Positions 1-64,000 of a stretch of 64,000 nucleotides of DNA are shown piece by piece; within the stretch, counting starts at the first letter, position 1; each line of letters opens with the position of its first letter. Below the pieces are notes generated by a model. The model did not search any database. It saw only the letters and a program-made list of their open reading frames with translations, and was not told the DNA's origin. Source of the stretch: an uncultured Campylobacterales bacterium (GTDB lineage Bacteria; Campylobacterota; Campylobacteria; Campylobacterales; Arcobacteraceae); assembly GCA_947494995.1 (NCBI GenBank), contig CANLWY010000001.1, positions 620,001 through 684,000 on the forward strand. The letters are read 5' to 3'. Both the position numbers and the translations under genes were made by a program.

Positions 1-2203
1 TTTGTTTTTTAGCAAATACAATTATAGATTCTACTACATGTAAAGAGTAAGAATCTGTGAGAATATTCTTTGTTAAAGAACCATCAATTTTAAGTATATC
101 TGGTTGAAAAGAAAGAAGTCTCTCGTAATTTGAATATCCACTACCAAAGTCATCAATTGCAATTTTTACATTTCCTTCAATTTTACATTTTAAAATAAAA
201 TCTTTTACGAGCTCAAAATCTTTTACATCTTCATCTTCTAAAAGTTCAAAAGTAATTCTACCTTTATATTCACTTTTTGTAATTAAATTTAAAAGTTTTT
301 CTCTTATGGATTTACTCTCTAAATCAGAAGATGAAAGGTTGATTGATATATCTTTATCTGTTTTATTTAAAGCTATAGTTGCATTACCAATAACAATCTC
401 TGTAATATTTGAATAGTATCCAGTCTTTTTTGCAGTTTCAAGAAAATAAAAGGGAGATAGAAGTTTTCCATTTTCATCAATAAGTCTAATAAGAGATTCA
501 TATTTTACTATTTCTTTTGTTTTTATATCAACAATTGGTTGGAAAAAAGATGTAAATTGGCCACTATTACTTAATGCATTTTTAATCATCCCAATATTTT
601 TAAGCTTGTTTCTTGCTTCAATTTGAGCACGACTATGGAAATGTTTCGCATGAACAATCGAAATTTTATTTTTTATACCTTCTTCTATTCCTATATATAC
701 ATCATCTAATATATGATTACCATCATTAGAAAAACTTAGACAAATATCTATATCATAATGTGTCTCTTTAAATGAAATACCAATTTGCGTAAAGGTATCT
801 TGTACTTTTTGTAAAGACTCTTTTACAAAATCATCATCAAGTTGGATATTTTTTAAAAATCCAAATAGACCATTACCTAAGTTATATACTTTTTCAAGTT
901 TTAAATTCTCAGGAAAGTAGTTTAAAATTACTTGTTCTAATTCAAACTCAAAAGTATGCATAGTAGCTTGTGAATAAAACTCTTTAAATATGTCATAATT
1001 TACAATTTGTAAAAAGATAAGAGTAGGTTTTTCTATATATGAAATATCAGCTATTAATTGTTTTTTAGGATTCATAATATCAGTAATATCATGTCTTACT
1101 CCAATTATCTCTTGAATATTTCCTTCAAGGTCAATTATTGGTGAAATTGATGCATCAACATAATAAGTTGTTCCATCTCTTCTTTTGTTTTTTAATATGC
1201 CTTTATATGTTTTATGAGATTTAATATTTGCCCACATCTCTTCAAAAATTGATTTTGGAGTATCTGGGTGTCTTATTATATTGTGAGGTTTTCCTATTAA
1301 ATACTCTTGAGAATAACCACTTATTTCTACAAATTTATCATTTACTTCTGTGATTATTCCTTGAGGAGTAGTTTTACTTATAATTTCACTCTCATTTAAA
1401 ACTCTTTTATACTCTTTTAACTCTTTAGCTTGCGCAGAAATCTTTCTTAAATATGTAGATTGAGTTATATGTATATCTGCTTTTAAAATAATTTCTTCTA
1501 CTAAAAATGGCTTTTTTATAAAGTCTATGGCTCCATATTTTAATACTTTAGCGTAGCTTTCTCTATTGTTACTTCCTGATAGAATCAAAATAGGAATATC
1601 TTTATATTTATTCATTGCTTTGATTTTTGATAAGAATTCTATTCCTGTCATTTCTGGCATTTCTAAATCAAGAAAAATTAAATCTATAATATCTGTTTGT
1701 TCAATGATCTCAAATCCAATAGTTGGTCTATTTGCAAGAATAATATTATAATTTTTCGTTTTTAAAATTTTTTCTATAGATTTTAAAACAAATTTAGAAT
1801 CATCAATTACTAAAATATTTTTACTCTTATTTTCAATTAGTGATTCTATTAGTTTATGAATACTAGTAACAAGTGTTCTCATAGGAGTATCTTTTGAAAA
1901 ATAGTCAATAACACCATTTTCAAAAAGATAGTTTCTTCTTTGTATATCATGACTTCCACTTAGAACAATAATTTTAGGAGGGTTTTTATATGTTGAATTT
2001 ATATCCATTATTAATTCATCCCCTTCTCCATCGGGAAGAATTAAATCAAGTAATACATAATCAATATCACTGTTTACATCTAATAATTCTTTTGCTTCTT
2101 CCAGTGAATAAGCTTGTAATATCTCATAGTTTGGTTTTCTTAAAAGAGTAAACATAGTTTTATTAAATGTTTTTGAATCTTCAACAAGTAAAATTTTTAT
2201 CAT
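1..2203 (-). CDS. Response regulator with two receiver domains, PAS and EAL (cyclic-di-GMP phosphodiesterase), C-terminus cut by window edge
   Basis: I translated this by hand; the frame is open from the ATG at 2203 to base 1, giving 734 codons. Order: receiver 1 (about residues 1-118, VEDS acidic pocket, YVLLDLILPDG phospho-site), receiver 2 (about 130-245, VIDDS, FLDLEMPEM), a PAS domain (about 275-380, TPQGIITEVND), a GGDEF-like domain whose signature is reduced to LGNGLFGF, then EAL. The EAL part keeps YESLIRL near residue 564, FELLED, DDFGSGYSN near 680, LKIDG, and VVES. Family knowledge: EAL domains hydrolyse c-di-GMP. The degenerate GGDEF probably does not synthesise it and may serve regulation. 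The missing end should add only the last part of EAL. It stands alone, divergent from rpsO. Confidence 0.85.
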   Translation of the reverse strand, partial: MIKILLVEDSKTFNKTMFTLLRKPNYEILQAYSLEEAKELLDVNSDIDYVLLDLILPDGEGDELIMDINSTYKNPPKIIVLSGSHDIQRRNYLFENGVIDYFSKDTPMRTLVTSIHKLIESLIENKSKNILVIDDSKFVLKSIEKILKTKNYNIILANRPTIGFEIIEQTDIIDLIFLDLEMPEMTGIEFLSKIKAMNKYKDIPILILSGSNNRESYAKVLKYGAIDFIKKPFLVEEIILKADIHITQSTYLRKISAQAKELKEYKRVLNESEIISKTTPQGIITEVNDKFVEISGYSQEYLIGKPHNIIRHPDTPKSIFEEMWANIKSHKTYKGILKNKRRDGTTYYVDASISPIIDLEGNIQEIIGVRHDITDIMNPKKQLIADISYIEKPTLIFLQIVNYDIFKEFYSQATMHTFEFELEQVILNYFPENLKLEKVYNLGNGLFGFLKNIQLDDDFVKESLQKVQDTFTQIGISFKETHYDIDICLSFSNDGNHILDDVYIGIEEGIKNKISIVHAKHFHSRAQIEARNKLKNIGMIKNALSNSGQFTSFFQPIVDIKTKEIVKYESLIRLIDENGKLLSPFYFLETAKKTGYYSNITEIVIGNATIALNKTDKDISINLSSSDLESKSIREKLLNLITKSEYKGRITFELLEDEDVKDFELVKDFILKCKIEGNVKIAIDDFGSGYSNYERLLSFQPDILKIDGSLTKNILTDSYSLHVVESIIVFAKKQ

Positions 2204-2389
2204 TTTTGATAGTCCTAAATAGTAGTGACTAAATAATAACATAAATTTTAATAAAATAGTATGAAAAACAAATAAATAATATGTTGAATACCGATTTAAT
2301 AGAGAGTATAATCTTATATAATAATTAAATAAGGTTGAAAGTTATACAAAGCAATTTATTACTTAAAGAAATATTAATAAACTATTATG

Positions 2390-2395
2390 TATAAT
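2390..2395 (+). promoter_or_regulatory. -10 box of the rpsO promoter
   Basis: A perfect TATAAT hexamer 52 bases before the rpsO ATG, followed by TCGCG. It predicts transcription starting around 2402 and a leader of about 45 bases. There is no obvious -35 box, as is common for sigma-70 promoters in Campylobacterota. Confidence 0.5.
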
Positions 2396-2447
2396 TCGCG
2401 TCCACTTCAAAAAAAGTGAGATTATTATACCTATTAGGAGGTCAACT

Positions 2448-2720
2448 ATGGCTTTAGATCAGGACGTAAAAGCAGAGATTATTGCTAAATACAGAAGAGA
2501 CGATAAAGACACTGGTTCAGCAGAAGTTCAAATTGCAATCTTAAGTGAGCAAATTAAAGTTTTAACTGAGCATTTAAAAACTAATAAGAAAGATCACTCT
2601 TCAAGATTAGGTCTTTTAAAAATGGTTGGTAAAAGAAAAAGACTTTTAGCATACCTTAGAAAAACTGATTATACTAAATTCACTTCATTAGTAGCTGATT
2701 TAGGAATTAGAGCTAAGTAA
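2448..2720 (+). CDS. rpsO: 30S ribosomal protein S15
   Basis: A 90-residue protein, the usual length. It has the S15 signature with [10 protein letters not shown] near residue 23, [21 protein letters not shown], and the [14 protein letters not shown] end. S15 binds 16S rRNA helices 20-22 and starts assembly of the platform of the 30S subunit. The ATG is preceded by a strong TTAGGAGG site. It is transcribed alone, with its own promoter and a clear terminator after it. Confidence 0.97.
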
Positions 2721-2742
2721 TTTTACTAGCTTTGATAGTTTA

Positions 2743-2778
2743 AAAAGGTTGCAAGATTTTCTTGCAACCTTTTTTTTT
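2743..2778 (+). terminator. Rho-independent terminator of rpsO
   Basis: A 13-bp perfect stem (AAAAGGTTGCAAG / CTTGCAACCTTTT) with a 5-base loop, running into an unbroken T tract. It starts 22 bases after the rpsO stop. Confidence 0.9.
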
Positions 2779-2871
2779 AATAAAGAATAAAATTAATTTA
2801 TAAAAATAACCTATCTTAATAATTCTTCTTGTAGAATGTAGGTTTATTTAAAACTAAGGTTTAGGAAATAT

Positions 2872-3273
2872 ATGTTACTTACAAAAAAGAGTGAATACGC
2901 GTTACTTTCTTTAATAGCTATTGCAAAGAGCAATAGTCCCAAAAATGTAGATGTCCTTTCACGTGAATTGAATATTCCTAAATCATTTCTTGCTAAAATT
3001 ATGCAAAAACTTGCAAAAAATGATATTGTTATATCCCATAGAGGTGTAAATGGAGGTTTTGTTCTTAAGAAACCTTATGACCAGATTACTATTTTAGAGA
3101 TTACTACTGTTGCAGAAGAGAAAATACCTTCTGTTTTTGAATGTTCTCCTTCGGTAAGTTCATGTCCTTCTGATATAGCAAATGCATGCAGTCTTTGGCC
3201 AATTTTAAATAATCTACAAGGAAGAATCAATAACTTTTTAGAAGAATTAACTTTAAAGGATATTGCTTCGTGA
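2872..3273 (+). CDS. Rrf2-family transcriptional regulator
   Basis: A 133-residue winged-helix regulator. It opens with MLLTKKSEYALLSL, the standard Rrf2 N-terminus, followed by LAKIMQKLAKNDIV (recognition helix region) and RGVNGGF (wing). Three cysteines at about residues 97-112 (CSPSVSSC, then ANAC) resemble the Fe-S ligands of IscR/NsrR-type members, so redox, NO or Fe-S sensing is likely but inferred. The last codon overlaps the start of the DHH phosphoesterase as GTGA, so the two are translationally coupled. Confidence 0.85.
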   Translation: MLLTKKSEYALLSLIAIAKSNSPKNVDVLSRELNIPKSFLAKIMQKLAKNDIVISHRGVNGGFVLKKPYDQITILEITTVAEEKIPSVFECSPSVSSCPSDIANACSLWPILNNLQGRINNFLEELTLKDIAS

Positions 3274-4316
3274 AGCTTTTTCATTTATCTCATACTGACC
3301 TAGATGGTTTTTCATGTCAACTTATTACAAAAGAGTATTTTAAAGAAGGTTTTTTTTATAATGCGAATTACGGACTTGAAGTAAAATTAAATTTAAAAAA
3401 GATATTATCAAATATACAGCTTTTTCAAGATGAAGAGATTCTTTTTTTAATTTCTGATTTAAATCTTACTTTTGGTGAAGCAAAAGATTTAAATAAAAAT
3501 ATAAATGAGCTAAATGAAAAAGGTTTTAAAATAAAGCTTCAGCTTTTAGACCACCATGCAACAGGGCAAAAAAGTGCAAATGAGTTTGAATGGTACTTTT
3601 TAGATACTTCAAGATGTGCTGCAAAAATTGTATATGACTATATTCTTGAAGAGTATAATGGTTTTGAAGAAGAAACTCGTTCTTGGTTATCTCCTTTAGT
3701 TGATAGTGTAAATGCAATTGATATTTGGCTTGATCATGAAACTAAAAATTTTGAGTTTGGAAAAGTATTACTTTCAATGGTTAGTAAAGTAAGGGAAATT
3801 AACAATGTTCTTTTTCCTGATTTAAATAGAGACTTTAGAATACATCTTTTAAAAGAGTCAGCTAAGTACTTAAAAGAAGAAAATGGGAATATCAATCTTG
3901 ATAATGATATACACCAATTAAAAAAACGGTTTTTAATGCAAGACAATGTTGATGATACTATTGATAATCTAAGTGCAAAATATTTAGTTAATTCTTTAGA
4001 AAACTTAAAAGAAAAACTAACTATAACTTATAAAGAACACAAAGGATTGTTAACTTATACATTAGGTTCTATTTCTATTCCTGCAAATGCTTTTTTAGTT
4101 GCTAATGATGATTATGACTTTTTTATTGATATTAGCAAAAAAGGAAATGCTTCTTTTAGAGCTGATGGTAAGGTTGACGTGTCTTTAATAGCACAAGCTT
4201 TAGCTAAAGGTGGAGGCCACCCTAATGCATCTGGATGTAAGTTTGATGATTTCAAAGAGAGTATTGATTTTAATGAAGTAAGAGAGTTTATTCAAAATAA
4301 ACTTGATTCTCTTTAA
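3270..4316 (+). CDS. DHH-family phosphoesterase
   Basis: A 348-residue protein with a GTG start overlapping the Rrf2 stop. It has the N-terminal DHH motifs (HTDLDGFSC near residue 8, LLDHHATG near 93, then DSVNAIDIW) and the C-terminal DHHA1 glycine motif GGGHPNASG near 315. The family includes NrnA-type oligoribonucleases/pAp phosphatases and c-di-AMP phosphodiesterases; the substrate cannot be read from sequence. There is no membrane segment, so it should be cytosolic. Coupling to an Rrf2 regulator suggests stress-linked expression (inference). Confidence 0.85.
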   Translation: MKLFHLSHTDLDGFSCQLITKEYFKEGFFYNANYGLEVKLNLKKILSNIQLFQDEEILFLISDLNLTFGEAKDLNKNINELNEKGFKIKLQLLDHHATGQKSANEFEWYFLDTSRCAAKIVYDYILEEYNGFEEETRSWLSPLVDSVNAIDIWLDHETKNFEFGKVLLSMVSKVREINNVLFPDLNRDFRIHLLKESAKYLKEENGNINLDNDIHQLKKRFLMQDNVDDTIDNLSAKYLVNSLENLKEKLTITYKEHKGLLTYTLGSISIPANAFLVANDDYDFFIDISKKGNASFRADGKVDVSLIAQALAKGGGHPNASGCKFDDFKESIDFNEVREFIQNKLDSL

Positions 4317-4319
4317 TTT

Positions 4320-4664
4320 TTATCCTTTACATTGATTATCTGAAAAGTCTGTTTTTAAAGTAGTTCCATTTTTATATTTAAACTCAATTTTTACATTTTC
4401 TTCTAATTGTTCAACCTCATATTCAAAATTTGAATTTACTCTCATAAATAATGCATTAGGAATAGAGTGATTAATCATGATAAGCCTTTTATCTTCTTTA
4501 TCAAGTAGTTCTAACCCTAACATTGCATTGACCATTGGATCTGGTGGAGTACACAAAGAACAGTCAAAATAATAGTATTGTAATTCATCTTTAACAAATT
4601 CAAAAAAATCTACAGTTGAACCATCAATATGAATTTTTATCGCATTTTTTGGTATATTAAACAT
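4320..4664 (-). CDS. Hypothetical protein, 114 residues
   Basis: I do not recognise this family. The protein is soluble, without signal peptide or membrane segment. It has a CSLC pair within an acidic and proline-containing stretch (about residues 35-43), and one more cysteine near the C-terminus. It converges on the DHH gene with only 3 bases between the stop codons. The ATG at 4664 follows an AT-rich stretch with only a weak ribosome-binding site. Confidence 0.65.
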   Translation of the reverse strand: MFNIPKNAIKIHIDGSTVDFFEFVKDELQYYYFDCSLCTPPDPMVNAMLGLELLDKEDKRLIMINHSIPNALFMRVNSNFEYEVEQLEENVKIEFKYKNGTTLKTDFSDNQCKG

Positions 4665-4862
4665 TAAAACTCCATTTTTTGCATATAATATTATTAAATA
4701 GATAGATATTTACTTAAAATTTAAATAATTTTTTCTAATAAATAGAATTTTTTATATAGTTTATAGCTCTATTAAATATTATTTAGTTTTAAAAAATAAG
4801 TTATTATATAGCTTAAAAGTAATACAATTGTAAAGATATGCATATATATAGGAGGATTAATT

Positions 4863-7283
4863 ATGTTTAGAAAATTATCAATTAAATTGAAGGTTATTAT
4901 TTTAGTAGTTTTTTCATTGAGCTTACTTGCTGTAGTTGTAACAACTACTTCAGTAAATAAAGCTAAGAATGGGCTAATAGAACAAAACTATGCAATGTTA
5001 ACAGCGGCAAGGGATTCAAAATCAAATCAGATTACGAACTTTTTTAATGAAAGAGCTGGAGATATAAAGGTATTATCAAAAAGTTATGATGTCATTACAT
5101 TTATAAAGGAATTAAAAGAAGTAAAAAGTCAAATTGATACTAATCCTAATGGTGATTTTCCTGTATCCAATACTATTTTCAAAAAAGTAACAGCAGAACA
5201 TGAAGATTATTTTCAAACTTATTTAAAAGAGTATGGATATTATGATGTTTTTATGATTGATGGAAAGACTGGGCAGGTTTTTTATACAGCTGCAAAAGAG
5301 TCTGACTATGGTACAAATCTTAAAACAGGAACTTTGAAAAATAGTGGATTAGCGGAAGTCTATAATAAGGCTATAACAACTGAAAATACAGTATTCGTAG
5401 ATATGAAACCATATGCACCAAGTAATAATGAACCAGCAATGTTCTTGGCAAAGAAGCTTACTGCTTATGGTTTAAATACAATTTTGGTTTTTCAAATTAG
5501 TGATAGAGCAATCAATAGAATAATGCAGTTTAGAAAGGGATATGGCAAGTCTCAAGAAGATTATTTAGTTGGTTCTGACAAATTAATGAGAAGTGACAGT
5601 TTCTTAGATCCTGTCGGTCATTCATTAAAAGTATCATTTGCAAATAATGCTACAGTGGACACATTAGCAAGTAATAATGCACTTGCAGGAAAAACAAATA
5701 CTGAAATTGTTATTGATTATAATGGTAATCCTGTATTATCTGCATATTCGCAAATTTCAGTTGGCAAAGATTTAAAATGGGCTATTCTTTCTGAAATCGA
5801 TGAAGCTGAGGTTTTACAAACTCCAAATGAAATAAGAAACTTAATTATAATGATCTCTTTAGGAGTATTAGTTCTAATAATCATTGGTTCAGTTTTTGTA
5901 ATAAATAATGTTTTAGTAAAAAGAATTGAAAAGTTTCAAGATGGATTAATGGGATTCTTCTCTTATTTAAATCGTGAATCAAGTGATGTGAAAGATTTAG
6001 AAGTTGGTTCAATTGATGAAATAGGACAAATGGCTCAAGTAATAAATGAGAATATTCAAAAAACTAAAAAAGGTATAAATGAAGATAGAGCAATTATTGA
6101 TGAAACTGTTAGTGTATTAGGAGAGTTTGAACAAGGAGATTTAACTCAAAGAATAAAAATGGAAGTTAATAACCCTGCTTTAAATGAGCTAAAAAATGTA
6201 CTTAATAATATGGCGGATAATTTAGAGAAAAATATTAGAAATATCTTAGATGTATTAGATGCTTTTTCTAAGTATAACTATATACAAAGAGTTAATACTA
6301 CTGGTACAAAAGAACATCTTGAACGATTAGCAAATGGAGTAAATTCTTTAGGTGATTCTGTTACTGAAATGTTAGTTGATAATAAGAAAAATGCTCTTAT
6401 CATAGATAATTCATCAGATCATTTACTAGATAATGTAGATATTTTAAATCAAGCTTCTAATGAAGCTGCAGCTTCTTTAGAGGAAACAGCAGCTGCACTT
6501 GAAGAAATTACAAGTAATGTTAAATCTTCAGGTGAAAAAGTTGTTCAAATGTCTAGTTATGCAAAAGAAGTAACAAACTCTGCAAATAAAGGTGAAGAGT
6601 TAGCAAATAAAACTACTAATGCAATGGATGAAATAAATAGTCAAGTTGGTGCTATTAATGAAGCAATTACGGTAATTGATCAAATTGCTTTCCAGACAAA
6701 TATATTATCATTAAATGCAGCAGTAGAAGCAGCAACTGCAGGAGAAGCAGGAAAAGGTTTTGCCGTAGTTGCACAAGAAGTAAGAAATCTTGCAGCAAGG
6801 TCAGCTGAAGCTGCAAAAGAGATAAAAGACTTAGTTGAAAATGCAACTGTAAAAGCAAATGAAGGTAAAAATATTGCAGATGAAATGATTGAAGGTTATT
6901 CAAGTTTAAATTCAAATATTGCCAATACAATTGAACTTATTTCTGATGTAGCAAATGCTTCTGAAGAACAAGAGACTGGAATTGTTCAAATTAATGATGC
7001 AATTAATCTTTTAGATCAACAAACACAAAAAAATGCAGCTGTTGCAACACAAACAAAAGATATTGCTAACAGTACATCAGATTTAGCAAAAAATATAGTT
7101 CAAGAAGTAGACAAAAAAGAGTTTGATGGTAAAAATAATATAAATATTGAAAATCAAGAAAAGAAAGAGCCTAGAATCCAATTGGATACAGGTGCAGATT
7201 TTAGTATGAATAATAGTAATTCATCTACTCCAAAAGATAAGTTTAGTGATACGTCTTCTGATGATGAATGGGAAAACTTTTAG
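4863..7283 (+). CDS. Methyl-accepting chemotaxis protein with periplasmic sensor and CheR-binding tail
   Basis: An 806-residue chemoreceptor. Transmembrane helix 1 is at about residues 8-29, a large periplasmic Cache-like sensor lies between about 30 and 325 (includes [16 protein letters not shown]), and helix 2 is at about 326-347. Then come HAMP-like segments and the MCP signalling hairpin, with the tip near residues 605-640 ([27 protein letters not shown]). The protein ends in DEWENF, which fits the W-x-x-F pentapeptide tether used to dock CheR/CheB. GGAGGA lies 7 bases before the ATG. The ligand is unknown. Confidence 0.92.
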
Positions 7284-7288
7284 ATTTA

Positions 7289-7320
7289 GGGCTTAGATAT
7301 ATAATCTAAGCTCTTATTTA
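7289..7320 (+). terminator. Probable terminator of the chemoreceptor gene
   Basis: An inverted repeat GCTTAGAT / ATCTAAGC with a 5-base loop, starting 8 bases after the stop and followed by a T-rich CTCTTATTTATTT. The T tract is interrupted, so it is a modest terminator. Confidence 0.6.
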
Positions 7321-7396
7321 TTTGCTATAATATAGTATAATTTTATCTTTATTTCATAAATAAATATAGTAATCAAGAAAACTAAAAGGAGTAAAA

Positions 7397-7825
7397 ATGG
7401 AATGTGAATTCCCTTCAATAAATAGTAATCAAGAAGAGATTAAAGAGATTTTTGAAAATACAAAAACAGTAGCTGTTATAGGATGCTCTCCAAACCCTGA
7501 GAAAGCTAGTAATAAAGTTGCAAACTATTTAAAAGAGGCTGGTTTTAAAATGGTTCCTGTTTATCCAAAAGAGGATGAAATTTTAGGTGAAAAAGTATAT
7601 CGTTCTTTAAAGGAGATTCCTTTTAAAGTTGATATGGTTGATATTTTCAGAAAGCCTGATGTAATTGCATCAGTAGTTGATGCGGCAATTGAGCGTGGCG
7701 ATGTTGATATTGTATGGACTCAATTAGGACTTGTAAATAATGAAGCAGCAGTAAAAGCAAAAGAAGCAGGTATGAAAGTAGTGCAAAACAAATGCACTAA
7801 GATTGAACATAGAGCACTTTTTTAA
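7397..7825 (+). CDS. CoA-binding domain protein (YccU-like)
   Basis: A 142-residue single-domain protein with the Rossmann-like CoA-binding fold. It shows VAVIGCSPNPEKASNKVANYL near residue 26, VPVYPKE, and VDIFRKPD, as in YccU proteins related to the succinyl-CoA synthetase alpha N-terminal domain. The exact role in this family is not known. A WTQLG and a late QNKC segment (cysteine near residue 134) are also family features. Its stop codon overlaps the stop of the convergent kinase gene by 4 bases. Confidence 0.85.
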   Translation: MECEFPSINSNQEEIKEIFENTKTVAVIGCSPNPEKASNKVANYLKEAGFKMVPVYPKEDEILGEKVYRSLKEIPFKVDMVDIFRKPDVIASVVDAAIERGDVDIVWTQLGLVNNEAAVKAKEAGMKVVQNKCTKIEHRALF

Positions 7826-9135
7826 GTACTCTTTTTAACTTTTTTTGAAGTAGTTGTGTTTGGTAATACTATAGTTGCCACGCAACCACTTTGCCCATCT
7901 GTTCTATTTTTTAGGAATATAGCAGCACCCATTGCATCAGCTGCATTTTTTGCTAAGAATAAACCAAGACCTGCACCACTCTCTTCACCCATTCTTTTAA
8001 ATGGAGCAAAAAGGTCAATCTCTTCATCAATTCCTTTACCATCATCTGTAATGGTAATAGTTGTAACATCTTTTACTTTTTCCATTCTAATTGCAATTGA
8101 TTTATCATCTGGAGTAAATTTAATTGCATTTTGTACAAAATTTTGAATTATTTGATTTAACAGTGTTGGTTGTATTAAAACTTCATGATGATTCACATTA
8201 GAGAAAAATGTAAGTATAATCTTTTTCTTAGCACTTAACATTCTATAATCATTTGTTTTTCTTTGTAAATATTGAACTAAATCAATCTCTTCAGGCTTTT
8301 CAAACTGTGCACCTTCGGCTCGACCTATGTCTAAAATTGAACTTATCATTTTATTCATATCATTGATTTGTTCAACTGTTAATTTCATAGTATCTTTATA
8401 TTTATCTATTGGTCTTTCTTTCATAAGTGCTAGTTCATTTTTTAGTTTCATAACAGCAAGAGGGGTTTTAAGTTCATGGGCAACACCAATAAATAGTTCT
8501 TTTTTAAATTTAATATTTGTTTCTATTCTTGTCATTAATGAGTTTATTGAGTTTGCTAAAGGATGAAACTCTATTGGAAGATTTTCTTTGTTAATTTGAG
8601 TTAAAAAATTCTCATCCATGTTTGATAGTTTGTTTGTAATTTCAATAATAGGTTTTAAAAGTGTTTTAGAAACTGTAAATGCATATAACACAACCATAAT
8701 TAATCCACCAAGTGAAATAAGAAGAAGATTATTAAAAATTTTATTCAACATCTCTATTGATGAGTCAATATTTTTTATAATTTTGATATATTCATTTTTA
8801 TCAGTATCAAAAGGATAAAGAATCTGCATAAAGTTTTTTTGCTTCACTTCAAAAGTAGTATAAGCTTTTTTAGGAGCTTCATTTAGTTTGATAATATCTA
8901 CGTTTATTCCACTATGAGTAATTATATTAAAGTTTTTAGTATCTACTTTTTGAGATTTACTAATTTGAAATATTAATTGAGCATCAGAATGCAGAGACTC
9001 TTTTATTTCATCAAAAATAGTTGATTTAGTATATCCGTAGAAAATAAATGAAAGAATAATTATGAAAAGTGAAGTAGCAAGTACAAGCTTCTGATGAAAC
9101 TGCTTGTAAATGCTCTTCGGTCGTAAGATACTCAT
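7822..9135 (-). CDS. Sensor histidine kinase
   Basis: A 437-residue membrane kinase. There is a helix at about residues 17-38, a short periplasmic sensor (about 39-135), a second helix at about 136-157, a HAMP region, the H-box VAHELKTPLAVMK (His near 219), the N-box QNFVQNAIKF, then DDGKGIDEE and GAGLGLFLAKNAA. All catalytic motifs are intact. It lies 13 bases downstream of its partner regulator on the same strand and has no clear ribosome-binding site, so it is probably translationally coupled. The periplasmic loop is not recognisable, so the signal is unknown. Confidence 0.9.
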   Translation of the reverse strand: MSILRPKSIYKQFHQKLVLATSLFIIILSFIFYGYTKSTIFDEIKESLHSDAQLIFQISKSQKVDTKNFNIITHSGINVDIIKLNEAPKKAYTTFEVKQKNFMQILYPFDTDKNEYIKIIKNIDSSIEMLNKIFNNLLLISLGGLIMVVLYAFTVSKTLLKPIIEITNKLSNMDENFLTQINKENLPIEFHPLANSINSLMTRIETNIKFKKELFIGVAHELKTPLAVMKLKNELALMKERPIDKYKDTMKLTVEQINDMNKMISSILDIGRAEGAQFEKPEEIDLVQYLQRKTNDYRMLSAKKKIILTFFSNVNHHEVLIQPTLLNQIIQNFVQNAIKFTPDDKSIAIRMEKVKDVTTITITDDGKGIDEEIDLFAPFKRMGEESGAGLGLFLAKNAADAMGAAIFLKNRTDGQSGCVATIVLPNTTTSKKVKKST

Positions 9136-9148
9136 GATAAATTATATA

Positions 9149-9829
9149 TTATGCTTCTTCGTCAGTATCTGGGTAACAAAATCTATAACCTCTTCTTCTG
9201 ATTGTTTCAATAGTAGAGATATTTAATGGTTTATCCATTTTTTGTCTAATTTGGTTAATCGCAACTTCAATTACGTTTGGAGTTACTAATTCTGGCTCTT
9301 CCCAGATTGCATCTAATAATTGCTCTTTTGATACAATTTGATCTCTGTGACGTGCAAGGTGAGTTAATACTTCAAAAGGTTTACCTTTTAATTCAATCTC
9401 TTCACCATTGAATTCAATTTTTTCTTCATCTGGATTGATTGATAAATCATCAATTTCAATAACATTTGTTCCACCAAATCTTAATCTTGCTTCAATTCTT
9501 GCAAGTAAGATATCAAAATCAAATGGTTTTTTAATATAATCATCTGCACCAGATTTAAGTGCTTCAATCTCTGAGTCTTTGTCATCTCTTGCAGATAAAA
9601 TTACAACAGCAGTTCTTGAACTTCTGTTTTTAACAATTTTACATAATTCAATTCCATCACCATCTGGTAACATCCAGTCTGTTAAAACTAAATCATAATT
9701 TCTAATATCAATGAAATATTCTGCATCTTTATAGTTTTCAGCAGCATCTACTTGATAACCAAAATCAGTTAAGCCTTCTTGTAAAGTTCTATTTAATGTT
9801 ATTTCATCTTCTATAATTAATATTCTCAT
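9149..9829 (-). CDS. OmpR-family response regulator
   Basis: The start is placed at the ATG at 9829 (MRILIIEDE), which has AAGGGA 8 bases upstream. An earlier in-frame ATG would add 21 residues not found in receivers. The protein is 226 residues. The receiver has the EDE pocket, LVLTDWMLPDG phospho-aspartate and KKPF; the C-terminal winged helix has LKGKPFEVLTHLARHRDQIVSKEQLL and RRRGYRF. It pairs with the downstream kinase. Targets are unknown. Confidence 0.93.
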   Translation of the reverse strand: MRILIIEDEITLNRTLQEGLTDFGYQVDAAENYKDAEYFIDIRNYDLVLTDWMLPDGDGIELCKIVKNRSSRTAVVILSARDDKDSEIEALKSGADDYIKKPFDFDILLARIEARLRFGGTNVIEIDDLSINPDEEKIEFNGEEIELKGKPFEVLTHLARHRDQIVSKEQLLDAIWEEPELVTPNVIEVAINQIRQKMDKPLNISTIETIRRRGYRFCYPDTDEEA

Positions 9830-10154
9830 ATAACTGTCCCTTATTTTATTTCGTTTGCTTAAATTTAAGTTAAGTTTAAATTTTGTCGGCATTATATCAT
9901 AAATATAGTAAAATTTAAAGGCTTTTTAAGCAAAATTTTAAAATTTCTTTAAAATTTGTAAAAAAATAGTTCTTAAATTGACAAAAAATAACTGAAATGT
10001 AACTTATTTTAAAATAATTTTTAAAATCTTAAAAATTTTAAAAATAAAATAATTCTTAATTTTTACACTTTTAGAAAAGATGAAATTTATTAAATTAATC
10101 CTTTGTTAATAAAATAAAGATAAAATATCACCTATAAAATTGATAAGGAATATA
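9830..10154. other. Divergent intergenic region, very AT-rich
   Basis: About 325 bases between the regulator and ppiC transcripts. It is almost entirely A/T with several A- and T-tracts, as expected for a pair of divergent promoters. There is a candidate -10 (TAAAAT, near 10122) for the ppiC side. I see no open reading frame or convincing hairpin. A lone TTGACA near 9978 is not part of a repeat. Confidence 0.5.
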
Positions 10155-10976
10155 ATGATTAAATTTACAAGTAAAAAATTAGTATCAAGTCTTATTGCTA
10201 CAATAGCAATTTCAGCTGCATCTTTAAATGCTGCGGACTATGGTTCAGTAAATGGACAAAAAATTACAAAAGAAGATGTTGCTATTGTATTAAGAAATCC
10301 AAATATTAACTTTGACTCTTTACCCAAGAAGAGTAAAGATAAGATTATAGATCAAATTATTGAGAGAAAACTTTTAACTCAAAAAGCTAAAGATAGTGGC
10401 GTTGCTTCAGATGTTGCTTACAAAGATGCTCTTGAAAAGTTAAAAAATGATTTGGCATTAGAAGTTTGGATGCAAAAAGAGTATAAAAAGGTTTCTGTTA
10501 CAGAGTCTGAGCAGAAAGAGTTTTATAATAAAAATAAAGCGCAGTTCAAAGTTCCAACTACTTTAGAAGCTAGACATATCTTAACTAAAACAGAAGCAGA
10601 TGCAAAAGCTATTATTAAAGAGTTAAATAAAGCAGGAAACAAAAAAGATAAATTTATAGCTCTTGCAAAATCAAAATCAACTGGCCCTTCAGGTCCAAAA
10701 GGTGGATATTTAGGAACATTTCCAGAAACTCAAATGGTTCCAGAATTTTCAAAAGCAGCTAAAGCTTTAGGGAAAGGGAAATACTCTAAAACTCCAGTTA
10801 AAACGCAGTTTGGGTATCACGTAATTTATTTAGAAGATAAAAAACCAGAAAGTACAATGGCTTACGATAAAGTTAAAAACAAAATTAAGCAAGTATTATT
10901 ACAAGAAAAATTTAGTAAACATGTAAAAAAACAAGCTGATTCTTTAAGAAAAAAAGCAAAAATTGTAATTAAGTAA
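10155..10976 (+). CDS. Periplasmic parvulin-type peptidyl-prolyl isomerase (PEB4-like)
   Basis: I chose the ATG at 10155 because AAGGA sits 7 bases upstream and it gives a clean signal peptide (ISAASLNA, cleavage near residue 23). The 273-residue protein has a SurA-like N-terminal helical part and a parvulin domain from about 125 (EARHILTKTEADA, GPSGPKGGYLGTF, FGYHVIYLEDKKP). Parvulins fold outer-membrane proteins. In Campylobacter the homologous PEB4 gene also sits directly upstream of fba, as here (25-base gap), which supports the assignment. Confidence 0.88.
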   Translation: MIKFTSKKLVSSLIATIAISAASLNAADYGSVNGQKITKEDVAIVLRNPNINFDSLPKKSKDKIIDQIIERKLLTQKAKDSGVASDVAYKDALEKLKNDLALEVWMQKEYKKVSVTESEQKEFYNKNKAQFKVPTTLEARHILTKTEADAKAIIKELNKAGNKKDKFIALAKSKSTGPSGPKGGYLGTFPETQMVPEFSKAAKALGKGKYSKTPVKTQFGYHVIYLEDKKPESTMAYDKVKNKIKQVLLQEKFSKHVKKQADSLRKKAKIVIK

Positions 10977-11001
10977 GTAGTAGTTAAGGAGAGAAAATAA
11001 A

Positions 11002-12069
11002 ATGGCCGTATTAGATATTGTAAACCCAGGTGTGTTAAGTGGAAGTGAAGCAAAGAAACTTTTTGCATATGCAAAAGAGAACAAATTTGCTATTCCTGCA
11101 GTAAATGTTGTAGGTACAGATTCTGTAAATGCAGTTTTAGAAGTAGCTGCAAAAGTTAATTCACCAATTATTATCCAGTTTTCACACGGTGGAGCTGGAT
11201 TTTTTGCTGGAAAAGGATTAAAAACTGCTAATGCTGCTGTATTAGGTGCTGTAAGTGGTGCTAAGCATGTACATGCAATGGCAGAAGCCTATGGTGTACC
11301 TGTAATTTTACATACAGATCATGCTGCAAGAAAACTATTACCTTGGATTGATGGTCTTTTAGAAGCTGGAAGAAATCATTTTGAGTTAACAGAAAGACCT
11401 CTGTTTACTTCTCATATGTTAGATTTATCTGAAGAGTCTTTAGAAGAGAATATTGGTACATGTGTAGAGTACTTTTCTATTATGAATGAGCTTGATATGA
11501 TGATTGAGATTGAGCTTGGTATTACAGGTGGAGAAGAAGATGGTGTTGATAATTCAGATGTTGATAATGCACTTCTTTACACTCAACCAGAAGAAGTATG
11601 TTATGCATATGAAAAGTTATCTGAAGTAGGTGAAGATTTTACTGTTGCTGCTTCATTTGGAAATGTTCATGGTGTATATAAACCAGGAAATGTTGTATTG
11701 TCTCCAAAGATTTTAGATAATTCACAAAAATATATTAGTGAAAAACATAATACTGATGCTAAGCCTGTTGACTTTGTATTCCATGGTGGTTCAGGTTCAG
11801 AACTTCATGAAATTAGAGAAGCAATTGATTATGGTGTTATTAAAATGAATATTGATACAGATACTCAATGGGCATTTTGGGATGGAGTAAGAGAGTTTGT
11901 TGCTAAAAATCATGACTATTTACAAGGTCAAATTGGAAATCCTGATGGGGAAGATAAACCAAACAAGGGTTATTATGATCCAAGAAAATGGTTAAGAGCA
12001 GGACAAGAGACTATGATTGCTAGACTTGAAGTTGCATACTCTGACCTTTGTTCATTAAATAAGAACTAA
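11002..12069 (+). CDS. fba: Class II fructose-bisphosphate aldolase
   Basis: A 355-residue zinc aldolase that interconverts fructose 1,6-bisphosphate and the two triose phosphates; in this group it probably works mostly in gluconeogenesis. It has the class II motifs: LHTDHAARK (catalytic Asp and zinc His near residues 108-111), EIELGITGGEEDG, GNVHGVYK and FHGGSGS zinc ligands, and NIDTDTQWAFW. GGAGAG precedes the ATG. A bidirectional terminator follows directly. Confidence 0.96.
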   Translation: MAVLDIVNPGVLSGSEAKKLFAYAKENKFAIPAVNVVGTDSVNAVLEVAAKVNSPIIIQFSHGGAGFFAGKGLKTANAAVLGAVSGAKHVHAMAEAYGVPVILHTDHAARKLLPWIDGLLEAGRNHFELTERPLFTSHMLDLSEESLEENIGTCVEYFSIMNELDMMIEIELGITGGEEDGVDNSDVDNALLYTQPEEVCYAYEKLSEVGEDFTVAASFGNVHGVYKPGNVVLSPKILDNSQKYISEKHNTDAKPVDFVFHGGSGSELHEIREAIDYGVIKMNIDTDTQWAFWDGVREFVAKNHDYLQGQIGNPDGEDKPNKGYYDPRKWLRAGQETMIARLEVAYSDLCSLNKN

Positions 12070-12070
12070 T

Positions 12071-12102
12071 AAAAAAGTAAGCTTTTAAAGCTTACTTTTT
12101 TT
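12071..12102. terminator. Bidirectional terminator between fba and exbD
   Basis: A near-perfect palindrome AAAAAAGTAAGCTTT / AAAGCTTACTTTTTT, with A and T tracts on both sides, serving both converging genes. It overlaps the last codons of exbD. Confidence 0.88.
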
Positions 12103-12478
12103 CATCAGTCACTAAAGCTAAATTATTTAGATTATATTTTTGTAATAGATCTAAAACTTGTGTTACTCTTTCATATCTAGTATTTTTATCAATTCTTATT
12201 ATTACAGGCTTTTTATTGTTTTTAATCTCTTTTAAATTATCTTCTAAAGATAAAAAGTTTACTACTATACCTTTTATAGCTATTTTTTCTTCATTTAGTT
12301 CAATAAAGATTTGATCATCATTTACTTCCATTGTTTTTGCATCAGATTCTGGCAAGTCTAATATTAATGCTAATTCATCTTTTTTAAATACTGAAGTAAC
12401 AATAAAGAAAATTAGTAAAATAAATACAACATCAATAATTGGTGTTAAATCAATGCCAAGTTGTTCACGCCTTTTCAT
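12092..12478 (-). CDS. exbD: ExbD/TolR-family energy-transducing protein
   Basis: A 128-residue inner-membrane protein with a short cytosolic N-terminus and one helix (DLTPIIDVVFILLIFFIVTS) at about residues 10-29. The helix carries the conserved Asp that conducts protons. A periplasmic domain follows (VIIRIDKNTRYERVTQVLDLL). With ExbB it converts proton-motive force into work on TonB, or as TolR on TolA. Its ATG follows the exbB stop without a gap. No tonB or tolA lies nearby, so which complex it serves is open. Confidence 0.88.
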   Translation of the reverse strand: MKRREQLGIDLTPIIDVVFILLIFFIVTSVFKKDELALILDLPESDAKTMEVNDDQIFIELNEEKIAIKGIVVNFLSLEDNLKEIKNNKKPVIIRIDKNTRYERVTQVLDLLQKYNLNNLALVTDEKK

Positions 12479-12973
12479 TTAGTTAATTAACTCTTTTTTT
12501 GCTTTTAATTCTATAGCATCAATCATAGAGATAAAATGATTATAAGCAATATGATGTGGAATAGCTACAATTAACCCTGCAATTGTTGTTATAAGTGCAA
12601 TGGAAATACCCCCAGAAAAAACAGTTGGGTCTCCTAATCCTTTTTGAGTAATTTCTTCAAAAGCTTTATAAACACCATAAACTGTTCCAAGTAGTCCTAA
12701 AAGTGGTGCAACTGAAGCAATATTCTTTATATAAGTAAGACCACTTTCTAATCTTTTTACTTCATACTCTATTTGAAATTCTAAAGTTTTTAAATTTGAA
12801 TCATCTATTTTGTTTTTTATTTTAGAAACCATGGCTTTTTTTCTAGGAATAGTCAAAAATTTCCATATAATAATAGTAAAACCAATAATATTTAGAAAGA
12901 TAAGTATATAAACAATAATTCCCCCTTTGTCTATATATTCTAATAGATTTGTATCAAAAATATTTAGATTCAT
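12479..12973 (-). CDS. exbB: ExbB/TolQ/MotA-family proton channel protein
   Basis: A 164-residue protein with helices at about 16-37, 86-107 and 121-144. It has the MotA/TolQ/ExbB signature APLLGLLGTVYGVYKAFEEI and GISIALITTIAGLIVAIPHHIAYN. It forms the pentameric channel around ExbD. AGAGGACTTT precedes its ATG. The length is short for TolQ and fits the compact ExbB type. Confidence 0.88.
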   Translation of the reverse strand: MNLNIFDTNLLEYIDKGGIIVYILIFLNIIGFTIIIWKFLTIPRKKAMVSKIKNKIDDSNLKTLEFQIEYEVKRLESGLTYIKNIASVAPLLGLLGTVYGVYKAFEEITQKGLGDPTVFSGGISIALITTIAGLIVAIPHHIAYNHFISMIDAIELKAKKELIN

Positions 12974-13007
12974 AAAGTCCTCTTAGTAAATTTTTTTTGT
13001 ATTGTAG

Positions 13008-13013
13008 TATAAT
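13008..13013 (+). promoter_or_regulatory. -10 box placed for a leaderless transcript
   Basis: A perfect TATAAT ends 7 bases before the ATG at 13021, so transcription should begin at or next to the start codon. No ribosome-binding site is possible in that space. Confidence 0.5.
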
Positions 13014-13020
13014 TAGATTA

Positions 13021-13893
13021 ATGAATTGTAAAAACTCCCCAATAACCAAAACAAAATTTAGAGAAAAAACTCTATACATAAAAAGAGATGACTTATTAGA
13101 TAAGCACTTTTCTGGAAATAAAGCAAGAAAGTTTTATTACTTTTTACAAAATGAATTTCCAAATATAAAAAAGATAATAGGATATGGTTCTCCTCAAGCA
13201 AACTCTTTATATAGTCTTTCTGTGTTAGCAAAGAAAAAAGGTTTTGAATTTGATTTCTATGTAAACCATATAGCTTCATTTTTAAAAGAAAATCCTCAAG
13301 GAAACTATAAAGCTTCAATTGATAATGGAACAAATATTATAGAAAAAAGTGATGGAGATATAAAAGAATTTATAGAGAAGAACTTAAAAGATGATGAGCT
13401 ATTTATAGAAGAAGGTGGTAGAGTAAAAGAGGCTAGATATGGTATAGAATTACTTGCCAATGAGATAAAAATATGGGCAAAAGAAAAAGGCTTTGAAGAT
13501 TTAAAGGTGATGCTTCCTAGTGGAACAGGAACAACTGCAGTTTATTTACAAAGTTATCTACCTTTTGAGGTATTAACAGTCTCTTGTGTAGGAGGAGTTG
13601 AGTATCTAAAAGAACAGTTTTTTTATTTAGAAGAGAAAGAAGAATACCATCCAACGATTATTGAAATGTCAAAAAAATATCATTTTGGAAAACTCTATGA
13701 AGAGTTTTTTAATATTTGGAAAGAGATTAAAGATGAAACTAATATTGAATTTGATTTACTTTATGATCCTTTAGGTTTTTTAAGTTTAATGAAAACTTCT
13801 TATTTTAAAGATAATACTCCAATCTTATACATTCATCAAGGTGGATTACTTGGAAATGAAACTATGATTGAAAGATATAAAAGAAAATTTTGA
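13021..13893 (+). CDS. PLP-dependent ACC deaminase / D-cysteine desulfhydrase family protein
   Basis: A 290-residue fold-type II PLP enzyme. IKRDDLLDKHFSGNKARK (about 20-37) includes the Schiff-base lysine in SGNKARK; PSGTGTTA (about 166) is the phosphate loop; IHQGGLLGN closes the active site. Relatives deaminate 1-aminocyclopropane-1-carboxylate or release H2S from D-cysteine; the substrate is not decided here. I start at the ATG at 13021; an upstream in-frame start would lie inside the promoter. It is about 50 residues shorter than classical AcdS. Its end lies close to aroK. Confidence 0.8.
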   Translation: MNCKNSPITKTKFREKTLYIKRDDLLDKHFSGNKARKFYYFLQNEFPNIKKIIGYGSPQANSLYSLSVLAKKKGFEFDFYVNHIASFLKENPQGNYKASIDNGTNIIEKSDGDIKEFIEKNLKDDELFIEEGGRVKEARYGIELLANEIKIWAKEKGFEDLKVMLPSGTGTTAVYLQSYLPFEVLTVSCVGGVEYLKEQFFYLEEKEEYHPTIIEMSKKYHFGKLYEEFFNIWKEIKDETNIEFDLLYDPLGFLSLMKTSYFKDNTPILYIHQGGLLGNETMIERYKRKF

Positions 13894-13963
13894 TTTCAAT
13901 CATTTAAAGTTTTACCTTAATTTAGATATAATCACCAGATTTAATCATTTACAGGGAAAATTT

Positions 13964-14476
13964 TTGAGTAAAAAAAACAATATAATTCTAATTGGTTTTA
14001 TGGGCGTTGGAAAAGGTACAGTTGCAAGAGCATTAGTAAAAGCAACAGATTTCTTTGCTATTGATACTGATGACTTAATTGAAAGTGTTGATAATAGAAA
14101 AGTAAAAAAAATATTTAAGCAAGAAGGGGAACCTTATTTTAGAAGCTTAGAAAAAAAATGTGCTTTATGGCTTGAAAAAAGTGTTGATAATACTATTATT
14201 TCAACGGGTGGTGGATTCTTTAAGCAAGAGAATATTCACAAAATTGGAAAAATCGTATATTTAGAATCAAGTTTTGAAGGGATTTTAAAAAGAATACACT
14301 CTTCACCAAATGCAAAAGCAAAACTTAAAAAAAGACCATTGTTAAGTGATCTTGATGAGGCTAAAAAACTTTATAACCAAAGAGTTGAAGATTATAAAAA
14401 AGTTTCAGATATAACAGTAAATGTAGAGAATAGAGATATTGAAGATATCATAAAAGATATATTAGGGAAAATATAA
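13964..14476 (+). CDS. aroK: Shikimate kinase
   Basis: A 170-residue enzyme of the chorismate pathway that phosphorylates shikimate at O3 using ATP. It has the P-loop GFMGVGKGT near residue 12, DTDDLIE, EPYFRSLE and STGGGFF. I start at TTG 13964, which has AGGGA 8 bases upstream and gives the standard length; an in-frame ATG at 13868 would add 32 unrelated residues overlapping the previous gene. It shares its last base with the hisD ATG (TAATG). Confidence 0.93.
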   Translation: MSKKNNIILIGFMGVGKGTVARALVKATDFFAIDTDDLIESVDNRKVKKIFKQEGEPYFRSLEKKCALWLEKSVDNTIISTGGGFFKQENIHKIGKIVYLESSFEGILKRIHSSPNAKAKLKKRPLLSDLDEAKKLYNQRVEDYKKVSDITVNVENRDIEDIIKDILGKI

Positions 14477-15774
14477 TGAAGATTATAAATACTAAAGATT
14501 CAAACTTTAATGAAGAGTTTGAAAACATATTAGCAAGAGCAAAAACAGATATTAAAGAAGTATCTGCAATTGTTACAGACATTATTGACGAGATAGTAGA
14601 AACAGGAAATGAAGCTTTAAAATCTCACATAAAGAAATTTGATAAATGGGAAGTAAAATCAGATGAAGATTTAATGATTTCTCAAGAAGATATGAAAAAA
14701 GCTTATGACAATATTGATGATGAGTTAAGAAAAGCATTACATATTGCTTATGATAGAATTAAAATTTATCATGAAAAGCAACTTCCAAAATCATGGATAG
14801 ATTTTGAAAAAAATGGAACAGTTTTAGGACAAAAAGTAACTCCTGTAGATAGAGCAGGTTTATATATTCCTGGTGGAAAGGCTGCATATCCTAGTTCTCT
14901 TTTAATGAATGCTATACCTGCAATTGTTGCAGGTGTTGAAGAGATTGTTGTATGTACACCAACTCCAAATGATGAGATAAATGAATTATTACTTGCAGCA
15001 TGTCACATCTGTAATGTAAGTAAAGCTTACAAAGTTGGAGGAGCAAGTGCCGTTGCAGCTATGGCTTATGGAACACAAACAATTCCAAAGGTTGATGTAA
15101 TTACAGGTCCTGGAAATATTTTTGTAGCAACTGCTAAAAAACTAGTGTTTGGTGAAGTACATATTGATATGATTGCAGGTCCTTCTGAAATTGGAATCTT
15201 ATCTGACAGTAGTGCTAATCCTAAGTATTTAGCAATTGATTTACTTTCTCAAGCAGAACATGATGAGATGGCAAGTTCAATTATGATTACAATTGATGAA
15301 GATGTTGCTAAAAGAACTTCTGCTGAGGTAGAGAATTATTTAGAAACTCTAAGTAGAAGTGAAATTGCAAGAAAATCAATTGATGATAGAGGGGCTATTA
15401 TAGTAGCACGTGATATGGATGAAGCAATTAATCTTATGAATGAGATTGCTCCTGAACACTTAGAAGTTATGACTTCAAACCCATTTGAACTGTTATCAAA
15501 AATCAAACATGCGGGTGCAATTTTCTTAGGTGAAAATACTCCTGAACCAATTGGTGATTATATTGCAGGTCCAAACCATACACTTCCAACAGGAAGTACG
15601 GCTAAATTTTACAGTCCATTAAATGTTGAAAATTTTATGAAGAAAAGTTCTATAATCAATTTCTCAAAAGATGCAATTGATGAGTTAGGTGAAGCTTGTG
15701 CCCTTTTAGCTGATACAGAAGGTTTAACGGCTCACGCAGAATCAGTAAGAGTAAGACTTAGAGAAGGTAAATAG
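14476..15774 (+). CDS. hisD: Histidinol dehydrogenase
   Basis: A 432-residue zinc enzyme catalysing the last two steps of histidine synthesis (L-histidinol to L-histidine with NAD). Typical segments: VDRAGLYIPGGKAAYPSSLLMNAIPA, ITGPGNIFVATAKK, DMIAGPSEIGI, SQAEHDEMA (catalytic region), NHTLPTGSTAKF. It is tightly coupled between aroK and the DUF2018 gene. No other his genes are in the window. Confidence 0.96.
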   Translation: MKIINTKDSNFNEEFENILARAKTDIKEVSAIVTDIIDEIVETGNEALKSHIKKFDKWEVKSDEDLMISQEDMKKAYDNIDDELRKALHIAYDRIKIYHEKQLPKSWIDFEKNGTVLGQKVTPVDRAGLYIPGGKAAYPSSLLMNAIPAIVAGVEEIVVCTPTPNDEINELLLAACHICNVSKAYKVGGASAVAAMAYGTQTIPKVDVITGPGNIFVATAKKLVFGEVHIDMIAGPSEIGILSDSSANPKYLAIDLLSQAEHDEMASSIMITIDEDVAKRTSAEVENYLETLSRSEIARKSIDDRGAIIVARDMDEAINLMNEIAPEHLEVMTSNPFELLSKIKHAGAIFLGENTPEPIGDYIAGPNHTLPTGSTAKFYSPLNVENFMKKSSIINFSKDAIDELGEACALLADTEGLTAHAESVRVRLREGK

Positions 15775-16071
15775 ATGTCAAAAGATTGGTTTTTAGAAGA
15801 TGAGGATGATATTTTTGTAGGTACACCAAAATCAAAATACTTTGATATTGCAAATCAAGCAAATGAAGAGATTGTACAAGATGAGTTTGATAAGTTACTT
15901 GAAAAAGTTGCAGTAATGGAGATTCTTTTATCAAAAGATAAAGATGAAGATTTTGATATTAATAATGTAGTAAGACAATATAGTTTTGAAAATGCTGATG
16001 AAGTAGAGCAGATGAAAAAAGGTCTTTACATTGAGCTTACTGGCGATATTGTTTGTAGATTAGATTCATAA
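15775..16071 (+). CDS. DUF2018-family small protein
   Basis: A 98-residue acidic protein that resembles the DUF2018 family restricted to Campylobacterota (Helicobacter HP0242 is a structurally known member with a knotted dimer). The shared core is the helical EEIVQDEFDKLLEKVAVMEILL. The function is unknown. Its ATG directly follows the hisD stop, so it is co-translated. Confidence 0.72.
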   Translation: MSKDWFLEDEDDIFVGTPKSKYFDIANQANEEIVQDEFDKLLEKVAVMEILLSKDKDEDFDINNVVRQYSFENADEVEQMKKGLYIELTGDIVCRLDS

Positions 16072-16079
16072 GGTATATA

Positions 16080-16976
16080 GTGGAAGAGTTACAATTAGTA
16101 AAAAATCAAATTAAAACATTTGTTGAAGAGTGTAAAGATGAGAAGAGTTTAGTTTTACTTGATAAGTTAGCAACGGGAAAGATGCTAAGAAGTAAACTTA
16201 TAATGAAAATTGCAGGTATAAATGAAGAGTCAATTAAATTATGTGCAATTGTTGAGATGATCCATGCGGCATCACTTCTTCATGATGATGTAATTGATGA
16301 AGCAGATACAAGAAGAGGACAAGCTTCTGTAAATGCACTTTATGATAATAAAACTTCAATTATGTTTGGAGATGTTCTTTATTCAAAGGCCTTTACAGAG
16401 CTTTCTCAAATGAATAGAGATGTTGCTTATACAGTATCAAATGCAGTTACACTTCTTAGTATAGGGGAGATGTTAGATGTTGATTTAACTGAAACTTTTA
16501 ATACTTCATATGACAAATATTTTGATATGATTTATAAAAAAACAGCTTCATTAATAGAAGCTTCTGCTGCATCAGCTGCAATTTTAGCTGGTCGTGATAA
16601 AGAAAAATATGCCCTATATGGTAAAAACCTTGGTCTTGCATTTCAAATGATTGATGATATTTTAGATATTACACAAGATAGCCAAACTTTAGGAAAACCA
16701 GCAATGCTTGATTTTGTTGAAGGTAAAGTAACAATTCCTTATTTACTTTTACATGAAAGAGTTGAAGATAAAGTAAAATTAGAATCTTTATATAAGAAGC
16801 CATTAACTGATACTGAATCTTCTTGGATAAAAGAACAGATGCTTTCAACAAAAGCATTAGAAGATTCTGTTAATCAAGCAAAGAGTTTAGGTTTAGAAGC
16901 TATTGAAGCAGTTAAAGATGAAGATAACGAATCTCTTGTACAGATTATGAGTGCAATGATACATAGAGATTTTTAA
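16080..16976 (+). CDS. ispB: Polyprenyl diphosphate synthase
   Basis: A 298-residue trans-isoprenyl diphosphate synthase with both aspartate-rich motifs: LLHDDVIDEADTRRG (first, near residue 65) and MIDDILD (second, near 190). GKMLRSKL is also typical. It probably makes the long prenyl tail for menaquinone; chain length is inferred from family, not readable. GTG start with AAGG upstream. Next to hemA, as in many Campylobacterota. Confidence 0.85.
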   Translation: MEELQLVKNQIKTFVEECKDEKSLVLLDKLATGKMLRSKLIMKIAGINEESIKLCAIVEMIHAASLLHDDVIDEADTRRGQASVNALYDNKTSIMFGDVLYSKAFTELSQMNRDVAYTVSNAVTLLSIGEMLDVDLTETFNTSYDKYFDMIYKKTASLIEASAASAAILAGRDKEKYALYGKNLGLAFQMIDDILDITQDSQTLGKPAMLDFVEGKVTIPYLLLHERVEDKVKLESLYKKPLTDTESSWIKEQMLSTKALEDSVNQAKSLGLEAIEAVKDEDNESLVQIMSAMIHRDF

Positions 16977-17011
16977 AAAATTTAAAAGAGATACAAAGAG
17001 AGTTTTATATT

Positions 17012-18307
17012 ATGAGTTATTTAAGTATGAGTTTTTCTCACAAGAATACAGATATTCAAACAAGAGAAAAATTAGCATTTCCAAATGAGGATAATAAAGA
17101 TAGATTTTTAAGACAGATTTTAGAGGAAGAGAGTATTGATGAAGCAATTTTACTTTCTACCTGTAATAGGGTTGAAATTATGGCTTCTGTAGGAAGTACA
17201 AAGAGTTCTTCTGAATCTATCTTAAAAAAATTATCTAACTATTCAGGCTTAGAATTTGATGATTTATTTGATAGAGCAGATATTTATGAAAATGATGGTG
17301 CTATACATCATCTTTTTTCTGTTGCTTCTGCCCTTGATTCACTTGTAATTGGGGAAACACAAATTGTAGGACAATTAAAAGATGCTTTTAGGTTTTCTTT
17401 ATCAAAAGAGTATTGTGATCAAGATTTATCAAAAGCGCTTCATTATTCTTTTAAATGTGCAGCAGCAGTTAGAAATGCAACAAGTCTAGGAACAGGTTCT
17501 GTTTCAGTTGCTTCTACAGCAGTTGCAAAAGCAAAAGAAATAATTGGAGATACTTCGGGTGTAAAAGCACTTGTAATAGGTGCAGGTGAGATGAGTGAAT
17601 TAACAATTAAACATCTTTTATCTTCAGGCTTTGATGTTGTTTTAACAAGTAGAGATACAAAAAAAGCTCAAATCTTAGCGGATACTTATGAAGAGCATGT
17701 TGAGGTTAGAGAGTATACTCAATTAGTTGATTTATTAAATGATATTCCAGTTATGATTACAGCAACATCTGCACCATATCCAATTATTACACAAGAGATG
17801 ACTCAAAATTGTTCTTTTGAAAGATATTGGTTCGATATTGCAGTTCCAAGAGATATTGATGACATAGAATCACCTAACTTAACAGTTTTCTCAGTAGATG
17901 ATTTACAAGATATAGTAAATGAAAATATGAGTTTAAGAGCAGAACAAGCAAAAACTGCATACTCAATTGTAAATAAGATGTCTATGGAGTATTTTGAGTG
18001 GCTAAAATCACTTGAGGTTGAGCCTATTATAAAACATATGTACTCTAGAGGTGATGATATTATTAATAAAAAAGTAAATAATGCAATAAAAAAAGGTTTT
18101 ATTTCAAAAGAAGATGAGATAAATATTAGAAAACTTTGTCAAACTGTTATTACAGAGTATTTACATCAACCACAAAGTACAATTAAAACAATCACTAAAG
18201 ATGGTGGATGCGATGTTGTAGTAAGTGCAGTACAATCAGTATTTGGACAAAAATCAGCTGCAAATACACTTTCAGATCACAATTGTGATCATTTAAAATC
18301 AAATTAA
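17012..18307 (+). CDS. hemA: Glutamyl-tRNA reductase
   Basis: A 431-residue enzyme committing glutamyl-tRNA to tetrapyrrole synthesis, giving glutamate-1-semialdehyde with NADPH. STCNRVEI near residue 50 carries the catalytic cysteine; DSLVIGETQIVGQLKDAF and the NADPH site ALVIGAGEMSEL (about 190) are clear; a C-terminal dimerisation helix is present. It lies between a prenyl synthase and proS with short gaps. Confidence 0.96.
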   Translation: MSYLSMSFSHKNTDIQTREKLAFPNEDNKDRFLRQILEEESIDEAILLSTCNRVEIMASVGSTKSSSESILKKLSNYSGLEFDDLFDRADIYENDGAIHHLFSVASALDSLVIGETQIVGQLKDAFRFSLSKEYCDQDLSKALHYSFKCAAAVRNATSLGTGSVSVASTAVAKAKEIIGDTSGVKALVIGAGEMSELTIKHLLSSGFDVVLTSRDTKKAQILADTYEEHVEVREYTQLVDLLNDIPVMITATSAPYPIITQEMTQNCSFERYWFDIAVPRDIDDIESPNLTVFSVDDLQDIVNENMSLRAEQAKTAYSIVNKMSMEYFEWLKSLEVEPIIKHMYSRGDDIINKKVNNAIKKGFISKEDEINIRKLCQTVITEYLHQPQSTIKTITKDGGCDVVVSAVQSVFGQKSAANTLSDHNCDHLKSN

Positions 18308-18320
18308 TTAGGAAAAATAA

Positions 18321-20042
18321 ATGAAATTTTCTCAAATGTTTATACCAACTACAAAAGAAACACCAAACGATGCAACACTTCCATCTCATCAATTTTTAGT
18401 AAGAGCTGGGTTTATAAATCAAACTGGTGCTGGAATTTATGATTATATGCCTTTAGGAAAAATTGTTCTTGATAAAATTAGAGCAGTAGTAAAAGAGGAA
18501 ATGGATAAAAGTGGAGCAAATGAAGTACAGTTTGGATTTGTAACTCCATTATCTTTTTGGGATGAATCGGGAAGATCTTCTACTATGGGAAATGAGCTTT
18601 TAAAGTTCAAAGATAGAAAAGGTGGAGATTATGTTTTATCTCCTACAAATGAAGAAGCAGTTGTTAATATGGTTAAAAATAGAATTACTTCTTATAAAGA
18701 CTTACCAATTAATCTTTATCAAATCTATACAAAATTTAGAGATGAGGCAAGACCTAGATTTGGTCTTATGAGAGGACGAGAATTTTTAATGAAAGATGCT
18801 TATTCATTTCATGATTCTAAAGAGGATTTAGTTAGAGAATTTAATCTTATGGAAGAGACATATAAAAATGTATACACAAGATTAGGTTTAGATTTTAGAG
18901 TTGTTGCAGCAGATTCAGGAGCAATTGGTGGTTCTGGTTCAAAGGAGTTTATGGTTTTAGCAAATTCTGGAGAAGATACAATTGTAGTATGTCCTGATTG
19001 TGAATACGGTGCAAACATTGAAGCTGCTACTAGAAAGAAAAGACATTTCGATGCTTGGTTTGAAAATACAAATGCCCCTGCAAAATGTGAAAAAGTATTA
19101 ACCGAAGGTATGAAAACAATTGAAGATGTTTCTAACTTTTTATCTGTAGCAAAAGCGCAAAACATTAAAGCTGTTATGAAAAAAGCTATTTATGAAGAAG
19201 AAACAAAAATTGTTGTTTTCTTTATAAGAGGAGATGATGAGCTTGAAGAGACAAAAGCTTGTAATGCAGTTGATGCTTTAGAATTAGTTGATGCTACAGA
19301 AGAAGAGCTAATAGAAGCTGGATTAAACCCAGGATACTGTGGCCCATTTGGTTTAGCTGAGGGTATTCCTTTTGTAATGGATCAAGAGTTAGAAGGTGAG
19401 GTTGGACTTGCTTGTGGAGCAAATGAAGATAATTACCATTTTATTAATACTGACCTTTCAGATCTTGAAGATGTGAAATATTTTGATTTAGTTTCTGTCC
19501 AAGAAGGAGATATTTGTTCTTGTTGTGGTGGAAAATTAGAGTATACAAAAGGAATAGAAGCAGGTCATATTTTTCAATTAGGAACAAAATACTCTGAAGC
19601 AATGGATGCAAAATTTTTAGATGCAAATGGAAAATCTCAGCCTTTTGTTATGGGATGTTATGGAATTGGTGTATCTAGATTAGTTGCAGCTGTAATTGAA
19701 CAAAACCATGATGAAAAAGGTTGTATCTGGACAAAAGAGACAGCACCATTTTTAGTAGATATTATTGTATCAAATGCAAAAAAAGATGATGAACTTGAAG
19801 CTGGTATGAAGGTATATGATGAATTAAAAGCTTTAGGAATTGAAACTATTATTGATGATAGAAAAAAAGAGAGATTTGGTTTCAAAATGGGTGATTTTGA
19901 ACTTATTGGATTTCCTTATGCCATTGTAATTGGAAAGAAATTAAAAGAGGGAATGGTTGAAATCGTTGATAGAAAAACTTTAGAAAAAACAGAAATTTCT
20001 ATTAATGAAGTTTCTAAGAAAATTTATGAATTAATAAAATAA
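18321..20042 (+). CDS. proS: Prolyl-tRNA synthetase
   Basis: A 573-residue class II synthetase of the bacterial type. Motif 2 includes [27 protein letters not shown], motif 3 [17 protein letters not shown]. An editing insertion lies at about 230-390 and an anticodon-binding domain from about 470 ([21 protein letters not shown]). GGAAAAATAA precedes the ATG 13 bases after hemA. Confidence 0.97.
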
Positions 20043-20093
20043 CTTACTAAGTTTTTTTTAGATAAAATTTGAAAAATTACATAAAGGATGTTT

Positions 20094-20942
20094 ATGGAAA
20101 ACAGTGTAAATGAAGTGACAAATAGATTCTCAGCATATATTCCTGAAAATATTGAAGAGATAATTACTGGATATGCTATGTCTTTTGTTATGGCAATTTT
20201 AGTATTTTTAATTGGAAAATGGATTGCAAAAAGAATTACTAATCTTTTAGTTAAAGTACTTAGAAAAGTTAAAGGTATGGATGAAACTTTAGTTAAGTTT
20301 CTAGAAAATATTGTTTACTATATCTTAATGATTGTAGTTATTTTAGCTGCGTTATCTGAGTTAGGAATTGAAACGACATCATTTATGGCAATTCTTGGTG
20401 CTGCTGGTTTAGCTATTGGTCTGGCTTTACAAGGTTCTCTTGGAAACTTTGCATCAGGTGTTATGATTATTCTATTTAAACCATTTAAAGTTGGTGATGT
20501 AGTTAATGCTGCTGGTGTAACTGGAAGTGTTCAAGAAGTAACAATTTTTAATACAGTTATGATTACTCCAGATAACCAAAAAATTATTGTACCTAATAGT
20601 GCAATTACAGGTGGTTCTATTACAAATATCAATGCAAATGATACAAGAAGAGTTGATTTAGTTGTAGGTATTGGTTATGACGATGATATTAAAAAAGCAA
20701 AAGAGCTTTTAAACTCTTTAGTTGAAGCTGATAAAAGAGTTTTACTTGATAAAGGTGTTACTGTGGCAGTTTCAGAATTGGCTGATTCTTCAGTAAACTT
20801 TGTAGTTAGAGCTTGGGTTAATACTCCTGATTATTGGGGTGTTAAGTTTGATCTAACAGAGAATATTAAATTAACATTTGACAAAGAAGGAATCTCTATT
20901 CCTTATCCACAACAGGATGTTCACCACTATAACCACGATTAA
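20094..20942 (+). CDS. mscS: Small-conductance mechanosensitive channel (MscS family)
   Basis: The ATG at 20094 is preferred because AAAGGA is 7 bases upstream; an ATG two codons earlier abuts the binding site. The 282-residue protein has three helices (about 22-45, 62-85, 90-120). The pore helix is GAAGLAIGLALQGSLGNFASGVMI and is followed by FKVGDVV and the beta-domain signature PNSAI. It releases solutes on hypo-osmotic shock. Its end overlaps the next gene by 26 bases. Confidence 0.92.
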   Translation: MENSVNEVTNRFSAYIPENIEEIITGYAMSFVMAILVFLIGKWIAKRITNLLVKVLRKVKGMDETLVKFLENIVYYILMIVVILAALSELGIETTSFMAILGAAGLAIGLALQGSLGNFASGVMIILFKPFKVGDVVNAAGVTGSVQEVTIFNTVMITPDNQKIIVPNSAITGGSITNINANDTRRVDLVVGIGYDDDIKKAKELLNSLVEADKRVLLDKGVTVAVSELADSSVNFVVRAWVNTPDYWGVKFDLTENIKLTFDKEGISIPYPQQDVHHYNHD

Positions 20943-22305
20943 AATCCCAAAAGTCCTAGAAGAGATTCTAGTAGAACTTAAAAGTATTGGCGTCTTGCCA
21001 ATACTTGTTGGTGGCTGTGTAAGAGATAGCTTTTTAAACTTATCAGTAAAAGATTATGATATTGAACTTTTCAATATTGACTCCCTTGAACTTGTAGAAA
21101 AATCATTAAGTAAATTTGGTAAGATACATGAAGTTGGAAAATCTTTTGGTGTACTAATTTTAAGCGTTGATGCTTATGATTTTGATTTTGCACTTGCACG
21201 TATTGAAAAAAAGATAGACTCAGGACATAGAGGATTTGAGGTTACAACTAATGGTAATCTTAGTTTTGAGGAAGCAAGTTTAAGACGTGATTTTACAATT
21301 AATTCAATAGGATATAATTATTTTACAAAAGAGTTTTTAGATCCTCATGATGGAATTAAAGATTTAAATAACAATATTTTAAGACATATAAAAGATGAAA
21401 CCTTTGTAGAAGATCCTTTACGAGTATATAGAGCTTGTCAATTTGTTGCAAGATTTGGTTTAAAACTTGATTCAAAAACTTTTGAACTTTGTAAAGGTAT
21501 AGTAGATAGTGAAGAGTTAAATCATCTTCCTAAAGAGAGAGTTTTTGAAGAGTTTAAAAAACTATTTTTAAAATCTAAAAAACCTTCTGTTGGCTTTGAA
21601 TTATTGAAAAGTTTAGGAGTCTTAAAACACTTTCCTGAGTTAGAACTTCTTGTTGGATGTGTTCAAGATAAAGAGTATCATCCTGAAGGTGATGTTTGGG
21701 TGCATACTATGATGACTATCGATCAAATGGTTGAGTATAAAACAGGGAATAGCTATAGAGATTTATATCTATTTTATGCACTTCTTTGTCATGACTTTGG
21801 TAAACCATTTTGTACTCAAGAGATAAAAGGACATATTACTTCACATAAACATGAAGCTTTAGGTGTTGAGCCAACAATCTCTTTTTTACAAAGAGTTACA
21901 AATGAAAAAAAATTTATTGAGAAAATTGTTCCCCTTGTAAGAAATCATTTAACGCCTTTTCAATTATATAAATCAGAATCTTCTATAAAAGCTGTTAAAA
22001 GGCTCTCTTTAAGATGTTCTATTGAAGATATTTGTATCGTTTGTTTAGCAGATTGCAAAGGAAGAACTATTCCTGATAAAGAAAAATGTGATAAAGCAAT
22101 TGACTGGGTCTTAGAAAAAGCTCGTGAAATGAATATATCTGACCAAGGATTAAAGTCATTAGTGCAAGGAAAAGATTTAATTGAGCTAGGAATGAAACCA
22201 TCAAAAGAGTTTAAAGTGATTTTAGATTATGCGCTTAATTTGCAAATTGATGAAAACTTTGAAAAAGAGCAAATTCTACAAGAGATAAAAACAAAATATT
22301 TATAA
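20917..22305 (+). CDS. cca: CCA tRNA nucleotidyltransferase / poly(A) polymerase family with HD domain
   Basis: A 462-residue enzyme that builds or repairs the tRNA 3' CCA end. It has the nucleotidyltransferase motif GGCVRDSFLNLSVKDYDIELF (near residue 28), RDFTINSIGYN, DPLRVYRACQFVARFG, and an HD phosphohydrolase domain with LLCHDFGKPFCT (about 290). I start at the ATG at 20917 inside the end of mscS, because this gives the normal N-terminus; a TTG further upstream adds 13 unlikely residues. It converges on lnt. Confidence 0.9.
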   Translation: MFTTITTIKIPKVLEEILVELKSIGVLPILVGGCVRDSFLNLSVKDYDIELFNIDSLELVEKSLSKFGKIHEVGKSFGVLILSVDAYDFDFALARIEKKIDSGHRGFEVTTNGNLSFEEASLRRDFTINSIGYNYFTKEFLDPHDGIKDLNNNILRHIKDETFVEDPLRVYRACQFVARFGLKLDSKTFELCKGIVDSEELNHLPKERVFEEFKKLFLKSKKPSVGFELLKSLGVLKHFPELELLVGCVQDKEYHPEGDVWVHTMMTIDQMVEYKTGNSYRDLYLFYALLCHDFGKPFCTQEIKGHITSHKHEALGVEPTISFLQRVTNEKKFIEKIVPLVRNHLTPFQLYKSESSIKAVKRLSLRCSIEDICIVCLADCKGRTIPDKEKCDKAIDWVLEKAREMNISDQGLKSLVQGKDLIELGMKPSKEFKVILDYALNLQIDENFEKEQILQEIKTKYL

Positions 22306-22306
22306 G

Positions 22307-23542
22307 CTAAGGTCTAATTACATAATTACTACTGCCATTTACTGAATGAAAAATTGTTACTTTATATTTTTTTGCATAATATTTAAGAAGTAGTTTTTGA
22401 AGTGTTGGTTCAATTGATGGAGTAAACCAAGCGTTATTTGATATTGCAATTACATATTTTACATCACCTAAGTTTTTATATATTATTTCTGATGTAGCTT
22501 CATAACAAATTGCATTTCTAAATTTTGTTCCTTTTATAAGAAAATCTGTTGGTTTATCTGCTTTTTTATAATCTTGAGCCCCTCCATAAAAACTGTTATT
22601 AATTAAATCAACAAAAAACTTTGGAAGGGGTATCTCCTCTCCAAAAGGAACTAAAACAACTTTTTTTGCTATTTGAAACTTACCTTTAGTAAAATAGTAA
22701 CTTGCATTATACATTTGCTCTTCTTCATAATATAAAGAGCCAACTATTATATTAATTTGATTTGAGCTTTTAAGTAGTTTTTCCATAAGAAAATCGTTTT
22801 TATTTAGAACTAAAGGAAAAACAGTTTCTGGTAAAATAATCAGTTCATCGCCTTTTTCAATAGCATTTTCTATTAGATTTAAATTTTCAGAAATTAAAGT
22901 TGGAGAGTTTTGTTTATGCCATTTTTGATCTTGTGGTATATTTAATTGCGGCATAGAAATTTTAAGATTTGGTTCGTTTATTTTTATCTCTTCATTTTGA
23001 AAAAAAGCTATAAGAATAGGAATAATAGCTAAAATTTTTAGTCTAGGGTTTAATTCAATAAACATATAAAGTGACGCAAGTATCAGTGCAAAAGAGAGTT
23101 TAGTTATAGGAAAGTAACTGTCAATAAAAATCAATTCTGGAATAAACCAATTAAAAGCAAAGGGATGAATAAATGATAAAATAAAAAGAATAAAGGCTCT
23201 AAAATATACTCTATCATATAAAGCAGATAGATAAAATAAAATTCCATATCCAATTCCAAATGCCAATACAATAAGAGGATATAAGTATCCAACCCCATAA
23301 TATTCAAAAGAATTTCCTACCCAATAAAACCAAAAAATACCTATAAAAAATCCTACATAAAAAAGTGATTTTTTTTCTGTAGTTAGTATTAAGTATAAAG
23401 AATATAGGGCAAATATAGTGTTTAAAACTTTATATTCAAGCCCTAAGAAAGAGAGGTAAATAAACGCACTAAAAAATAGAGCTGTTATCAAGCCCTTTAT
23501 TATATAAATTTTGTTAAAATATTCGCGTTTTATTAAAAACAT
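22307..23542 (-). CDS. lnt: Apolipoprotein N-acyltransferase
   Basis: A 411-residue inner-membrane nitrilase-fold enzyme that adds the third acyl chain to lipoproteins. Six or more helices fill the first 185 residues. The catalytic triad is visible as Glu in LPETVFPL (about 240), Lys in KKVVLVPFGEE (about 298) and Cys in AICYEA (about 350). The usual last C-terminal helix is very short or absent, as in other Campylobacterota. The start at 23542 has no strong ribosome site. It is divergent from yajC. Confidence 0.88.
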   Translation of the reverse strand: MFLIKREYFNKIYIIKGLITALFFSAFIYLSFLGLEYKVLNTIFALYSLYLILTTEKKSLFYVGFFIGIFWFYWVGNSFEYYGVGYLYPLIVLAFGIGYGILFYLSALYDRVYFRAFILFILSFIHPFAFNWFIPELIFIDSYFPITKLSFALILASLYMFIELNPRLKILAIIPILIAFFQNEEIKINEPNLKISMPQLNIPQDQKWHKQNSPTLISENLNLIENAIEKGDELIILPETVFPLVLNKNDFLMEKLLKSSNQINIIVGSLYYEEEQMYNASYYFTKGKFQIAKKVVLVPFGEEIPLPKFFVDLINNSFYGGAQDYKKADKPTDFLIKGTKFRNAICYEATSEIIYKNLGDVKYVIAISNNAWFTPSIEPTLQKLLLKYYAKKYKVTIFHSVNGSSNYVIRP

Positions 23543-23570
23543 AGAACAAAACTTTTTAAAAGGAAATTTG

Positions 23571-23843
23571 ATGGAAGGTCAAAGTGCAGATTTAATAAGC
23601 TCATTATTACCTCTAGTTGCATTATTTGCGATTTTTTATTTTTTAATTATAAGACCGCAACAAAAGCAAGCTAAACAGCATAAAGAGATGATCGCGGAAT
23701 TACAAAAAGGCGATAAAATTGTAACAAATGGTGGCTTAATGGTTGAAATTACTAAAGTAGATGAAGAACATTTAATTGTAAAAAACCATGATAACACTGA
23801 AATGAAACTTGTAAAAGAGTTCGTTGCAAAGAAACTTGACTAA
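23571..23843 (+). CDS. yajC: Preprotein translocase accessory subunit YajC
   Basis: A 90-residue single-helix membrane protein. The helix is at about 10-29 (LLPLVALFAIFYFLIIRPQQKQ) and the soluble part has KGDKIVTNGGLMVEITKV. It associates with SecDF. The ATG at 23571 has AAGGA 8 bases upstream; an in-frame longer start would run into the divergent lnt gene. Confidence 0.95.
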   Translation: MEGQSADLISSLLPLVALFAIFYFLIIRPQQKQAKQHKEMIAELQKGDKIVTNGGLMVEITKVDEEHLIVKNHDNTEMKLVKEFVAKKLD

Positions 23844-23846
23844 TAT

Positions 23847-23879
23847 TTTAAAACATGAAATTTTTTTTCATGTTTTAAA
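23847..23879 (+). other. Hairpin between yajC and secD
   Basis: A 14-bp perfect stem (TTTAAAACATGAAA / TTTCATGTTTTAAA) with a 5-T loop. No T tract follows, so it is unlikely to be a full terminator; it could be an attenuator or processing site that tunes secDF against yajC. Confidence 0.5.
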
Positions 23880-23915
23880 TTCTATGTTTTATTCTCACAT
23901 TTTAAGGACTAAGAT

Positions 23916-25484
23916 TTGAAAATCTTTAATTACAGACTAGTTATATTTATGTTAAGTATAATTTTTGGAGTTGTATTCTCTATCCCTTCTTTTTTACAAA
24001 CTGATACTGGTAAAAAAATATCGTTAGGACTTGATTTACAAGGTGGTTTACATATGCTTTTAGGTGTAAAAACTGAAGAAGCAGTAACTTCTAAAATCAA
24101 ATCAATTGCTACATCGATTAAATATTTTTCTGATGATGAAGATGTATTAATTGATGGTTTAAGTATTAGAAATGAAAGTGTTGTTTTCACTGTTTTAGAT
24201 AAAGATGAACTTCCAAAAGTTGATGAAATGTTAATAAAAATCAAAGGTTTAAATGTTGTAAAAAATGGTTTAGATCTAAAGATTACTTTAACAGAGGAAG
24301 AGACTGCAAGAACAAAAGATTTAGCAGTATCTCAAGCTGTTGAGACTATTAGAAATAGACTTGACCAATTTGGACTTGCAGAACCAACGGTTATTAGACA
24401 AGGTCCAACAGATATTGTTGTTCAACTTCCTGGTATTAAAACGCAAGCAGATGAAAAAGCAGCAAGAGAACTTATCTCAAAACCAGCAAACTTAGAGCTT
24501 ATGGCTGTTGATGAAGAAAGAGCTGACCAAGTTTATACTCTAAGTGAAGGTGCAGCAGCTGAGTATGGTGATATTATTTTAGAAGATACAAATAATCCAA
24601 ATATTAAATATCTTGTAAAAGAGATTCCTATTTTAAATGGTTCTCAAGTTATTGATGCACAAGTTGCATTTGACCAAGGAAACCAACCAATTATTAATTT
24701 TACACTTAATTCAAGTGGTGCAAGAATTTTTGGAGATTTTACAGCTAAGAGTGTTGGTAAAAGACTTGCAGTTGTACTTGATGGAAAAGTTTATTCTGCT
24801 CCTAATATTAGAGAAAGAATTGGTGGGGGTTCTGGACAAATTTCTGGTGGATTTACAACAATTGAAGCTGGAAATGTAGCAATTGCTCTTAGATCAGGTG
24901 CTTTACCTGCCTCAGTTGAATTATTAGAAAAAAGATCAGTAGGACCATCTTTAGGGGCTGATTCTATTAAGGCTTCAACAATTGCACTTGTTTCAGGTTT
25001 TTTAATTGTATTTATTTTTATGATAGTTTATTATAGACGAGCTGGTATCATTGCAAATGTTGCATTAGTTACGAATATCTTTATTATTATCTCTGTAATG
25101 GCTATGTTTGGTGCAACTCTAACACTTCCTGGTATGGCAGGTATTGTTCTTACAGTGGGTATGGCCGTTGATGCCAATGTAATTATTGGAGAAAGAATTA
25201 GAGAACTTCTTAAACAAGGAGTTTCAATTCCAAAAGCTATTGAAGATGGATATGCAAATGCAATGAGAGCAATTCTTGATGCAAATATTACAACACTATT
25301 AGTTGCTGTAATTTTATATGCTTATGGAACAGGACCAATTAAAGGTTTTGCAGTTACTATTTCTATTGGTATTTTAGCTTCTATGTTAACAGCTATTTTA
25401 GGAACACATGGTATTTATGAAGCCTTGTTACCAAAAATATCTAGAGATAAAGATTTAAGAAAATGGTTTGGAGTAAATAAATAA
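23916..25484 (+). CDS. secD: Protein translocase subunit SecD
   Basis: A 522-residue RND-type membrane protein. Helix 1 is at about 6-26, followed by GLDLQGGLHMLLGV, a periplasmic P1 domain, GARIFGDFT and five C-terminal helices with GMAVDANVIIGERIREL. With SecF it uses proton-motive force to pull proteins to the periplasmic side. The start is TTG at 23916, AAGGA 9 bases upstream. It overlaps secF by one base (TAATG). Confidence 0.96.
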   Translation: MKIFNYRLVIFMLSIIFGVVFSIPSFLQTDTGKKISLGLDLQGGLHMLLGVKTEEAVTSKIKSIATSIKYFSDDEDVLIDGLSIRNESVVFTVLDKDELPKVDEMLIKIKGLNVVKNGLDLKITLTEEETARTKDLAVSQAVETIRNRLDQFGLAEPTVIRQGPTDIVVQLPGIKTQADEKAARELISKPANLELMAVDEERADQVYTLSEGAAAEYGDIILEDTNNPNIKYLVKEIPILNGSQVIDAQVAFDQGNQPIINFTLNSSGARIFGDFTAKSVGKRLAVVLDGKVYSAPNIRERIGGGSGQISGGFTTIEAGNVAIALRSGALPASVELLEKRSVGPSLGADSIKASTIALVSGFLIVFIFMIVYYRRAGIIANVALVTNIFIIISVMAMFGATLTLPGMAGIVLTVGMAVDANVIIGERIRELLKQGVSIPKAIEDGYANAMRAILDANITTLLVAVILYAYGTGPIKGFAVTISIGILASMLTAILGTHGIYEALLPKISRDKDLRKWFGVNK

Positions 25485-26452
25485 TGGAAATTTTCAAAAA
25501 AGGCGTAGTTTATGATTTTATGGGGAAAAGAATTCCCTTCCTTGGTCTTTCTGTTCTTTTAGTTATTGCTTCTATAGGATTACTTGTAACAAAAGGCCTT
25601 AACTTTGGTATTGATTTTGCAGGTGGTACTATTGTTCAAGTTAAATATGAACAAAAAGCTCCAATTGATAAAATTAGAGAAGTGTTAAATGATACACAAT
25701 ATAAAGGTTCTTCAATTACTGAGTTTGGAAGTCCTGATGAAGTAGTAATTAGAATTACTGGAACATCATCGAATCTTGCAACAGATATTGGTGATGAAAT
25801 GCACAAATTATTAGACTCAACAGGAAACTTTGAAGTAAGAAGAGTTGATATGGTTGGGCCAAAAGTTGGTGGAGAACTAAGAGAAAAAGGTCTTATGGCA
25901 ATGGGACTATCTCTTTTAATAATTCTAATTTATGTATCATTTAGATTTGAGTGGAGATTTGCTATTGCTTCTATTTTAGCTTTAGCTCATGATGTTATTA
26001 TTGCACTTGGAGCTATTTCTTTATTTAATGTAGAAGTAAACCTTGATATTTTAGCGGCTATTCTTACAATCTTAGGATACTCATTGAATGATACGATTAT
26101 TGTATTTGATAGAATTAGAGAGGGTGTTCAAACATCTAAAGAGACAATTTTAAATAAAGTTGTAAATGAATCAGTAAGTAAAACTTTATCAAGAACAACT
26201 CTTACATCATTAACAACATTCTTTGTGGTTATTACTCTTTTCTTATTTGGTGGAGAAATTATCCATGGATTTGCATTTACAATGCTTGTAGGTGTTATTG
26301 TAGGTACATATTCATCTATTTTTATTGCAGCATCTTTTTTAGTTCAGTTAAAATTCTCAATTGCTAACTTTAGAGCAAAAGAAGCAGAAAAACAAAAAAG
26401 ACAAAAAGAGAAAGATAAACTTAGAGCAATGTACGAGCAAGGTACTGTATAA
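25484..26452 (+). CDS. secF: Protein translocase subunit SecF
   Basis: A 322-residue partner of SecD. It has GLNFGIDFAGGTIVQVKY near residue 35, the helix bundle with LAHDVIIALGAISLFN, and GYSLNDTIIVFDRIRE near 205, which has the conserved Asp. The C-terminus is a basic, charged helix. Last gene of yajC-secD-secF. Confidence 0.96.
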   Translation: MEIFKKGVVYDFMGKRIPFLGLSVLLVIASIGLLVTKGLNFGIDFAGGTIVQVKYEQKAPIDKIREVLNDTQYKGSSITEFGSPDEVVIRITGTSSNLATDIGDEMHKLLDSTGNFEVRRVDMVGPKVGGELREKGLMAMGLSLLIILIYVSFRFEWRFAIASILALAHDVIIALGAISLFNVEVNLDILAAILTILGYSLNDTIIVFDRIREGVQTSKETILNKVVNESVSKTLSRTTLTSLTTFFVVITLFLFGGEIIHGFAFTMLVGVIVGTYSSIFIAASFLVQLKFSIANFRAKEAEKQKRQKEKDKLRAMYEQGTV

Positions 26453-26467
26453 GTCTATTTTTTAGTA

Positions 26468-26502
26468 ATAAGTTTTAGCGTTAAATATACGCTAAAACTT
26501 AT
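26468..26502. terminator. Bidirectional terminator between secF and the solute-binding protein gene
   Basis: A 14-bp perfect stem (ATAAGTTTTAGCGT / ACGCTAAAACTTAT) with a 7-base loop lies between two converging genes and overlaps the last codon of the minus-strand gene. T-rich sequence flanks it on both sides. Confidence 0.8.
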
Positions 26503-27239
26503 CTTTTAAAGTAGTTATTTAGAATCTTAGAATAAGTACCATCTTCTTTTATTTCTTTTAAAATTACATTGAATTTTTTTCGAATTTCTTCATTTTTTTT
26601 CAATTTTGATAAGCCAAGATATGCTTCTTTTTCACTTAATATTGGAGTTAGTTCTTTTACCTTATTAAGACTGTTTTGTTCTTTTAGTTTGTGAAGTATT
26701 ACATATCTATTATCAACTAAAATATGAAATCTTCTATTTAAAAATTTATTTAAATTTTGTTTTGTATTTTTTACTGTTTGTATTCTAATACCATAGTTTT
26801 TAATAAAGTTGTCAAATTTTTCTCCCGTTGAATATCCCCTTACTCTACCAAAGCAATAGTGTACAAGTTCAGTTAAATCTCCATTGTATTTTATGTTTGA
26901 ATTTTTTAATACAAACATAGTTAAAGGTTCTGAAGTAAATGGTTCAGGATATATGGCAAAACTTTCCCTTTCTTTATTTTTTAAAAAAGGAAATATTGCA
27001 TCAGCTTGTTTATTTTTTATCATCAAAACTGCTCTTGCCCAAGGTTTGATTTTATAATTTACTTTTATATCCATTCTTTTAAATATTTCATTAAGTATTT
27101 CAACATTAAAACCTTTTATTTCTCCATTTTCTTTATATACATAAGGAGGAAAGTCCATTGTTACAATATCTATTTTTTTTGCACTACAAAAGTTAAAAGA
27201 TAATAAAAGGATAGTGTAAATAAATAGTAGTCTTTTCAT
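26499..27239 (-). CDS. Periplasmic solute-binding protein, amino-acid ABC type (SBP_bac_3)
   Basis: I start at the ATG at 27239 because it gives a standard signal peptide (MKRLLFIYTILLLSFNFCSA). The 246-residue protein then opens with IDIVTMDFPPYVYKENGEIKGFNVEILNEIFKR, typical of family 3 binding proteins, and has KQADAIFPF. No permease or ATPase gene is nearby. Such orphan proteins may feed a distant transporter or act as ligand sensors; this is inference. Confidence 0.82.
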   Translation of the reverse strand: MKRLLFIYTILLLSFNFCSAKKIDIVTMDFPPYVYKENGEIKGFNVEILNEIFKRMDIKVNYKIKPWARAVLMIKNKQADAIFPFLKNKERESFAIYPEPFTSEPLTMFVLKNSNIKYNGDLTELVHYCFGRVRGYSTGEKFDNFIKNYGIRIQTVKNTKQNLNKFLNRRFHILVDNRYVILHKLKEQNSLNKVKELTPILSEKEAYLGLSKLKKNEEIRKKFNVILKEIKEDGTYSKILNNYFKR

Positions 27240-27404
27240 GATAAACTTTTTTTTAATAATTATATCATGAAGACATGTAAATAATATGATACTTAAGGCA
27301 TTATGATAAATTATACTTTTTAGAGTCAACTTTAAATATAATTGACATATGTTCATGATATAATTAAGCTTAAAAACAACATATCAATTTATATCGAGGA
27401 TGGT

Positions 27405-27896
27405 ATGAGTGAAAATAACAGAAAAAAATTAAAACAAGTTAAAGATAGCTTTGACAAAATTACTTCACAAAATTCTACTAATTGGAAATTAGTTCTTTTT
27501 TGGATTCTTCTTTTTGAAGTAGTATCATCAATCATTGAGTTTCTTAATGTTGAAAAGTCAAAAGAGTATTCAGTTTCAATAACACATACACTAACAATAG
27601 AGCTTCTATTAGCTTTAATGGTAGCTTTTTTTGTATGGTTATGTATATATACAATTATTTTTGAAAGTAAGAAAAATGTTTTTAGATTAGCAATCTTATT
27701 TTTATTGGGTCTTTATTTTGTAGTTACAAGTGACTTGACATTACAATTTTTGATACATAATTTAAATCCACTTCATTTTTTTGAGTATGAGTTTGGACTT
27801 GTATTCTTTATTGAACTATTTTTCAAACTGATATTATTTTACTTATTTTATCAATTAGTTGTAAGTATAAGAAATAGAAATACTCAAGAAAACTAG
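27405..27896 (+). CDS. Hypothetical membrane protein
   Basis: Not recognised. The 163-residue protein has a charged, helical N-terminus (about 1-24) and four predicted helices (about 28-45, 62-85, 92-112, 124-150). I chose ATG 27405, with GAGG 5 bases before the following spacer; an earlier in-frame ATG at 27342 would overlap the divergent promoter region. Histidines and acidic residues (HNLNPLHFFEYEF) sit between helices 3 and 4. Confidence 0.6.
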   Translation: MSENNRKKLKQVKDSFDKITSQNSTNWKLVLFWILLFEVVSSIIEFLNVEKSKEYSVSITHTLTIELLLALMVAFFVWLCIYTIIFESKKNVFRLAILFLLGLYFVVTSDLTLQFLIHNLNPLHFFEYEFGLVFFIELFFKLILFYLFYQLVVSIRNRNTQEN

Positions 27897-27973
27897 AGTA
27901 AACTTTATTAAAAGACACTTTTAGCATATTTTAGATAAAATCTTAGCTTTAAGAAAACAAATGAAGGATAATC

Positions 27974-28318
27974 ATGGATTGGGGTAAGGTAACTTATATA
28001 TTCTTTTCACTTATGTCTTTAACTACGACAGCTGGGTTTTTATATGAACCAAATGCAGTTGCATTATTTTTAGCAGCTGGGGTTAATGTAATCTCTACAA
28101 TTTTAAAAATTGGTGTTAAAAATCTACTTGCGGCAGAATTACTTGCAAGTTCATTAGTTGCAGACTTACACCTTATTCCTGCATTTATGGTATTAACATT
28201 TATTGGTGATGAACCAATGGCTACATCTCTTGCAATTGGCGCAGTTGTAGCAAATATATTCTCAATTGCTTTAGCTTTAATTGAGAGTGCAAAAAGTCAA
28301 GATAAGGAAGAATATTAA
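27974..28318 (+). CDS. DUF6394-like four-helix membrane protein
   Basis: A 114-residue hydrophobic protein with about four helices and few charges ([35 protein letters not shown]). It resembles a small membrane family seen next to leuS in this phylum; I recall it as DUF6394 but cannot verify that. The function is unknown. It overlaps the leuS ATG by one base, so it is co-translated with leuS. AAGGATAATC precedes its ATG. Confidence 0.6.
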
Positions 28319-30783
28319 TGGAGTATAATCCAAGAGATATAGAAGCAAAATGGCAAAAACATTGGGATGATAATGCAAGTTTTGAGCCAGAAGATGATTA
28401 TAAAAAAGATAAAAAATATATTTTAAGTATGTTCCCATACCCAAGTGGTAGAATTCATATGGGACACGTTAGAAATTACTGTTTAGGTGATGCTTTTGCA
28501 AGACATTTCAGAAAAAACAATTTTAATGTTTTACACCCAATTGGATGGGATAGTTTTGGAATGCCAGCAGAAAATGCAGCAATTAAACATAAACTTCATC
28601 CAAAAAAATGGACTTATGAAAATATTGACTATATGAGAGATGAATTAAGCGCATTAGGTCTTTCTTTTTCTAAAACTAGAGAGTTCGCAACTTCTGATGA
28701 GTTATATACTAAATGGGAACAAGAGTTTATGATTAAAATGTATGAAAGTGGACTTTTATACAGAAAATCTACAACTGTAAACTGGTGTCCTCATGATTTA
28801 ACAGTATTAGCAAACGAACAATTAGAAGAGGGGTGCTGTTGGAGATGTGGAACTGAAGTTGTACAAAAAGAGATGCCTGGATATTATGTTGGTATTACAA
28901 AATATGCACAAGAACTTCTTGATGATTTAAAAACTTTAGAAGGAGAGTGGCCTTCTCAAGTTCTTACAATGCAAGAAAATTGGATAGGAAGAAGTGAAGG
29001 ATTAGAGTTTACTTTTGAACTTTCTAAAGAATCAAGATATAAACTTGATAAGCAGTTTAAATCATTTAATGTATTTACAACAAGACCTGATACGATTTAT
29101 GGAGTTTCATACTCAGCTTTAGCACCAGAACATCCAATTGTAAAATATTTAGTTAACAATAATTTACTTGATGAAAATAAGATAAATGCAATTAAAGCTA
29201 TGCAAAAAGTAAGTGAAAGAGATAGAGCAACAATGCCAAAAGAGGGAATCTCTTTAGAGATTGAAGTGATTCATCCTCTTACAGCAGAGAAAATTCCTGT
29301 ATGGGTAGCAAATTTTGTATTAAGTTCGTATGGTGGAGGAGCTGTTATGGCTGTTCCTGCTCATGATCAAAGAGATTTTGAATTTGCAAGAGAATATGAT
29401 TTACCAATTAAACAAGTAATTGTTGGACCAGGTGGATTAATAGATAGAATGGATGAAGCTTATACAGGCGAGGGCGAACTTATTGATTCTGAAAGCTTTA
29501 CAGGACTTAAAAATACAAAAGCAAAGAAAGCTATTATTTACCATTTTGAACAAAACTCATTTGGAACAAAACAGATTAACTTTAAACTAAGAGATTGGGG
29601 AGTTTCAAGACAAAGGTACTGGGGAGCGCCAATTCCTTTTGTTCATTGTGATTCATGTGGTTTAGTTCCTGAAAAGTCTAAAAATTTACCAATAGCACTT
29701 CCTGAAGATGTAGAAATTACAGGAGAAGGAAATCCTTTAGATACTCATCCTACATGGAAACATTGTAAATGTCCAGAGTGTGGAAAAGATGCAATTAGGG
29801 AAACAGATACATTAGATACTTTTGTTCAGTCTTCTTGGTACTTTTTAAGATATGCAACAAACTCTAAAAAGTGGACTAAAGAAGGTATCTCTAAAGCAGA
29901 TTCAGATTATTGGATGGATGTTGATCAGTATATTGGTGGAATTGAACATGCAATTTTACATTTACTTTATGCAAGATTCTTTACAAAAGTATTAAATGAT
30001 TTAGGTTATACGAACTCTAGAGAGCCATTTAAAAGATTACTTACACAAGGAATGGTTCTTAAAGATGGTGCAAAAATGTCTAAATCAAAAGGAAATGTTG
30101 TAGATCCTGACTCAATTGTTGAAAAATATGGAGCAGATACAGCAAGACTATTTATGATGTTTGCAGCACCTCCAACAAAAGAGTTAGAGTGGAATGATTC
30201 TGCTGTTGATGGAGCATTTAGATTTATTAAAAAATTTGCAGATAGAGCAAGCCATGTTACACCAGAAGCTGTCCAAAACTTTGAAAATATTGAGCACTCA
30301 TCTTTAGATAAAAATGAAAAAGAGGCAAGAAGAAAAGTATATGAGGCTTTACAAAAGTCAAATGATGTATTTAATAAAACATATGCATTTAATACTTTAA
30401 TTGCAGCTTCAATGGAAGCTATGAATGCACTTCAAGTGCAAGATAATGAACTTGTTTGGGCAGAAGGATATTATATTTTAACAAATATTTTAGAACCAAT
30501 TATCCCTCACTTATCTTGGGAAATTGCTGATAACCTGTTTGAAAGAAAAAATTTTAATAGTGAGATTGAAGTAAAAGAAGAAGTTTTTGCTTTAGATTCA
30601 GTTACTCTTGCTGTTACAATTAATGGTAAGAAAAGATGTGAGATTGAAGTTTCTCCTGATGCAAGTAAAGATGAAATATTAGCTCTTGCAAAAGAGAATT
30701 CAACAAAATGGATAGAAGGTAAAGATCTTATTAAAGAGATTGTTGTACCAAATAAATTAGTAAACCTAGTTGTAAAGGGATAA
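28318..30783 (+). CDS. leuS: Leucyl-tRNA synthetase
   Basis: An 821-residue class I synthetase. It has [17 protein letters not shown] (HIGH motif, about 41-55), an editing domain with the [12 protein letters not shown] threonine-rich region (about 255), zinc-type cysteines (CHPD-like segments, CxxC at about 440 and 480), and [13 protein letters not shown] (KMSKS, about 585). It starts the leuS-lptE-folC run. Confidence 0.97.
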
Positions 30784-30784
30784 A

Positions 30785-31294
30785 ATGAAATTAAGTCAAT
30801 TACTATTTCTTTTTTCATTGTTTTTTGTGCTCACTGCTTGTGGTTATAAACCATCAACTCATTATGCAAAAGAAGAGTTAAAAGGAAAGATATTTGTAAA
30901 TCTTTTAATTGATTTAGAAGACCCACGAAACGCAGTATTAATAAAAGATGCTATGAATGAGATAATAGTACACAGACTTAATTCAAAAATTGTATATGAT
31001 AGAAAACTAGCTGATACAGTTATGGATTTGAAATTAAATTCTGTATCTATGTCAGTACTTCAAGATGATGACCAAGGTTATAACAAACTTTATAAAGCAA
31101 AAGTTAATGTTGAAGTTAAATATAATAATAAAGAAGTAATAAAATCATTTAATGTATCAGGTGATTATGATTTTTCTATTGATGCTGGTACAACAATTAG
31201 TGATACAAGAAGATTTGAAGCCATTAGAAGTGCAGCAAGTGAAGCTTTAGAAGAGGTTATCTCTAAAATTGCTGTAAACTCTTTTAAAAAGTAG
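30785..31294 (+). CDS. lptE: LPS-assembly lipoprotein LptE
   Basis: A 169-residue lipoprotein with signal peptide and lipobox LTAC (lipid-carrying Cys near residue 19) followed by GYKPSTHYA, the usual start of LptE in this group. LptE plugs the LptD barrel that places LPS in the outer membrane. It starts one base after the leuS stop and ends 3 bases before folC. Confidence 0.82.
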   Translation: MKLSQLLFLFSLFFVLTACGYKPSTHYAKEELKGKIFVNLLIDLEDPRNAVLIKDAMNEIIVHRLNSKIVYDRKLADTVMDLKLNSVSMSVLQDDDQGYNKLYKAKVNVEVKYNNKEVIKSFNVSGDYDFSIDAGTTISDTRRFEAIRSAASEALEEVISKIAVNSFKK

Positions 31295-31297
31295 GTA

Positions 31298-32464
31298 ATG
31301 ATAGATTTTAAGTCAGCCTCTTTAGTAGAAGTCCTTAATCATAAAACTATGTATTATGATAAAATTGACTTCTCTATTGTAAGAAAATCATATAATATTA
31401 TTTCAAAGTATATTTCTTTACCATATGTAATACATATTGTAGGAACAAATGGAAAAGGAAGTACGGGTAGGTTTCTAGCTCACTATCTAGTAAAAAAGAG
31501 TTTTAAAACATTACATTATAGTTCTCCTCATATTTTGAAATTTAATGAAAGAATTTGGATAAATGGTTCTGATAGTTCAGATTTTGAACTAAATTTTGCA
31601 AATAAAAAACTTCAGAGTTTTTTACCTGCTCACTTATTAGAAAAATTAACATACTTTGAATATACAACACTTTTATCAGTAATACTGTCAGACGGATTAG
31701 ATTATTTAGTTTTAGAAGCAGGACTTGGTGGAGAGTTTGATGCTACAAATGTAATGAAAAATAATTTATCACTTATTACAACAATAGATTTAGACCATCA
31801 AAACTTTTTAGGAAATAGTATTGAATCAATAGCAAGAACAAAAATGCGTTCAGTTGATACAAAGATGCTGATTGGTTACCAATTTCATAAAGAAGTATAT
31901 GAAACAGCAGAAGTAGTAAAAAAAGAGTTAAAAGTAGAGTTTGATAGAGCTATAGTTATACAAACTGTAAAAGAGTTTGATAGTTATTCTTTAAATGATA
32001 AATTTGCAAAATACTTAAAAACAAACTTGCATTTAGTAATTGAATGCTTAAAAGAGTTAAAAATAGATTTAAACTTAGAACTTTTTGATGATCTTGAACT
32101 TTTTGGAAGGTGTCAAAAAATAAAAAACAATATCACTATAGATGTAGGACATAATCCTTTAGCAGCAAGAGTTCTTGTAAAAGAGTTTGAAAAGAGAAAA
32201 GTACACTTAATATATAATTCTTATAAAGATAAAGATTATGAAGAAGTTTTAAAAATATTAAAACCAATTATTAAACAAATAACAATACTAGATATTGATG
32301 ATAAAAGAATTATAAATAAAAATAATTTATTAGAAATTTGTAAAAGTTTGAATATAATAACAAGCTCTTTTGACAAAATAGATAAAAATGAAGAATATTT
32401 AGTATTCGGATCTTTTTTAGTAGTAGAGAAATTTATAAAAGATATGAGACTTAATGAAAAATAG
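31298..32464 (+). CDS. folC: Folylpolyglutamate / dihydrofolate synthase
   Basis: A 388-residue Mur-ligase-fold enzyme. The P-loop is VGTNGKGSTGRF (about 48-59), followed by HYSSPHILKFNERI, LVLEAGLGGEFDATNV (about 145) and TIDLDHQNFLG. It adds glutamate to folates and may also make dihydrofolate. It overlaps the peptidase gene start by 11 bases. Confidence 0.92.
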   Translation: MIDFKSASLVEVLNHKTMYYDKIDFSIVRKSYNIISKYISLPYVIHIVGTNGKGSTGRFLAHYLVKKSFKTLHYSSPHILKFNERIWINGSDSSDFELNFANKKLQSFLPAHLLEKLTYFEYTTLLSVILSDGLDYLVLEAGLGGEFDATNVMKNNLSLITTIDLDHQNFLGNSIESIARTKMRSVDTKMLIGYQFHKEVYETAEVVKKELKVEFDRAIVIQTVKEFDSYSLNDKFAKYLKTNLHLVIECLKELKIDLNLELFDDLELFGRCQKIKNNITIDVGHNPLAARVLVKEFEKRKVHLIYNSYKDKDYEEVLKILKPIIKQITILDIDDKRIINKNNLLEICKSLNIITSSFDKIDKNEEYLVFGSFLVVEKFIKDMRLNEK

Positions 32465-33383
32465 ATTAATTATTACAATTTCTGATGTTCAAGGAACAAG
32501 GGCGTTTAATGTTCATCAAATAGCAAAAAAACTTATAGTATTTATAGTTTTAATTGTAGTTGCAGTTATAGGTGGGGGATTTTGGTTTATAAATCAACTT
32601 AATACTCAAATGGATTCTTATAAAGCTCAAAAGCAAAGAGAAATAGAATTAAAAGAGAAAGAAATAAATACTCTTACTGAAAAAGAGAAAAAACTTCAAG
32701 CTCAAAACCAGTTTTATTCAATGCAAATTAAAGGGAAAGTTCAAGATATTGAAGCCTTAAGTTCAAAGCTAGATAATATTGAAGATATGATTGGTCTTAA
32801 AGCTGAAGAAGAGAGAAAAGAAGAATTAACTAAAGAGAGTTTAGATACTTTAAACCAAAAGAGTATGAAAAAATATATTCTAAGGACAATTCCAAATGGA
32901 GCTCCTTTAGAAAAAGTGAGATCAACTTCTGGTTATGGTTATAGAATTCATCCAATAACAAAAAAAAGAAAGTTTCATCGTGGTTTAGATATGAAAGCTA
33001 ATATGAAAACACCAGTATTTGTTACTGCAGATGGAATAGTAAGTTATGTTCAATCTAAAAATATAGGTAGTTTTGGTAGAGTAATAAAAGTTCAACATAA
33101 TTTTGGATTTGAAACTACTTATGCCCATTTAAATAAAACCAATGTTAAAATAGGTGATATTGTAAAAAAAGGTCAACTAATAGCACTAAGTGGAAATAGT
33201 GGAAGAAGTAGTGGACCTCATTTACATTATGAAGTGAAATATGCAAGTAAGGTTCTAAACCCAAGAAAATTTATAAAATGGGGATTAAATAATTACGAGT
33301 ATATAATACAAAATGAGAGGAGAGTACGGTGGGAATCTTTGGTAAAGCTAATAAACGAACAGTACAAAACGGTGCAACAGTAA
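32454..33383 (+). CDS. M23 peptidoglycan endopeptidase, Csd1-like
   Basis: A 309-residue protein with an N-terminal cytosolic tail, one helix (about 24-46), a coiled coil (about 50-125) and a LytM domain (SGYGYRIHPITKKRKFHRGLDMK near 160-180 and GPHLHYEVKY near 258) with the zinc-binding His/Asp set intact. It cuts peptide cross-links in the cell wall. Its end overlaps the bactofilin gene by 55 bases. Helicobacter csd1 and ccmA, which set helical cell shape, overlap in the same way, so a cell-shape role is likely. Confidence 0.88.
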   Translation: MKNRLIITISDVQGTRAFNVHQIAKKLIVFIVLIVVAVIGGGFWFINQLNTQMDSYKAQKQREIELKEKEINTLTEKEKKLQAQNQFYSMQIKGKVQDIEALSSKLDNIEDMIGLKAEEERKEELTKESLDTLNQKSMKKYILRTIPNGAPLEKVRSTSGYGYRIHPITKKRKFHRGLDMKANMKTPVFVTADGIVSYVQSKNIGSFGRVIKVQHNFGFETTYAHLNKTNVKIGDIVKKGQLIALSGNSGRSSGPHLHYEVKYASKVLNPRKFIKWGLNNYEYIIQNERRVRWESLVKLINEQYKTVQQ

Positions 33384-33775
33384 TTGCACAAGGAACTTGT
33401 ATTATAGGGGGAATAACTACTGAGGGCTCAGTTCATATTGATGGAAAATTTGAAGGTGTTATTTTAGAAGCTGATATGATTTCTATTGGAAAAACTGGAG
33501 AAGTTATTGGTGATATAAAAGCTAATAATCTAATTGTTAGTGGTCTTCTTGATGGAAAAATTGATTGTAATGAAGTTCAAATTTTATCAGAAGGTAAAGT
33601 AATTGGAAATATGCAATATAATGAACTTATTATTGAAGAAGATGGAAAGTTTGAAGGACAAGGTATTAGAAAAGGTTCAAAACTTGAAAGTCGTTATGAT
33701 GAAGTTGAGAATAAATTGAATAATATAATATTAAGTCAAGCTCATCAAATAAAACATGAACCAAACAATTCATGA
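33329..33775 (+). CDS. ccmA: Bactofilin, CcmA-like cytoskeletal protein
   Basis: A 148-residue protein with a GTG start and GGAGAG upstream. The central bactofilin beta-helix (about 18-110) has the repeats SVHIDGKFEGVILEADMISIGKTGEVIGDI and LLDGKIDCNEVQILSEGKVIGNM. It polymerises and positions wall enzymes. It overlaps both the M23 peptidase and the helicase gene (20 bases). Confidence 0.9.
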   Translation: MGIFGKANKRTVQNGATVIAQGTCIIGGITTEGSVHIDGKFEGVILEADMISIGKTGEVIGDIKANNLIVSGLLDGKIDCNEVQILSEGKVIGNMQYNELIIEEDGKFEGQGIRKGSKLESRYDEVENKLNNIILSQAHQIKHEPNNS

Positions 33776-35867
33776 TAGATTACAAGAACTTTATCTTCAA
33801 AAACAAAAAATAGAGCAGGAGATAAAACTTCTTGAAATTAAACTAAGAAAAACTCCCAAAAAAGAGCTTTCAAAAGATGAAAAAATTGAACTCTTTAAAG
33901 TATTATTCATAAATAGAGAAGATATATTTGCTAAAAAGTGGATTAGTAAAGACGGTTTAAAACAAGGTTTTTATCCGGTAACAAGAACTTTTAAGGGAAA
34001 TGACTTCCTTCCAATAACAAATAAAGATATTGAACAACATTTAAGAGGACAAATTCAACTATCATCTTATTTAACAGATAAAGAAAACAAATCAAAGTTT
34101 ATAGTTTTAGAAATCTTAGAGAAAGATTTACAAAGATTAATATCTTCTTTTACAGCTTTAAAAATGAATTTTCTTTTTGAATATAGTTCTTATAATTCAA
34201 TTCTAGTATGGATCTTTTTTGAAGAAAAAATAGAGAGTAAAAATGCAAAAAAATTTGCAGAGTATATTTTAAGAAAAGCAAGTTTAAGTGCAAAAATATA
34301 TCCAACTAAAGAATTTGTAACAAATGCAAGTTTAGGTGACTCAGTTGAGTTACCTCTTCATCTAAGATTTAGAGATGAAAATAAAACAGTATTTTTTAAT
34401 CCTTTAACAAAAGAAATTTATACAGATCAATGGAAAATATTACAAAGTATTAAAATGGTTTCAAAAGAGACAGTTTTAAAATATATAGATTTCGAAGCAG
34501 TAAATAATTCAAATGTGATGTTTGAAGATATAGAGTTTCCAAATTTTAAACTAGAGATAAAGCTATATGATTTTTTATATATCCCAACAATAAATCTATC
34601 AAAGTCATTAATAAATAAATTAAAAACTTTTGCAACTTTTGACAATCCGCAAATTAAAGTTTTACTTAGTTTACGGAAACCTCTATACAATACTCCAAGA
34701 CAAATTAAAAATTTTGAAGAGGATGAAACTTATTTAAAATTGCCAAGGGGTTTAATATATTCATTAAAGGAGTTTTTTGATGAAAATAGTGTTGATTATG
34801 AAATAGAGAATAAAACTTTTTATGAAAAAATTGAGACAAAAAAAGTTAAATTTGAGTTAAGAGCTGAACAAAACGAGGCAATAAATAAAATTGTCGAAAA
34901 AGATTTTTGTATTTGTGTTGCTCCTCCTGGGTTTGGTAAAACTTTGCTTGGTGCAAAGATGTTCGAATTAAGAGCTTGTAAAACATTAATTGTAGTAAAT
35001 AAAAATATGCTTCTTGCTCAATGGATTGATAGATTTGTAGATTATTTTGGATATTCAAAAAAAGATATTGGATATTTAGGAAAAGGAAAAAATAAACTAA
35101 ATGGACAAATTGATGTAGCAACAATGCAGAGCTTAAAAAATAATCCAGATATTATAAATGAGTACTCTTTTGTAATAGTTGATGAGTGTCATCATATTCC
35201 AGCTGTTACTTTTGAACAAATTGTAAAACAATTTTTTGGAAGATATATTTTAGGTCTTAGTGCAACCCCAAATAGAAAAGATGGACTTCAACCAATATTG
35301 TTTGAACAACTTGGAATTATTGCTTATGAACACAAAAAAAAGAAAACTTTCAATAATACTTTACAGGTAATAAAAACAGAGTTTACTTCAAATGCAGAAA
35401 ACTATGCAGAGCTTATAAATGAATTGTCAAGGGATGAAAAAAGAAATAATTTATTAATTGAGCAAATTAATATATATAAAAATAGGAAAATTTTAGTTTT
35501 AACTGATAGAATAGAGCACATTAATATTTTAGAAACAAAGCTAAATAATGAAAATGTCAATTTTGTTTCAATTCATGGAAGTCTTTCAAAAAAAGAGCAA
35601 GAGGAGCGTATGAAGTTAGTTGAATCAGAAAGTCTGATAATTGCTACAACTTCATATTTTGGTGAAGGAATAGATTTTCCTCATTTAAATACAATTATAT
35701 TTGCTACTCCAATCTCTTATTATGGAAGATTAGTTCAATATTTAGGAAGAATAGGACGAGGGAATCAAGAGTGTCTAGCTATTGATTTTTTAGACAACAA
35801 AAATGCAATGCTTAATTCAGCTTATAAAAAAAGGCTTGAAGGTTATAAGCAAATGCACTATTTATAA
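33756..35867 (+). CDS. SF2 helicase fused to a degenerate TOTE-type archaeo-eukaryotic primase domain
   Basis: A 703-residue protein. An N-terminal coiled coil (about 1-35) leads to a region I read as a TOTE-system primase domain (about 45-230): LFKVLFINREDIFAKKW, QHLRGQIQLSSYLT, LVWIFFEE near 150, LPLHLRF near 196, YTDQWKILQSI near 222. A linker with LKLPRG (about 327) follows, as in known primase-helicase proteins, then helicase motifs: Walker A PPGFGKT (about 390), DECHH (about 475), SATPNRKDG, and YLGRIGRG. The primase Asp-x-Asp position reads VLEILE near 115 and the later His is lost, so the primase is probably inactive. It lies between bactofilin and a Kef antiporter. Confidence 0.72.
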   Translation: MNQTIHDRLQELYLQKQKIEQEIKLLEIKLRKTPKKELSKDEKIELFKVLFINREDIFAKKWISKDGLKQGFYPVTRTFKGNDFLPITNKDIEQHLRGQIQLSSYLTDKENKSKFIVLEILEKDLQRLISSFTALKMNFLFEYSSYNSILVWIFFEEKIESKNAKKFAEYILRKASLSAKIYPTKEFVTNASLGDSVELPLHLRFRDENKTVFFNPLTKEIYTDQWKILQSIKMVSKETVLKYIDFEAVNNSNVMFEDIEFPNFKLEIKLYDFLYIPTINLSKSLINKLKTFATFDNPQIKVLLSLRKPLYNTPRQIKNFEEDETYLKLPRGLIYSLKEFFDENSVDYEIENKTFYEKIETKKVKFELRAEQNEAINKIVEKDFCICVAPPGFGKTLLGAKMFELRACKTLIVVNKNMLLAQWIDRFVDYFGYSKKDIGYLGKGKNKLNGQIDVATMQSLKNNPDIINEYSFVIVDECHHIPAVTFEQIVKQFFGRYILGLSATPNRKDGLQPILFEQLGIIAYEHKKKKTFNNTLQVIKTEFTSNAENYAELINELSRDEKRNNLLIEQINIYKNRKILVLTDRIEHINILETKLNNENVNFVSIHGSLSKKEQEERMKLVESESLIIATTSYFGEGIDFPHLNTIIFATPISYYGRLVQYLGRIGRGNQECLAIDFLDNKNAMLNSAYKKRLEGYKQMHYL

Positions 35868-35880
35868 AATAAGAGGGAAA

Positions 35881-37521
35881 ATGTTAGGTATTATCGTATG
35901 GACGCTTTTTATTGCAATATTAGTAAATCTTTTATTAAAGAGATTTCAATTACCAACAATTATTGGATATATTGCAACAGGTACAATAATAGCATATAGT
36001 TTTGGTTTACATTCAGCTGTAAATAATCATGAATTAAAAGAGATTGCTGAATTTGGTGTAGTTTTTCTTATGTTTACAATTGGTTTAGAGTTTTCAATTG
36101 AACATTTGAAAAGAATGAGGATGGAAGTGTTTTTTACAGGTTCTTTACAAATACTTGTAACAACAGTATTTGTAGTACTTATTTCAATGTTTGTTTTAGG
36201 CTTTGAATTTAAAATTGCACTTGTTTTAGGAGCTGCTTTATCCCTATCTTCTACAGCAATTGTTCTTAAAACCTATAATGAAAATAATGATATTAAAAAA
36301 AGACATGGGCAGAGAGTTTTAGGGATTTTAATTATGCAAGATATTGCAGTTATTCCAATACTTCTTATGATATCATTTTTTACAATGGGTGATGAGCAAT
36401 CTGTTTTTAGACTTATTTTTGAGACTACAGTTGCCGCAGCTATTTTAATTGCAGTTTTATATTTTGCAGGAAAATATTTACTTGAGCCATTTTTTGAACA
36501 TGTAACAAAAGCTCAATCCGATGAACTTTTTGTTGCCTCAGTATTATTAATTGCAATAGGAGCTTCTTATTTGGCTCACTACTTTGGGTTTACGTACTCT
36601 CTTGGAGCTTTTGTTGCTGGTATGATGATTAGTGAAACTAAGTTTAAACATCAAGTAGAGGCTGACCTTACTCCTTTTAGAAATCTTTTACTTGGAGTTT
36701 TCTTTATAACAGTTGGAATGCAAATTAATTTTTCTATTATTCTTGAGAATATTTTTACGATATTAATTCTTCTTCCTATATTGTTAGTATTAAAATATAT
36801 AATTATATATTTAATTGTTAGAATAAATGATACAAAAAGAGTTGCTTTTAAAACAGCTTTATCTTTAGTTCAAATTGGGGAGTTCTCTCTTGCCGTTTTA
36901 GAATTAGCAAGAAGTTCAGAGTTGGTTGATCCAACTCATTCACAAATACTTATAGTTACAATTGTAATTTCAATGATTTTAACACCAATTGTATTGAAAA
37001 ATTTATCTTCATTAGCTTCATATCTTGTTCCTGAAGATCCTATGAAAATAGCAAACACATATAATATAGACAAAGATACAAAAGGGCATGTTGTTGTTAT
37101 TGGTTTTGGACATTTAGGTCAAGAAATTGCACATAACTTAAGAGATGAAGGGCATGAGTATGTAATTGTTGAACATAACTTGAAGTTCTTTGAGATGGGA
37201 TATAAAGATGATGAACCAATTATATTTGGTAATGCCGCTCACAAACATATTTTAGAGTCAGTAAATATTAGACAAGCTTGTGCTGTAATTGTGGCTATTG
37301 ACAATGCAGAAAAAGTTCATTTAATTTGTGAAGTAATTGATGATTTAACACATAATACAAAAACTATCGTAAAAGTGACAAGGTTTGCTGAAGCAGAAGC
37401 TTTAAAAACTTTACACCTAGAACATATTATTGTTGAGGATGATGTGGTTGCAAAAGCTTTAGTTCAAGAAACAAAAGAGTGTAAATTAGATTTTTTAGTA
37501 GAACAAGATATGAAAAAATAG
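35881..37521 (+). CDS. KefB-like monovalent cation:proton antiporter with RCK domain
   Basis: The ATG at 35881 follows GAGGGA; earlier in-frame starts lie inside the helicase gene. The 546-residue protein has 12 or so helices of the CPA2 family (GYIATGTIIAY, FGVVFLMFTIGLEFS, LSLSSTAIVLKTY, GAFVAGMMISE) and a C-terminal NAD-binding RCK domain from about 400 (HVVVIGFGHLGQEIAHNL). It probably exchanges K+ or Na+ for protons under ligand control. It is the first of two cation/proton antiport systems in this window. Confidence 0.88.
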   Translation: MLGIIVWTLFIAILVNLLLKRFQLPTIIGYIATGTIIAYSFGLHSAVNNHELKEIAEFGVVFLMFTIGLEFSIEHLKRMRMEVFFTGSLQILVTTVFVVLISMFVLGFEFKIALVLGAALSLSSTAIVLKTYNENNDIKKRHGQRVLGILIMQDIAVIPILLMISFFTMGDEQSVFRLIFETTVAAAILIAVLYFAGKYLLEPFFEHVTKAQSDELFVASVLLIAIGASYLAHYFGFTYSLGAFVAGMMISETKFKHQVEADLTPFRNLLLGVFFITVGMQINFSIILENIFTILILLPILLVLKYIIIYLIVRINDTKRVAFKTALSLVQIGEFSLAVLELARSSELVDPTHSQILIVTIVISMILTPIVLKNLSSLASYLVPEDPMKIANTYNIDKDTKGHVVVIGFGHLGQEIAHNLRDEGHEYVIVEHNLKFFEMGYKDDEPIIFGNAAHKHILESVNIRQACAVIVAIDNAEKVHLICEVIDDLTHNTKTIVKVTRFAEAEALKTLHLEHIIVEDDVVAKALVQETKECKLDFLVEQDMKK

Positions 37522-37529
37522 GAATAAAA

Positions 37530-37907
37530 ATGATATATATAGAAAAAAGTAATAAGAGTGTTGAAGAAGTTGTAAAAACTTTTGAAGAGAAAATTTCTGA
37601 TTTTAAATTTGGTATTTTACATATTCATAATGTAAAAGAGACTTTAAAATCAAAAGGTGTAGAGTTTGAAAAGCAGTGTCAAATTCTTGATATTTGTAAT
37701 CCAAACTATGCAAAAGAGTTTTTAAGTGAAGATATGACTATGTCTGTTGTTATGCCTTGTAAAATAACAGTATATGATGATAATGGAGAAACAAATATAG
37801 CTATGAACTCTTTAGTTCAATTAGTTGATGATGTAAACCCAGATTTAATAGATAGAGCACAAGATGTTCAAGATACTTTATTGGAGTTGATTGAAACTGT
37901 AAAATAA
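37530..37907 (+). CDS. DUF302-family protein
   Basis: A 125-residue soluble protein that looks like DUF302: KSVEEVVKTFEEKISDFKFGILHIHNVKETLKSKG, QILDICNPNYAKEFL, and VVMPCKITVYDDNG with a conserved Cys. The function is unknown. It starts 9 bases after the antiporter stop, so it is probably co-transcribed with it. Confidence 0.78.
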   Translation: MIYIEKSNKSVEEVVKTFEEKISDFKFGILHIHNVKETLKSKGVEFEKQCQILDICNPNYAKEFLSEDMTMSVVMPCKITVYDDNGETNIAMNSLVQLVDDVNPDLIDRAQDVQDTLLELIETVK

Positions 37908-37920
37908 GATATTGGGAGAA

Positions 37921-39630
37921 TTATTCTCCTATATATCTTTTTTTTGCACTTGCTTTAATTTTATTTACATTTACTAAAATAAACCCATCTACACAATCTG
38001 AAAAATCAGGGTCAACATTAAAACTTAAAAATTTAACTCCACCTTCTTCGCAGATATCTGAATATTGTTTAAATAGAGTTGGAACTGTAACACCTATACT
38101 ATTTAAAGATGATTTTAAAATTTTAAAATCTTTTTTTCTATCTTCTAAATTAAAAATCTCTTTTAAATCTTGAATATGAGAAGAGTATTGATAAGGTCTT
38201 TTTGCTTCAATAAGTTCTTGAATATTTTGAAAATAGTGAGAATAGTAAAAAATCATCATATCTTTTGCAGCATTTGGAAATGTTCCTGAAATTGAAACAG
38301 GACCAAACATATATTTTATATTTGGATGTACTTTTAAGTATGCACCTATGCCATACCATAAATAGTCTAATGCTCTTGTACCCCAATATTTTGGTTGAAC
38401 AAAGCTTCGTCCAAGTTCAATAGAATCCTCTAAATATGGACTAAATTTGTCATGGAATTTAAACAAAGTATTTGAATAAAAACCCTTGACACCAAGGTTA
38501 CTATTAATAAAAGAGCCATTTCCTATTCTGTATGAACCTACTATTTCTAAATCGTTTTCATCCCAAAGAATTATATGTTGGTAGTAAATATCAAATTTAT
38601 CAGTATCACTTTTTTGATTTATTCCTTCTCCAACTTTTCTAAAACTAAGTTCTCTTAATCTTCCTAACTCTTTTAATACAACAGAATCATCTTCATAGTC
38701 ATAAAGATATATTTTTTTACCATCAGCTGTTTGGCCAATAAGTTTTGATTTTTTAAGTTCTTTTATTATGTCCTCTTTTTTTTGAGGGTGTGCAATGGCT
38801 TTTTGTGTTACAAAATATGATTTCTTGCCTTTTTTCAAAGAATACAGGTGTTTTTTATATAGATTTACAAGATATTTTTTATTTAAGCCTTTTGGCTTAA
38901 TATGTTCATTTGAAATAATTTCACCTATTTTAATATTAATATTTGTAGATTTCTTTTTAAACATCTCATTTGAAAGAAGTAGCGTTGAAAATGTTTTATT
39001 TATTATGGACATTGTATAAAATGCTTTTGAATTCTTTCCTGCAATATAGATTGGTAAAATTGGAGCATTAGAGTTTATAGCAAAATTTAAAAACCCTTTA
39101 CTCCATAAAGGATCTTTAACTCCTTTTGTAGAGGCTCTACTAACTTCCCCTGCTGGAAAGATTATAATTGCACAATCATCATTTAATGTATCATATACAG
39201 CTTGAATATCATTTTTAGATTGTCTTTTTTTAAAGTTATTGATTGGAATAAGTAGTGATTTTAGTGCATCAATACCATTAAGAAAATCATTTGCAATAAT
39301 TTTTACATCATTTCTTACAGTTCCAACTAGTTTTAGTAGTGATAGTGCATCTAAAGCACCTAAGGGATGATTTGCAATTATTACAACTTTTCCAGAGCTT
39401 GGAATATTTTGAATGTCATTGCTTGAAACTGTGTAATCAAATTCAAAATAGTCTAAAACTGCATTAACAAACTCAAAACCTTTTAGATGAGAGTTCTTAT
39501 TTAAGAAATCATTTATTGAGTTTTCATGAATTACTTTTTTTGCAACTTTAATCAAAGATTTACTTAAAAAATTTGGATTTTTAGAAACTTTAGGAAATTT
39601 TTTTTCTATCTCTTTTTGGACATCAACCAT
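37921..39630 (-). CDS. olsF: Two-domain acyltransferase, probable ornithine-lipid synthase OlsF
   Basis: A 569-residue fusion. The N-terminal half is a PlsC/OlsA-type O-acyltransferase: NHPLGALDAL (the H-x4-D motif, near residue 90), FPAGEVSR (near 160) and PIYIAGKN. The C-terminal half (about 290-569) is a GNAT-type hemolysin/OlsB domain with VGSYRIGNG and ELGRSFVQPKYWG. OlsF proteins of this order are known to make ornithine lipids from ornithine in two acylations, the C-terminal half acting first. AAGGAG precedes the ATG. It stands alone on the minus strand. Confidence 0.75.
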   Translation of the reverse strand: MVDVQKEIEKKFPKVSKNPNFLSKSLIKVAKKVIHENSINDFLNKNSHLKGFEFVNAVLDYFEFDYTVSSNDIQNIPSSGKVVIIANHPLGALDALSLLKLVGTVRNDVKIIANDFLNGIDALKSLLIPINNFKKRQSKNDIQAVYDTLNDDCAIIIFPAGEVSRASTKGVKDPLWSKGFLNFAINSNAPILPIYIAGKNSKAFYTMSIINKTFSTLLLSNEMFKKKSTNINIKIGEIISNEHIKPKGLNKKYLVNLYKKHLYSLKKGKKSYFVTQKAIAHPQKKEDIIKELKKSKLIGQTADGKKIYLYDYEDDSVVLKELGRLRELSFRKVGEGINQKSDTDKFDIYYQHIILWDENDLEIVGSYRIGNGSFINSNLGVKGFYSNTLFKFHDKFSPYLEDSIELGRSFVQPKYWGTRALDYLWYGIGAYLKVHPNIKYMFGPVSISGTFPNAAKDMMIFYYSHYFQNIQELIEAKRPYQYSSHIQDLKEIFNLEDRKKDFKILKSSLNSIGVTVPTLFKQYSDICEEGGVKFLSFNVDPDFSDCVDGFILVNVNKIKASAKKRYIGE

Positions 39631-39749
39631 TATTTCTCCTTAAAGTTGAAATTTTAAAAGAAAATCATTACATTTAAGTTACAGGAAATTGATTGTTAAT
39701 TAATAAAACTATATAATTTATTTAATTTTAATATAAGAAAGCGTGAATC

Positions 39750-41708
39750 ATGTTTAATTTAAATAAAGTAAGTACAAAAATTTTAATACCAGTTGTAATT
39801 GTTGCCATAATAGGTAATTTAGTAAGTAACTATATTAGTACAAAACAGATGGAAAAACTTGCACAAGTTAATACTAGAGACTCTTTAGAAATGCTGACAA
39901 GTTCTATTTTTTTAACATTACGAAATGCTATGAATACAGGGGATCCCGCAATAATAAAAAGTGCTGAAAATAAAAGTAGAGAAACTATAAAAGGTCTAGA
40001 GTCTTTAGTTGTTGCAAAATCTAAAAAAACAATAGAGTTGTATAGTCCTGATACAAAATATACAACTGATAAAGATATTTTAGAGGTTTTTGCTACTAAA
40101 AAAGAGAAAAGTTTAGATATTTATAAAGAGGATAAGCACATTTTTAGAGTTTTAAAACCAATGATTGCAACTCAAGATTGCCTTCTATGTCATGCAAATG
40201 AAGAACTTGGTGCAGTAATAGGTGTTATTGACTTATCTTTTTCATTAGACTCTATTGATGAATTGATTGATGATTCTTCAAACTATTTATTTTTAATTTC
40301 TATAATTATAATAGCCATAATTTTATCAATAATCTTACTCGTGGTAAATAGGGTTACAAGACCACTAAAAGTTTTAAAAGATGATTTGGGAATGTTTTTT
40401 CAATTTTTATCAAAAGAGAGAGATACTATTGAACCATTTAAAGTTGAATCAATGGATGAAATAGGACAAATGATTCAATCTATAAATGAAAACATAGAAA
40501 AAACCATAGTAGGAATAAATCAAGATACTGAAGCAATTAAAGAGAGTTCAAGAATTTGTGAACTTGTATCAAAAGGAGATTTAAGTGTAAAGATTCAAAG
40601 TGAATCTAAAAGTAAAGAGATAAATGATTTAATTGATATTGTAAATAAGTTAATTGCTTCAATGAGTTACAATGTGAACAGAGTTTTAGATTCACTTGAT
40701 GAATATTCAAAAGATCACTATTCTGTAAGAATTGTATCAAAAGGAAAAACAAATGCCGATATGAAAAGATTGTTTGACCAAGTTAATATTTTAGGTGAGA
40801 CATTAGTAAAATTAAGTTCCCAAAATCTAAAAAACGGATTGGCTTTAGAACAAACTTCAAGTGTTTTATCAAGTAACGTTGAAAATCTATCGTCTGTATT
40901 AACAGAACAATCTAACTCTTTATCAAATGTATCAGAAGAGCTAAAAAATGTAATACTTAGGGTAGATGAAACATCAAAAAATAGTATAGAAATGACCAAC
41001 TATGCAAATGAACTTGCAAACTCTTCTAATGAAGGAAAAGATTTAGCCTCAAGTACTGTTTTAGCAATGGATGAAATTAATAATCAAGTAATGTCAATAA
41101 ATGAAGCTATTATTGTTATTGATCAAATTGCATTCCAAACAAATATACTTTCACTTAATGCTGCTGTTGAAGCAGCAACTGCAGGTGAAGCAGGAAAAGG
41201 TTTTGCTGTTGTTGCACAAGAAGTAAGAAGTTTAGCAAGTAGATCCGCAGAAGCCGCAAAAGAGATTAAAGAGTTAGTAGAAAATGCAAAAGTAAAAGCT
41301 GAAGATGGGAAAGTAACTGCATCAAATATGATTGATGGATATAGTCAATTAAGTGAAAATGTTGAATCAACGACACAACTGATTAATCTTGTAGCTAAAA
41401 ATAGTAAAGAGCAACAAGGTATGATTAATGAGATAAATAACGATATTCAAGATATAAATGTAGAAATCAAAAAAAATGTTGAAATTGCAAATGAAACAAA
41501 TGTAGTTGCCCATCAAGCAAGTGATATCGCTCATATAATTGTAGTTGATGCAAGTGAAAAGAATTTTTGTGGAAAAGAAGAAATTCAAATTAGAGATAAA
41601 GTAATTAATGTAGAGTATAAAGGAGAGGAGAGAAGAAGAATTGAATCAAATATAAAAAATGGAAAAAATTTATCTTATGGAAAAAGAGATAGACGAAATA
41701 GAAATTAA
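39750..41708 (+). CDS. Methyl-accepting chemotaxis protein with c-type haem-binding sensor
   Basis: A 652-residue chemoreceptor. Helix 1 is at about 10-29 and the periplasmic DUF3365/Tll0287-like sensor spans about 30-175, with a covalent haem motif CLLCH at residues 144-148. Helix 2 is at about 178-201, followed by HAMP and the signalling tip ([15 protein letters not shown], about 460). Haem sensors of this type report redox, oxygen or NO; this is inferred. Its signalling hairpin is nearly identical to the first chemoreceptor of the window, but it lacks that one's C-terminal CheR tail. Confidence 0.9.
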
Positions 41709-41773
41709 ATATCTGATTTAATATTTACATAGATTATGATAGAATCCCATTTTTAAAAAAGGAGATTTTATTT

Positions 41774-42481
41774 ATGACTAAATCAGATATTACAAATATA
41801 TTTACATTACTACTTTTATCATATGGGTATTCAAATGGAAATCAAGTTCTTTTTACTATAGGACTTTTTGCTTTTAGTGGAGCCATTACAAATACTTTAG
41901 CAATTCATATGCTTTTTGAAAAAGTACCTTATCTATATGGTTCTGGAATTATTGAAAAGAAGTTTGCATCTTTTAAAAATGCTATTCATGATATGTTGAT
42001 GAATCAATTTTTTACACAAGAACACCTTAAAAAGTTTTTTGCAACTGAGGTTGATAGTGCTAAAAATAAAGTTGATTTTGAAAAGATTTTAAATAAAACA
42101 GACTTTACCCCTGCTTTTAACTCTTTAAAAGAAGCAGTTATTGAATCACCTTTTGGTGGAATGCTTGGAATGTTTGGTGGGGAAGCTGCACTAGAGCCTT
42201 TAAAAGAGCCATTTGTAAAAAAACTTCAAGGTTCAATAGTAGATATTTCAAAAAGTGATACTTTTCAAACTGTTTTAAATGAAGCATTAAAATCAGATGA
42301 TTTAAGTGATGATATACATAAAAAATTAAGTTCAATAGTAAATAATAGATTAGATGAATTAACTCCAAAGATGGTAAAAGAGCTTGTTCAAAATATGATA
42401 AAAGAGTATTTAGGATGGCTTGTTATTTGGGGAGCTGTATTTGGTGGACTAATTGGATTTGTTTCTACTATGATAGGATAG
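41774..42481 (+). CDS. DUF445-family membrane protein
   Basis: A 235-residue protein with helices near the N-terminus (about 22-45) and at the C-terminus (about 212-232), and a helical soluble middle (FEKILNKTDFTPAFNSLKEAV). It matches DUF445/YheB-type proteins (GAITNTLAIHMLFEKVPYLYGSGIIEKKF). The function is unknown. GGAGAT lies before the ATG. Confidence 0.78.
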   Translation: MTKSDITNIFTLLLLSYGYSNGNQVLFTIGLFAFSGAITNTLAIHMLFEKVPYLYGSGIIEKKFASFKNAIHDMLMNQFFTQEHLKKFFATEVDSAKNKVDFEKILNKTDFTPAFNSLKEAVIESPFGGMLGMFGGEAALEPLKEPFVKKLQGSIVDISKSDTFQTVLNEALKSDDLSDDIHKKLSSIVNNRLDELTPKMVKELVQNMIKEYLGWLVIWGAVFGGLIGFVSTMIG

Positions 42482-42501
42482 TTTGTAGTAAGTCTTTTAG
42501 T

Positions 42502-42545
42502 TGAAACAGGGATATTAGTTTTTATACTAATTATCTACTGTTTCA
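42502..42545. terminator. Hairpin between DUF445 and a convergent micro-gene
   Basis: Outer arms TGAAACAG / CTGTTTCA enclose a second pair (ATTAGT / ACTAAT). It lies 20 bases after the DUF445 stop and overlaps the end of the 29-codon gene on the other strand, so it can end both transcripts. Confidence 0.65.
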
Positions 42546-42632
42546 TTTAAAATTATAGATATAAAACCCTATTAATGTTCCAACAAAAACTAAACCAATA
42601 AAAACAAATAATACAATATCAATAATAGCCAT
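42543..42632 (-). CDS. Micro-protein, 29 residues, single membrane helix
   Basis: Hand-translated: it begins MAIIDIVLFVFIGLVF and ends in FYIYNFK. Almost the whole length is one membrane helix. AGAGGA sits 8 bases before the ATG, a good site for so short a frame. The size and build are like the two other micro-proteins next to the Mrp operon. I do not recognise a family. Confidence 0.5.
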   Translation of the reverse strand: MAIIDIVLFVFIGLVFVGTLIGFYIYNFK

Positions 42633-42807
42633 TTACAAATCCTCTTTATAAAATCAGTTTTCTTAACAATAAGTTAAGTCCAGAATTATAATTATAGTTT
42701 GTCAATTTCACAAGGTATATTCTCTTGACAAAAACTAAACAGTTTTTCTTTAGTATAGATATTTATTTAAAAATAGATTAAAGCAAAATTCCTAAAAAAC
42801 AAAAAAA

Positions 42808-42860
42808 TATCAATAAAGTGTCAATAAATATAACATATTGAAATTGACAATATATTGATA
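42808..42860 (+). promoter_or_regulatory. Candidate operator A before the regulator transcript
   Basis: Layout: TATCAA-N5-TGTCAA-N19-TTGACA-N5-TTGATA. The right half is the reverse complement of the left half, and repeat centres within each half are 11 bases apart, as OmpR-type dimers require. Site B repeats it with the same spacing; over 57 bases from the left end only about six differ. Confidence 0.65.
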
Positions 42861-42947
42861 TATTATAAATTCAAAAAGTCATTTTTTGGAAAATGACTAT
42901 CATATGGGATATTTAGTTAGAATAAGTTTATAAGACAAAGGGTGTGT

Positions 42948-43022
42948 ATGATACTTTTTAGAATATTAATTCCAATAATTGTAATTTTTTTTATCACCTT
43001 AGGTACTCTAGCTTTTGCTTAA
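42948..43022 (+). CDS. Micro-protein, 24 residues, single membrane helix
   Basis: Hand-translated: starts MILFRILIPIIVIFF and ends TLAFA. It is a single hydrophobic helix with one Arg near the N-terminus. ACAAAGGG lies about 5 bases upstream of the ATG. It is the first frame after operator A and ends 28 bases before the regulator gene, so it would be the leader gene of that transcript. Confidence 0.5.
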   Translation: MILFRILIPIIVIFFITLGTLAFA

Positions 43023-43050
43023 ATTAAGTCACAAAAAAGAGGTAGAGTAA

Positions 43051-43755
43051 TTGAATATTAAAAAAGTACTTTTAATAGAAGATGATATTGAACTTCAAAC
43101 ACTTATAAGTGACTTTTTAAAAGCTTATAACTATGTATGTACTACTTATTCAGAACCATTGGAAGCATTAAAAGAGTTTCATGAAAATCATTTAAAGTAT
43201 GCTATTGTGATTTTAGATCTAGGACTTCCTAAAATGGATGGTTTTGATCTATTTAAAAAGTTAAAAGAGATTAAAAATATACCAATAATAATATCAACTG
43301 CAAGAAATGACATAGGTAATAAAATCTATGGTTTTGAATTGGGTGCTGATGATTATTTGTCAAAACCTTATGATCCAAGAGAATTGGTGCTAAGAGTTGA
43401 TGCTATTTTAAAACGATATGAAGATGACAATACAAATGTACTTCAAAGTAATAAAGAACTCAAAGTTGGTGAGTTAATAATCGATCTAGATAGAAAGAAA
43501 GTCTTTATTGAGAATCAAGAAATAGAGTTTACAAAAATTGAATCAGAAATATTTTTTATGTTTATATCTAATATTAATAAGGTAGTTTCAAGGGAAGATA
43601 TTGTCAATCAAACCTCTTTAAAAAAAGATGCTAAAAATAGAACAATTGATATGCATATTAGTAATATACGGTTTAAAATAAATGATGATCCAAAAAAATC
43701 TACATATATAAAGTCAGCATGGGGAATAGGGTATAAATTTATTAGTGAGAATTAA
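43051..43755 (+). CDS. OmpR-family response regulator without adjacent kinase
   Basis: A 234-residue regulator with a TTG start, AGAGGTAG upstream. Receiver: LLIEDDIEL, VILDLGLPKMDG (phospho-Asp), TAR and KPYDPRE. The winged-helix part has FTKIESEIFFMFISNINKVVSREDIV and WGIGYKF. No kinase gene is within the window near it. It lies between operators A and B and upstream of the Mrp operon on the same strand, so it is the obvious candidate to bind both (inference). Confidence 0.92.
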   Translation: MNIKKVLLIEDDIELQTLISDFLKAYNYVCTTYSEPLEALKEFHENHLKYAIVILDLGLPKMDGFDLFKKLKEIKNIPIIISTARNDIGNKIYGFELGADDYLSKPYDPRELVLRVDAILKRYEDDNTNVLQSNKELKVGELIIDLDRKKVFIENQEIEFTKIESEIFFMFISNINKVVSREDIVNQTSLKKDAKNRTIDMHISNIRFKINDDPKKSTYIKSAWGIGYKFISEN

Positions 43756-43859
43756 GTACTCACTTTGCTGATTTTATCACTTCTCTTATTTTTTTAGGAG
43801 TGTTTTTTATACAGTTTCAATTTAAATGCTAAAAATACATATAGTACCAATAATACGGG

Positions 43860-43895
43860 GTTAGATCTGACTTTTAGAAATAATCTAACTTTTTA
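43860..43895 (+). terminator. Terminator of the regulator gene
   Basis: Arms GTTAGAT / ATCTAAC followed by TTTTT, about 100 bases after the regulator stop and just before operator B. The regulator and Mrp transcripts are therefore likely separate. Confidence 0.7.
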
Positions 43896-43906
43896 AAACA
43901 AAAGAG

Positions 43907-43959
43907 TGTCAAGAAAATGTCAATAAATATTACATATTAAAATTGACAAAATATTGATA
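43907..43959 (+). promoter_or_regulatory. Candidate operator B before the Mrp transcript
   Basis: Layout: TGTCAA-N5-TGTCAA-N19-TTGACA-N5-TTGATA, matching site A in spacing and in most spacer bases. It ends 30 bases before the next micro-gene ATG, so the site must overlap or abut the promoter. Confidence 0.68.
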
Positions 43960-43989
43960 TATTTAAAAATCAGTTTTAAAGGATAAATT

Positions 43990-44067
43990 ATGGAACTTGT
44001 TAAAAAATTGGCTTTCTTCGTAGTTTCTAGCCTTGTATTAATTGGGATAATAAGCTATTTTGCTTAA
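43990..44067 (+). CDS. Micro-protein, 25 residues, single membrane helix, leader of the Mrp operon
   Basis: Hand-translated: starts MELVKKLAFFVVSSL and ends IISYFA. AAAGGA lies 6 bases before the ATG. It sits 22 bases before mrpE. The helix and the final Phe-Ala resemble the 24-residue protein that follows operator A. It may be a small subunit of the antiporter, a leader peptide, or chance; the spacing and binding site favour a real gene. Confidence 0.55.
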   Translation: MELVKKLAFFVVSSLVLIGIISYFA

Positions 44068-44089
44068 AATGGAGGAGTAATAAATTATA

Positions 44090-44572
44090 ATGACAACTAA
44101 GTATTATTTTATTTTAGCTTGCATTCTAGTCCTATTTTGGATGTTGTTATCTGGCCATACCAGTGTACTTTTGCTAACTTTAGGTTTTGCATCAATAGTA
44201 CTGGTTACTTGGTTAGTTAGTCGTATGGATCGTAACGACAACGCTCCAGTTCGTGTGTTGTTTTCCATGAAGTTTTTTTCTTATCTTGGATGGCTTATTT
44301 GGCAGGTTATTATTACTAACATTGATGTTGCTAAACGTATCTGGAATCCATCATTGCCAATTAAACCAGCTTCTCGTAAGATTAAAGTAAAAATCAAAGA
44401 TCCCTTAATCAAAACAATTTATGCTAACTCTATTACATTAACACCTGGTACAGTTACTACTGAAGTAGGTGAAGATTATTTTATTGTTCATGCATTAAAC
44501 TCTGAGGGTCTTGATGAATTAGAAGAAGGTGATATGGAAAGACGTCTTCTTTGTCTGGAGGAAAGACAATGA
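44090..44572 (+). CDS. mrpE: Na+/H+ antiporter subunit MrpE
   Basis: A 160-residue membrane protein with helices in the first 90 residues and a soluble end. KTIYANSITLTPGTVTTEVGEDYFIVHAL is the family signature. Of eight Arg codons six are CGT, while the rest of the window uses AGA almost exclusively; this hints at transfer. GGAGGAGTAA lies upstream of the ATG, though somewhat far. It overlaps mrpF by 4 bases. Confidence 0.9.
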   Translation: MTTKYYFILACILVLFWMLLSGHTSVLLLTLGFASIVLVTWLVSRMDRNDNAPVRVLFSMKFFSYLGWLIWQVIITNIDVAKRIWNPSLPIKPASRKIKVKIKDPLIKTIYANSITLTPGTVTTEVGEDYFIVHALNSEGLDELEEGDMERRLLCLEERQ

Positions 44573-44835
44573 TTGCTGCTGCTATAATTGCCTTGCTAAT
44601 TACATTAGCTCTTACCCTAACTCGTGCCTTTTTAGGGCCAAATATTTATGACCAGATATTAGCTGTTAACTCTTTTGGTACAAAAACAGTTTTATTAATT
44701 GTTGTAGGTGGTCATGCCTTAGGTTGGTTTAGTTATGTTGATATTGCATTAATGTATGCACTTGTTAACTTTGTTGGAACTCTTGCTGTTATGAGGTTTT
44801 TTGAACAATATAACCCACAAGGAGAACAATCATGA
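44569..44835 (+). CDS. mrpF: Na+/H+ antiporter subunit MrpF
   Basis: The ATG at 44569 follows GGAGGAAAGACA and overlaps the mrpE stop as ATGA. The 88-residue protein has three helices with RAFLGPNIYDQILAVNSFGTKTVLLI, typical of MrpF. In the Mrp complex it packs beside E and G. Confidence 0.9.
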   Translation: MIAAAIIALLITLALTLTRAFLGPNIYDQILAVNSFGTKTVLLIVVGGHALGWFSYVDIALMYALVNFVGTLAVMRFFEQYNPQGEQS

Positions 44836-45191
44836 TTATTGGTTTAATAAGTGATATTTGTTTACTTCTTGGAGGTATTTTTACCTTAACTGGTGCAATT
44901 GGATTGTTAAGACTTCCTAATTTTTACACAAGATTACATGCTGCGAGTGTTACTGAGTCATTAGCTGCTCCACTACTAATCATTGGTGTAATGTTAGATA
45001 CTGGTTTTACCCTAGATTCTGCTAAGTTAGTACTTATAATCTTAATCATGGTAGTTGCTAACCCAACAATTACTCATGCATTATGTCGTGCTGCTGCTCA
45101 TGGTGGAGTTCATCCAGAGATGGAAACAAATGACAGTAAAAAAAATCAATCACAAAGTGAAACAGAACTTTCAGCTAAGGAGTTAAAGTGA
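44832..45191 (+). CDS. mrpG: Na+/H+ antiporter subunit MrpG
   Basis: A 119-residue protein with three helices and the PhaG/MnhG motif GAIGLLRLPNFYTRLHAASVTESLAAPLLI. The C-terminal tail is charged and Ser/Gln-rich. It overlaps both neighbours by 4 bases (ATGA at the start, GTGA at the end). Confidence 0.92.
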   Translation: MIIGLISDICLLLGGIFTLTGAIGLLRLPNFYTRLHAASVTESLAAPLLIIGVMLDTGFTLDSAKLVLIILIMVVANPTITHALCRAAAHGGVHPEMETNDSKKNQSQSETELSAKELK

Positions 45192-46159
45192 TAGAGAATC
45201 TTCATTTAATTATTGATGTTTGTTTACTTGCTTTCTTAGTATTAATTGTTTTTGCAGCAATGAAAGTAACAAACTTATTTGTTGCTACTATGCTATTTGG
45301 TATTTTTAGTTTCGTTGCAGCCTTACTATTTTTAGATTTAGATGCTGTAGACGTTGCCTTTACAGAAGCAGCTGTTGGTGCTGGTTTTTCAACTGTACTT
45401 CTGTTAGCTGCTTTAAGACTTACTGGTGCAGTTGAAAATGCAAAACATAGGCATTCAACTTTAGGATTATTTATTGTAGTTCTTACAGGTGCCGCTTTAA
45501 TTTATGGTACAGCTGATTTCCCAAATATGGGAGATGCAAATGCACCTGTTCAATTACATCTTGCTCCTGAATTTATTCAATTAACACAAGAGAAAATTGA
45601 TATTCCAAATGTTGTAACGGCAGTTCTTGCAAGTTTTAGAGGATATGATACATTTGGTGAAACAGTGGTTATTTTTAGTGCCGGTGTTGCTGTATTATTA
45701 TTACTTGGAATGGGTCATGTAGAACCTAAGAATGAACCAGAACAAAATATGGTTTTATGGGTAGTAGTTAAACCATTTATTGCTTTAATTTTAATCTTTG
45801 GACTTTATGTACAGTTTCACGGTGACTTTGGTGCTGGAGGTGGTTTCCAAGCCGGAGTAATTTTTGCAAGTGGTATTATTTTATATAGTTTAGTTTTTGG
45901 AGAAGGTTATGCAAGGAAAGTTATTCCTTCAAGAATCTTACCAAGATTAGCTGCATTAGGTGTACTAATTTATGGTGTAACAGGATTGGCAAGTTTACTT
46001 TCAGACAAGCCATTCTTAGACTATAATGCCTTATCTTCAAATCCAATAGCTGGTCAACATATGGGTATTATCCTTGTTGAAGCAGGTGTTGGTTTAGCAG
46101 TATTTTCTACAGTATTACTAATCTTTTATTCTTTTTCTGGGGTGAATCACAATGAATGA
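45188..46159 (+). CDS. mrpB: Fused MrpA C-terminal (DUF4040) and MnhB-domain subunit
   Basis: A 323-residue protein, GTG start. The first part (about 1-110) is the DUF4040/MbhD-like segment that is usually the tail of MrpA (VAFTEAAVGAGFSTVLLLAALRL). The second part (about 190-320) is MnhB (GLYVQFHGDFGAGGGFQAGVIFASG). So the end of MrpA is here joined to MrpB and separated from the NuoL-like part. It overlaps mrpC by 8 bases. Confidence 0.85.
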   Translation: MIENLHLIIDVCLLAFLVLIVFAAMKVTNLFVATMLFGIFSFVAALLFLDLDAVDVAFTEAAVGAGFSTVLLLAALRLTGAVENAKHRHSTLGLFIVVLTGAALIYGTADFPNMGDANAPVQLHLAPEFIQLTQEKIDIPNVVTAVLASFRGYDTFGETVVIFSAGVAVLLLLGMGHVEPKNEPEQNMVLWVVVKPFIALILIFGLYVQFHGDFGAGGGFQAGVIFASGIILYSLVFGEGYARKVIPSRILPRLAALGVLIYGVTGLASLLSDKPFLDYNALSSNPIAGQHMGIILVEAGVGLAVFSTVLLIFYSFSGVNHNE

Positions 46160-46541
46160 GTTATTAGGACATTTTAATTACTGGATAGTAATTTTTCTAA
46201 TGATGATGGGATTATATATGGTAATTGCATCATCTAATTTGATTAAAAAACTGATTGGTCTTGGTGTTTTTCAAGCCTCGGTATTTATTTTGTATATTAC
46301 GTTCGGTAAGATAACAGAAGGTAGCCCTCCCATTATCACTGATAATGTTGATGTATATTCTAATCCTTTACCTCACGTACTTATACTTACAGCGATTGTT
46401 GTTGGTGTTGCGACTACATCTGTTGGTTTAGCATTAATTGTACGTATTAAAGAAGCTTATGGGAGCACTGATGAAGATGATATCCATGATATGGATGACA
46501 AAGATGACTTTAATATTAAAAACAACAGGAGTATAAATTGA
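46152..46541 (+). CDS. mrpC: Na+/H+ antiporter subunit MrpC (NuoK-like)
   Basis: A 129-residue protein with three helices, related to NuoK. LPHVLILTAIVVGVATTSVGLALIVRIKE is the MnhC signature. The C-terminal 25 residues are strongly acidic. The stop overlaps the TTG start of mrpD. Confidence 0.9.
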   Translation: MNELLGHFNYWIVIFLMMMGLYMVIASSNLIKKLIGLGVFQASVFILYITFGKITEGSPPIITDNVDVYSNPLPHVLILTAIVVGVATTSVGLALIVRIKEAYGSTDEDDIHDMDDKDDFNIKNNRSIN

Positions 46542-48019
46542 ATCTTATGACACATTTACCTGTTCTTGTTGTTGTTGCGCCACTGCTTGCAGCGGCATTA
46601 ATTGTAGTAATCAATAGTAGAAAAGCTGCTTGGTTAATTACTTTAATAACATCACTTTTTTGTTTTTATGCTTCTGTAAATATGTTACAGATGCTTCAAG
46701 ATGTTGCAGAACTTAGTTATAAACTTGGTGGCTGGGATGCACCACTTGGAATTGAGCTTAAGGTTGATGCTTTAACTGCATTAATGTTATTAATTCTTAC
46801 TGGTTCAGCTTCGCTAGTTAGTTTCTATGCTTTAAGAAGTGTTGAAAAAGAGATTGCTGATGGAAAACAAGTACTGTTTTATTCAGCTTTTCTTTTAGTA
46901 TTTGCAGGACTTATTGGTATTTCTATTACTGGCGATGCCTTTAATGTTTTCGTATTTTTAGAGATTTCTTCACTTTCTACTTACGCAATTATTAGTATGG
47001 GTAAAGATAGACGTGCTCTGCATGCTTCATACTCATACTTAATCATGGGTACAATTGGTGCGACATTTATCTTAATTGGTATTGCTTTTATGTATGTAAT
47101 GACAGGTACTTTAAATATGAGTGATTTAGCACAAAGACTACCAGCAGTTGCTGATACAAGTGCTATAAGAGCTGGATTTGCCTTTATTACAATTGGTGTT
47201 GGTATCAAAGCTGCTATGCTTCCACTTCACCAATGGTTACCTAATGCATATGCTTATAGTCCATCTGTAGTTTCTACATTCTTAGCAGCAACTGCAACTA
47301 AAGTAGCTGTTTATGTAATGATTAGATTCCAGTTAACTATTTTTGGTATTGAGTTTTCACTTCTTGAAATGCCATTTGATAAAATCTTAATGTTCTTAGG
47401 AACTTTAGGTATTTTAGGTGGTTCAATCTATGCTATCTTCCAAAGCAATGTAAAAAGAATGTTAGCATACTCAAGTATTGCTCAAATTGGTTATATCTTA
47501 TTGGCAATCGGGCTTGCAAGTCACGAAGGTTTTGTAGCTGCTTTATTACACATGTTTAACCACGCCTTAATTAAGGGTACTTTATTCATGGCACTTGGAA
47601 TTATTTTCTATAGATTTGCTACAACTGAACTGTCTTCAATGGCAGGTACTGGTAGAACTATGCCATTTACAATGGCTGCCTTTACAATTGGTGGTTTAAG
47701 TTTAATTGGTGTTCCAGGTACTGCAGGATTTGTTAGTAAATGGTATTTAGTTACTGCTTTACTTGAAGCATCTTTATGGCCAATTGCATTATTAATTCTT
47801 GTAGCTTCTATTCTTACAGTAATTTATGTGGGTAGAGTTATTGAGGTTGCTTACTTTAAACCTGCTCCAGAGGGAGTTGAGAGAAAATCTATGCCTACAT
47901 CAATGCTTGCAGCATTATGGATATTTGCAATAGCAAATATTTACTTTGGTTTAGATAGTGAAGTGAGTATGGGAGTATCTACACTTGCTGTAGATCAGTT
48001 AATAGGAGTGAGACCATGA
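46538..48019 (+). CDS. mrpD: Proton-translocating antiporter subunit MrpD (first of three)
   Basis: A 493-residue NuoM/N-like protein with about 14 helices. Key charged residues of the family are present: Glu in FVFLEISSLSTYAII (about 140), Lys in GVGIKAAMLPLHQWLPNAY (about 225), Lys in ATATKVAVYVM (about 255), and His in HMFNHALIKGTLF. TTG start with GGAG 6 bases upstream; an ATG 9 bases later is possible. Overlaps the next gene by 4 bases. Confidence 0.92.
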   Translation: MNLMTHLPVLVVVAPLLAAALIVVINSRKAAWLITLITSLFCFYASVNMLQMLQDVAELSYKLGGWDAPLGIELKVDALTALMLLILTGSASLVSFYALRSVEKEIADGKQVLFYSAFLLVFAGLIGISITGDAFNVFVFLEISSLSTYAIISMGKDRRALHASYSYLIMGTIGATFILIGIAFMYVMTGTLNMSDLAQRLPAVADTSAIRAGFAFITIGVGIKAAMLPLHQWLPNAYAYSPSVVSTFLAATATKVAVYVMIRFQLTIFGIEFSLLEMPFDKILMFLGTLGILGGSIYAIFQSNVKRMLAYSSIAQIGYILLAIGLASHEGFVAALLHMFNHALIKGTLFMALGIIFYRFATTELSSMAGTGRTMPFTMAAFTIGGLSLIGVPGTAGFVSKWYLVTALLEASLWPIALLILVASILTVIYVGRVIEVAYFKPAPEGVERKSMPTSMLAALWIFAIANIYFGLDSEVSMGVSTLAVDQLIGVRP

Positions 48020-49476
48020 GTATAGAAACACTTTATATTTTAATAATGGTAATACCACTTCTAACAGCAGTTGGTGTATTGGTATGCCGAAAAAATGAAA
48101 ATGTTCGTGAAACTGTAACAATTATAGGAGGAGTGTCTCTATTTATTGCAGTTGTTAATTTAGCACTTAGCTATGACTTTGAACAAGCAGTAAAGTTTAC
48201 ACTGCTTGAGCCATTCCCAGGTCTAGCAATTGCTTTTGAACTTGAACCTTTAGGTTTAATATTCACATTAGTTGCAGGATTCTTATGGCCAGTTACGTCA
48301 TTATATGCAATTGGGTATATGAGAGGGCACCATGAGAAGAATCAAACAAGATTCTATTTTGCCTTTGCAATATCAATTTTTGCAACTATGGCATTAGCTT
48401 TATCAGCTAACTTATTTACTTTATTTATTGCTTATGAGTTGTTGACACTTTTCACATTGCCATTAGTTACTCATGCAGGAACAGATGCCGCAAGACGTGC
48501 AGGTTGGACTTACTTAGGTATTTTAATGACTACGTCAATTGGATTTTTACTTTTAGCAATTATCTGGACTTGGTCATTAACAGGAACTTTAGAGTTTACT
48601 GTAGGTGGTATTCTTGAAGGAAAAGCAGAACCAGCTATTTTAGGTGGTTTATTACTACTATTTGTTTTTGGTACAGGAAAAGCTGCGATTATGCCATTTC
48701 ACAGATGGTTGCCAGCGGCAATGGTAGCACCAACACCTGTTTCATCTTTACTACACGCAGTTGCGGTAGTTAAAGCTGGTGTTTTTACTATTTTAAAAGT
48801 TTCTGTTTATGTTTTTGGTATTGATTTAATTGCTTCACTTGATGCTGCTTACTGGCTTTCACTGTTAGCTGGATTTACAATTGTTAGTGCATCAATTATT
48901 GCTATGACAAAAGATAACTTAAAAGCAAGGTTAGCTTACTCAACTATTAGTCAGTTATCTTATATCATTTTAGCGGCAATGCTTGGTGTTGCTACTGGTG
49001 TATTTGCAGGTAGTTTACATATTGCAATGCACGCATTTGCAAAGATTACTTTATTCTTCTGTGCAGGTGCGATTTTAGTTGCTGCTCATAAATCAAAAGT
49101 TTCTGAGTTAAATGGTATAGGTCGTGCTATGCCAATTACTATGATTGCATTCTTATTAGCTGCACTTTCAATTGTTGGTTTACCACCACTTGGAGGAAGC
49201 TGGAGTAAATGGTTATTGTTGCAAGCGACTATGGAAGCACATAATATGGTATTACTAATAGTATTATTAGTAAGTTCTTTATTGAACTTATTCTATTTAG
49301 TTGAAATACCAATTAGAGGATTCTTTGCTAAACCAGTTGATCCTGCATATAACAATGGAATCAAAGAAGCACCAACATTTAGTTTAATTGCAATTTTAAT
49401 AACAACAACGGGTTGTCTGGCACTATTTTTCTTAGTTAACCCAGCTTGGAATCTTGTTGAGAAGGTATTACCATGA
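48016..49476 (+). CDS. Proton-translocating antiporter subunit, NuoL/M-type (second of three)
   Basis: A 486-residue protein of the same superfamily but clearly a distinct paralogue. It has Glu in FIAYELLTLFTLPL, Lys in GTGKAAIMPFHRWLPAAMVAPTPVSSLLHAVAVVKAGVF, and HIAMHAFAKITLFFCAG. It could stand in for the NuoL-like part of MrpA. ATGA overlaps on both ends. Confidence 0.9.
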   Translation: MSIETLYILIMVIPLLTAVGVLVCRKNENVRETVTIIGGVSLFIAVVNLALSYDFEQAVKFTLLEPFPGLAIAFELEPLGLIFTLVAGFLWPVTSLYAIGYMRGHHEKNQTRFYFAFAISIFATMALALSANLFTLFIAYELLTLFTLPLVTHAGTDAARRAGWTYLGILMTTSIGFLLLAIIWTWSLTGTLEFTVGGILEGKAEPAILGGLLLLFVFGTGKAAIMPFHRWLPAAMVAPTPVSSLLHAVAVVKAGVFTILKVSVYVFGIDLIASLDAAYWLSLLAGFTIVSASIIAMTKDNLKARLAYSTISQLSYIILAAMLGVATGVFAGSLHIAMHAFAKITLFFCAGAILVAAHKSKVSELNGIGRAMPITMIAFLLAALSIVGLPPLGGSWSKWLLLQATMEAHNMVLLIVLLVSSLLNLFYLVEIPIRGFFAKPVDPAYNNGIKEAPTFSLIAILITTTGCLALFFLVNPAWNLVEKVLP

Positions 49477-49796
49477 ATGATAATAAACAATACATATTCG
49501 ATAACCCTAAAAATGTAAAGCTATTAGTAAGAGCTCTTTACGCTTGTTGTTTGATTTTATTTGCTTTGGATTTAGTTATTCATAGACATATTTATCATCC
49601 GTGGGAAGAGTTTACAGGTTTTTATGCCTTTTATGGTTGTATTGCGTGTGTAGTACTTGTATTACTTGCACGTGAAATGAGAAAAGTAGTTATGCGTGAT
49701 GAAGATTATTATGACATCAAAGATGAAAATAATGTACAGAATGTAGAAGAAAAAAAAGAAGATTTAGTAAAAACAGGAGAAAAAGTTGATGGATAG
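49473..49796 (+). CDS. Small two-helix membrane protein of the Mrp-like operon
   Basis: A 107-residue protein. Two helices lie at about 18-36 and 48-66, the second followed by REMRKVVMRDEDYYD and an acidic, hydrophilic tail. It is not one of the seven classical Mrp subunits. Its overlaps with both neighbours (4 and 8 bases) argue that it is a true part of the complex or its assembly. Confidence 0.75.
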   Translation: MNDNKQYIFDNPKNVKLLVRALYACCLILFALDLVIHRHIYHPWEEFTGFYAFYGCIACVVLVLLAREMRKVVMRDEDYYDIKDENNVQNVEEKKEDLVKTGEKVDG

Positions 49797-51483
49797 TTTT
49801 TTACCAATATTACCATTTCTTATTGCAGCAATTCTAACACTTTTTACTCGTGGTAGCTTACGTGCTACTATTATGATAGTAGCACCTATTGTTGCAGCGT
49901 ATGGTATTTATAATCTTGAAGTTGGACATACTTATACTGCTATATTGCTTGGTTATGAATTAACACCAATTAGAATTGATAAACTTTCAATGCTATTTGG
50001 ATATTTATTTTGTGTAGCAGCTCTATTAGGTAATATTTATGCTTTATATCATAAAGATACAATTCAGCATTTTGCTGCACAAGCGTACGCTGCAAGTGCA
50101 GTAGGGGCTGTTTTTGCTGGAGATATGTTAACTTTATTTATTTATTGGGAGTTAATGGCTTTAACATCGTCAGTATTAATTTTTGCTAGAAGAAGTGAAG
50201 CATCATTACATGCTGGTATTAGATATTTAGCAATGCAGATTATTTCTGGTTTATTATTATTAGCCGGAATTATCGTATATTACAACTCAGTTGGAAACCT
50301 TGACTTTAATCATATTGGATTAGATTCTCCTGGTGCTTGGTTATTCTTCATAGCATTTGGTATCAAAAGTGCTTTCCCTTTCTTACACAACTGGTTAACA
50401 GATGCATATCCAGAAGCAACAGAAAGTGGTACAGTATTTTTAAGTTCATTTACAACTAAAGTTGCAGTTTATGCATTAGCAAGATCATTTGCTGGTGAAG
50501 AAATACTGATTTATATTGGTGCTACTATGGCATTCTTCCCAATATATTATGCGGTAATTGAAAATGACTTAAGAAGAGTACTTACATATAGTCTTATCAA
50601 CCAGATTGGATTTATGGTTGTAGGTATTGGTATTGGTACAGAATTAGCTCTTAATGGTGCAGTAGCCCATGCCTTTGCAGACGTAATCTTTAAAGGATTA
50701 CTGATGATGACTATGGGAGCAGTTCTGTGGTCAACGGGAGAAATGCGTGGATCTGAGCTTGGAAACTTATATAAAAAGATGCCAAAAACAGCATGGCTAT
50801 GTATAGTTGGAGCTGCATCAATTTCTGCCTTCCCACTATTTAGTGGATTTGTAACTAAGTCTATTATTGTAAGTGCTGTATTAGCAGAAGGGTACTATGG
50901 AGTTTGGTTAATCTTATTATTTGCAGCTGCTGGTGTATTCCACCATGCTGGTATTAAAATTCCATTCTTCGCATTCTTTGCACATGAATCAAAATTTGTT
51001 AAAACTGCAAAAGAAGCTCCAAAAAATATGCTTTGGGCAATGAGTTTAAGTGCAGTACTTTGTATTGCTATTGGTTGTTTCCCTCAACAGTTCTATTCAC
51101 TATTACCTTGGGAAATGGATTACACAGTATATGATACAACACACGTATTAACTCAATTACAACTGCTGTTCTTCTCAGCACTTGCATTTGTTTGGTTAAA
51201 ACTAGCTCATATCTATCCACCAGAGTTGAAATCAGTTAATCTTGATGCTGAGTGGGTATATAGAAAACTATTCCCTAAAGCAATTTATGGAGTTGTTAAT
51301 GTATGGGGTTCATTCTATGGATCAGTTCAAGTACAATCAGGACAACTATTACAAACAACAAAAATTGGAATTGTTAGATTCTTTGGTGCAGATGGATTCT
51401 TATCTAATTTCCGTTCTTTAGGTGGAATGGTAATGTGGGTTGCCGTGATTTTGTCTACATCATTATTCTTATATTATCTATAA
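49789..51483 (+). CDS. Proton-translocating antiporter subunit, NuoL/MrpD-type (third of three)
   Basis: A 564-residue protein. It has Glu in FIYWELMALTSSV (about 115), Lys in FGIKSAFPFLHNWLTDAYPEATESGTVFLSSFTTKVAVYALAR, and HAFADVIFKGLLMM. About 80 extra residues at the end form a lateral, partly soluble extension with a last helix. I start at ATG 49789 (GGAG 9 bases upstream); a TTG directly before it is equally possible. Last gene of the operon. Confidence 0.9.
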   Translation: MDSFLPILPFLIAAILTLFTRGSLRATIMIVAPIVAAYGIYNLEVGHTYTAILLGYELTPIRIDKLSMLFGYLFCVAALLGNIYALYHKDTIQHFAAQAYAASAVGAVFAGDMLTLFIYWELMALTSSVLIFARRSEASLHAGIRYLAMQIISGLLLLAGIIVYYNSVGNLDFNHIGLDSPGAWLFFIAFGIKSAFPFLHNWLTDAYPEATESGTVFLSSFTTKVAVYALARSFAGEEILIYIGATMAFFPIYYAVIENDLRRVLTYSLINQIGFMVVGIGIGTELALNGAVAHAFADVIFKGLLMMTMGAVLWSTGEMRGSELGNLYKKMPKTAWLCIVGAASISAFPLFSGFVTKSIIVSAVLAEGYYGVWLILLFAAAGVFHHAGIKIPFFAFFAHESKFVKTAKEAPKNMLWAMSLSAVLCIAIGCFPQQFYSLLPWEMDYTVYDTTHVLTQLQLLFFSALAFVWLKLAHIYPPELKSVNLDAEWVYRKLFPKAIYGVVNVWGSFYGSVQVQSGQLLQTTKIGIVRFFGADGFLSNFRSLGGMVMWVAVILSTSLFLYYL

Positions 51484-51502
51484 TTTTTAGAAAAAATCAT
51501 AT

Positions 51503-51539
51503 AAGATCATAACTTTAATTTATTTAGAGTTATGATCTT
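51503..51539 (+). terminator. Hairpin ending the Mrp operon
   Basis: A 12-bp perfect stem (AAGATCATAACT / AGTTATGATCTT), loop of 13, starting 20 bases after the last stop. The following sequence is A/T-rich but not a clean T tract. Confidence 0.7.
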
Positions 51540-51573
51540 TAACTTAATTTAAAAATCATCATCTAAACTAATA

Positions 51574-51626
51574 TGTCAATAAATTGTAAAGAAAAGTTAC
51601 CTTGTGAACTTGACAATTTATAAATA
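51574..51626 (+). promoter_or_regulatory. Candidate operator C, degenerate third copy
   Basis: Layout: TGTCAA-N5-TGTAAA-N19-TTGACA-N5-TAAATA. The N5 and N19 distances equal those of sites A and B, but the outer and inner repeats carry changes and the N19 differs in sequence. It lies after the Mrp terminator and before a hairpin, with no protein gene for almost 200 bases. Confidence 0.45.
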
Positions 51627-51642
51627 CAATTATGATCTTAAT

Positions 51643-51700
51643 AAAGTGTCTCCTAGTACAAAATATCAATTAATTTTGTTTATCTTGTGCTAGGAGCTTT
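51643..51700 (+). ncRNA. Possible small RNA hairpin downstream of operator C
   Basis: A 12-bp arm CTCCTAGTACAA pairs with TTGTGCTAGGAG (one G-U), and AAAG / CTTT extends it after a bulge. The loop is 23 bases. It starts 16 bases after operator C. No T tract follows directly (a weaker one comes near 51715), so a terminated small RNA is a guess. The rest of 51484-51818 holds only the operon hairpin and A/T-rich sequence. Confidence 0.35.
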
Positions 51701-51818
51701 AACTAATAAAAATCCTATTTTACTTTTTACCTTTTTACTACAAAACAAATGTTAATATGTCATCCATAATTTAAATATTGAACTAATTGTATTTAAAAGT
51801 ACTTTTATAGGATAAAAA

Positions 51819-52136
51819 ATGGAAAAACAAGAACAAATAGAATTACTAGTATTATTGGATACTACTCCTTTAGAAGATAAAGAGAAGTTTGAAAAACATC
51901 TTAAAAAAGAGGGGTTTAAAATTGTTGAAGAGGAAGACTTTGTATATACAGCAAAATCATCAACTACACTTTTTGCTACAAAAGCTTATATACTAGAAGT
52001 CTTTAAAGTAGGACTTCAAAAAGTAAACTTTGATGGTGAAGCAAATCTAATTTTTCTTTTAAATGAAACTCCTTATCCCGCTTATTATTATGATAAAAAT
52101 ACAAAAGAGTTTGAATTAACAAAAGAAGATGAATAG
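51819..52136 (+). CDS. Hypothetical protein upstream of mfd
   Basis: Not recognised. A 105-residue soluble acidic protein (QIELLVLLDTTPLEDKEKFEKHLKKEGFKIVEEEDFVYTAKS) that seems an alpha/beta ferredoxin-like small domain. The TAG stop shares a base with the mfd GTG, so it is translated together with mfd. ATAGGATAAAAA precedes the ATG. Confidence 0.7.
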   Translation: MEKQEQIELLVLLDTTPLEDKEKFEKHLKKEGFKIVEEEDFVYTAKSSTTLFATKAYILEVFKVGLQKVNFDGEANLIFLLNETPYPAYYYDKNTKEFELTKEDE

Positions 52137-55123
52137 TGAATAGTATTTATGAATTTTTAAAAAAACTACAAAATGAAAAAAAACTAAAAGAGTGTCAACT
52201 TCTAATAGTAAATGATGATAAACAAGCTCAAGAAGCTTCAGATATAGTCTCTTTTTTAGGTTTCACACCTTTTGTATTAGCTGATTTTAGAGCAAACTTT
52301 GGAGATGATTTATTATCTTTTTCTACAGAGCTTCAAGATATTACTAAATCATTAAATAAATATTACTCTTATAAAAAGCAGAATAAAGTATTAATTGCTC
52401 CTCTTAGAACTATCTCTTTTCCTATGCCAAAAGAGAAATGTTTTGACTCTTTTGAAATCTCTTTTGCAGATACAATAAATCTTGAAGAGTTTAAAAGTAA
52501 GTTACACAATTGGGGGTATTACTTTGTAGATATTGTAACCTCAGAATCAGAAGTTTCTATAAGAGGGGATATTATTGATATATGTCCTCTTGGAAGTGAG
52601 AGTGGCTTTAGGGTATCTTTATTTGATGATGAAGTAGAGTCTATAAGAAAATTTGATATTGAAGATCAAAAATCAGAGAAAGATGAGATAGAGTCTTTTA
52701 ATGTAACTCCTGCTTTTTTAGCTTTAGATGAAGAGGCCTTAGAAGAGATAAATGAAGAGATTGAAACAGTTGAATCAGATGCTTTTATAAAAGATATACA
52801 CTCTTTAGGGTTTTGGTATTTAAACGATTTAGGTGAATATTTGCCCCAAAGATTAAGCTCTTACATTACACAAGATGCACTTATAGAAATTGATGAAGCT
52901 TATGTTTTTGAAGAAAAAAGACTAAATAAAGATAAATTTTTAACAACACCGCAAATCTATTCTTCTAAAAACTATCAAGAGATTGCCCCTGCAAATATAA
53001 AAGAGTTTATCTCTTTTCATGAAGACAAGAAAATCACTATTATTTCTTCTGCTGAAGCTAAAGTAAAAGCTTTTGATTTAGAACTTACAGATAAAAAAAT
53101 CAACTATCTTTTTGAACCATATATTATAAACCTTATAAGTGATGATGAACTAATTATCTCTTTAAATAAAGAGATAAAAAAGAAGAGAAAGAAAAAAATT
53201 AGACTTGTAATTGATGAGTTACAAAATGGAGATTTTGTAGTTCATGAAAAACATGGAATTGGTCAATATAGAGGAATAGAGCCTGTTGTAGTAATGGGAG
53301 CAAAAAGAGATTTTGTTGTTGTGATGTATGCAGGAGATGATAAACTTTTACTTCCTGTTGAAAATATTGACTTGATTGATAGGTATGTAGCTGATGGAAA
53401 CTCATATGCAGTTGTAGATAAGTTAGGTAAAGGAAGTTTTGCCAAGTTAAAAGAAAAAGTAAAAGATAAGCTTTTTGCTATTGCAAATGATATTATTAAA
53501 CTAGCTGCTGCAAGAGAGCTTGTGAATGGTATAAAAATCAATACAAATAAACAACAATTAAATGATTTTGCTAATTCTGCTGGGTTTGATTATACAAAAG
53601 ATCAAAGTAGAAGTGTTAAAGAGATATATTCTGATTTAAGTTCTGGAAGAGTTATGGATAGATTATTGTCTGGTGATGTTGGTTTTGGTAAAACTGAAGT
53701 AGCAATGAATGCTCTTTTAGCAACAGTGTTAGATGGCTTTCAAGCACTTTTTGTTTGTCCTACAACTCTACTTGCTTCACAGCATTACCATGGTATGCAA
53801 AAAAGATTTGAAAATCTTGGTATCTCTATGGCAAAACTTGATGGAAAAACTTCAATAAAAGAAAAAAATCACATTAAAAAAGGTTTAGAGAGTGGAGAGA
53901 TACAGCTTGTAATTGGAACACACTCTTTATTAAGTGTAAAAACAAATAATCTTGCCCTTGTTGTAATTGATGAAGAACACAAATTTGGTGTAAAACAAAA
54001 AGAGAAATTAAAAGAGCTTAGAGAAGATGTTCATATCTTTTCTATGAGTGCAACTCCAATTCCAAGAACTCTAAATCTAGCTCTTTCTAAACTAAAAGGA
54101 ATGTCTTCTCTTCTAACTCCTCCAAGTGAAAGACTTGGTGTAAGAACTTACGTAAAAGAATATAGTGATAAACTAATCAAAGAGATAGTTCTAAGAGAAA
54201 AAAGACGTGGTGGACAGCTTTTTTATGTGCATAATAATATTGCTTCAATAGAAGCAAAAAAGGCTGATATAGAAGAGATAATTCCAAATATAAAAATAGA
54301 GATAATCCATTCAAAAATTAAAGCAGCAGAGGCTGAAAAAATTATTGAGAGGTTTGATAATAAAGAGTTTGATATTTTACTTGCAACTTCTATTGTAGAG
54401 TCAGGACTTCATTTACCAAATGCTAACTCAATTATCATAGATGGTGCAGATAGATTCGGTATTGCAGATTTACATCAACTTAGAGGAAGAGTTGGACGAA
54501 GTGATAAAGAAGGGTTTTGTTATTATATTGTTGAAGATAAAAAACAGATAACTTCTGATGCAATTAAAAGACTTGTAGCTTTAGAATCTAACTCATATCT
54601 TGGAAGTGGAACAGCCTTAGCTCATCAAGATTTAGAGATTAGAGGTGGTGGAAATATCATTGGTGAGGCACAAAGTGGACATATAAAACAGATTGGTTAT
54701 GGTCTTTATCTTAAGATGCTAGAAGATGCTTTATCAACTTTAAGTGGTGATAAAAAAGAGAAAGAAGAGACTGTAGACATAAAGTTAGCAATTTCTGCTT
54801 TTATTTCTAGTGATTATATATCTGAAGATAGAGTAAGACTTGAACTATATAGACGTCTTTCAAAATGTAAGTCAAAAGATGAGGTTTATGTTATTGAAGA
54901 AGAAATGGAAGATAGATTTGGGAAACCAGATATTCCAACAAAACAATTTTTAGAATTAATTATTATAAAAATATTAGCATTTGACAAAGAAATAAAGACA
55001 ATAAGCTCATATGAAATGAATGTAACATTTACTAAATCAGATGATACAAAAGAGACAACAAAATCTCCATCTAAAGATGATGATGACATTATAGCAACAA
55101 CCTTGAAGTATTTAAGAAAATAG
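52136..55123 (+). CDS. mfd: Transcription-repair coupling factor
   Basis: A 995-residue protein that removes stalled RNA polymerase and recruits UvrA. The N-terminal UvrB-like part has SEVSIRGDIIDICPLGS; the RNA-polymerase-binding domain starts near 360 (NGDFVVHEKHGIGQYRGIE); the translocase has GDVGFGKTEVA (about 513), DEEHKFGVKQKEKLK (about 611), SATPIPRTLNLAL and QLRGRVGRS; the C-terminus is the regulatory TRCF domain. GTG start overlapping the previous stop. Confidence 0.95.
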   Translation: MNSIYEFLKKLQNEKKLKECQLLIVNDDKQAQEASDIVSFLGFTPFVLADFRANFGDDLLSFSTELQDITKSLNKYYSYKKQNKVLIAPLRTISFPMPKEKCFDSFEISFADTINLEEFKSKLHNWGYYFVDIVTSESEVSIRGDIIDICPLGSESGFRVSLFDDEVESIRKFDIEDQKSEKDEIESFNVTPAFLALDEEALEEINEEIETVESDAFIKDIHSLGFWYLNDLGEYLPQRLSSYITQDALIEIDEAYVFEEKRLNKDKFLTTPQIYSSKNYQEIAPANIKEFISFHEDKKITIISSAEAKVKAFDLELTDKKINYLFEPYIINLISDDELIISLNKEIKKKRKKKIRLVIDELQNGDFVVHEKHGIGQYRGIEPVVVMGAKRDFVVVMYAGDDKLLLPVENIDLIDRYVADGNSYAVVDKLGKGSFAKLKEKVKDKLFAIANDIIKLAAARELVNGIKINTNKQQLNDFANSAGFDYTKDQSRSVKEIYSDLSSGRVMDRLLSGDVGFGKTEVAMNALLATVLDGFQALFVCPTTLLASQHYHGMQKRFENLGISMAKLDGKTSIKEKNHIKKGLESGEIQLVIGTHSLLSVKTNNLALVVIDEEHKFGVKQKEKLKELREDVHIFSMSATPIPRTLNLALSKLKGMSSLLTPPSERLGVRTYVKEYSDKLIKEIVLREKRRGGQLFYVHNNIASIEAKKADIEEIIPNIKIEIIHSKIKAAEAEKIIERFDNKEFDILLATSIVESGLHLPNANSIIIDGADRFGIADLHQLRGRVGRSDKEGFCYYIVEDKKQITSDAIKRLVALESNSYLGSGTALAHQDLEIRGGGNIIGEAQSGHIKQIGYGLYLKMLEDALSTLSGDKKEKEETVDIKLAISAFISSDYISEDRVRLELYRRLSKCKSKDEVYVIEEEMEDRFGKPDIPTKQFLELIIIKILAFDKEIKTISSYEMNVTFTKSDDTKETTKSPSKDDDDIIATTLKYLRK

Positions 55124-55132
55124 ATAGAAAAT

Positions 55133-55163
55133 ATTCATTCCCAGTGGGACAGTGGGAATGAAT
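55133..55163 (+). repeat. Inverted repeat after mfd
   Basis: Arms ATTCATTCCCA / TGGGAATGAAT with a 9-base loop, 10 bases after the mfd stop. The stem is stable, but an A-rich sequence rather than a T tract follows. Confidence 0.55.
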
Positions 55164-55215
55164 TAAAAAGTATTCGAATTTAATAATTTATAAGTAATTT
55201 TACACATAAAAAAAG

Positions 55216-55248
55216 AAAAAGGAAAAGTAGGGATGTCTTTTCCTTTTT
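55216..55248 (+). terminator. Probable terminator after mfd
   Basis: A 12-bp perfect stem AAAAAGGAAAAG / CTTTTCCTTTTT with a 9-base loop, ending in a short T run. It lies about 90 bases after mfd. Confidence 0.6.
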
Positions 55249-55330
55249 ACATAGGAGGAGTATAAATCTAACAACTACAAACATGGGAAGGTTTGTATAT
55301 GTTTACTTACAAGAGAAATTTTACACAAAG

Positions 55331-55362
55331 GAAGTGGGTAAAAAGTGTGGTTTACCCACTTC
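55331..55362 (+). repeat. Inverted repeat before nudC
   Basis: A 12-bp perfect stem GAAGTGGGTAAA / TTTACCCACTTC, loop of 8, 40 bases before the nudC start. Between this and the previous hairpin is a GGAGGAG motif (about 55254) without a start codon at the right distance. It could be a leader structure of nudC. Confidence 0.5.
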
Positions 55363-55401
55363 TTCAAAAAAATTAGATAAATTTAAAAAAAAAGGAAGAA
55401 A

Positions 55402-56298
55402 GTGAAAAATCTATATCCCTATTTTAGTCAAAATCCACTTGACAGACTTGATAATTTGAGAGGAAATAATCAAAAAATATTAGAATTTATGAATACTAAC
55501 AGTTCACTTTTCTTGATTTTTGATGGAAATAATATTTTAGTTGATGAGGAAAATAGACAATGTTTATTTTCAAAAAAGATTTTAGAACAATATAATATAA
55601 ATAAAAAAGAGATTGTTTTTTTAGGTTTATATGAGGATAAATACTATTTTGCTTTTTCTTTAAATGAAGATAATAAGACTCAATTATCAAAAATAGCTTT
55701 AAGAGAGTTTATTGTTTTAGACTATTTAGATCAAGAGATGTTAGGGATATTAGCTCAAGCTTCTTCTGTATTAAACTGGCATGAATCACATAAGTTTTGT
55801 TCAAATTGTGGTAAAAGTACAGAGATTGTTAACTCTGGATGGAGAAGAGATTGTCCTTCTTGTAAAAAAGAACATTTTCCTAGAGTTGATCCTGCTGTTA
55901 TAATGTTAGTAACTTTTGATGAGTATTGTCTTATTGGAAGAGGAGTAAATTTTAAAAATAAGCGTTATTCATGTCTTGCTGGATATGTGGATTCTGGAGA
56001 AACTTTAGAGGAAGCAGCAAAAAGAGAACTTTATGAAGAGGCAGGAGTTGAAGGTTATGATGTAGAATATCTTTTTTCTCAACCTTGGCCTTTCCCCTCA
56101 ACTTTAATGATTGGAATGAGAATGAAAGCAAAATCAAAAGAGTTAAATATTGATACGAATGAAATTGCAGATGCTTTTTGGGTACATAAAGATGATATTA
56201 AAGCTGTACTTGATGGAAAAGAGGGATACTCTTTTACTTTACCTGATAAAAGAGCAATAGCTAGAAACTTACTTGATATATGGGTTGAAGAGAAGTGA
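55402..56298 (+). CDS. nudC: NAD(+) diphosphatase / RNA deNADding Nudix hydrolase
   Basis: A 298-residue protein. Zinc finger CSNCG...CPSCK (about 133-153), then the Nudix box GYVDSGETLEEAAKRELYEEAG (about 196-217; G-x5-E-x7-REVxEE form) and SQPWPFPSTLM, the hallmark of the NADH-pyrophosphatase subgroup. It cleaves NAD(H) and removes NAD caps from RNA. GTG start with GGAAGAAA upstream. Confidence 0.93.
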   Translation: MKNLYPYFSQNPLDRLDNLRGNNQKILEFMNTNSSLFLIFDGNNILVDEENRQCLFSKKILEQYNINKKEIVFLGLYEDKYYFAFSLNEDNKTQLSKIALREFIVLDYLDQEMLGILAQASSVLNWHESHKFCSNCGKSTEIVNSGWRRDCPSCKKEHFPRVDPAVIMLVTFDEYCLIGRGVNFKNKRYSCLAGYVDSGETLEEAAKRELYEEAGVEGYDVEYLFSQPWPFPSTLMIGMRMKAKSKELNIDTNEIADAFWVHKDDIKAVLDGKEGYSFTLPDKRAIARNLLDIWVEEK

Positions 56299-56410
56299 TT
56301 CTCTTTTCTCCAGACTCTTTTTTTAATTATTAAAAAAACTTATCTTTCTTGTTAAACTCTCGTTAATATAAAATTAAAAAATCATTAAAACCTACATGTC
56401 ATAATTTCAA

Positions 56411-56434
56411 TGTAACAAATAAGAAGATGTTACA
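56411..56434 (+). promoter_or_regulatory. Inverted repeat, candidate regulator site before the Spy-like gene
   Basis: TGTAACA-N10-TGTTACA, centred about 43 bases before the ATG and flanked by TTTCA and AAATTTCA. It probably binds the regulator encoded two genes on (inference). Upstream, 56299-56410 holds only A/T-rich sequence and a weak TTCTC hairpin after nudC. Confidence 0.5.
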
Positions 56435-56465
56435 AATTTCATAATAAAAACCAAAAGGATAAATA

Positions 56466-57029
56466 ATGAAAACAAGTAAAGTATTAGCAGTAGTTGCTAT
56501 GACAGGACTTTTAAGTACAGGTCTTTATGCAGTTTGCTATGGACCAGGACAAGGTCAGGGGCAAGGTATGATGAAACAACAAGGAATGATGAATCAACAA
56601 GGAATGATGAAACGACAAGGAATGATGGGGCAGTCTTGTGGAATGCAAGGTAAAAATATGATGATGAAAAAAGGAATGCATAATAAAGGTAAAAATGGAC
56701 CTTTATCTCTTTTAAGAAAATTAAATTTAACACCTGAACAACAAACGCAAATTGCAAAAATTAGACAAGATATTTTCTCAAAAAAAGTTAGACCAGATGT
56801 AGCTTTTTCAAAAGAGGGCTTTGATAAAGCAAAATTCATTGAAATAATGAAACAAAAAAGAGAGAATATGATAGAATCTAAAGCAGAAATGATTGATAGA
56901 GTTTATAAAGTATTAACACCAGAACAAAAAGAACAGTTTAAAGTGTTGATGGATTTAAAAAGAGAAAGAATGCAATCAATGATGAATAGAAGGATGAATT
57001 TTGATAAAAATTGCTATGGTAGAAGATGA
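56466..57029 (+). CDS. Periplasmic CpxP/Spy/ZraP-like protein, methionine-rich
   Basis: A 187-residue protein with a signal peptide (VVAMTGLLSTGLYA, cleavage near 22). A Met/Gln-rich stretch follows (about 30-70, QGMM repeats plus one Cys), then a helical core with two LTPEQ motifs (LNLTPEQQTQIAKI near 91, LTPEQKEQFK near 149), as in CpxP/Spy chaperones. Met-rich tails often bind Cu(I) or other soft metals. AAAGGATAAATA precedes the ATG. It overlaps the regulator start by 29 bases. Confidence 0.82.
   Translation: MKTSKVLAVVAMTGLLSTGLYAVCYGPGQGQGQGMMKQQGMMNQQGMMKRQGMMGQSCGMQGKNMMMKKGMHNKGKNGPLSLLRKLNLTPEQQTQIAKIRQDIFSKKVRPDVAFSKEGFDKAKFIEIMKQKRENMIESKAEMIDRVYKVLTPEQKEQFKVLMDLKRERMQSMMNRRMNFDKNCYGRR
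56562..56633 (+). repeat. Four 18-bp tandem repeats coding the Met-rich segment
   Basis: Four units of CAAGGAATGATGAA-type sequence, each encoding Gln-Gly-Met-Met plus two residues. The third and fourth units vary at the end. Copy number could vary by slippage without breaking the frame. Confidence 0.75.
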
Positions 57030-57687
57030 TTTAGAATTAGCAGATGTTCTAACTCAATACTTAAAGCAGTATAATATTGAAGTAACAAACTACGAAGAGC
57101 CTTTTTTGGCTCTAAGTAGTTTAAGATTAAATAAATATGATTTAATAATATTAGATTTAACCCTCCCTGGAATGGATGGTCTTGATGTTTGTAAACTTAT
57201 AGTAAAAGATTATGATATTCCAATAATTATCTCAAGTGCAAGAAGTGATATTACAGATAAAGTAACAGCACTACAGCTTGGAGCAGATGATTACTTACCC
57301 AAACCATATGACCCACGTGAATTAGAAGTTAGAATTAAAACTATTTTAAGAAGATTTAATCATAATAGTGAAGAGATGGTTCCTGAAGAAAAGAAAAAAC
57401 TATTTAATTTAGATGTTGAAAAAAAAGAGATTACAAAAAATGGTAAGTTCATAAAATTAACAGCAGCAGAGTATGAAGTTTTATCTTTAATGTTAAAAAG
57501 AGAAAGTTTTGTAATTAGTAGAGAAGATATCTTTGAAAACTCAGGGTTACTTAATTCTGATTATGAAAGTTCAGGCTCTTTAGCTGTTATTATTAATAGA
57601 ATAAGACATAAAATAGAAGATAATCCAAAGGAACCAAAGTATCTTCATACAATAAGAGGAATGGGGTATAAATTTACAAATGAATAG
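57001..57687 (+). CDS. OmpR-family response regulator (CpxR-like)
   Basis: A 228-residue regulator with a TTG start inside the end of the Spy-like gene. Receiver: MVEDDLEL, LIILDLTLPGMDG, SSARSD and KPYDPRE; winged helix: FIKLTAAEYEVLSLMLKRESFVISREDIF and IRGMGYKF. It overlaps the kinase start by 8 bases, so the three genes form a translationally linked stress module. Confidence 0.92.
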   Translation: MIKIAMVEDDLELADVLTQYLKQYNIEVTNYEEPFLALSSLRLNKYDLIILDLTLPGMDGLDVCKLIVKDYDIPIIISSARSDITDKVTALQLGADDYLPKPYDPRELEVRIKTILRRFNHNSEEMVPEEKKKLFNLDVEKKEITKNGKFIKLTAAEYEVLSLMLKRESFVISREDIFENSGLLNSDYESSGSLAVIINRIRHKIEDNPKEPKYLHTIRGMGYKFTNE

Positions 57688-58921
57688 ACAATCTATATTT
57701 TTTACAATAACAGTTAGTTTTATTATATCAATCTTACTTGTAATAATAAGTTTTGGAATATTAATGGTTGGAAATCAAAAAAGAGTAGGACATCATCTTT
57801 ATGATAAATATAAACCTGTGTCTCAATTAGTTTTTAGACAACACTTTAGACATGGTGGAGTTAATAAAAAATTTGTTGAAAACCTAAGATCTTTGAATTT
57901 TGAAATTTTTACAAAAAAAGGTTTAATAGATGGCATTACTTATAATCCTAAAACAAAAGTTTTAACAGAAAGACGATTTCGTGATGGAATATTTAGAGTA
58001 CTTCAAGTTAATGATAGACAGTTTATTTATCTTAAAAAAAGAGGGAATACTTTTTTAATAGAGGATAAAGATGCTTATACAAAAGATTCAAGAGTTTATA
58101 TTGTTTTAGGTTTTGCAATTATTTTAATTACACTAATTTTATCTTTTATAGTAACTTTGAGAAAACTAATGCCTTTAAAACTTCTAAAAGAGAAAGTAAA
58201 TACTTTAGGTGATGAAAATTTTGATTTTGAATGTTGTAATCTAGAAGGAAATGACGAAGTTTCTCAACTTGCACGTGAGTTTAAAGAGTCTGCCAAAAAA
58301 TTAAAAGATGTAAAAGAAGCAAGAAACGTATTTATAAGAAATATTATGCATGAACTTAAAACTCCTATTACAAAAGGAAAGTTTTTAACAGAACTTGAAA
58401 GAAGTGAAAAAAACGATGCTACCTTAAAAGAGGTTTTTAATAGATTAGAATCTCTTATAAATGAGTTTGCTTCAATTGAAGAGCTTATCTCTTCAACAAA
58501 AAATATTGAGAAAAAACATTACTTCTTAGACGACCTAATAGATAATGCAAAAGATATATTAATGATAGATGATAATGTTATTGAAGGCTCTTTTGATAAT
58601 AAAAAGATAGAAGTAAACTTTAAACTTTTTTCAATAGCAATAAAAAACTTAATTGATAATGCAATAAAATATAGTGATGATAAAAAAGTTTTAATTCAAA
58701 CAGAAAATGAAGATATTATTTTTATAAATAGTGGAAAAGAATTAGAATTTGCATTGGAAAAATATTATGAACCATTTTTTGCAAATGAAGATAAAAGTAA
58801 AAACTCTTTTGGTTTAGGTCTTTATATAATTCATAATATTTTAAAAGCAAATAACTACTCTTTATCATATGTGTATAAAAATGGAAAAAATATTTTTACT
58901 TGTAAAAAGGATGAAGAATAG
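57680..58921 (+). CDS. Sensor histidine kinase (partner of the CpxR-like regulator)
   Basis: A 413-residue kinase. Helices at about 7-29 and 143-163 border a small periplasmic domain (HHLYDKYKPVSQLVFRQHFRHG, His-rich). The H-box is IMHELKTPITKGKFL (His near 225), the N-box IKNLIDNAIKYSD, and the G-box NSFGLGLYIIHNIL. His and Met residues on the periplasmic side suit metal or envelope-stress sensing (inference). Its TAG stop overlaps the likely start of the flavoprotein gene. Confidence 0.9.
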   Translation: MNRQSIFFTITVSFIISILLVIISFGILMVGNQKRVGHHLYDKYKPVSQLVFRQHFRHGGVNKKFVENLRSLNFEIFTKKGLIDGITYNPKTKVLTERRFRDGIFRVLQVNDRQFIYLKKRGNTFLIEDKDAYTKDSRVYIVLGFAIILITLILSFIVTLRKLMPLKLLKEKVNTLGDENFDFECCNLEGNDEVSQLAREFKESAKKLKDVKEARNVFIRNIMHELKTPITKGKFLTELERSEKNDATLKEVFNRLESLINEFASIEELISSTKNIEKKHYFLDDLIDNAKDILMIDDNVIEGSFDNKKIEVNFKLFSIAIKNLIDNAIKYSDDKKVLIQTENEDIIFINSGKELEFALEKYYEPFFANEDKSKNSFGLGLYIIHNILKANNYSLSYVYKNGKNIFTCKKDEE

Positions 58922-60054
58922 TATACGATATAGCAATAATTGGTGCAGGTGCAAGTGGTTTGATGTTTGCATCGCAAATAAAAAATAAAAAAATCTGCTT
59001 AATTGAATCAAACTCTAAAATTGGTCAAAAGATAAAAGTCTCTGGTGGAGCTAAATGTAATATTACAAATGAAAAAGTCTCTTATAAAAACTATTTAGGA
59101 GATGAAGAGTTTGTAAAAAAAAGTTTATCACAATACTCAAACAAAGATTTATTAGAGTTTCTTAATAAAAATGGGGTTTATCCAAAAGTAAATCCAAAAA
59201 TAGTTAAAGGAACTTATTTTTGTAACTCTTCAAAAGATGTAATTTCAATGTTTGAAAAGTTAACAACTCATAGTAAAAAATATATGGATACAAAAGTTTT
59301 AGATGTAGAGTTTGATAAGCATTATAAAATAAAAACAAATAAACAGTTAATTGAAGCAAAAAAACTAGTAGTTGCTAGTGGCGGCCTCTCTTTTGAAACT
59401 TTGGGTGCTAGTTCAATTGCATATGATATAGCACAAAGATTTGCTCATACAATAAGAAAAACAAAACCTGCACTTGTAGGTTTTACAGTTCAAAAAGATC
59501 AATTCTGGTTTAAAAATTTAAGTGGAATATCTACTATGGTTGAAGCAAAAGTTGAAGAAAAAAGTTTTTATGGAAGTTTACTTTTTGCACATAAAGGATG
59601 TTCAGGTCCAGTTATATTAAACTCTTCTTTATACTGGCAAAAAGGAAAAATAAGTTTAGATTTCCTTCCAAATAAAAAGATAGAAAGTTTTTTAAAAGGA
59701 AATAAAAAAATTAGTTCAGCTTTACCTCTTCCTAAAAGATTTATGACTGAGTTCTTAGGTTCTATTTTACTTGAAGATAAACCTGTAAGTTCTTTAACAA
59801 AAGAAGAACAAGATAAATTAAAACTTTTAAAAAACTATGAATTTTCTCCAGCAGGAACTTTTGGTTACACAAAAGCAGAAGTTACAAGTGGTGGAATAAA
59901 TACAAATGAAATAGACCATGAAAGTTTTGAAAGTAAAAAGCAAAAAGGACTTTATTTTATTGGAGAGTGTTTAGATACCACAGGTGAACTTGGTGGATAT
60001 AATTTCCAACTCTACTTTACACAAGCTTATATTTGTGCAAAAAATTTAATCTAA
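58918..60054 (+). CDS. BaiN/YhiN-family NAD(P)/FAD-dependent flavoprotein, non-canonical start
   Basis: A HI0933-type flavoprotein of about 378 residues. The FAD site IIGAGASGLMFA starts seven codons after an ATA at 58918. Between the in-frame TGA at 58912 and this motif there is no ATG, GTG, TTG or CTG; the first usual start (TTG 58960) would remove the glycine motif. AAGGA sits 6 bases before ATA 58918. Other family marks: VSGGAKCNITNE, LVVASGGLSFETLGASS, GYTKAEVTSGG and LDTTGELGGYNFQ. The role is unknown; relatives reduce steroids or flavin substrates. A base error cannot be excluded. Confidence 0.75.
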   Translation: MVYDIAIIGAGASGLMFASQIKNKKICLIESNSKIGQKIKVSGGAKCNITNEKVSYKNYLGDEEFVKKSLSQYSNKDLLEFLNKNGVYPKVNPKIVKGTYFCNSSKDVISMFEKLTTHSKKYMDTKVLDVEFDKHYKIKTNKQLIEAKKLVVASGGLSFETLGASSIAYDIAQRFAHTIRKTKPALVGFTVQKDQFWFKNLSGISTMVEAKVEEKSFYGSLLFAHKGCSGPVILNSSLYWQKGKISLDFLPNKKIESFLKGNKKISSALPLPKRFMTEFLGSILLEDKPVSSLTKEEQDKLKLLKNYEFSPAGTFGYTKAEVTSGGINTNEIDHESFESKKQKGLYFIGECLDTTGELGGYNFQLYFTQAYICAKNLI

Positions 60055-60113
60055 CAAAAAACTAACCATACAATAGATACAATTCCAAATATAAAAATAT
60101 AGGAACATTAATT

Positions 60114-60932
60114 TTGAGAATTGCATTTATTGGAGATATTGTAGGTAGACCTGGACGTAAAATCATAAAAGAGAATTTAAAGAAAATAAAAGAAGAATAC
60201 TCTATTGATTTTGTTATTGCAAATGCAGAAAATGCAAGTCACGGTTTTGGGCTTACAGTTAAAAATTGTAATGAACTTTTAAAAACAGGAATAGATGTAA
60301 TTACAGGTGGAAATCATACTTTTGATAAAAAACAAGATATGTTTGCTCTTCTTGAAACTGATTATGTATTAAGACCTGATAATTACCCCTTAGGTGTCCC
60401 AGGAACTGGTGTTGGAGTTTACAATATAGGTGATGAAAAGCTAGCTGTTATAAATCTAATGGGACAATATACAATGCCAACAGTAGAAAATCCTTTTAAC
60501 TGGGCTATTAAATTGGTTTCAAAACTTCAAGAAGAGGGTATAAAAAATATTTTTATTGATTTTCATGGTGAAGTTACTAGTGAAAAACGAGTGATTTTTA
60601 TGATGTTAAAAGGCCAAGTTTCTGGAATTTGTGGAACACATACCCATGTGGGAACAGATGATTTACAAATTGTTAATGGAACAGCTTATTTAACAGATAT
60701 TGGACTTACAGGTTGTAGGGATAATATTATTGGAATGAATGAAAAAATACCAATTCAAAAAGCAACTACTGGAATAGGTGGACATTTTGAGGTGCCAAAC
60801 TCTTGTAAGGCTATTCTTCAAATGATGATAATTGATATTGAAGATGGCGCTGCAATAAACTCATTTAAATTAAAAAAATATTGTGACAGACCTAATTTAA
60901 TAAAAACAGAGGCAATCATTGAATCAAATTGA
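60114..60932 (+). CDS. YmdB-type metallophosphodiesterase
   Basis: A 272-residue TIGR00282-type metallophosphoesterase. FIGDIVGRPGRKI (start), ANAENASHGFGL, GGNHTFDKK, DFHGEVTSEK and GTHTHVGTDD hold the metal ligands. Known homologues hydrolyse cyclic nucleotides such as 2',3'-cAMP or 3',5'-cAMP. TTG start, AGGA about 11 bases upstream. The end overlaps the glycosylase gene by 14 bases. Confidence 0.88.
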   Translation: MRIAFIGDIVGRPGRKIIKENLKKIKEEYSIDFVIANAENASHGFGLTVKNCNELLKTGIDVITGGNHTFDKKQDMFALLETDYVLRPDNYPLGVPGTGVGVYNIGDEKLAVINLMGQYTMPTVENPFNWAIKLVSKLQEEGIKNIFIDFHGEVTSEKRVIFMMLKGQVSGICGTHTHVGTDDLQIVNGTAYLTDIGLTGCRDNIIGMNEKIPIQKATTGIGGHFEVPNSCKAILQMMIIDIEDGAAINSFKLKKYCDRPNLIKTEAIIESN

Positions 60933-61557
60933 AAATTCTTATGATTTATTAGTTTTTTTAAAAGAGAAAAATCTTTTAGAAAATGCAGGTGAATATTGGT
61001 GGCCAAATAAAAATGATTTTGAAATCTTTATTGGTGCAATATTAACACAAAATACAAAATGGGAAAATGTAGAAAAGTCTTTAGAAAATTTGAGAAGTTT
61101 AAAGCTCTTATCTTTAGATGCTTTAATAGGAGTTGATTTAGATATTTTTATAAAAGCAATAACTCCAAGTGGTTTTAAAAATCAAAAATCAATAAGAATA
61201 AAACAAATTGCAAAAAATATAATTGAAGAGTTTGGTTCCTTTGAGAGTTTTTGTGAGTTAGTTAACAGAGAGTGGCTTTTAGAACAAAAAGGAATTGGTC
61301 CCGAAACAGCAGATGCAATTCTTTGTTATGCTTGCCATCAAGAGTTTATGGTAGTTGATAAATATACTCAAAGGTTAGTTTCTTACTTTGGATATGAGTT
61401 TGAATCTTATGAAGATTTACAAGCATGGTGTGAATATGGAATTAATGAAAATTACGATAAAATATCCGAACTTTATGGATTTGAAATATCTCTAAACAAA
61501 CTATATTGCAGGTTTCATGGAAAGATAATTGAGTATATGAAACAAAATAAACTATAA
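60919..61557 (+). CDS. MagIII-type 3-methyladenine DNA glycosylase (endonuclease III superfamily)
   Basis: A 212-residue helix-hairpin-helix glycosylase: FIGAILTQNTKWENVEKSLENL near 31, then the hairpin LEQKGIGPETADAILCYA (about 125-142) and the catalytic Asp in FMVVDKYTQRL. The four cysteines of the Fe-S loop of Nth are missing, as in Helicobacter MagIII, which removes 3-methyladenine. TTG start with GAGG 6 bases upstream. Confidence 0.85.
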   Translation: MNQIENSYDLLVFLKEKNLLENAGEYWWPNKNDFEIFIGAILTQNTKWENVEKSLENLRSLKLLSLDALIGVDLDIFIKAITPSGFKNQKSIRIKQIAKNIIEEFGSFESFCELVNREWLLEQKGIGPETADAILCYACHQEFMVVDKYTQRLVSYFGYEFESYEDLQAWCEYGINENYDKISELYGFEISLNKLYCRFHGKIIEYMKQNKL

Positions 61558-61576
61558 ATATCATGAGGATTAAAGA

Positions 61577-62368
61577 ATGATTATTATTCCACAAACAAAA
61601 GGTGGTGTTGGTAAATCTACAGTTGCTATGCAAGTAATTGCACCATATCTATTCAAAAAACATGGTAAAAAAGTAACTTATATTGAAATTGATGATGAAA
61701 ACAATGATAGTAAGTCTTTTACAAGAACTGAAATTGTTAATAAAAGGATGTTAGGTACAAACAAACTAACAGAACTTGATGAAATGATTTTAATGGATGA
61801 TAAGCATGAGATTATAGTTGATGTTGGTGGAAACAAAACTTCATCATTAGTTCTTGAAGAGATTAAAAAAGTTGGTTCTTTTGGTAATGTGAAGTGGATT
61901 ATTCCTTTAGGTGATGGTGAACTTGATGGAAAAAATGCAATTGCAACTATGAAAAAAATCAAAAAAATTGAACAAAATCCAGATGCAAATATTCTTTTTG
62001 CCTTAAACAGAGCTATTTCTATGGAACCTGAATATGTTGAAGAACAATTTATTAACTTTTTTGGACATAAATATTTAGACTCTAATTCAGTGATTTGTGA
62101 CTTTGTAAAAGATCCAAAATATTTTCCAGTTAAAAATGATAAGGTAATTACTATGAGTAGATACCTTGGGTCAACAGTTTGGGAAATGGCATATAACAAC
62201 ACTGATTTTGCAGCAAAAGCAATGAAAGCAAAAGAGCTTGGTGATATTGAAAGTGCTAGAAAGTTTTTATTTTTTAGAAGAATTCAAACAGAAGCAAAAG
62301 ATTATGTTTTAGGAACTTTAAATAAAATCTTTTGTGATTTAGACCAATGGCTTGATATTAAGAAGTAA
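61577..62368 (+). CDS. ParA/MinD-superfamily ATPase
   Basis: A 263-residue protein. The deviant Walker A KGGVGKST is at residues 8-15, the A' region is YIEIDDENNDSKSF (about 35), and HEIIVDVGGN (about 77) is Walker B. The C-terminal half is unlike chromosomal ParA or MinD and lacks the amphipathic MinD tail. No parB or parS is nearby. AGGATTAAAG precedes the ATG. Seven bases on follows a small membrane-anchored protein, its probable partner. Confidence 0.82.
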   Translation: MIIIPQTKGGVGKSTVAMQVIAPYLFKKHGKKVTYIEIDDENNDSKSFTRTEIVNKRMLGTNKLTELDEMILMDDKHEIIVDVGGNKTSSLVLEEIKKVGSFGNVKWIIPLGDGELDGKNAIATMKKIKKIEQNPDANILFALNRAISMEPEYVEEQFINFFGHKYLDSNSVICDFVKDPKYFPVKNDKVITMSRYLGSTVWEMAYNNTDFAAKAMKAKELGDIESARKFLFFRRIQTEAKDYVLGTLNKIFCDLDQWLDIKK

Positions 62369-62375
62369 ATAGAAT

Positions 62376-62624
62376 ATGAGTGATATGTCATTTAAACAAG
62401 CTAAAGAGATAGTTGAAAGACTTGAATTGGCAGAGCTTAGTTTACGAAACTCTTTTGATAATATTGATTATGCAAGAAGATCTTTAGATGATTCTATAAT
62501 CGAACAGAAAAAAGTATTAAACCAATTACCAGAAAAAGATAAAAAAATATCTCTACTTTATATAATCATTATGTTAAATGTAGGGTTTATTGCTGGTCTT
62601 TTAGTTGGTAAATATTTATTATAA
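62376..62624 (+). CDS. Small coiled-coil protein with C-terminal membrane anchor
   Basis: An 82-residue protein: a helical, charged part (about 5-50, AKEIVERLELAELSLRNSF, likely coiled coil) and a C-terminal helix (about 57-80, LLYIIIMLNVGFIAGLLVGKYLL). Not recognised. The position right after the ParA-like ATPase suggests it anchors or regulates that ATPase at the membrane. Confidence 0.7.
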   Translation: MSDMSFKQAKEIVERLELAELSLRNSFDNIDYARRSLDDSIIEQKKVLNQLPEKDKKISLLYIIIMLNVGFIAGLLVGKYLL

Positions 62625-62644
62625 TAAAATTTTAGGAAATATAT

Positions 62645-63355
62645 ATGGGTAAACAAGAAAAAATTGTATCAATGTTCAATGACATTGCTGGAACTTATGA
62701 TATAGCAAATAGAGTTCTTAGTATGGGAATTGATAAGTCTTGGAGAAATAAAGCTTGTAATTTAGCATATAAGTTTTATGATAAAGAACAAGTAGAGAAA
62801 ATTGTTGATGTAGCTTGTGGAACAGGTGATATGATTGAATTTTGGCAAAAGATTGCTAAAGAAAATGGCATATCTTTACAAAATGTTGTTGGGGTAGATC
62901 CAAGTGTAGGTATGATGGATGTTGCTAAACAAAAGCTTCCTGATGTTGAGTTTATTGAAGCTGGTGCTGCACAAATGCCTTTAGAAAATGATAGTGCAGA
63001 TATTATTTCAATTTCATATGGAATCAGAAATGTAGTTCAAAGACAAGAAGCTTTTGATGAGTTTGCAAGAGTTCTAAAAAAAGATGGTCTAGTTGTAATT
63101 TCAGAATTTACAAAAAATGAAAAAACATCTCCTCTTGACCATGTAACAGATTTTTATATGAATAAAGTATTACCAACTTTAGGTGGAATTATTTCAAAAA
63201 ATAAAGAAGCTTATACTTATCTTCCAAACTCAATTGATGAATTTTTAACTGCAGATAATCTTTGTAAAGAGTTAAGACAAGCAGGACTTGAACCAATTCA
63301 TGTACAAGCTTTCTCAATGAAAATCTCAACTTTAATTATTGCAAGAAAACAGTAG
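62645..63355 (+). CDS. ubiE: Demethylmenaquinone methyltransferase (UbiE/MenG)
   Basis: A 236-residue SAM-dependent methyltransferase. MFNDIAGTYDIANRVLSMGIDKSWR (start), VDVACGTGDM (SAM motif I, about 57), YGIRNV (about 121) and LKKDGLVVISEF are the UbiE signature. It adds the ring methyl group of menaquinone. AGGAAATATAT precedes the ATG. Confidence 0.95.
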   Translation: MGKQEKIVSMFNDIAGTYDIANRVLSMGIDKSWRNKACNLAYKFYDKEQVEKIVDVACGTGDMIEFWQKIAKENGISLQNVVGVDPSVGMMDVAKQKLPDVEFIEAGAAQMPLENDSADIISISYGIRNVVQRQEAFDEFARVLKKDGLVVISEFTKNEKTSPLDHVTDFYMNKVLPTLGGIISKNKEAYTYLPNSIDEFLTADNLCKELRQAGLEPIHVQAFSMKISTLIIARKQ

Positions 63356-63383
63356 TTTTTTTGCTTTAATTTAAAGGTCAAAT

Positions 63384-64000
63384 TTGAATTCTCCAATTTC
63401 TGTATCAACATTAAATACTCAAATTAAATCTCTTCTAGAAACTACATTTATAAATGTCTATGTAGAAGGAGAAATATCAAATTTAACTTATCATAATTCT
63501 GGACATATATATTTTTCTGTAAAAGATGATAAATCAACTATTTCTGCTGTTATGTTTAGAGGAAATGCTAAATATTTAAAGTTTCAACTTGAAGTTGGAC
63601 AAAAAGTTGTTATAACAGGAACAATAACTGTTTATACTCCAAGAGGAAATTATCAACTTCTATGTAATAAAATAGAACCTTCAGGACAAGGTGCATTAGC
63701 TTTAGCTTATGAACAATTAAAAGCAAAGCTTCAAGCAAAGGGATACTTTAACGATGATATTAAAAAACCTTTACCAAAATATCCTAAAAAAATTGCACTT
63801 GTTACATCACCTACCGGTGCTGCTATTGAAGATATGAAAAAAGTTGCATCTGCTAGATGGCCTTTGACAGAGTTTATTTTAATACCTACTCTTGTTCAAG
63901 GTGAAACTGCTAAGCTTGATATTGTAAATTCTATTAAATATGCAGACTCACTAGATGTAGATTTATTAGTTGTTGGACGTGGTGGCGGAAGTATTGAGGA
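63384..64000 (+). CDS. xseA: Exodeoxyribonuclease VII large subunit, 3' end beyond the window
   Basis: Hand-translated from TTG 63384, with AAAGG 7 bases upstream; open to the window end (205 codons). The N-terminal OB-fold has TTFINVYVEGEISNLTYHNSGHIYFSVKD (about 20-48), then YPKKIALVTSPTGAAIEDM and, at the edge, VVGRGGGSIED, the XseA hallmark. The enzyme digests single-stranded DNA with XseB. The usual full length is 400-450 residues. Confidence 0.93.
   Translation, partial: MNSPISVSTLNTQIKSLLETTFINVYVEGEISNLTYHNSGHIYFSVKDDKSTISAVMFRGNAKYLKFQLEVGQKVVITGTITVYTPRGNYQLLCNKIEPSGQGALALAYEQLKAKLQAKGYFNDDIKKPLPKYPKKIALVTSPTGAAIEDMKKVASARWPLTEFILIPTLVQGETAKLDIVNSIKYADSLDVDLLVVGRGGGSIE

Follow-up and report, generated by a model that had tools for sequence, protein, structure and literature searches.

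An oriented promoter element associated with an OmpR/PhoB-family regulator clade, Na+/H+ antiporters and predicted membrane microproteins in Arcobacteraceae

We analysed a 64,000-nucleotide stretch of DNA (the window) from an uncultured member of the Arcobacteraceae, in which copies of a repeated element accompany an orphan response regulator gene and an mrp-type antiporter operon. Judged by sequence comparison, this element is likely to be the oriented operator-promoter of a clade of OmpR/PhoB-family regulators, which would control Na+/H+ antiporters, microproteins and a hairpin RNA candidate. The layout of this promoter-operator is now exactly defined and includes an inverted half-site, unusual in lying between -35 and -10. 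For Na+ and pH homeostasis in these marine bacteria, the Arcobacteraceae, the data outline a regulon that is concrete and can be tested.

Structure of the element

Copy 1 (42808-42864, plus strand, 38.8 bits) and copy 2 (43907-43963, plus strand, 46.7 bits) both combine the operator with the -10 box TATATT. Downstream of the former lie a 24-aa ORF and the regulator gene, downstream of the latter a 25-aa ORF and the mrp operon. Copy 3 (51574-51630, plus strand, -10 box TACAAT) is located 3' of the mrp operon and 5' of the hairpin RNA candidate. The original prediction described four half-sites, TGTCAA-N5-TGTCAA-N19-TTGACA-N5-TTGATA, at 42808-42860 and 43907-43959. All four (4/4) were found at the second place, but the first reads TATCAA/TGTCAA/TTGACA/TTGATA and opens with TATCAA instead of TGTCAA. 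The similarity reported for these two copies (about 90% over 57 bases) was reproduced, with 51 of 57 positions identical. At 51574, where a degenerate copy had been described, the spacing is kept, but the sequence reads TGTCAA/TGTAAA/TTGACA/TAAATA, and because of the terminal TAAATA the fourth half-site is absent. By the profile of 63 copies (model R1, 46.6 bits), copy 3 is a weaker but true member. Copy 4 on the minus strand (42685-42741, 31.4 bits), which had been overlooked, has a degenerate first half-site (TGTTTA), the -10 box TATAAT and a 29-aa ORF downstream.

A search of the window with the full pattern, allowing up to 3 mismatches, gave five matches at three places and none in 100 dinucleotide shuffles. 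Genome-wide, the pattern was found at five places and a reversed control pattern at none, and the profile search yielded six R1 matches at E<=0.05. All six elements of this genome adjoin Na+/H+ antiporter genes, the regulator, tiny ORFs or the RNA-like hairpin. No plasmid match was found for the region.

From the 63-copy profile it can be seen that the element consists of a direct repeat of TGTCAAGAAAn, a weak -35, an inverted TTKACA, 9 nt and TATAAT. Several columns beyond the search pattern are also conserved among these copies (G7 in 73%, A8-A10 in 83-87%, T29 in 100%, A55 in 97%), and no further -10-like box was present downstream of TATAAT in the copies examined. The predicted OmpR-type direct repeats with an 11-bp period were recovered in the 63 copies, and with them the layout of an OmpR/PhoB operator, a pair of direct half-sites spaced by about 10-11 bp. 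As a general design, the symmetric mirror block of four sites did not hold up: the element is an oriented promoter, and the mirror arrangement applies to the mrp and orphan-regulator copies only. TTGAYA was rejected as a general fourth half-site, with a mean of 3.35 of 6 matches over the 63 copies. It is complete only in the four mrp/orphan-regulator copies and in the copy of Sulfurospirillum sp. UBA2217, it overlaps the -10, and its conserved TA forms part of the TATAAT box. The inverted TTKACA sits where a bound protein could hinder the polymerase, so that repression at some sites is possible.

Two other explanations of the symmetry were considered. Ordinary constitutive or divergent promoters, with the symmetry reflecting two facing promoters, would account for the identity of TTGACA with the sigma-70 -35 consensus and for the weak -10-like ends that copies 1 and 2 also have when reversed. 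However, TTGACA is separated from TATAAT by 9 nt rather than 16-18, it varies to TTTACA or TTTGCA among the copies, and neither the TGTCAAGAAAn repeat nor the tie to one regulator clade is explained, which makes this reading very unlikely. TTGACA was also tried as a -35 with a -10 box 17 nt further on and was rejected, since no -10-like box is found there. It appears extremely improbable that a hairpin formed in RNA, or else a small mobile repeat, underlies the palindrome instead of a protein site. The inverted symmetry and the 86% identity of copies 1 and 2 across 78 nt would fit, but the element lies 5' of its own -10, the flanks differ between copies and the positions are those of promoters. 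An RNA stem was rejected by pair counts, with columns 15/39 unpaired in 34 of 63 copies and paired cells below those of shuffles.

The regulator and its clade

The regulator gene (43051-43755, plus strand, TTG start) has no adjacent kinase gene and encodes an OmpR/PhoB-family response regulator with a receiver domain (PF00072, 84.8 bits) and a winged-helix Trans_reg_C domain (PF00486, 62.3 bits), both above cut-off. With the PhoB model it scored 133 bits, below the cut-off of 296.2. The acidic pair (E10-D11), the phospho-acceptor Asp (D56) and the Lys (K105) are invariant in an alignment of 15 sequences. The recognition helix NRTIDMHISNIR is kept in the regulator clade and in a cytochrome-linked sister clade, where the upstream DNA carries the element in weaker form; the helix is not conserved in the unrelated regulator at 57001.

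Co-occurrence of the element with this regulator, which the original prediction had proposed as a check, was evident among 104 Arcobacteraceae genomes. With a clade cut-off of at least 299 bits, set at a natural gap after the scores were seen, the element was detected in 28 of 29 genomes having the clade vs 0 of 75 lacking it (Fisher p 1.6e-24, for genomes that are not phylogenetically independent). Model R1 gave 29/29 vs 1/75. Co-variation was also observed inside genera: in g2, only two of 31 genomes have either element or regulator, and both have both. The genome G060 has a strong element match at a cytochrome operon and lacks the clade, which is accounted for only by its sister regulator.

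Elsewhere, the clade regulator is paired with a histidine kinase, normally together with nhaA, and the nhaA-regulator-kinase loci carry elements at two places, in front of nhaA and behind the kinase gene. In UBA2217, which belongs to an independent family, an element with mrp is divergent from a regulator-kinase pair, an element with a microprotein gene stands behind the kinase gene, and an orphan regulator gene is located at the end of mrp.

The genome analysed here also carries such a pair beside nhaA (locus L036), with an element between kinase gene and nhaA. This kinase-linked paralogue is 64% identical to the 43051 regulator and has the same recognition helix, so that sequence does not tell which of the two binds. 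The proposed assignment of the element to the 43051 regulator is upheld for its family, but this protein is not alone, and the circuit appears to hold at least two regulator paralogues that are indistinguishable by sequence. Only the kinase-linked regulator (or another factor) might bind the elements, with the 43051 regulator being a mere target or a decaying paralogue; the pair beside nhaA and the kinase linkage in most clade genomes fit this scenario. However, neither the phospho-acceptor Asp nor the recognition helix has been lost from the 43051 regulator, its identity to its partner in the relative G059 amounts to 82%, and regulators of its type accompany this mrp lineage in two families. 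We regard this scenario as a minority possibility.

Kinases with HisKA and HATPase_c domains adjoin the regulators at L036 and L038. The kinase resembles ArsS-family sensor kinases in matching NF038389 (171 bits over 89-459), but it remains below the curated cut-off of 250 and is not an ArsS equivalog. In the AlphaFold model (pLDDT 78, pTM 0.43) the sensor region is all-helical, which is consistent with a four-helix bundle. The top PDB matches were histidine kinases whose alignments fell largely within the catalytic half, and they therefore gave no clue to the signal.

Antiporter targets

The mrp-type Na+/H+ antiporter operon (44090-51483, plus strand) encodes MnhE (PF01899, 109 bits), MrpF, MnhG, an MnhB/MbhD-E fusion, an MnhC-like subunit, three Proton_antipo_M subunits and one small membrane protein without assigned family. 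Elsewhere in this genome, elements are located at nhaA (L036; PF06965, 502 bits) and at an NhaC-like gene (L037; PF03553/PF13726, 252 bits for PF03553). Among the 61 copies with downstream DNA, 22 stand before an NhaA gene. The original prediction expected the element before homologous mrp operons having the same regulator. This was the case in all three sampled genomes with this mrp lineage (3/3), each of which has element and regulator; at a distant mrp operon (MnhE 29% identical) of the regulator-bearing genome G071, no element was detectable. Taken together, these data give good support to the proposed ion-homeostasis circuit, which is nevertheless wider than claimed and comprises NhaA, NhaC-like and Mrp antiporters and at least two regulator paralogues. 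In the literature searched, we found nothing on two-component control of nhaA or mrp in Arcobacter.

Microproteins and the hairpin RNA candidate

Tiny ORFs directly behind the elements had been overlooked previously. In the window, these are two hydrophobic ORFs of family A on the plus strand (24 aa, 42948-43022, MILFRILIPIIVIFFITLGTLAFA, E 6.8e-7; 25 aa, 43990-44067, MELVKKLAFFVVSSLVLIGIISYFA, E 2.7e-9) and one of family B on the minus strand (29 aa, 42543-42632, MAIIDIVLFVFIGLVFVGTLIGFYIYNFK). Hydrophobic ORFs of 24-29 aa with a ribosome-binding site follow 29 of the 61 elements with downstream DNA. For family A, pN/pS was 0.18 for pairs at least 80% identical and 0.32 for pairs 60-80% identical, which indicates purifying selection, and the other two frames lacked such a deficit of amino-acid changes. 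By this substitution pattern, the family A microproteins are coding. Their start is conserved (MxF(L/V)RNL). A genome-wide search yielded 28 matches in 24 of the 104 genomes, all of them behind elements and in genomes with the regulator clade. None of six microproteins matched NCBIfam above cut-off, and gene finders would miss family A because of its shortness. Family A is, on these sequence comparisons, a previously undescribed family of predicted 25-residue membrane proteins encoded only behind the element.

The microproteins may act by feedback on the kinase or as an antiporter subunit. We tentatively propose that family A represents a new class of microproteins for ion stress. Produced exclusively from promoters of this regulator, they would join the kinase or the Na+/H+ antiporters in the membrane and set their activity; one tiny module would then couple sensing and transport and move between NhaA, NhaC-like and Mrp systems. 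The strict linkage to one regulator makes the function directly testable. Type I toxin peptides such as TisB and ShoB have a similarly tiny size, are hydrophobic and are made from stress-type promoters. These resemblances would suit toxin-like peptides causing membrane depolarisation during salt stress, in place of feedback regulators or antiporter subunits, but the ORFs always lie behind the element and often adjoin the kinase gene, their start is conserved, and no antitoxin RNA was noticed on unsystematic inspection. A toxin-like role seems improbable.

The original prediction placed the third target at a downstream locus; the downstream gene was not supported in this role. The gene at 51819 was rejected, since in G059 the element and hairpin behind mrp are followed by an unrelated amino-acid permease gene. 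Just 3' of the -10 box of copy 3 lies the hairpin candidate (51637-51710, plus strand; z -6.6), which is conserved in one relative (z -4.1) and had no relevant Rfam match up to E 1. The third target is probably a short structured RNA.

Proposed mechanism and comparison with known systems

In the preferred model, the clade regulator and the ArsS-like kinase would form a two-component system in most Arcobacteraceae having the clade, normally encoded with NhaA and presumably responding to Na+ or pH. A regulator dimer would bind the direct repeat TGTCAAGAAAn-TGTCAAGAAA, which lies immediately 5' of the poor -35, and aid RNA polymerase at the TATAAT box. At the inverted third half-site TTKACA, between -35 and -10, a second molecule of the regulator may bind and tune or limit expression. 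The regulon would include NhaA and, in this genome, the NhaC-like antiporter as well as Mrp; within the window it would also take in the regulator paralogue. Further members would be single-pass membrane microproteins of 24-29 residues and, behind mrp, the short candidate for a hairpin RNA. The 43051 regulator, which lacks an adjacent kinase gene and accompanies this mrp lineage, would be a paralogue of the nhaA-linked regulator and is probably phosphorylated by the kinase encoded beside nhaA.

The pho box of PhoB also consists of TGTCA-type half-sites in a direct repeat with an 11-bp period. It replaces the -35, whereas the repeat of the present element stops about 29 bp short of the -10 box and is followed by an inverted half-site. 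KdpF, a membrane protein of about 29 aa in the regulated kdpFABC operon, offers an analogy to the microproteins as a tiny membrane protein within a regulated operon. NhaR is a LysR-type regulator and not a two-component response regulator, and we know of no operator common to NhaR and the element. NhaR is a dedicated regulator of the E. coli Na+/H+ antiporter gene nhaA (PMC6307784), and in this dedication it resembles the system proposed here. KdpE of E. coli is likewise an OmpR/PhoB-family regulator of an ion transporter (kdpFABC) with repeated half-sites; in the description consulted, its operator comprises two 6-bp direct repeats with an AT-rich 5 bp between them (PMC3264566). Its target is a K+ pump, its half-sites read TTTATA/TTTACA, and this description of the operator contains no conserved inverted third half-site (PMC3264566). 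MgrB is a tiny inner-membrane protein under PhoQ/PhoP control that represses the kinase of that system (PMC2789325). By analogy, the gene for a tiny hydrophobic protein here has its own element and adjoins the kinase gene; MgrB differs in its length of 47 aa, and family A also precedes antiporter genes.

Element structure

When the window was scanned with the originally predicted pattern TGTCAA-N5-TGTCAA-N19-TTGACA-N5-TTGATA (up to three mismatches), we found it at three places (42808, 43907 and 51574; five matches, two of the places being near-palindromic), and 100 shuffles of the window gave no match. The first two copies share 51 of 57 positions. All three places of the proposed 53-bp four-half-site element were thus recovered, but copy 1 starts with TATCAA and copy 3 lacks the fourth half-site. 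An additional core, TGTCAA-N19-TTGACA at 42700-42730, forms the basis of a fourth 57-bp copy (42685-42741), best read on the minus strand. Genome-wide, two more matches were detected on the same contig (198225 and 988992) and none for a reversed control pattern.

Conservation extends through the middle of the element, which is asymmetric, and the copies have a TA...T in common 9 bases past TTGACA. A pattern built on these features matched with 0-3 mismatches in 39 of 104 family genomes, and 63 copies, left after removal of weak matches, gave the consensus TGTCAAGAAAn TGTCAAGAAA TAT..CMTT....AAATTKACA N9 TATAAT. Since positions not demanded by the query (G7, A8-10, G/T18, C27, T29, A55) are conserved too, the shape of the element is not a query artefact. 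TATAAT is the predicted -10 box, because no alternative was found downstream of it and a start codon with ribosome-binding site comes next, typically after 22-53 nt. At 17-bp spacing, the -35 would be a weak TTnnnA at positions 29-34. The direct repeat would then adjoin it on the upstream side, an activator position, with the inverted TTKACA falling between the -35 and the -10. The fourth half-site (TTGAYA) did not hold as a general part: it is complete only in the four mrp and orphan-regulator copies of this genome and the related genome G059 and in the UBA2217 mrp copy, where it overlaps the -10.

Co-occurrence with the regulator

Relatives of the response regulator at 43051 fell into two groups, with no score lying between 299 and 286 bits (the threshold was placed there after the scores were seen), and the upper group was found in 29 of 104 genomes. 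Elements with up to two mismatches were present in 28 of these 29 and in 0 of the 75 others (Fisher p 1.6e-24, the genomes not being independent trials); the 29th genome carries two copies with three mismatches. R1, a sequence-only profile of the element, gave 29/29 versus 1/75 at 1e-6. The association persists within genera where presence is mixed, making it less likely to be a mere reflection of ancestry. In G033 the regulator has an element directly in front of it. In the tree, the regulator at 43051 and its G059 partner are sisters (99/98) nested in an nhaA-linked clade; both have a TTG start (43051 and L039:3699), and the ribosome-binding site is conserved too.

The lower group (about 60% identical) is associated with an operon for a DUF1924 protein, dihaem cytochrome c, cytochrome b561, regulator and kinase. 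A hand count among the matches listed places a weaker element form upstream of it at 23 or more of 48 loci. This sister regulator/kinase operon occurs in several families of the order (L126-L129, L132, L133, L138, L140, L143). Both groups have the recognition helix NRTIDMHISNIR, which was not found in the unrelated regulator at 57001, and this suggests that the regulator family inherits its operator recognition.

Targets of the element

R1 identified six sites in this genome at E<=0.05. Three stand ahead of a tiny ORF plus a larger gene or operon: a 24-aa ORF with regulator 43051, a 25-aa ORF with mrp, and another 25-aa ORF with an NhaC-like antiporter (L037). Of the others, one lies behind mrp, one ahead of a 29-aa ORF on the minus strand, and one between a kinase gene and nhaA (L036). 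Downstream DNA is known for 61 elements; 22 of these stand ahead of nhaA and 29 ahead of a hydrophobic ORF of 24-29 aa that has a ribosome-binding site. NhaA was identified by Pfam for one representative (PF06965, 502 bits) and in the remaining cases from closely similar starts. The usual order in relatives is element-nhaA-regulator-kinase-element-microprotein. The nhaA-regulator-kinase locus of Poseidonibacter-type genomes has as neighbours a Na+-dependent bicarbonate transporter (PF05982) and a PII-like protein (L157, L159, L165, L170). Strong elements also precede a 179-aa protein (L045, G035:C76:27111-27165) and a 226-aa protein (L151/L029; its relative in L048 had no Pfam match), both possible regulon members. 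A perfect element at L038 4188-4244 (G036:C1:824187) lies about 300 bp ahead of the nhaA element, with no recognisable ORF behind it.

Close MnhE relatives occur in three sampled genomes only: this one, G059 (81%) and G331 (77%), which belongs to a different family of the same order and matches a contig of Sulfurospirillum sp. UBA2217. Across 44090-51483, this mrp lineage shows 76-84% DNA identity in its three genomes and two families. All three carry the element before mrp and a clade regulator beside it, so that no homologous mrp with this regulator lacked the element within the lineage (n=3); none was found at the distant mrp of G071. In UBA2217 mrp and a kinase-linked regulator are divergently oriented, and the last gene of the operon is an orphan regulator. 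The patchy distribution and the slightly higher G+C of the mrp genes (about 0.34 versus 0.25-0.30 in neighbours) suggest a mobile cassette, possibly transferred horizontally with its control element.

Behind mrp, both this genome and G059 have an element and a hairpin beginning about 12-20 nt past the -10 (z -6.6 and -4.1, respectively), and the next genes differ. The simplest reading is a candidate short RNA. The hairpin, which in G059 is followed by a run of T and which had no Rfam match, could instead act mainly as a terminator.

Microproteins

Family A of the tiny ORFs has the consensus MxFVRNLIIxVVVSFxxIGxISxSx. Closer pairs gave a pN/pS of 0.18-0.32, and the other reading frames had no comparable deficit. 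A profile search of 104 genomes yielded 28 matches in 24 genomes. Every match lies directly downstream of an element, in a genome that has the regulator clade; because 17 of the sequences had seeded the profile, what is new here is that no match lies away from elements. At a relaxed threshold, ten genomes gave no additional convincing match, and NCBIfam holds no family for the microproteins. The G059 copy before the orphan regulator has a disrupted frame. A second family, B (29 aa, MxIVDIVLFGFIGVVLIVSLVGFFIYNSK), follows an element of its own both here, with the ORF at 42543-42632 (minus strand), and in two relatives (L044, L052).

KdpF is a tiny transporter subunit. By analogy with such subunits and with MgrB (PMC2789325), the microproteins likely exert feedback on the kinase or have an accessory role at the antiporter; they might conceivably be toxin-like peptides instead.

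Proposed mechanism

Most likely, Na+, alkaline pH or some related signal at the membrane would be sensed by the kinase, which would phosphorylate one or both regulators; these in turn would activate the antiporter and microprotein genes through a shared promoter type. The operator described for KdpE consists of direct repeats in 6-5-6 geometry (PMC3264566), the same direct-repeat geometry as in the element described here.
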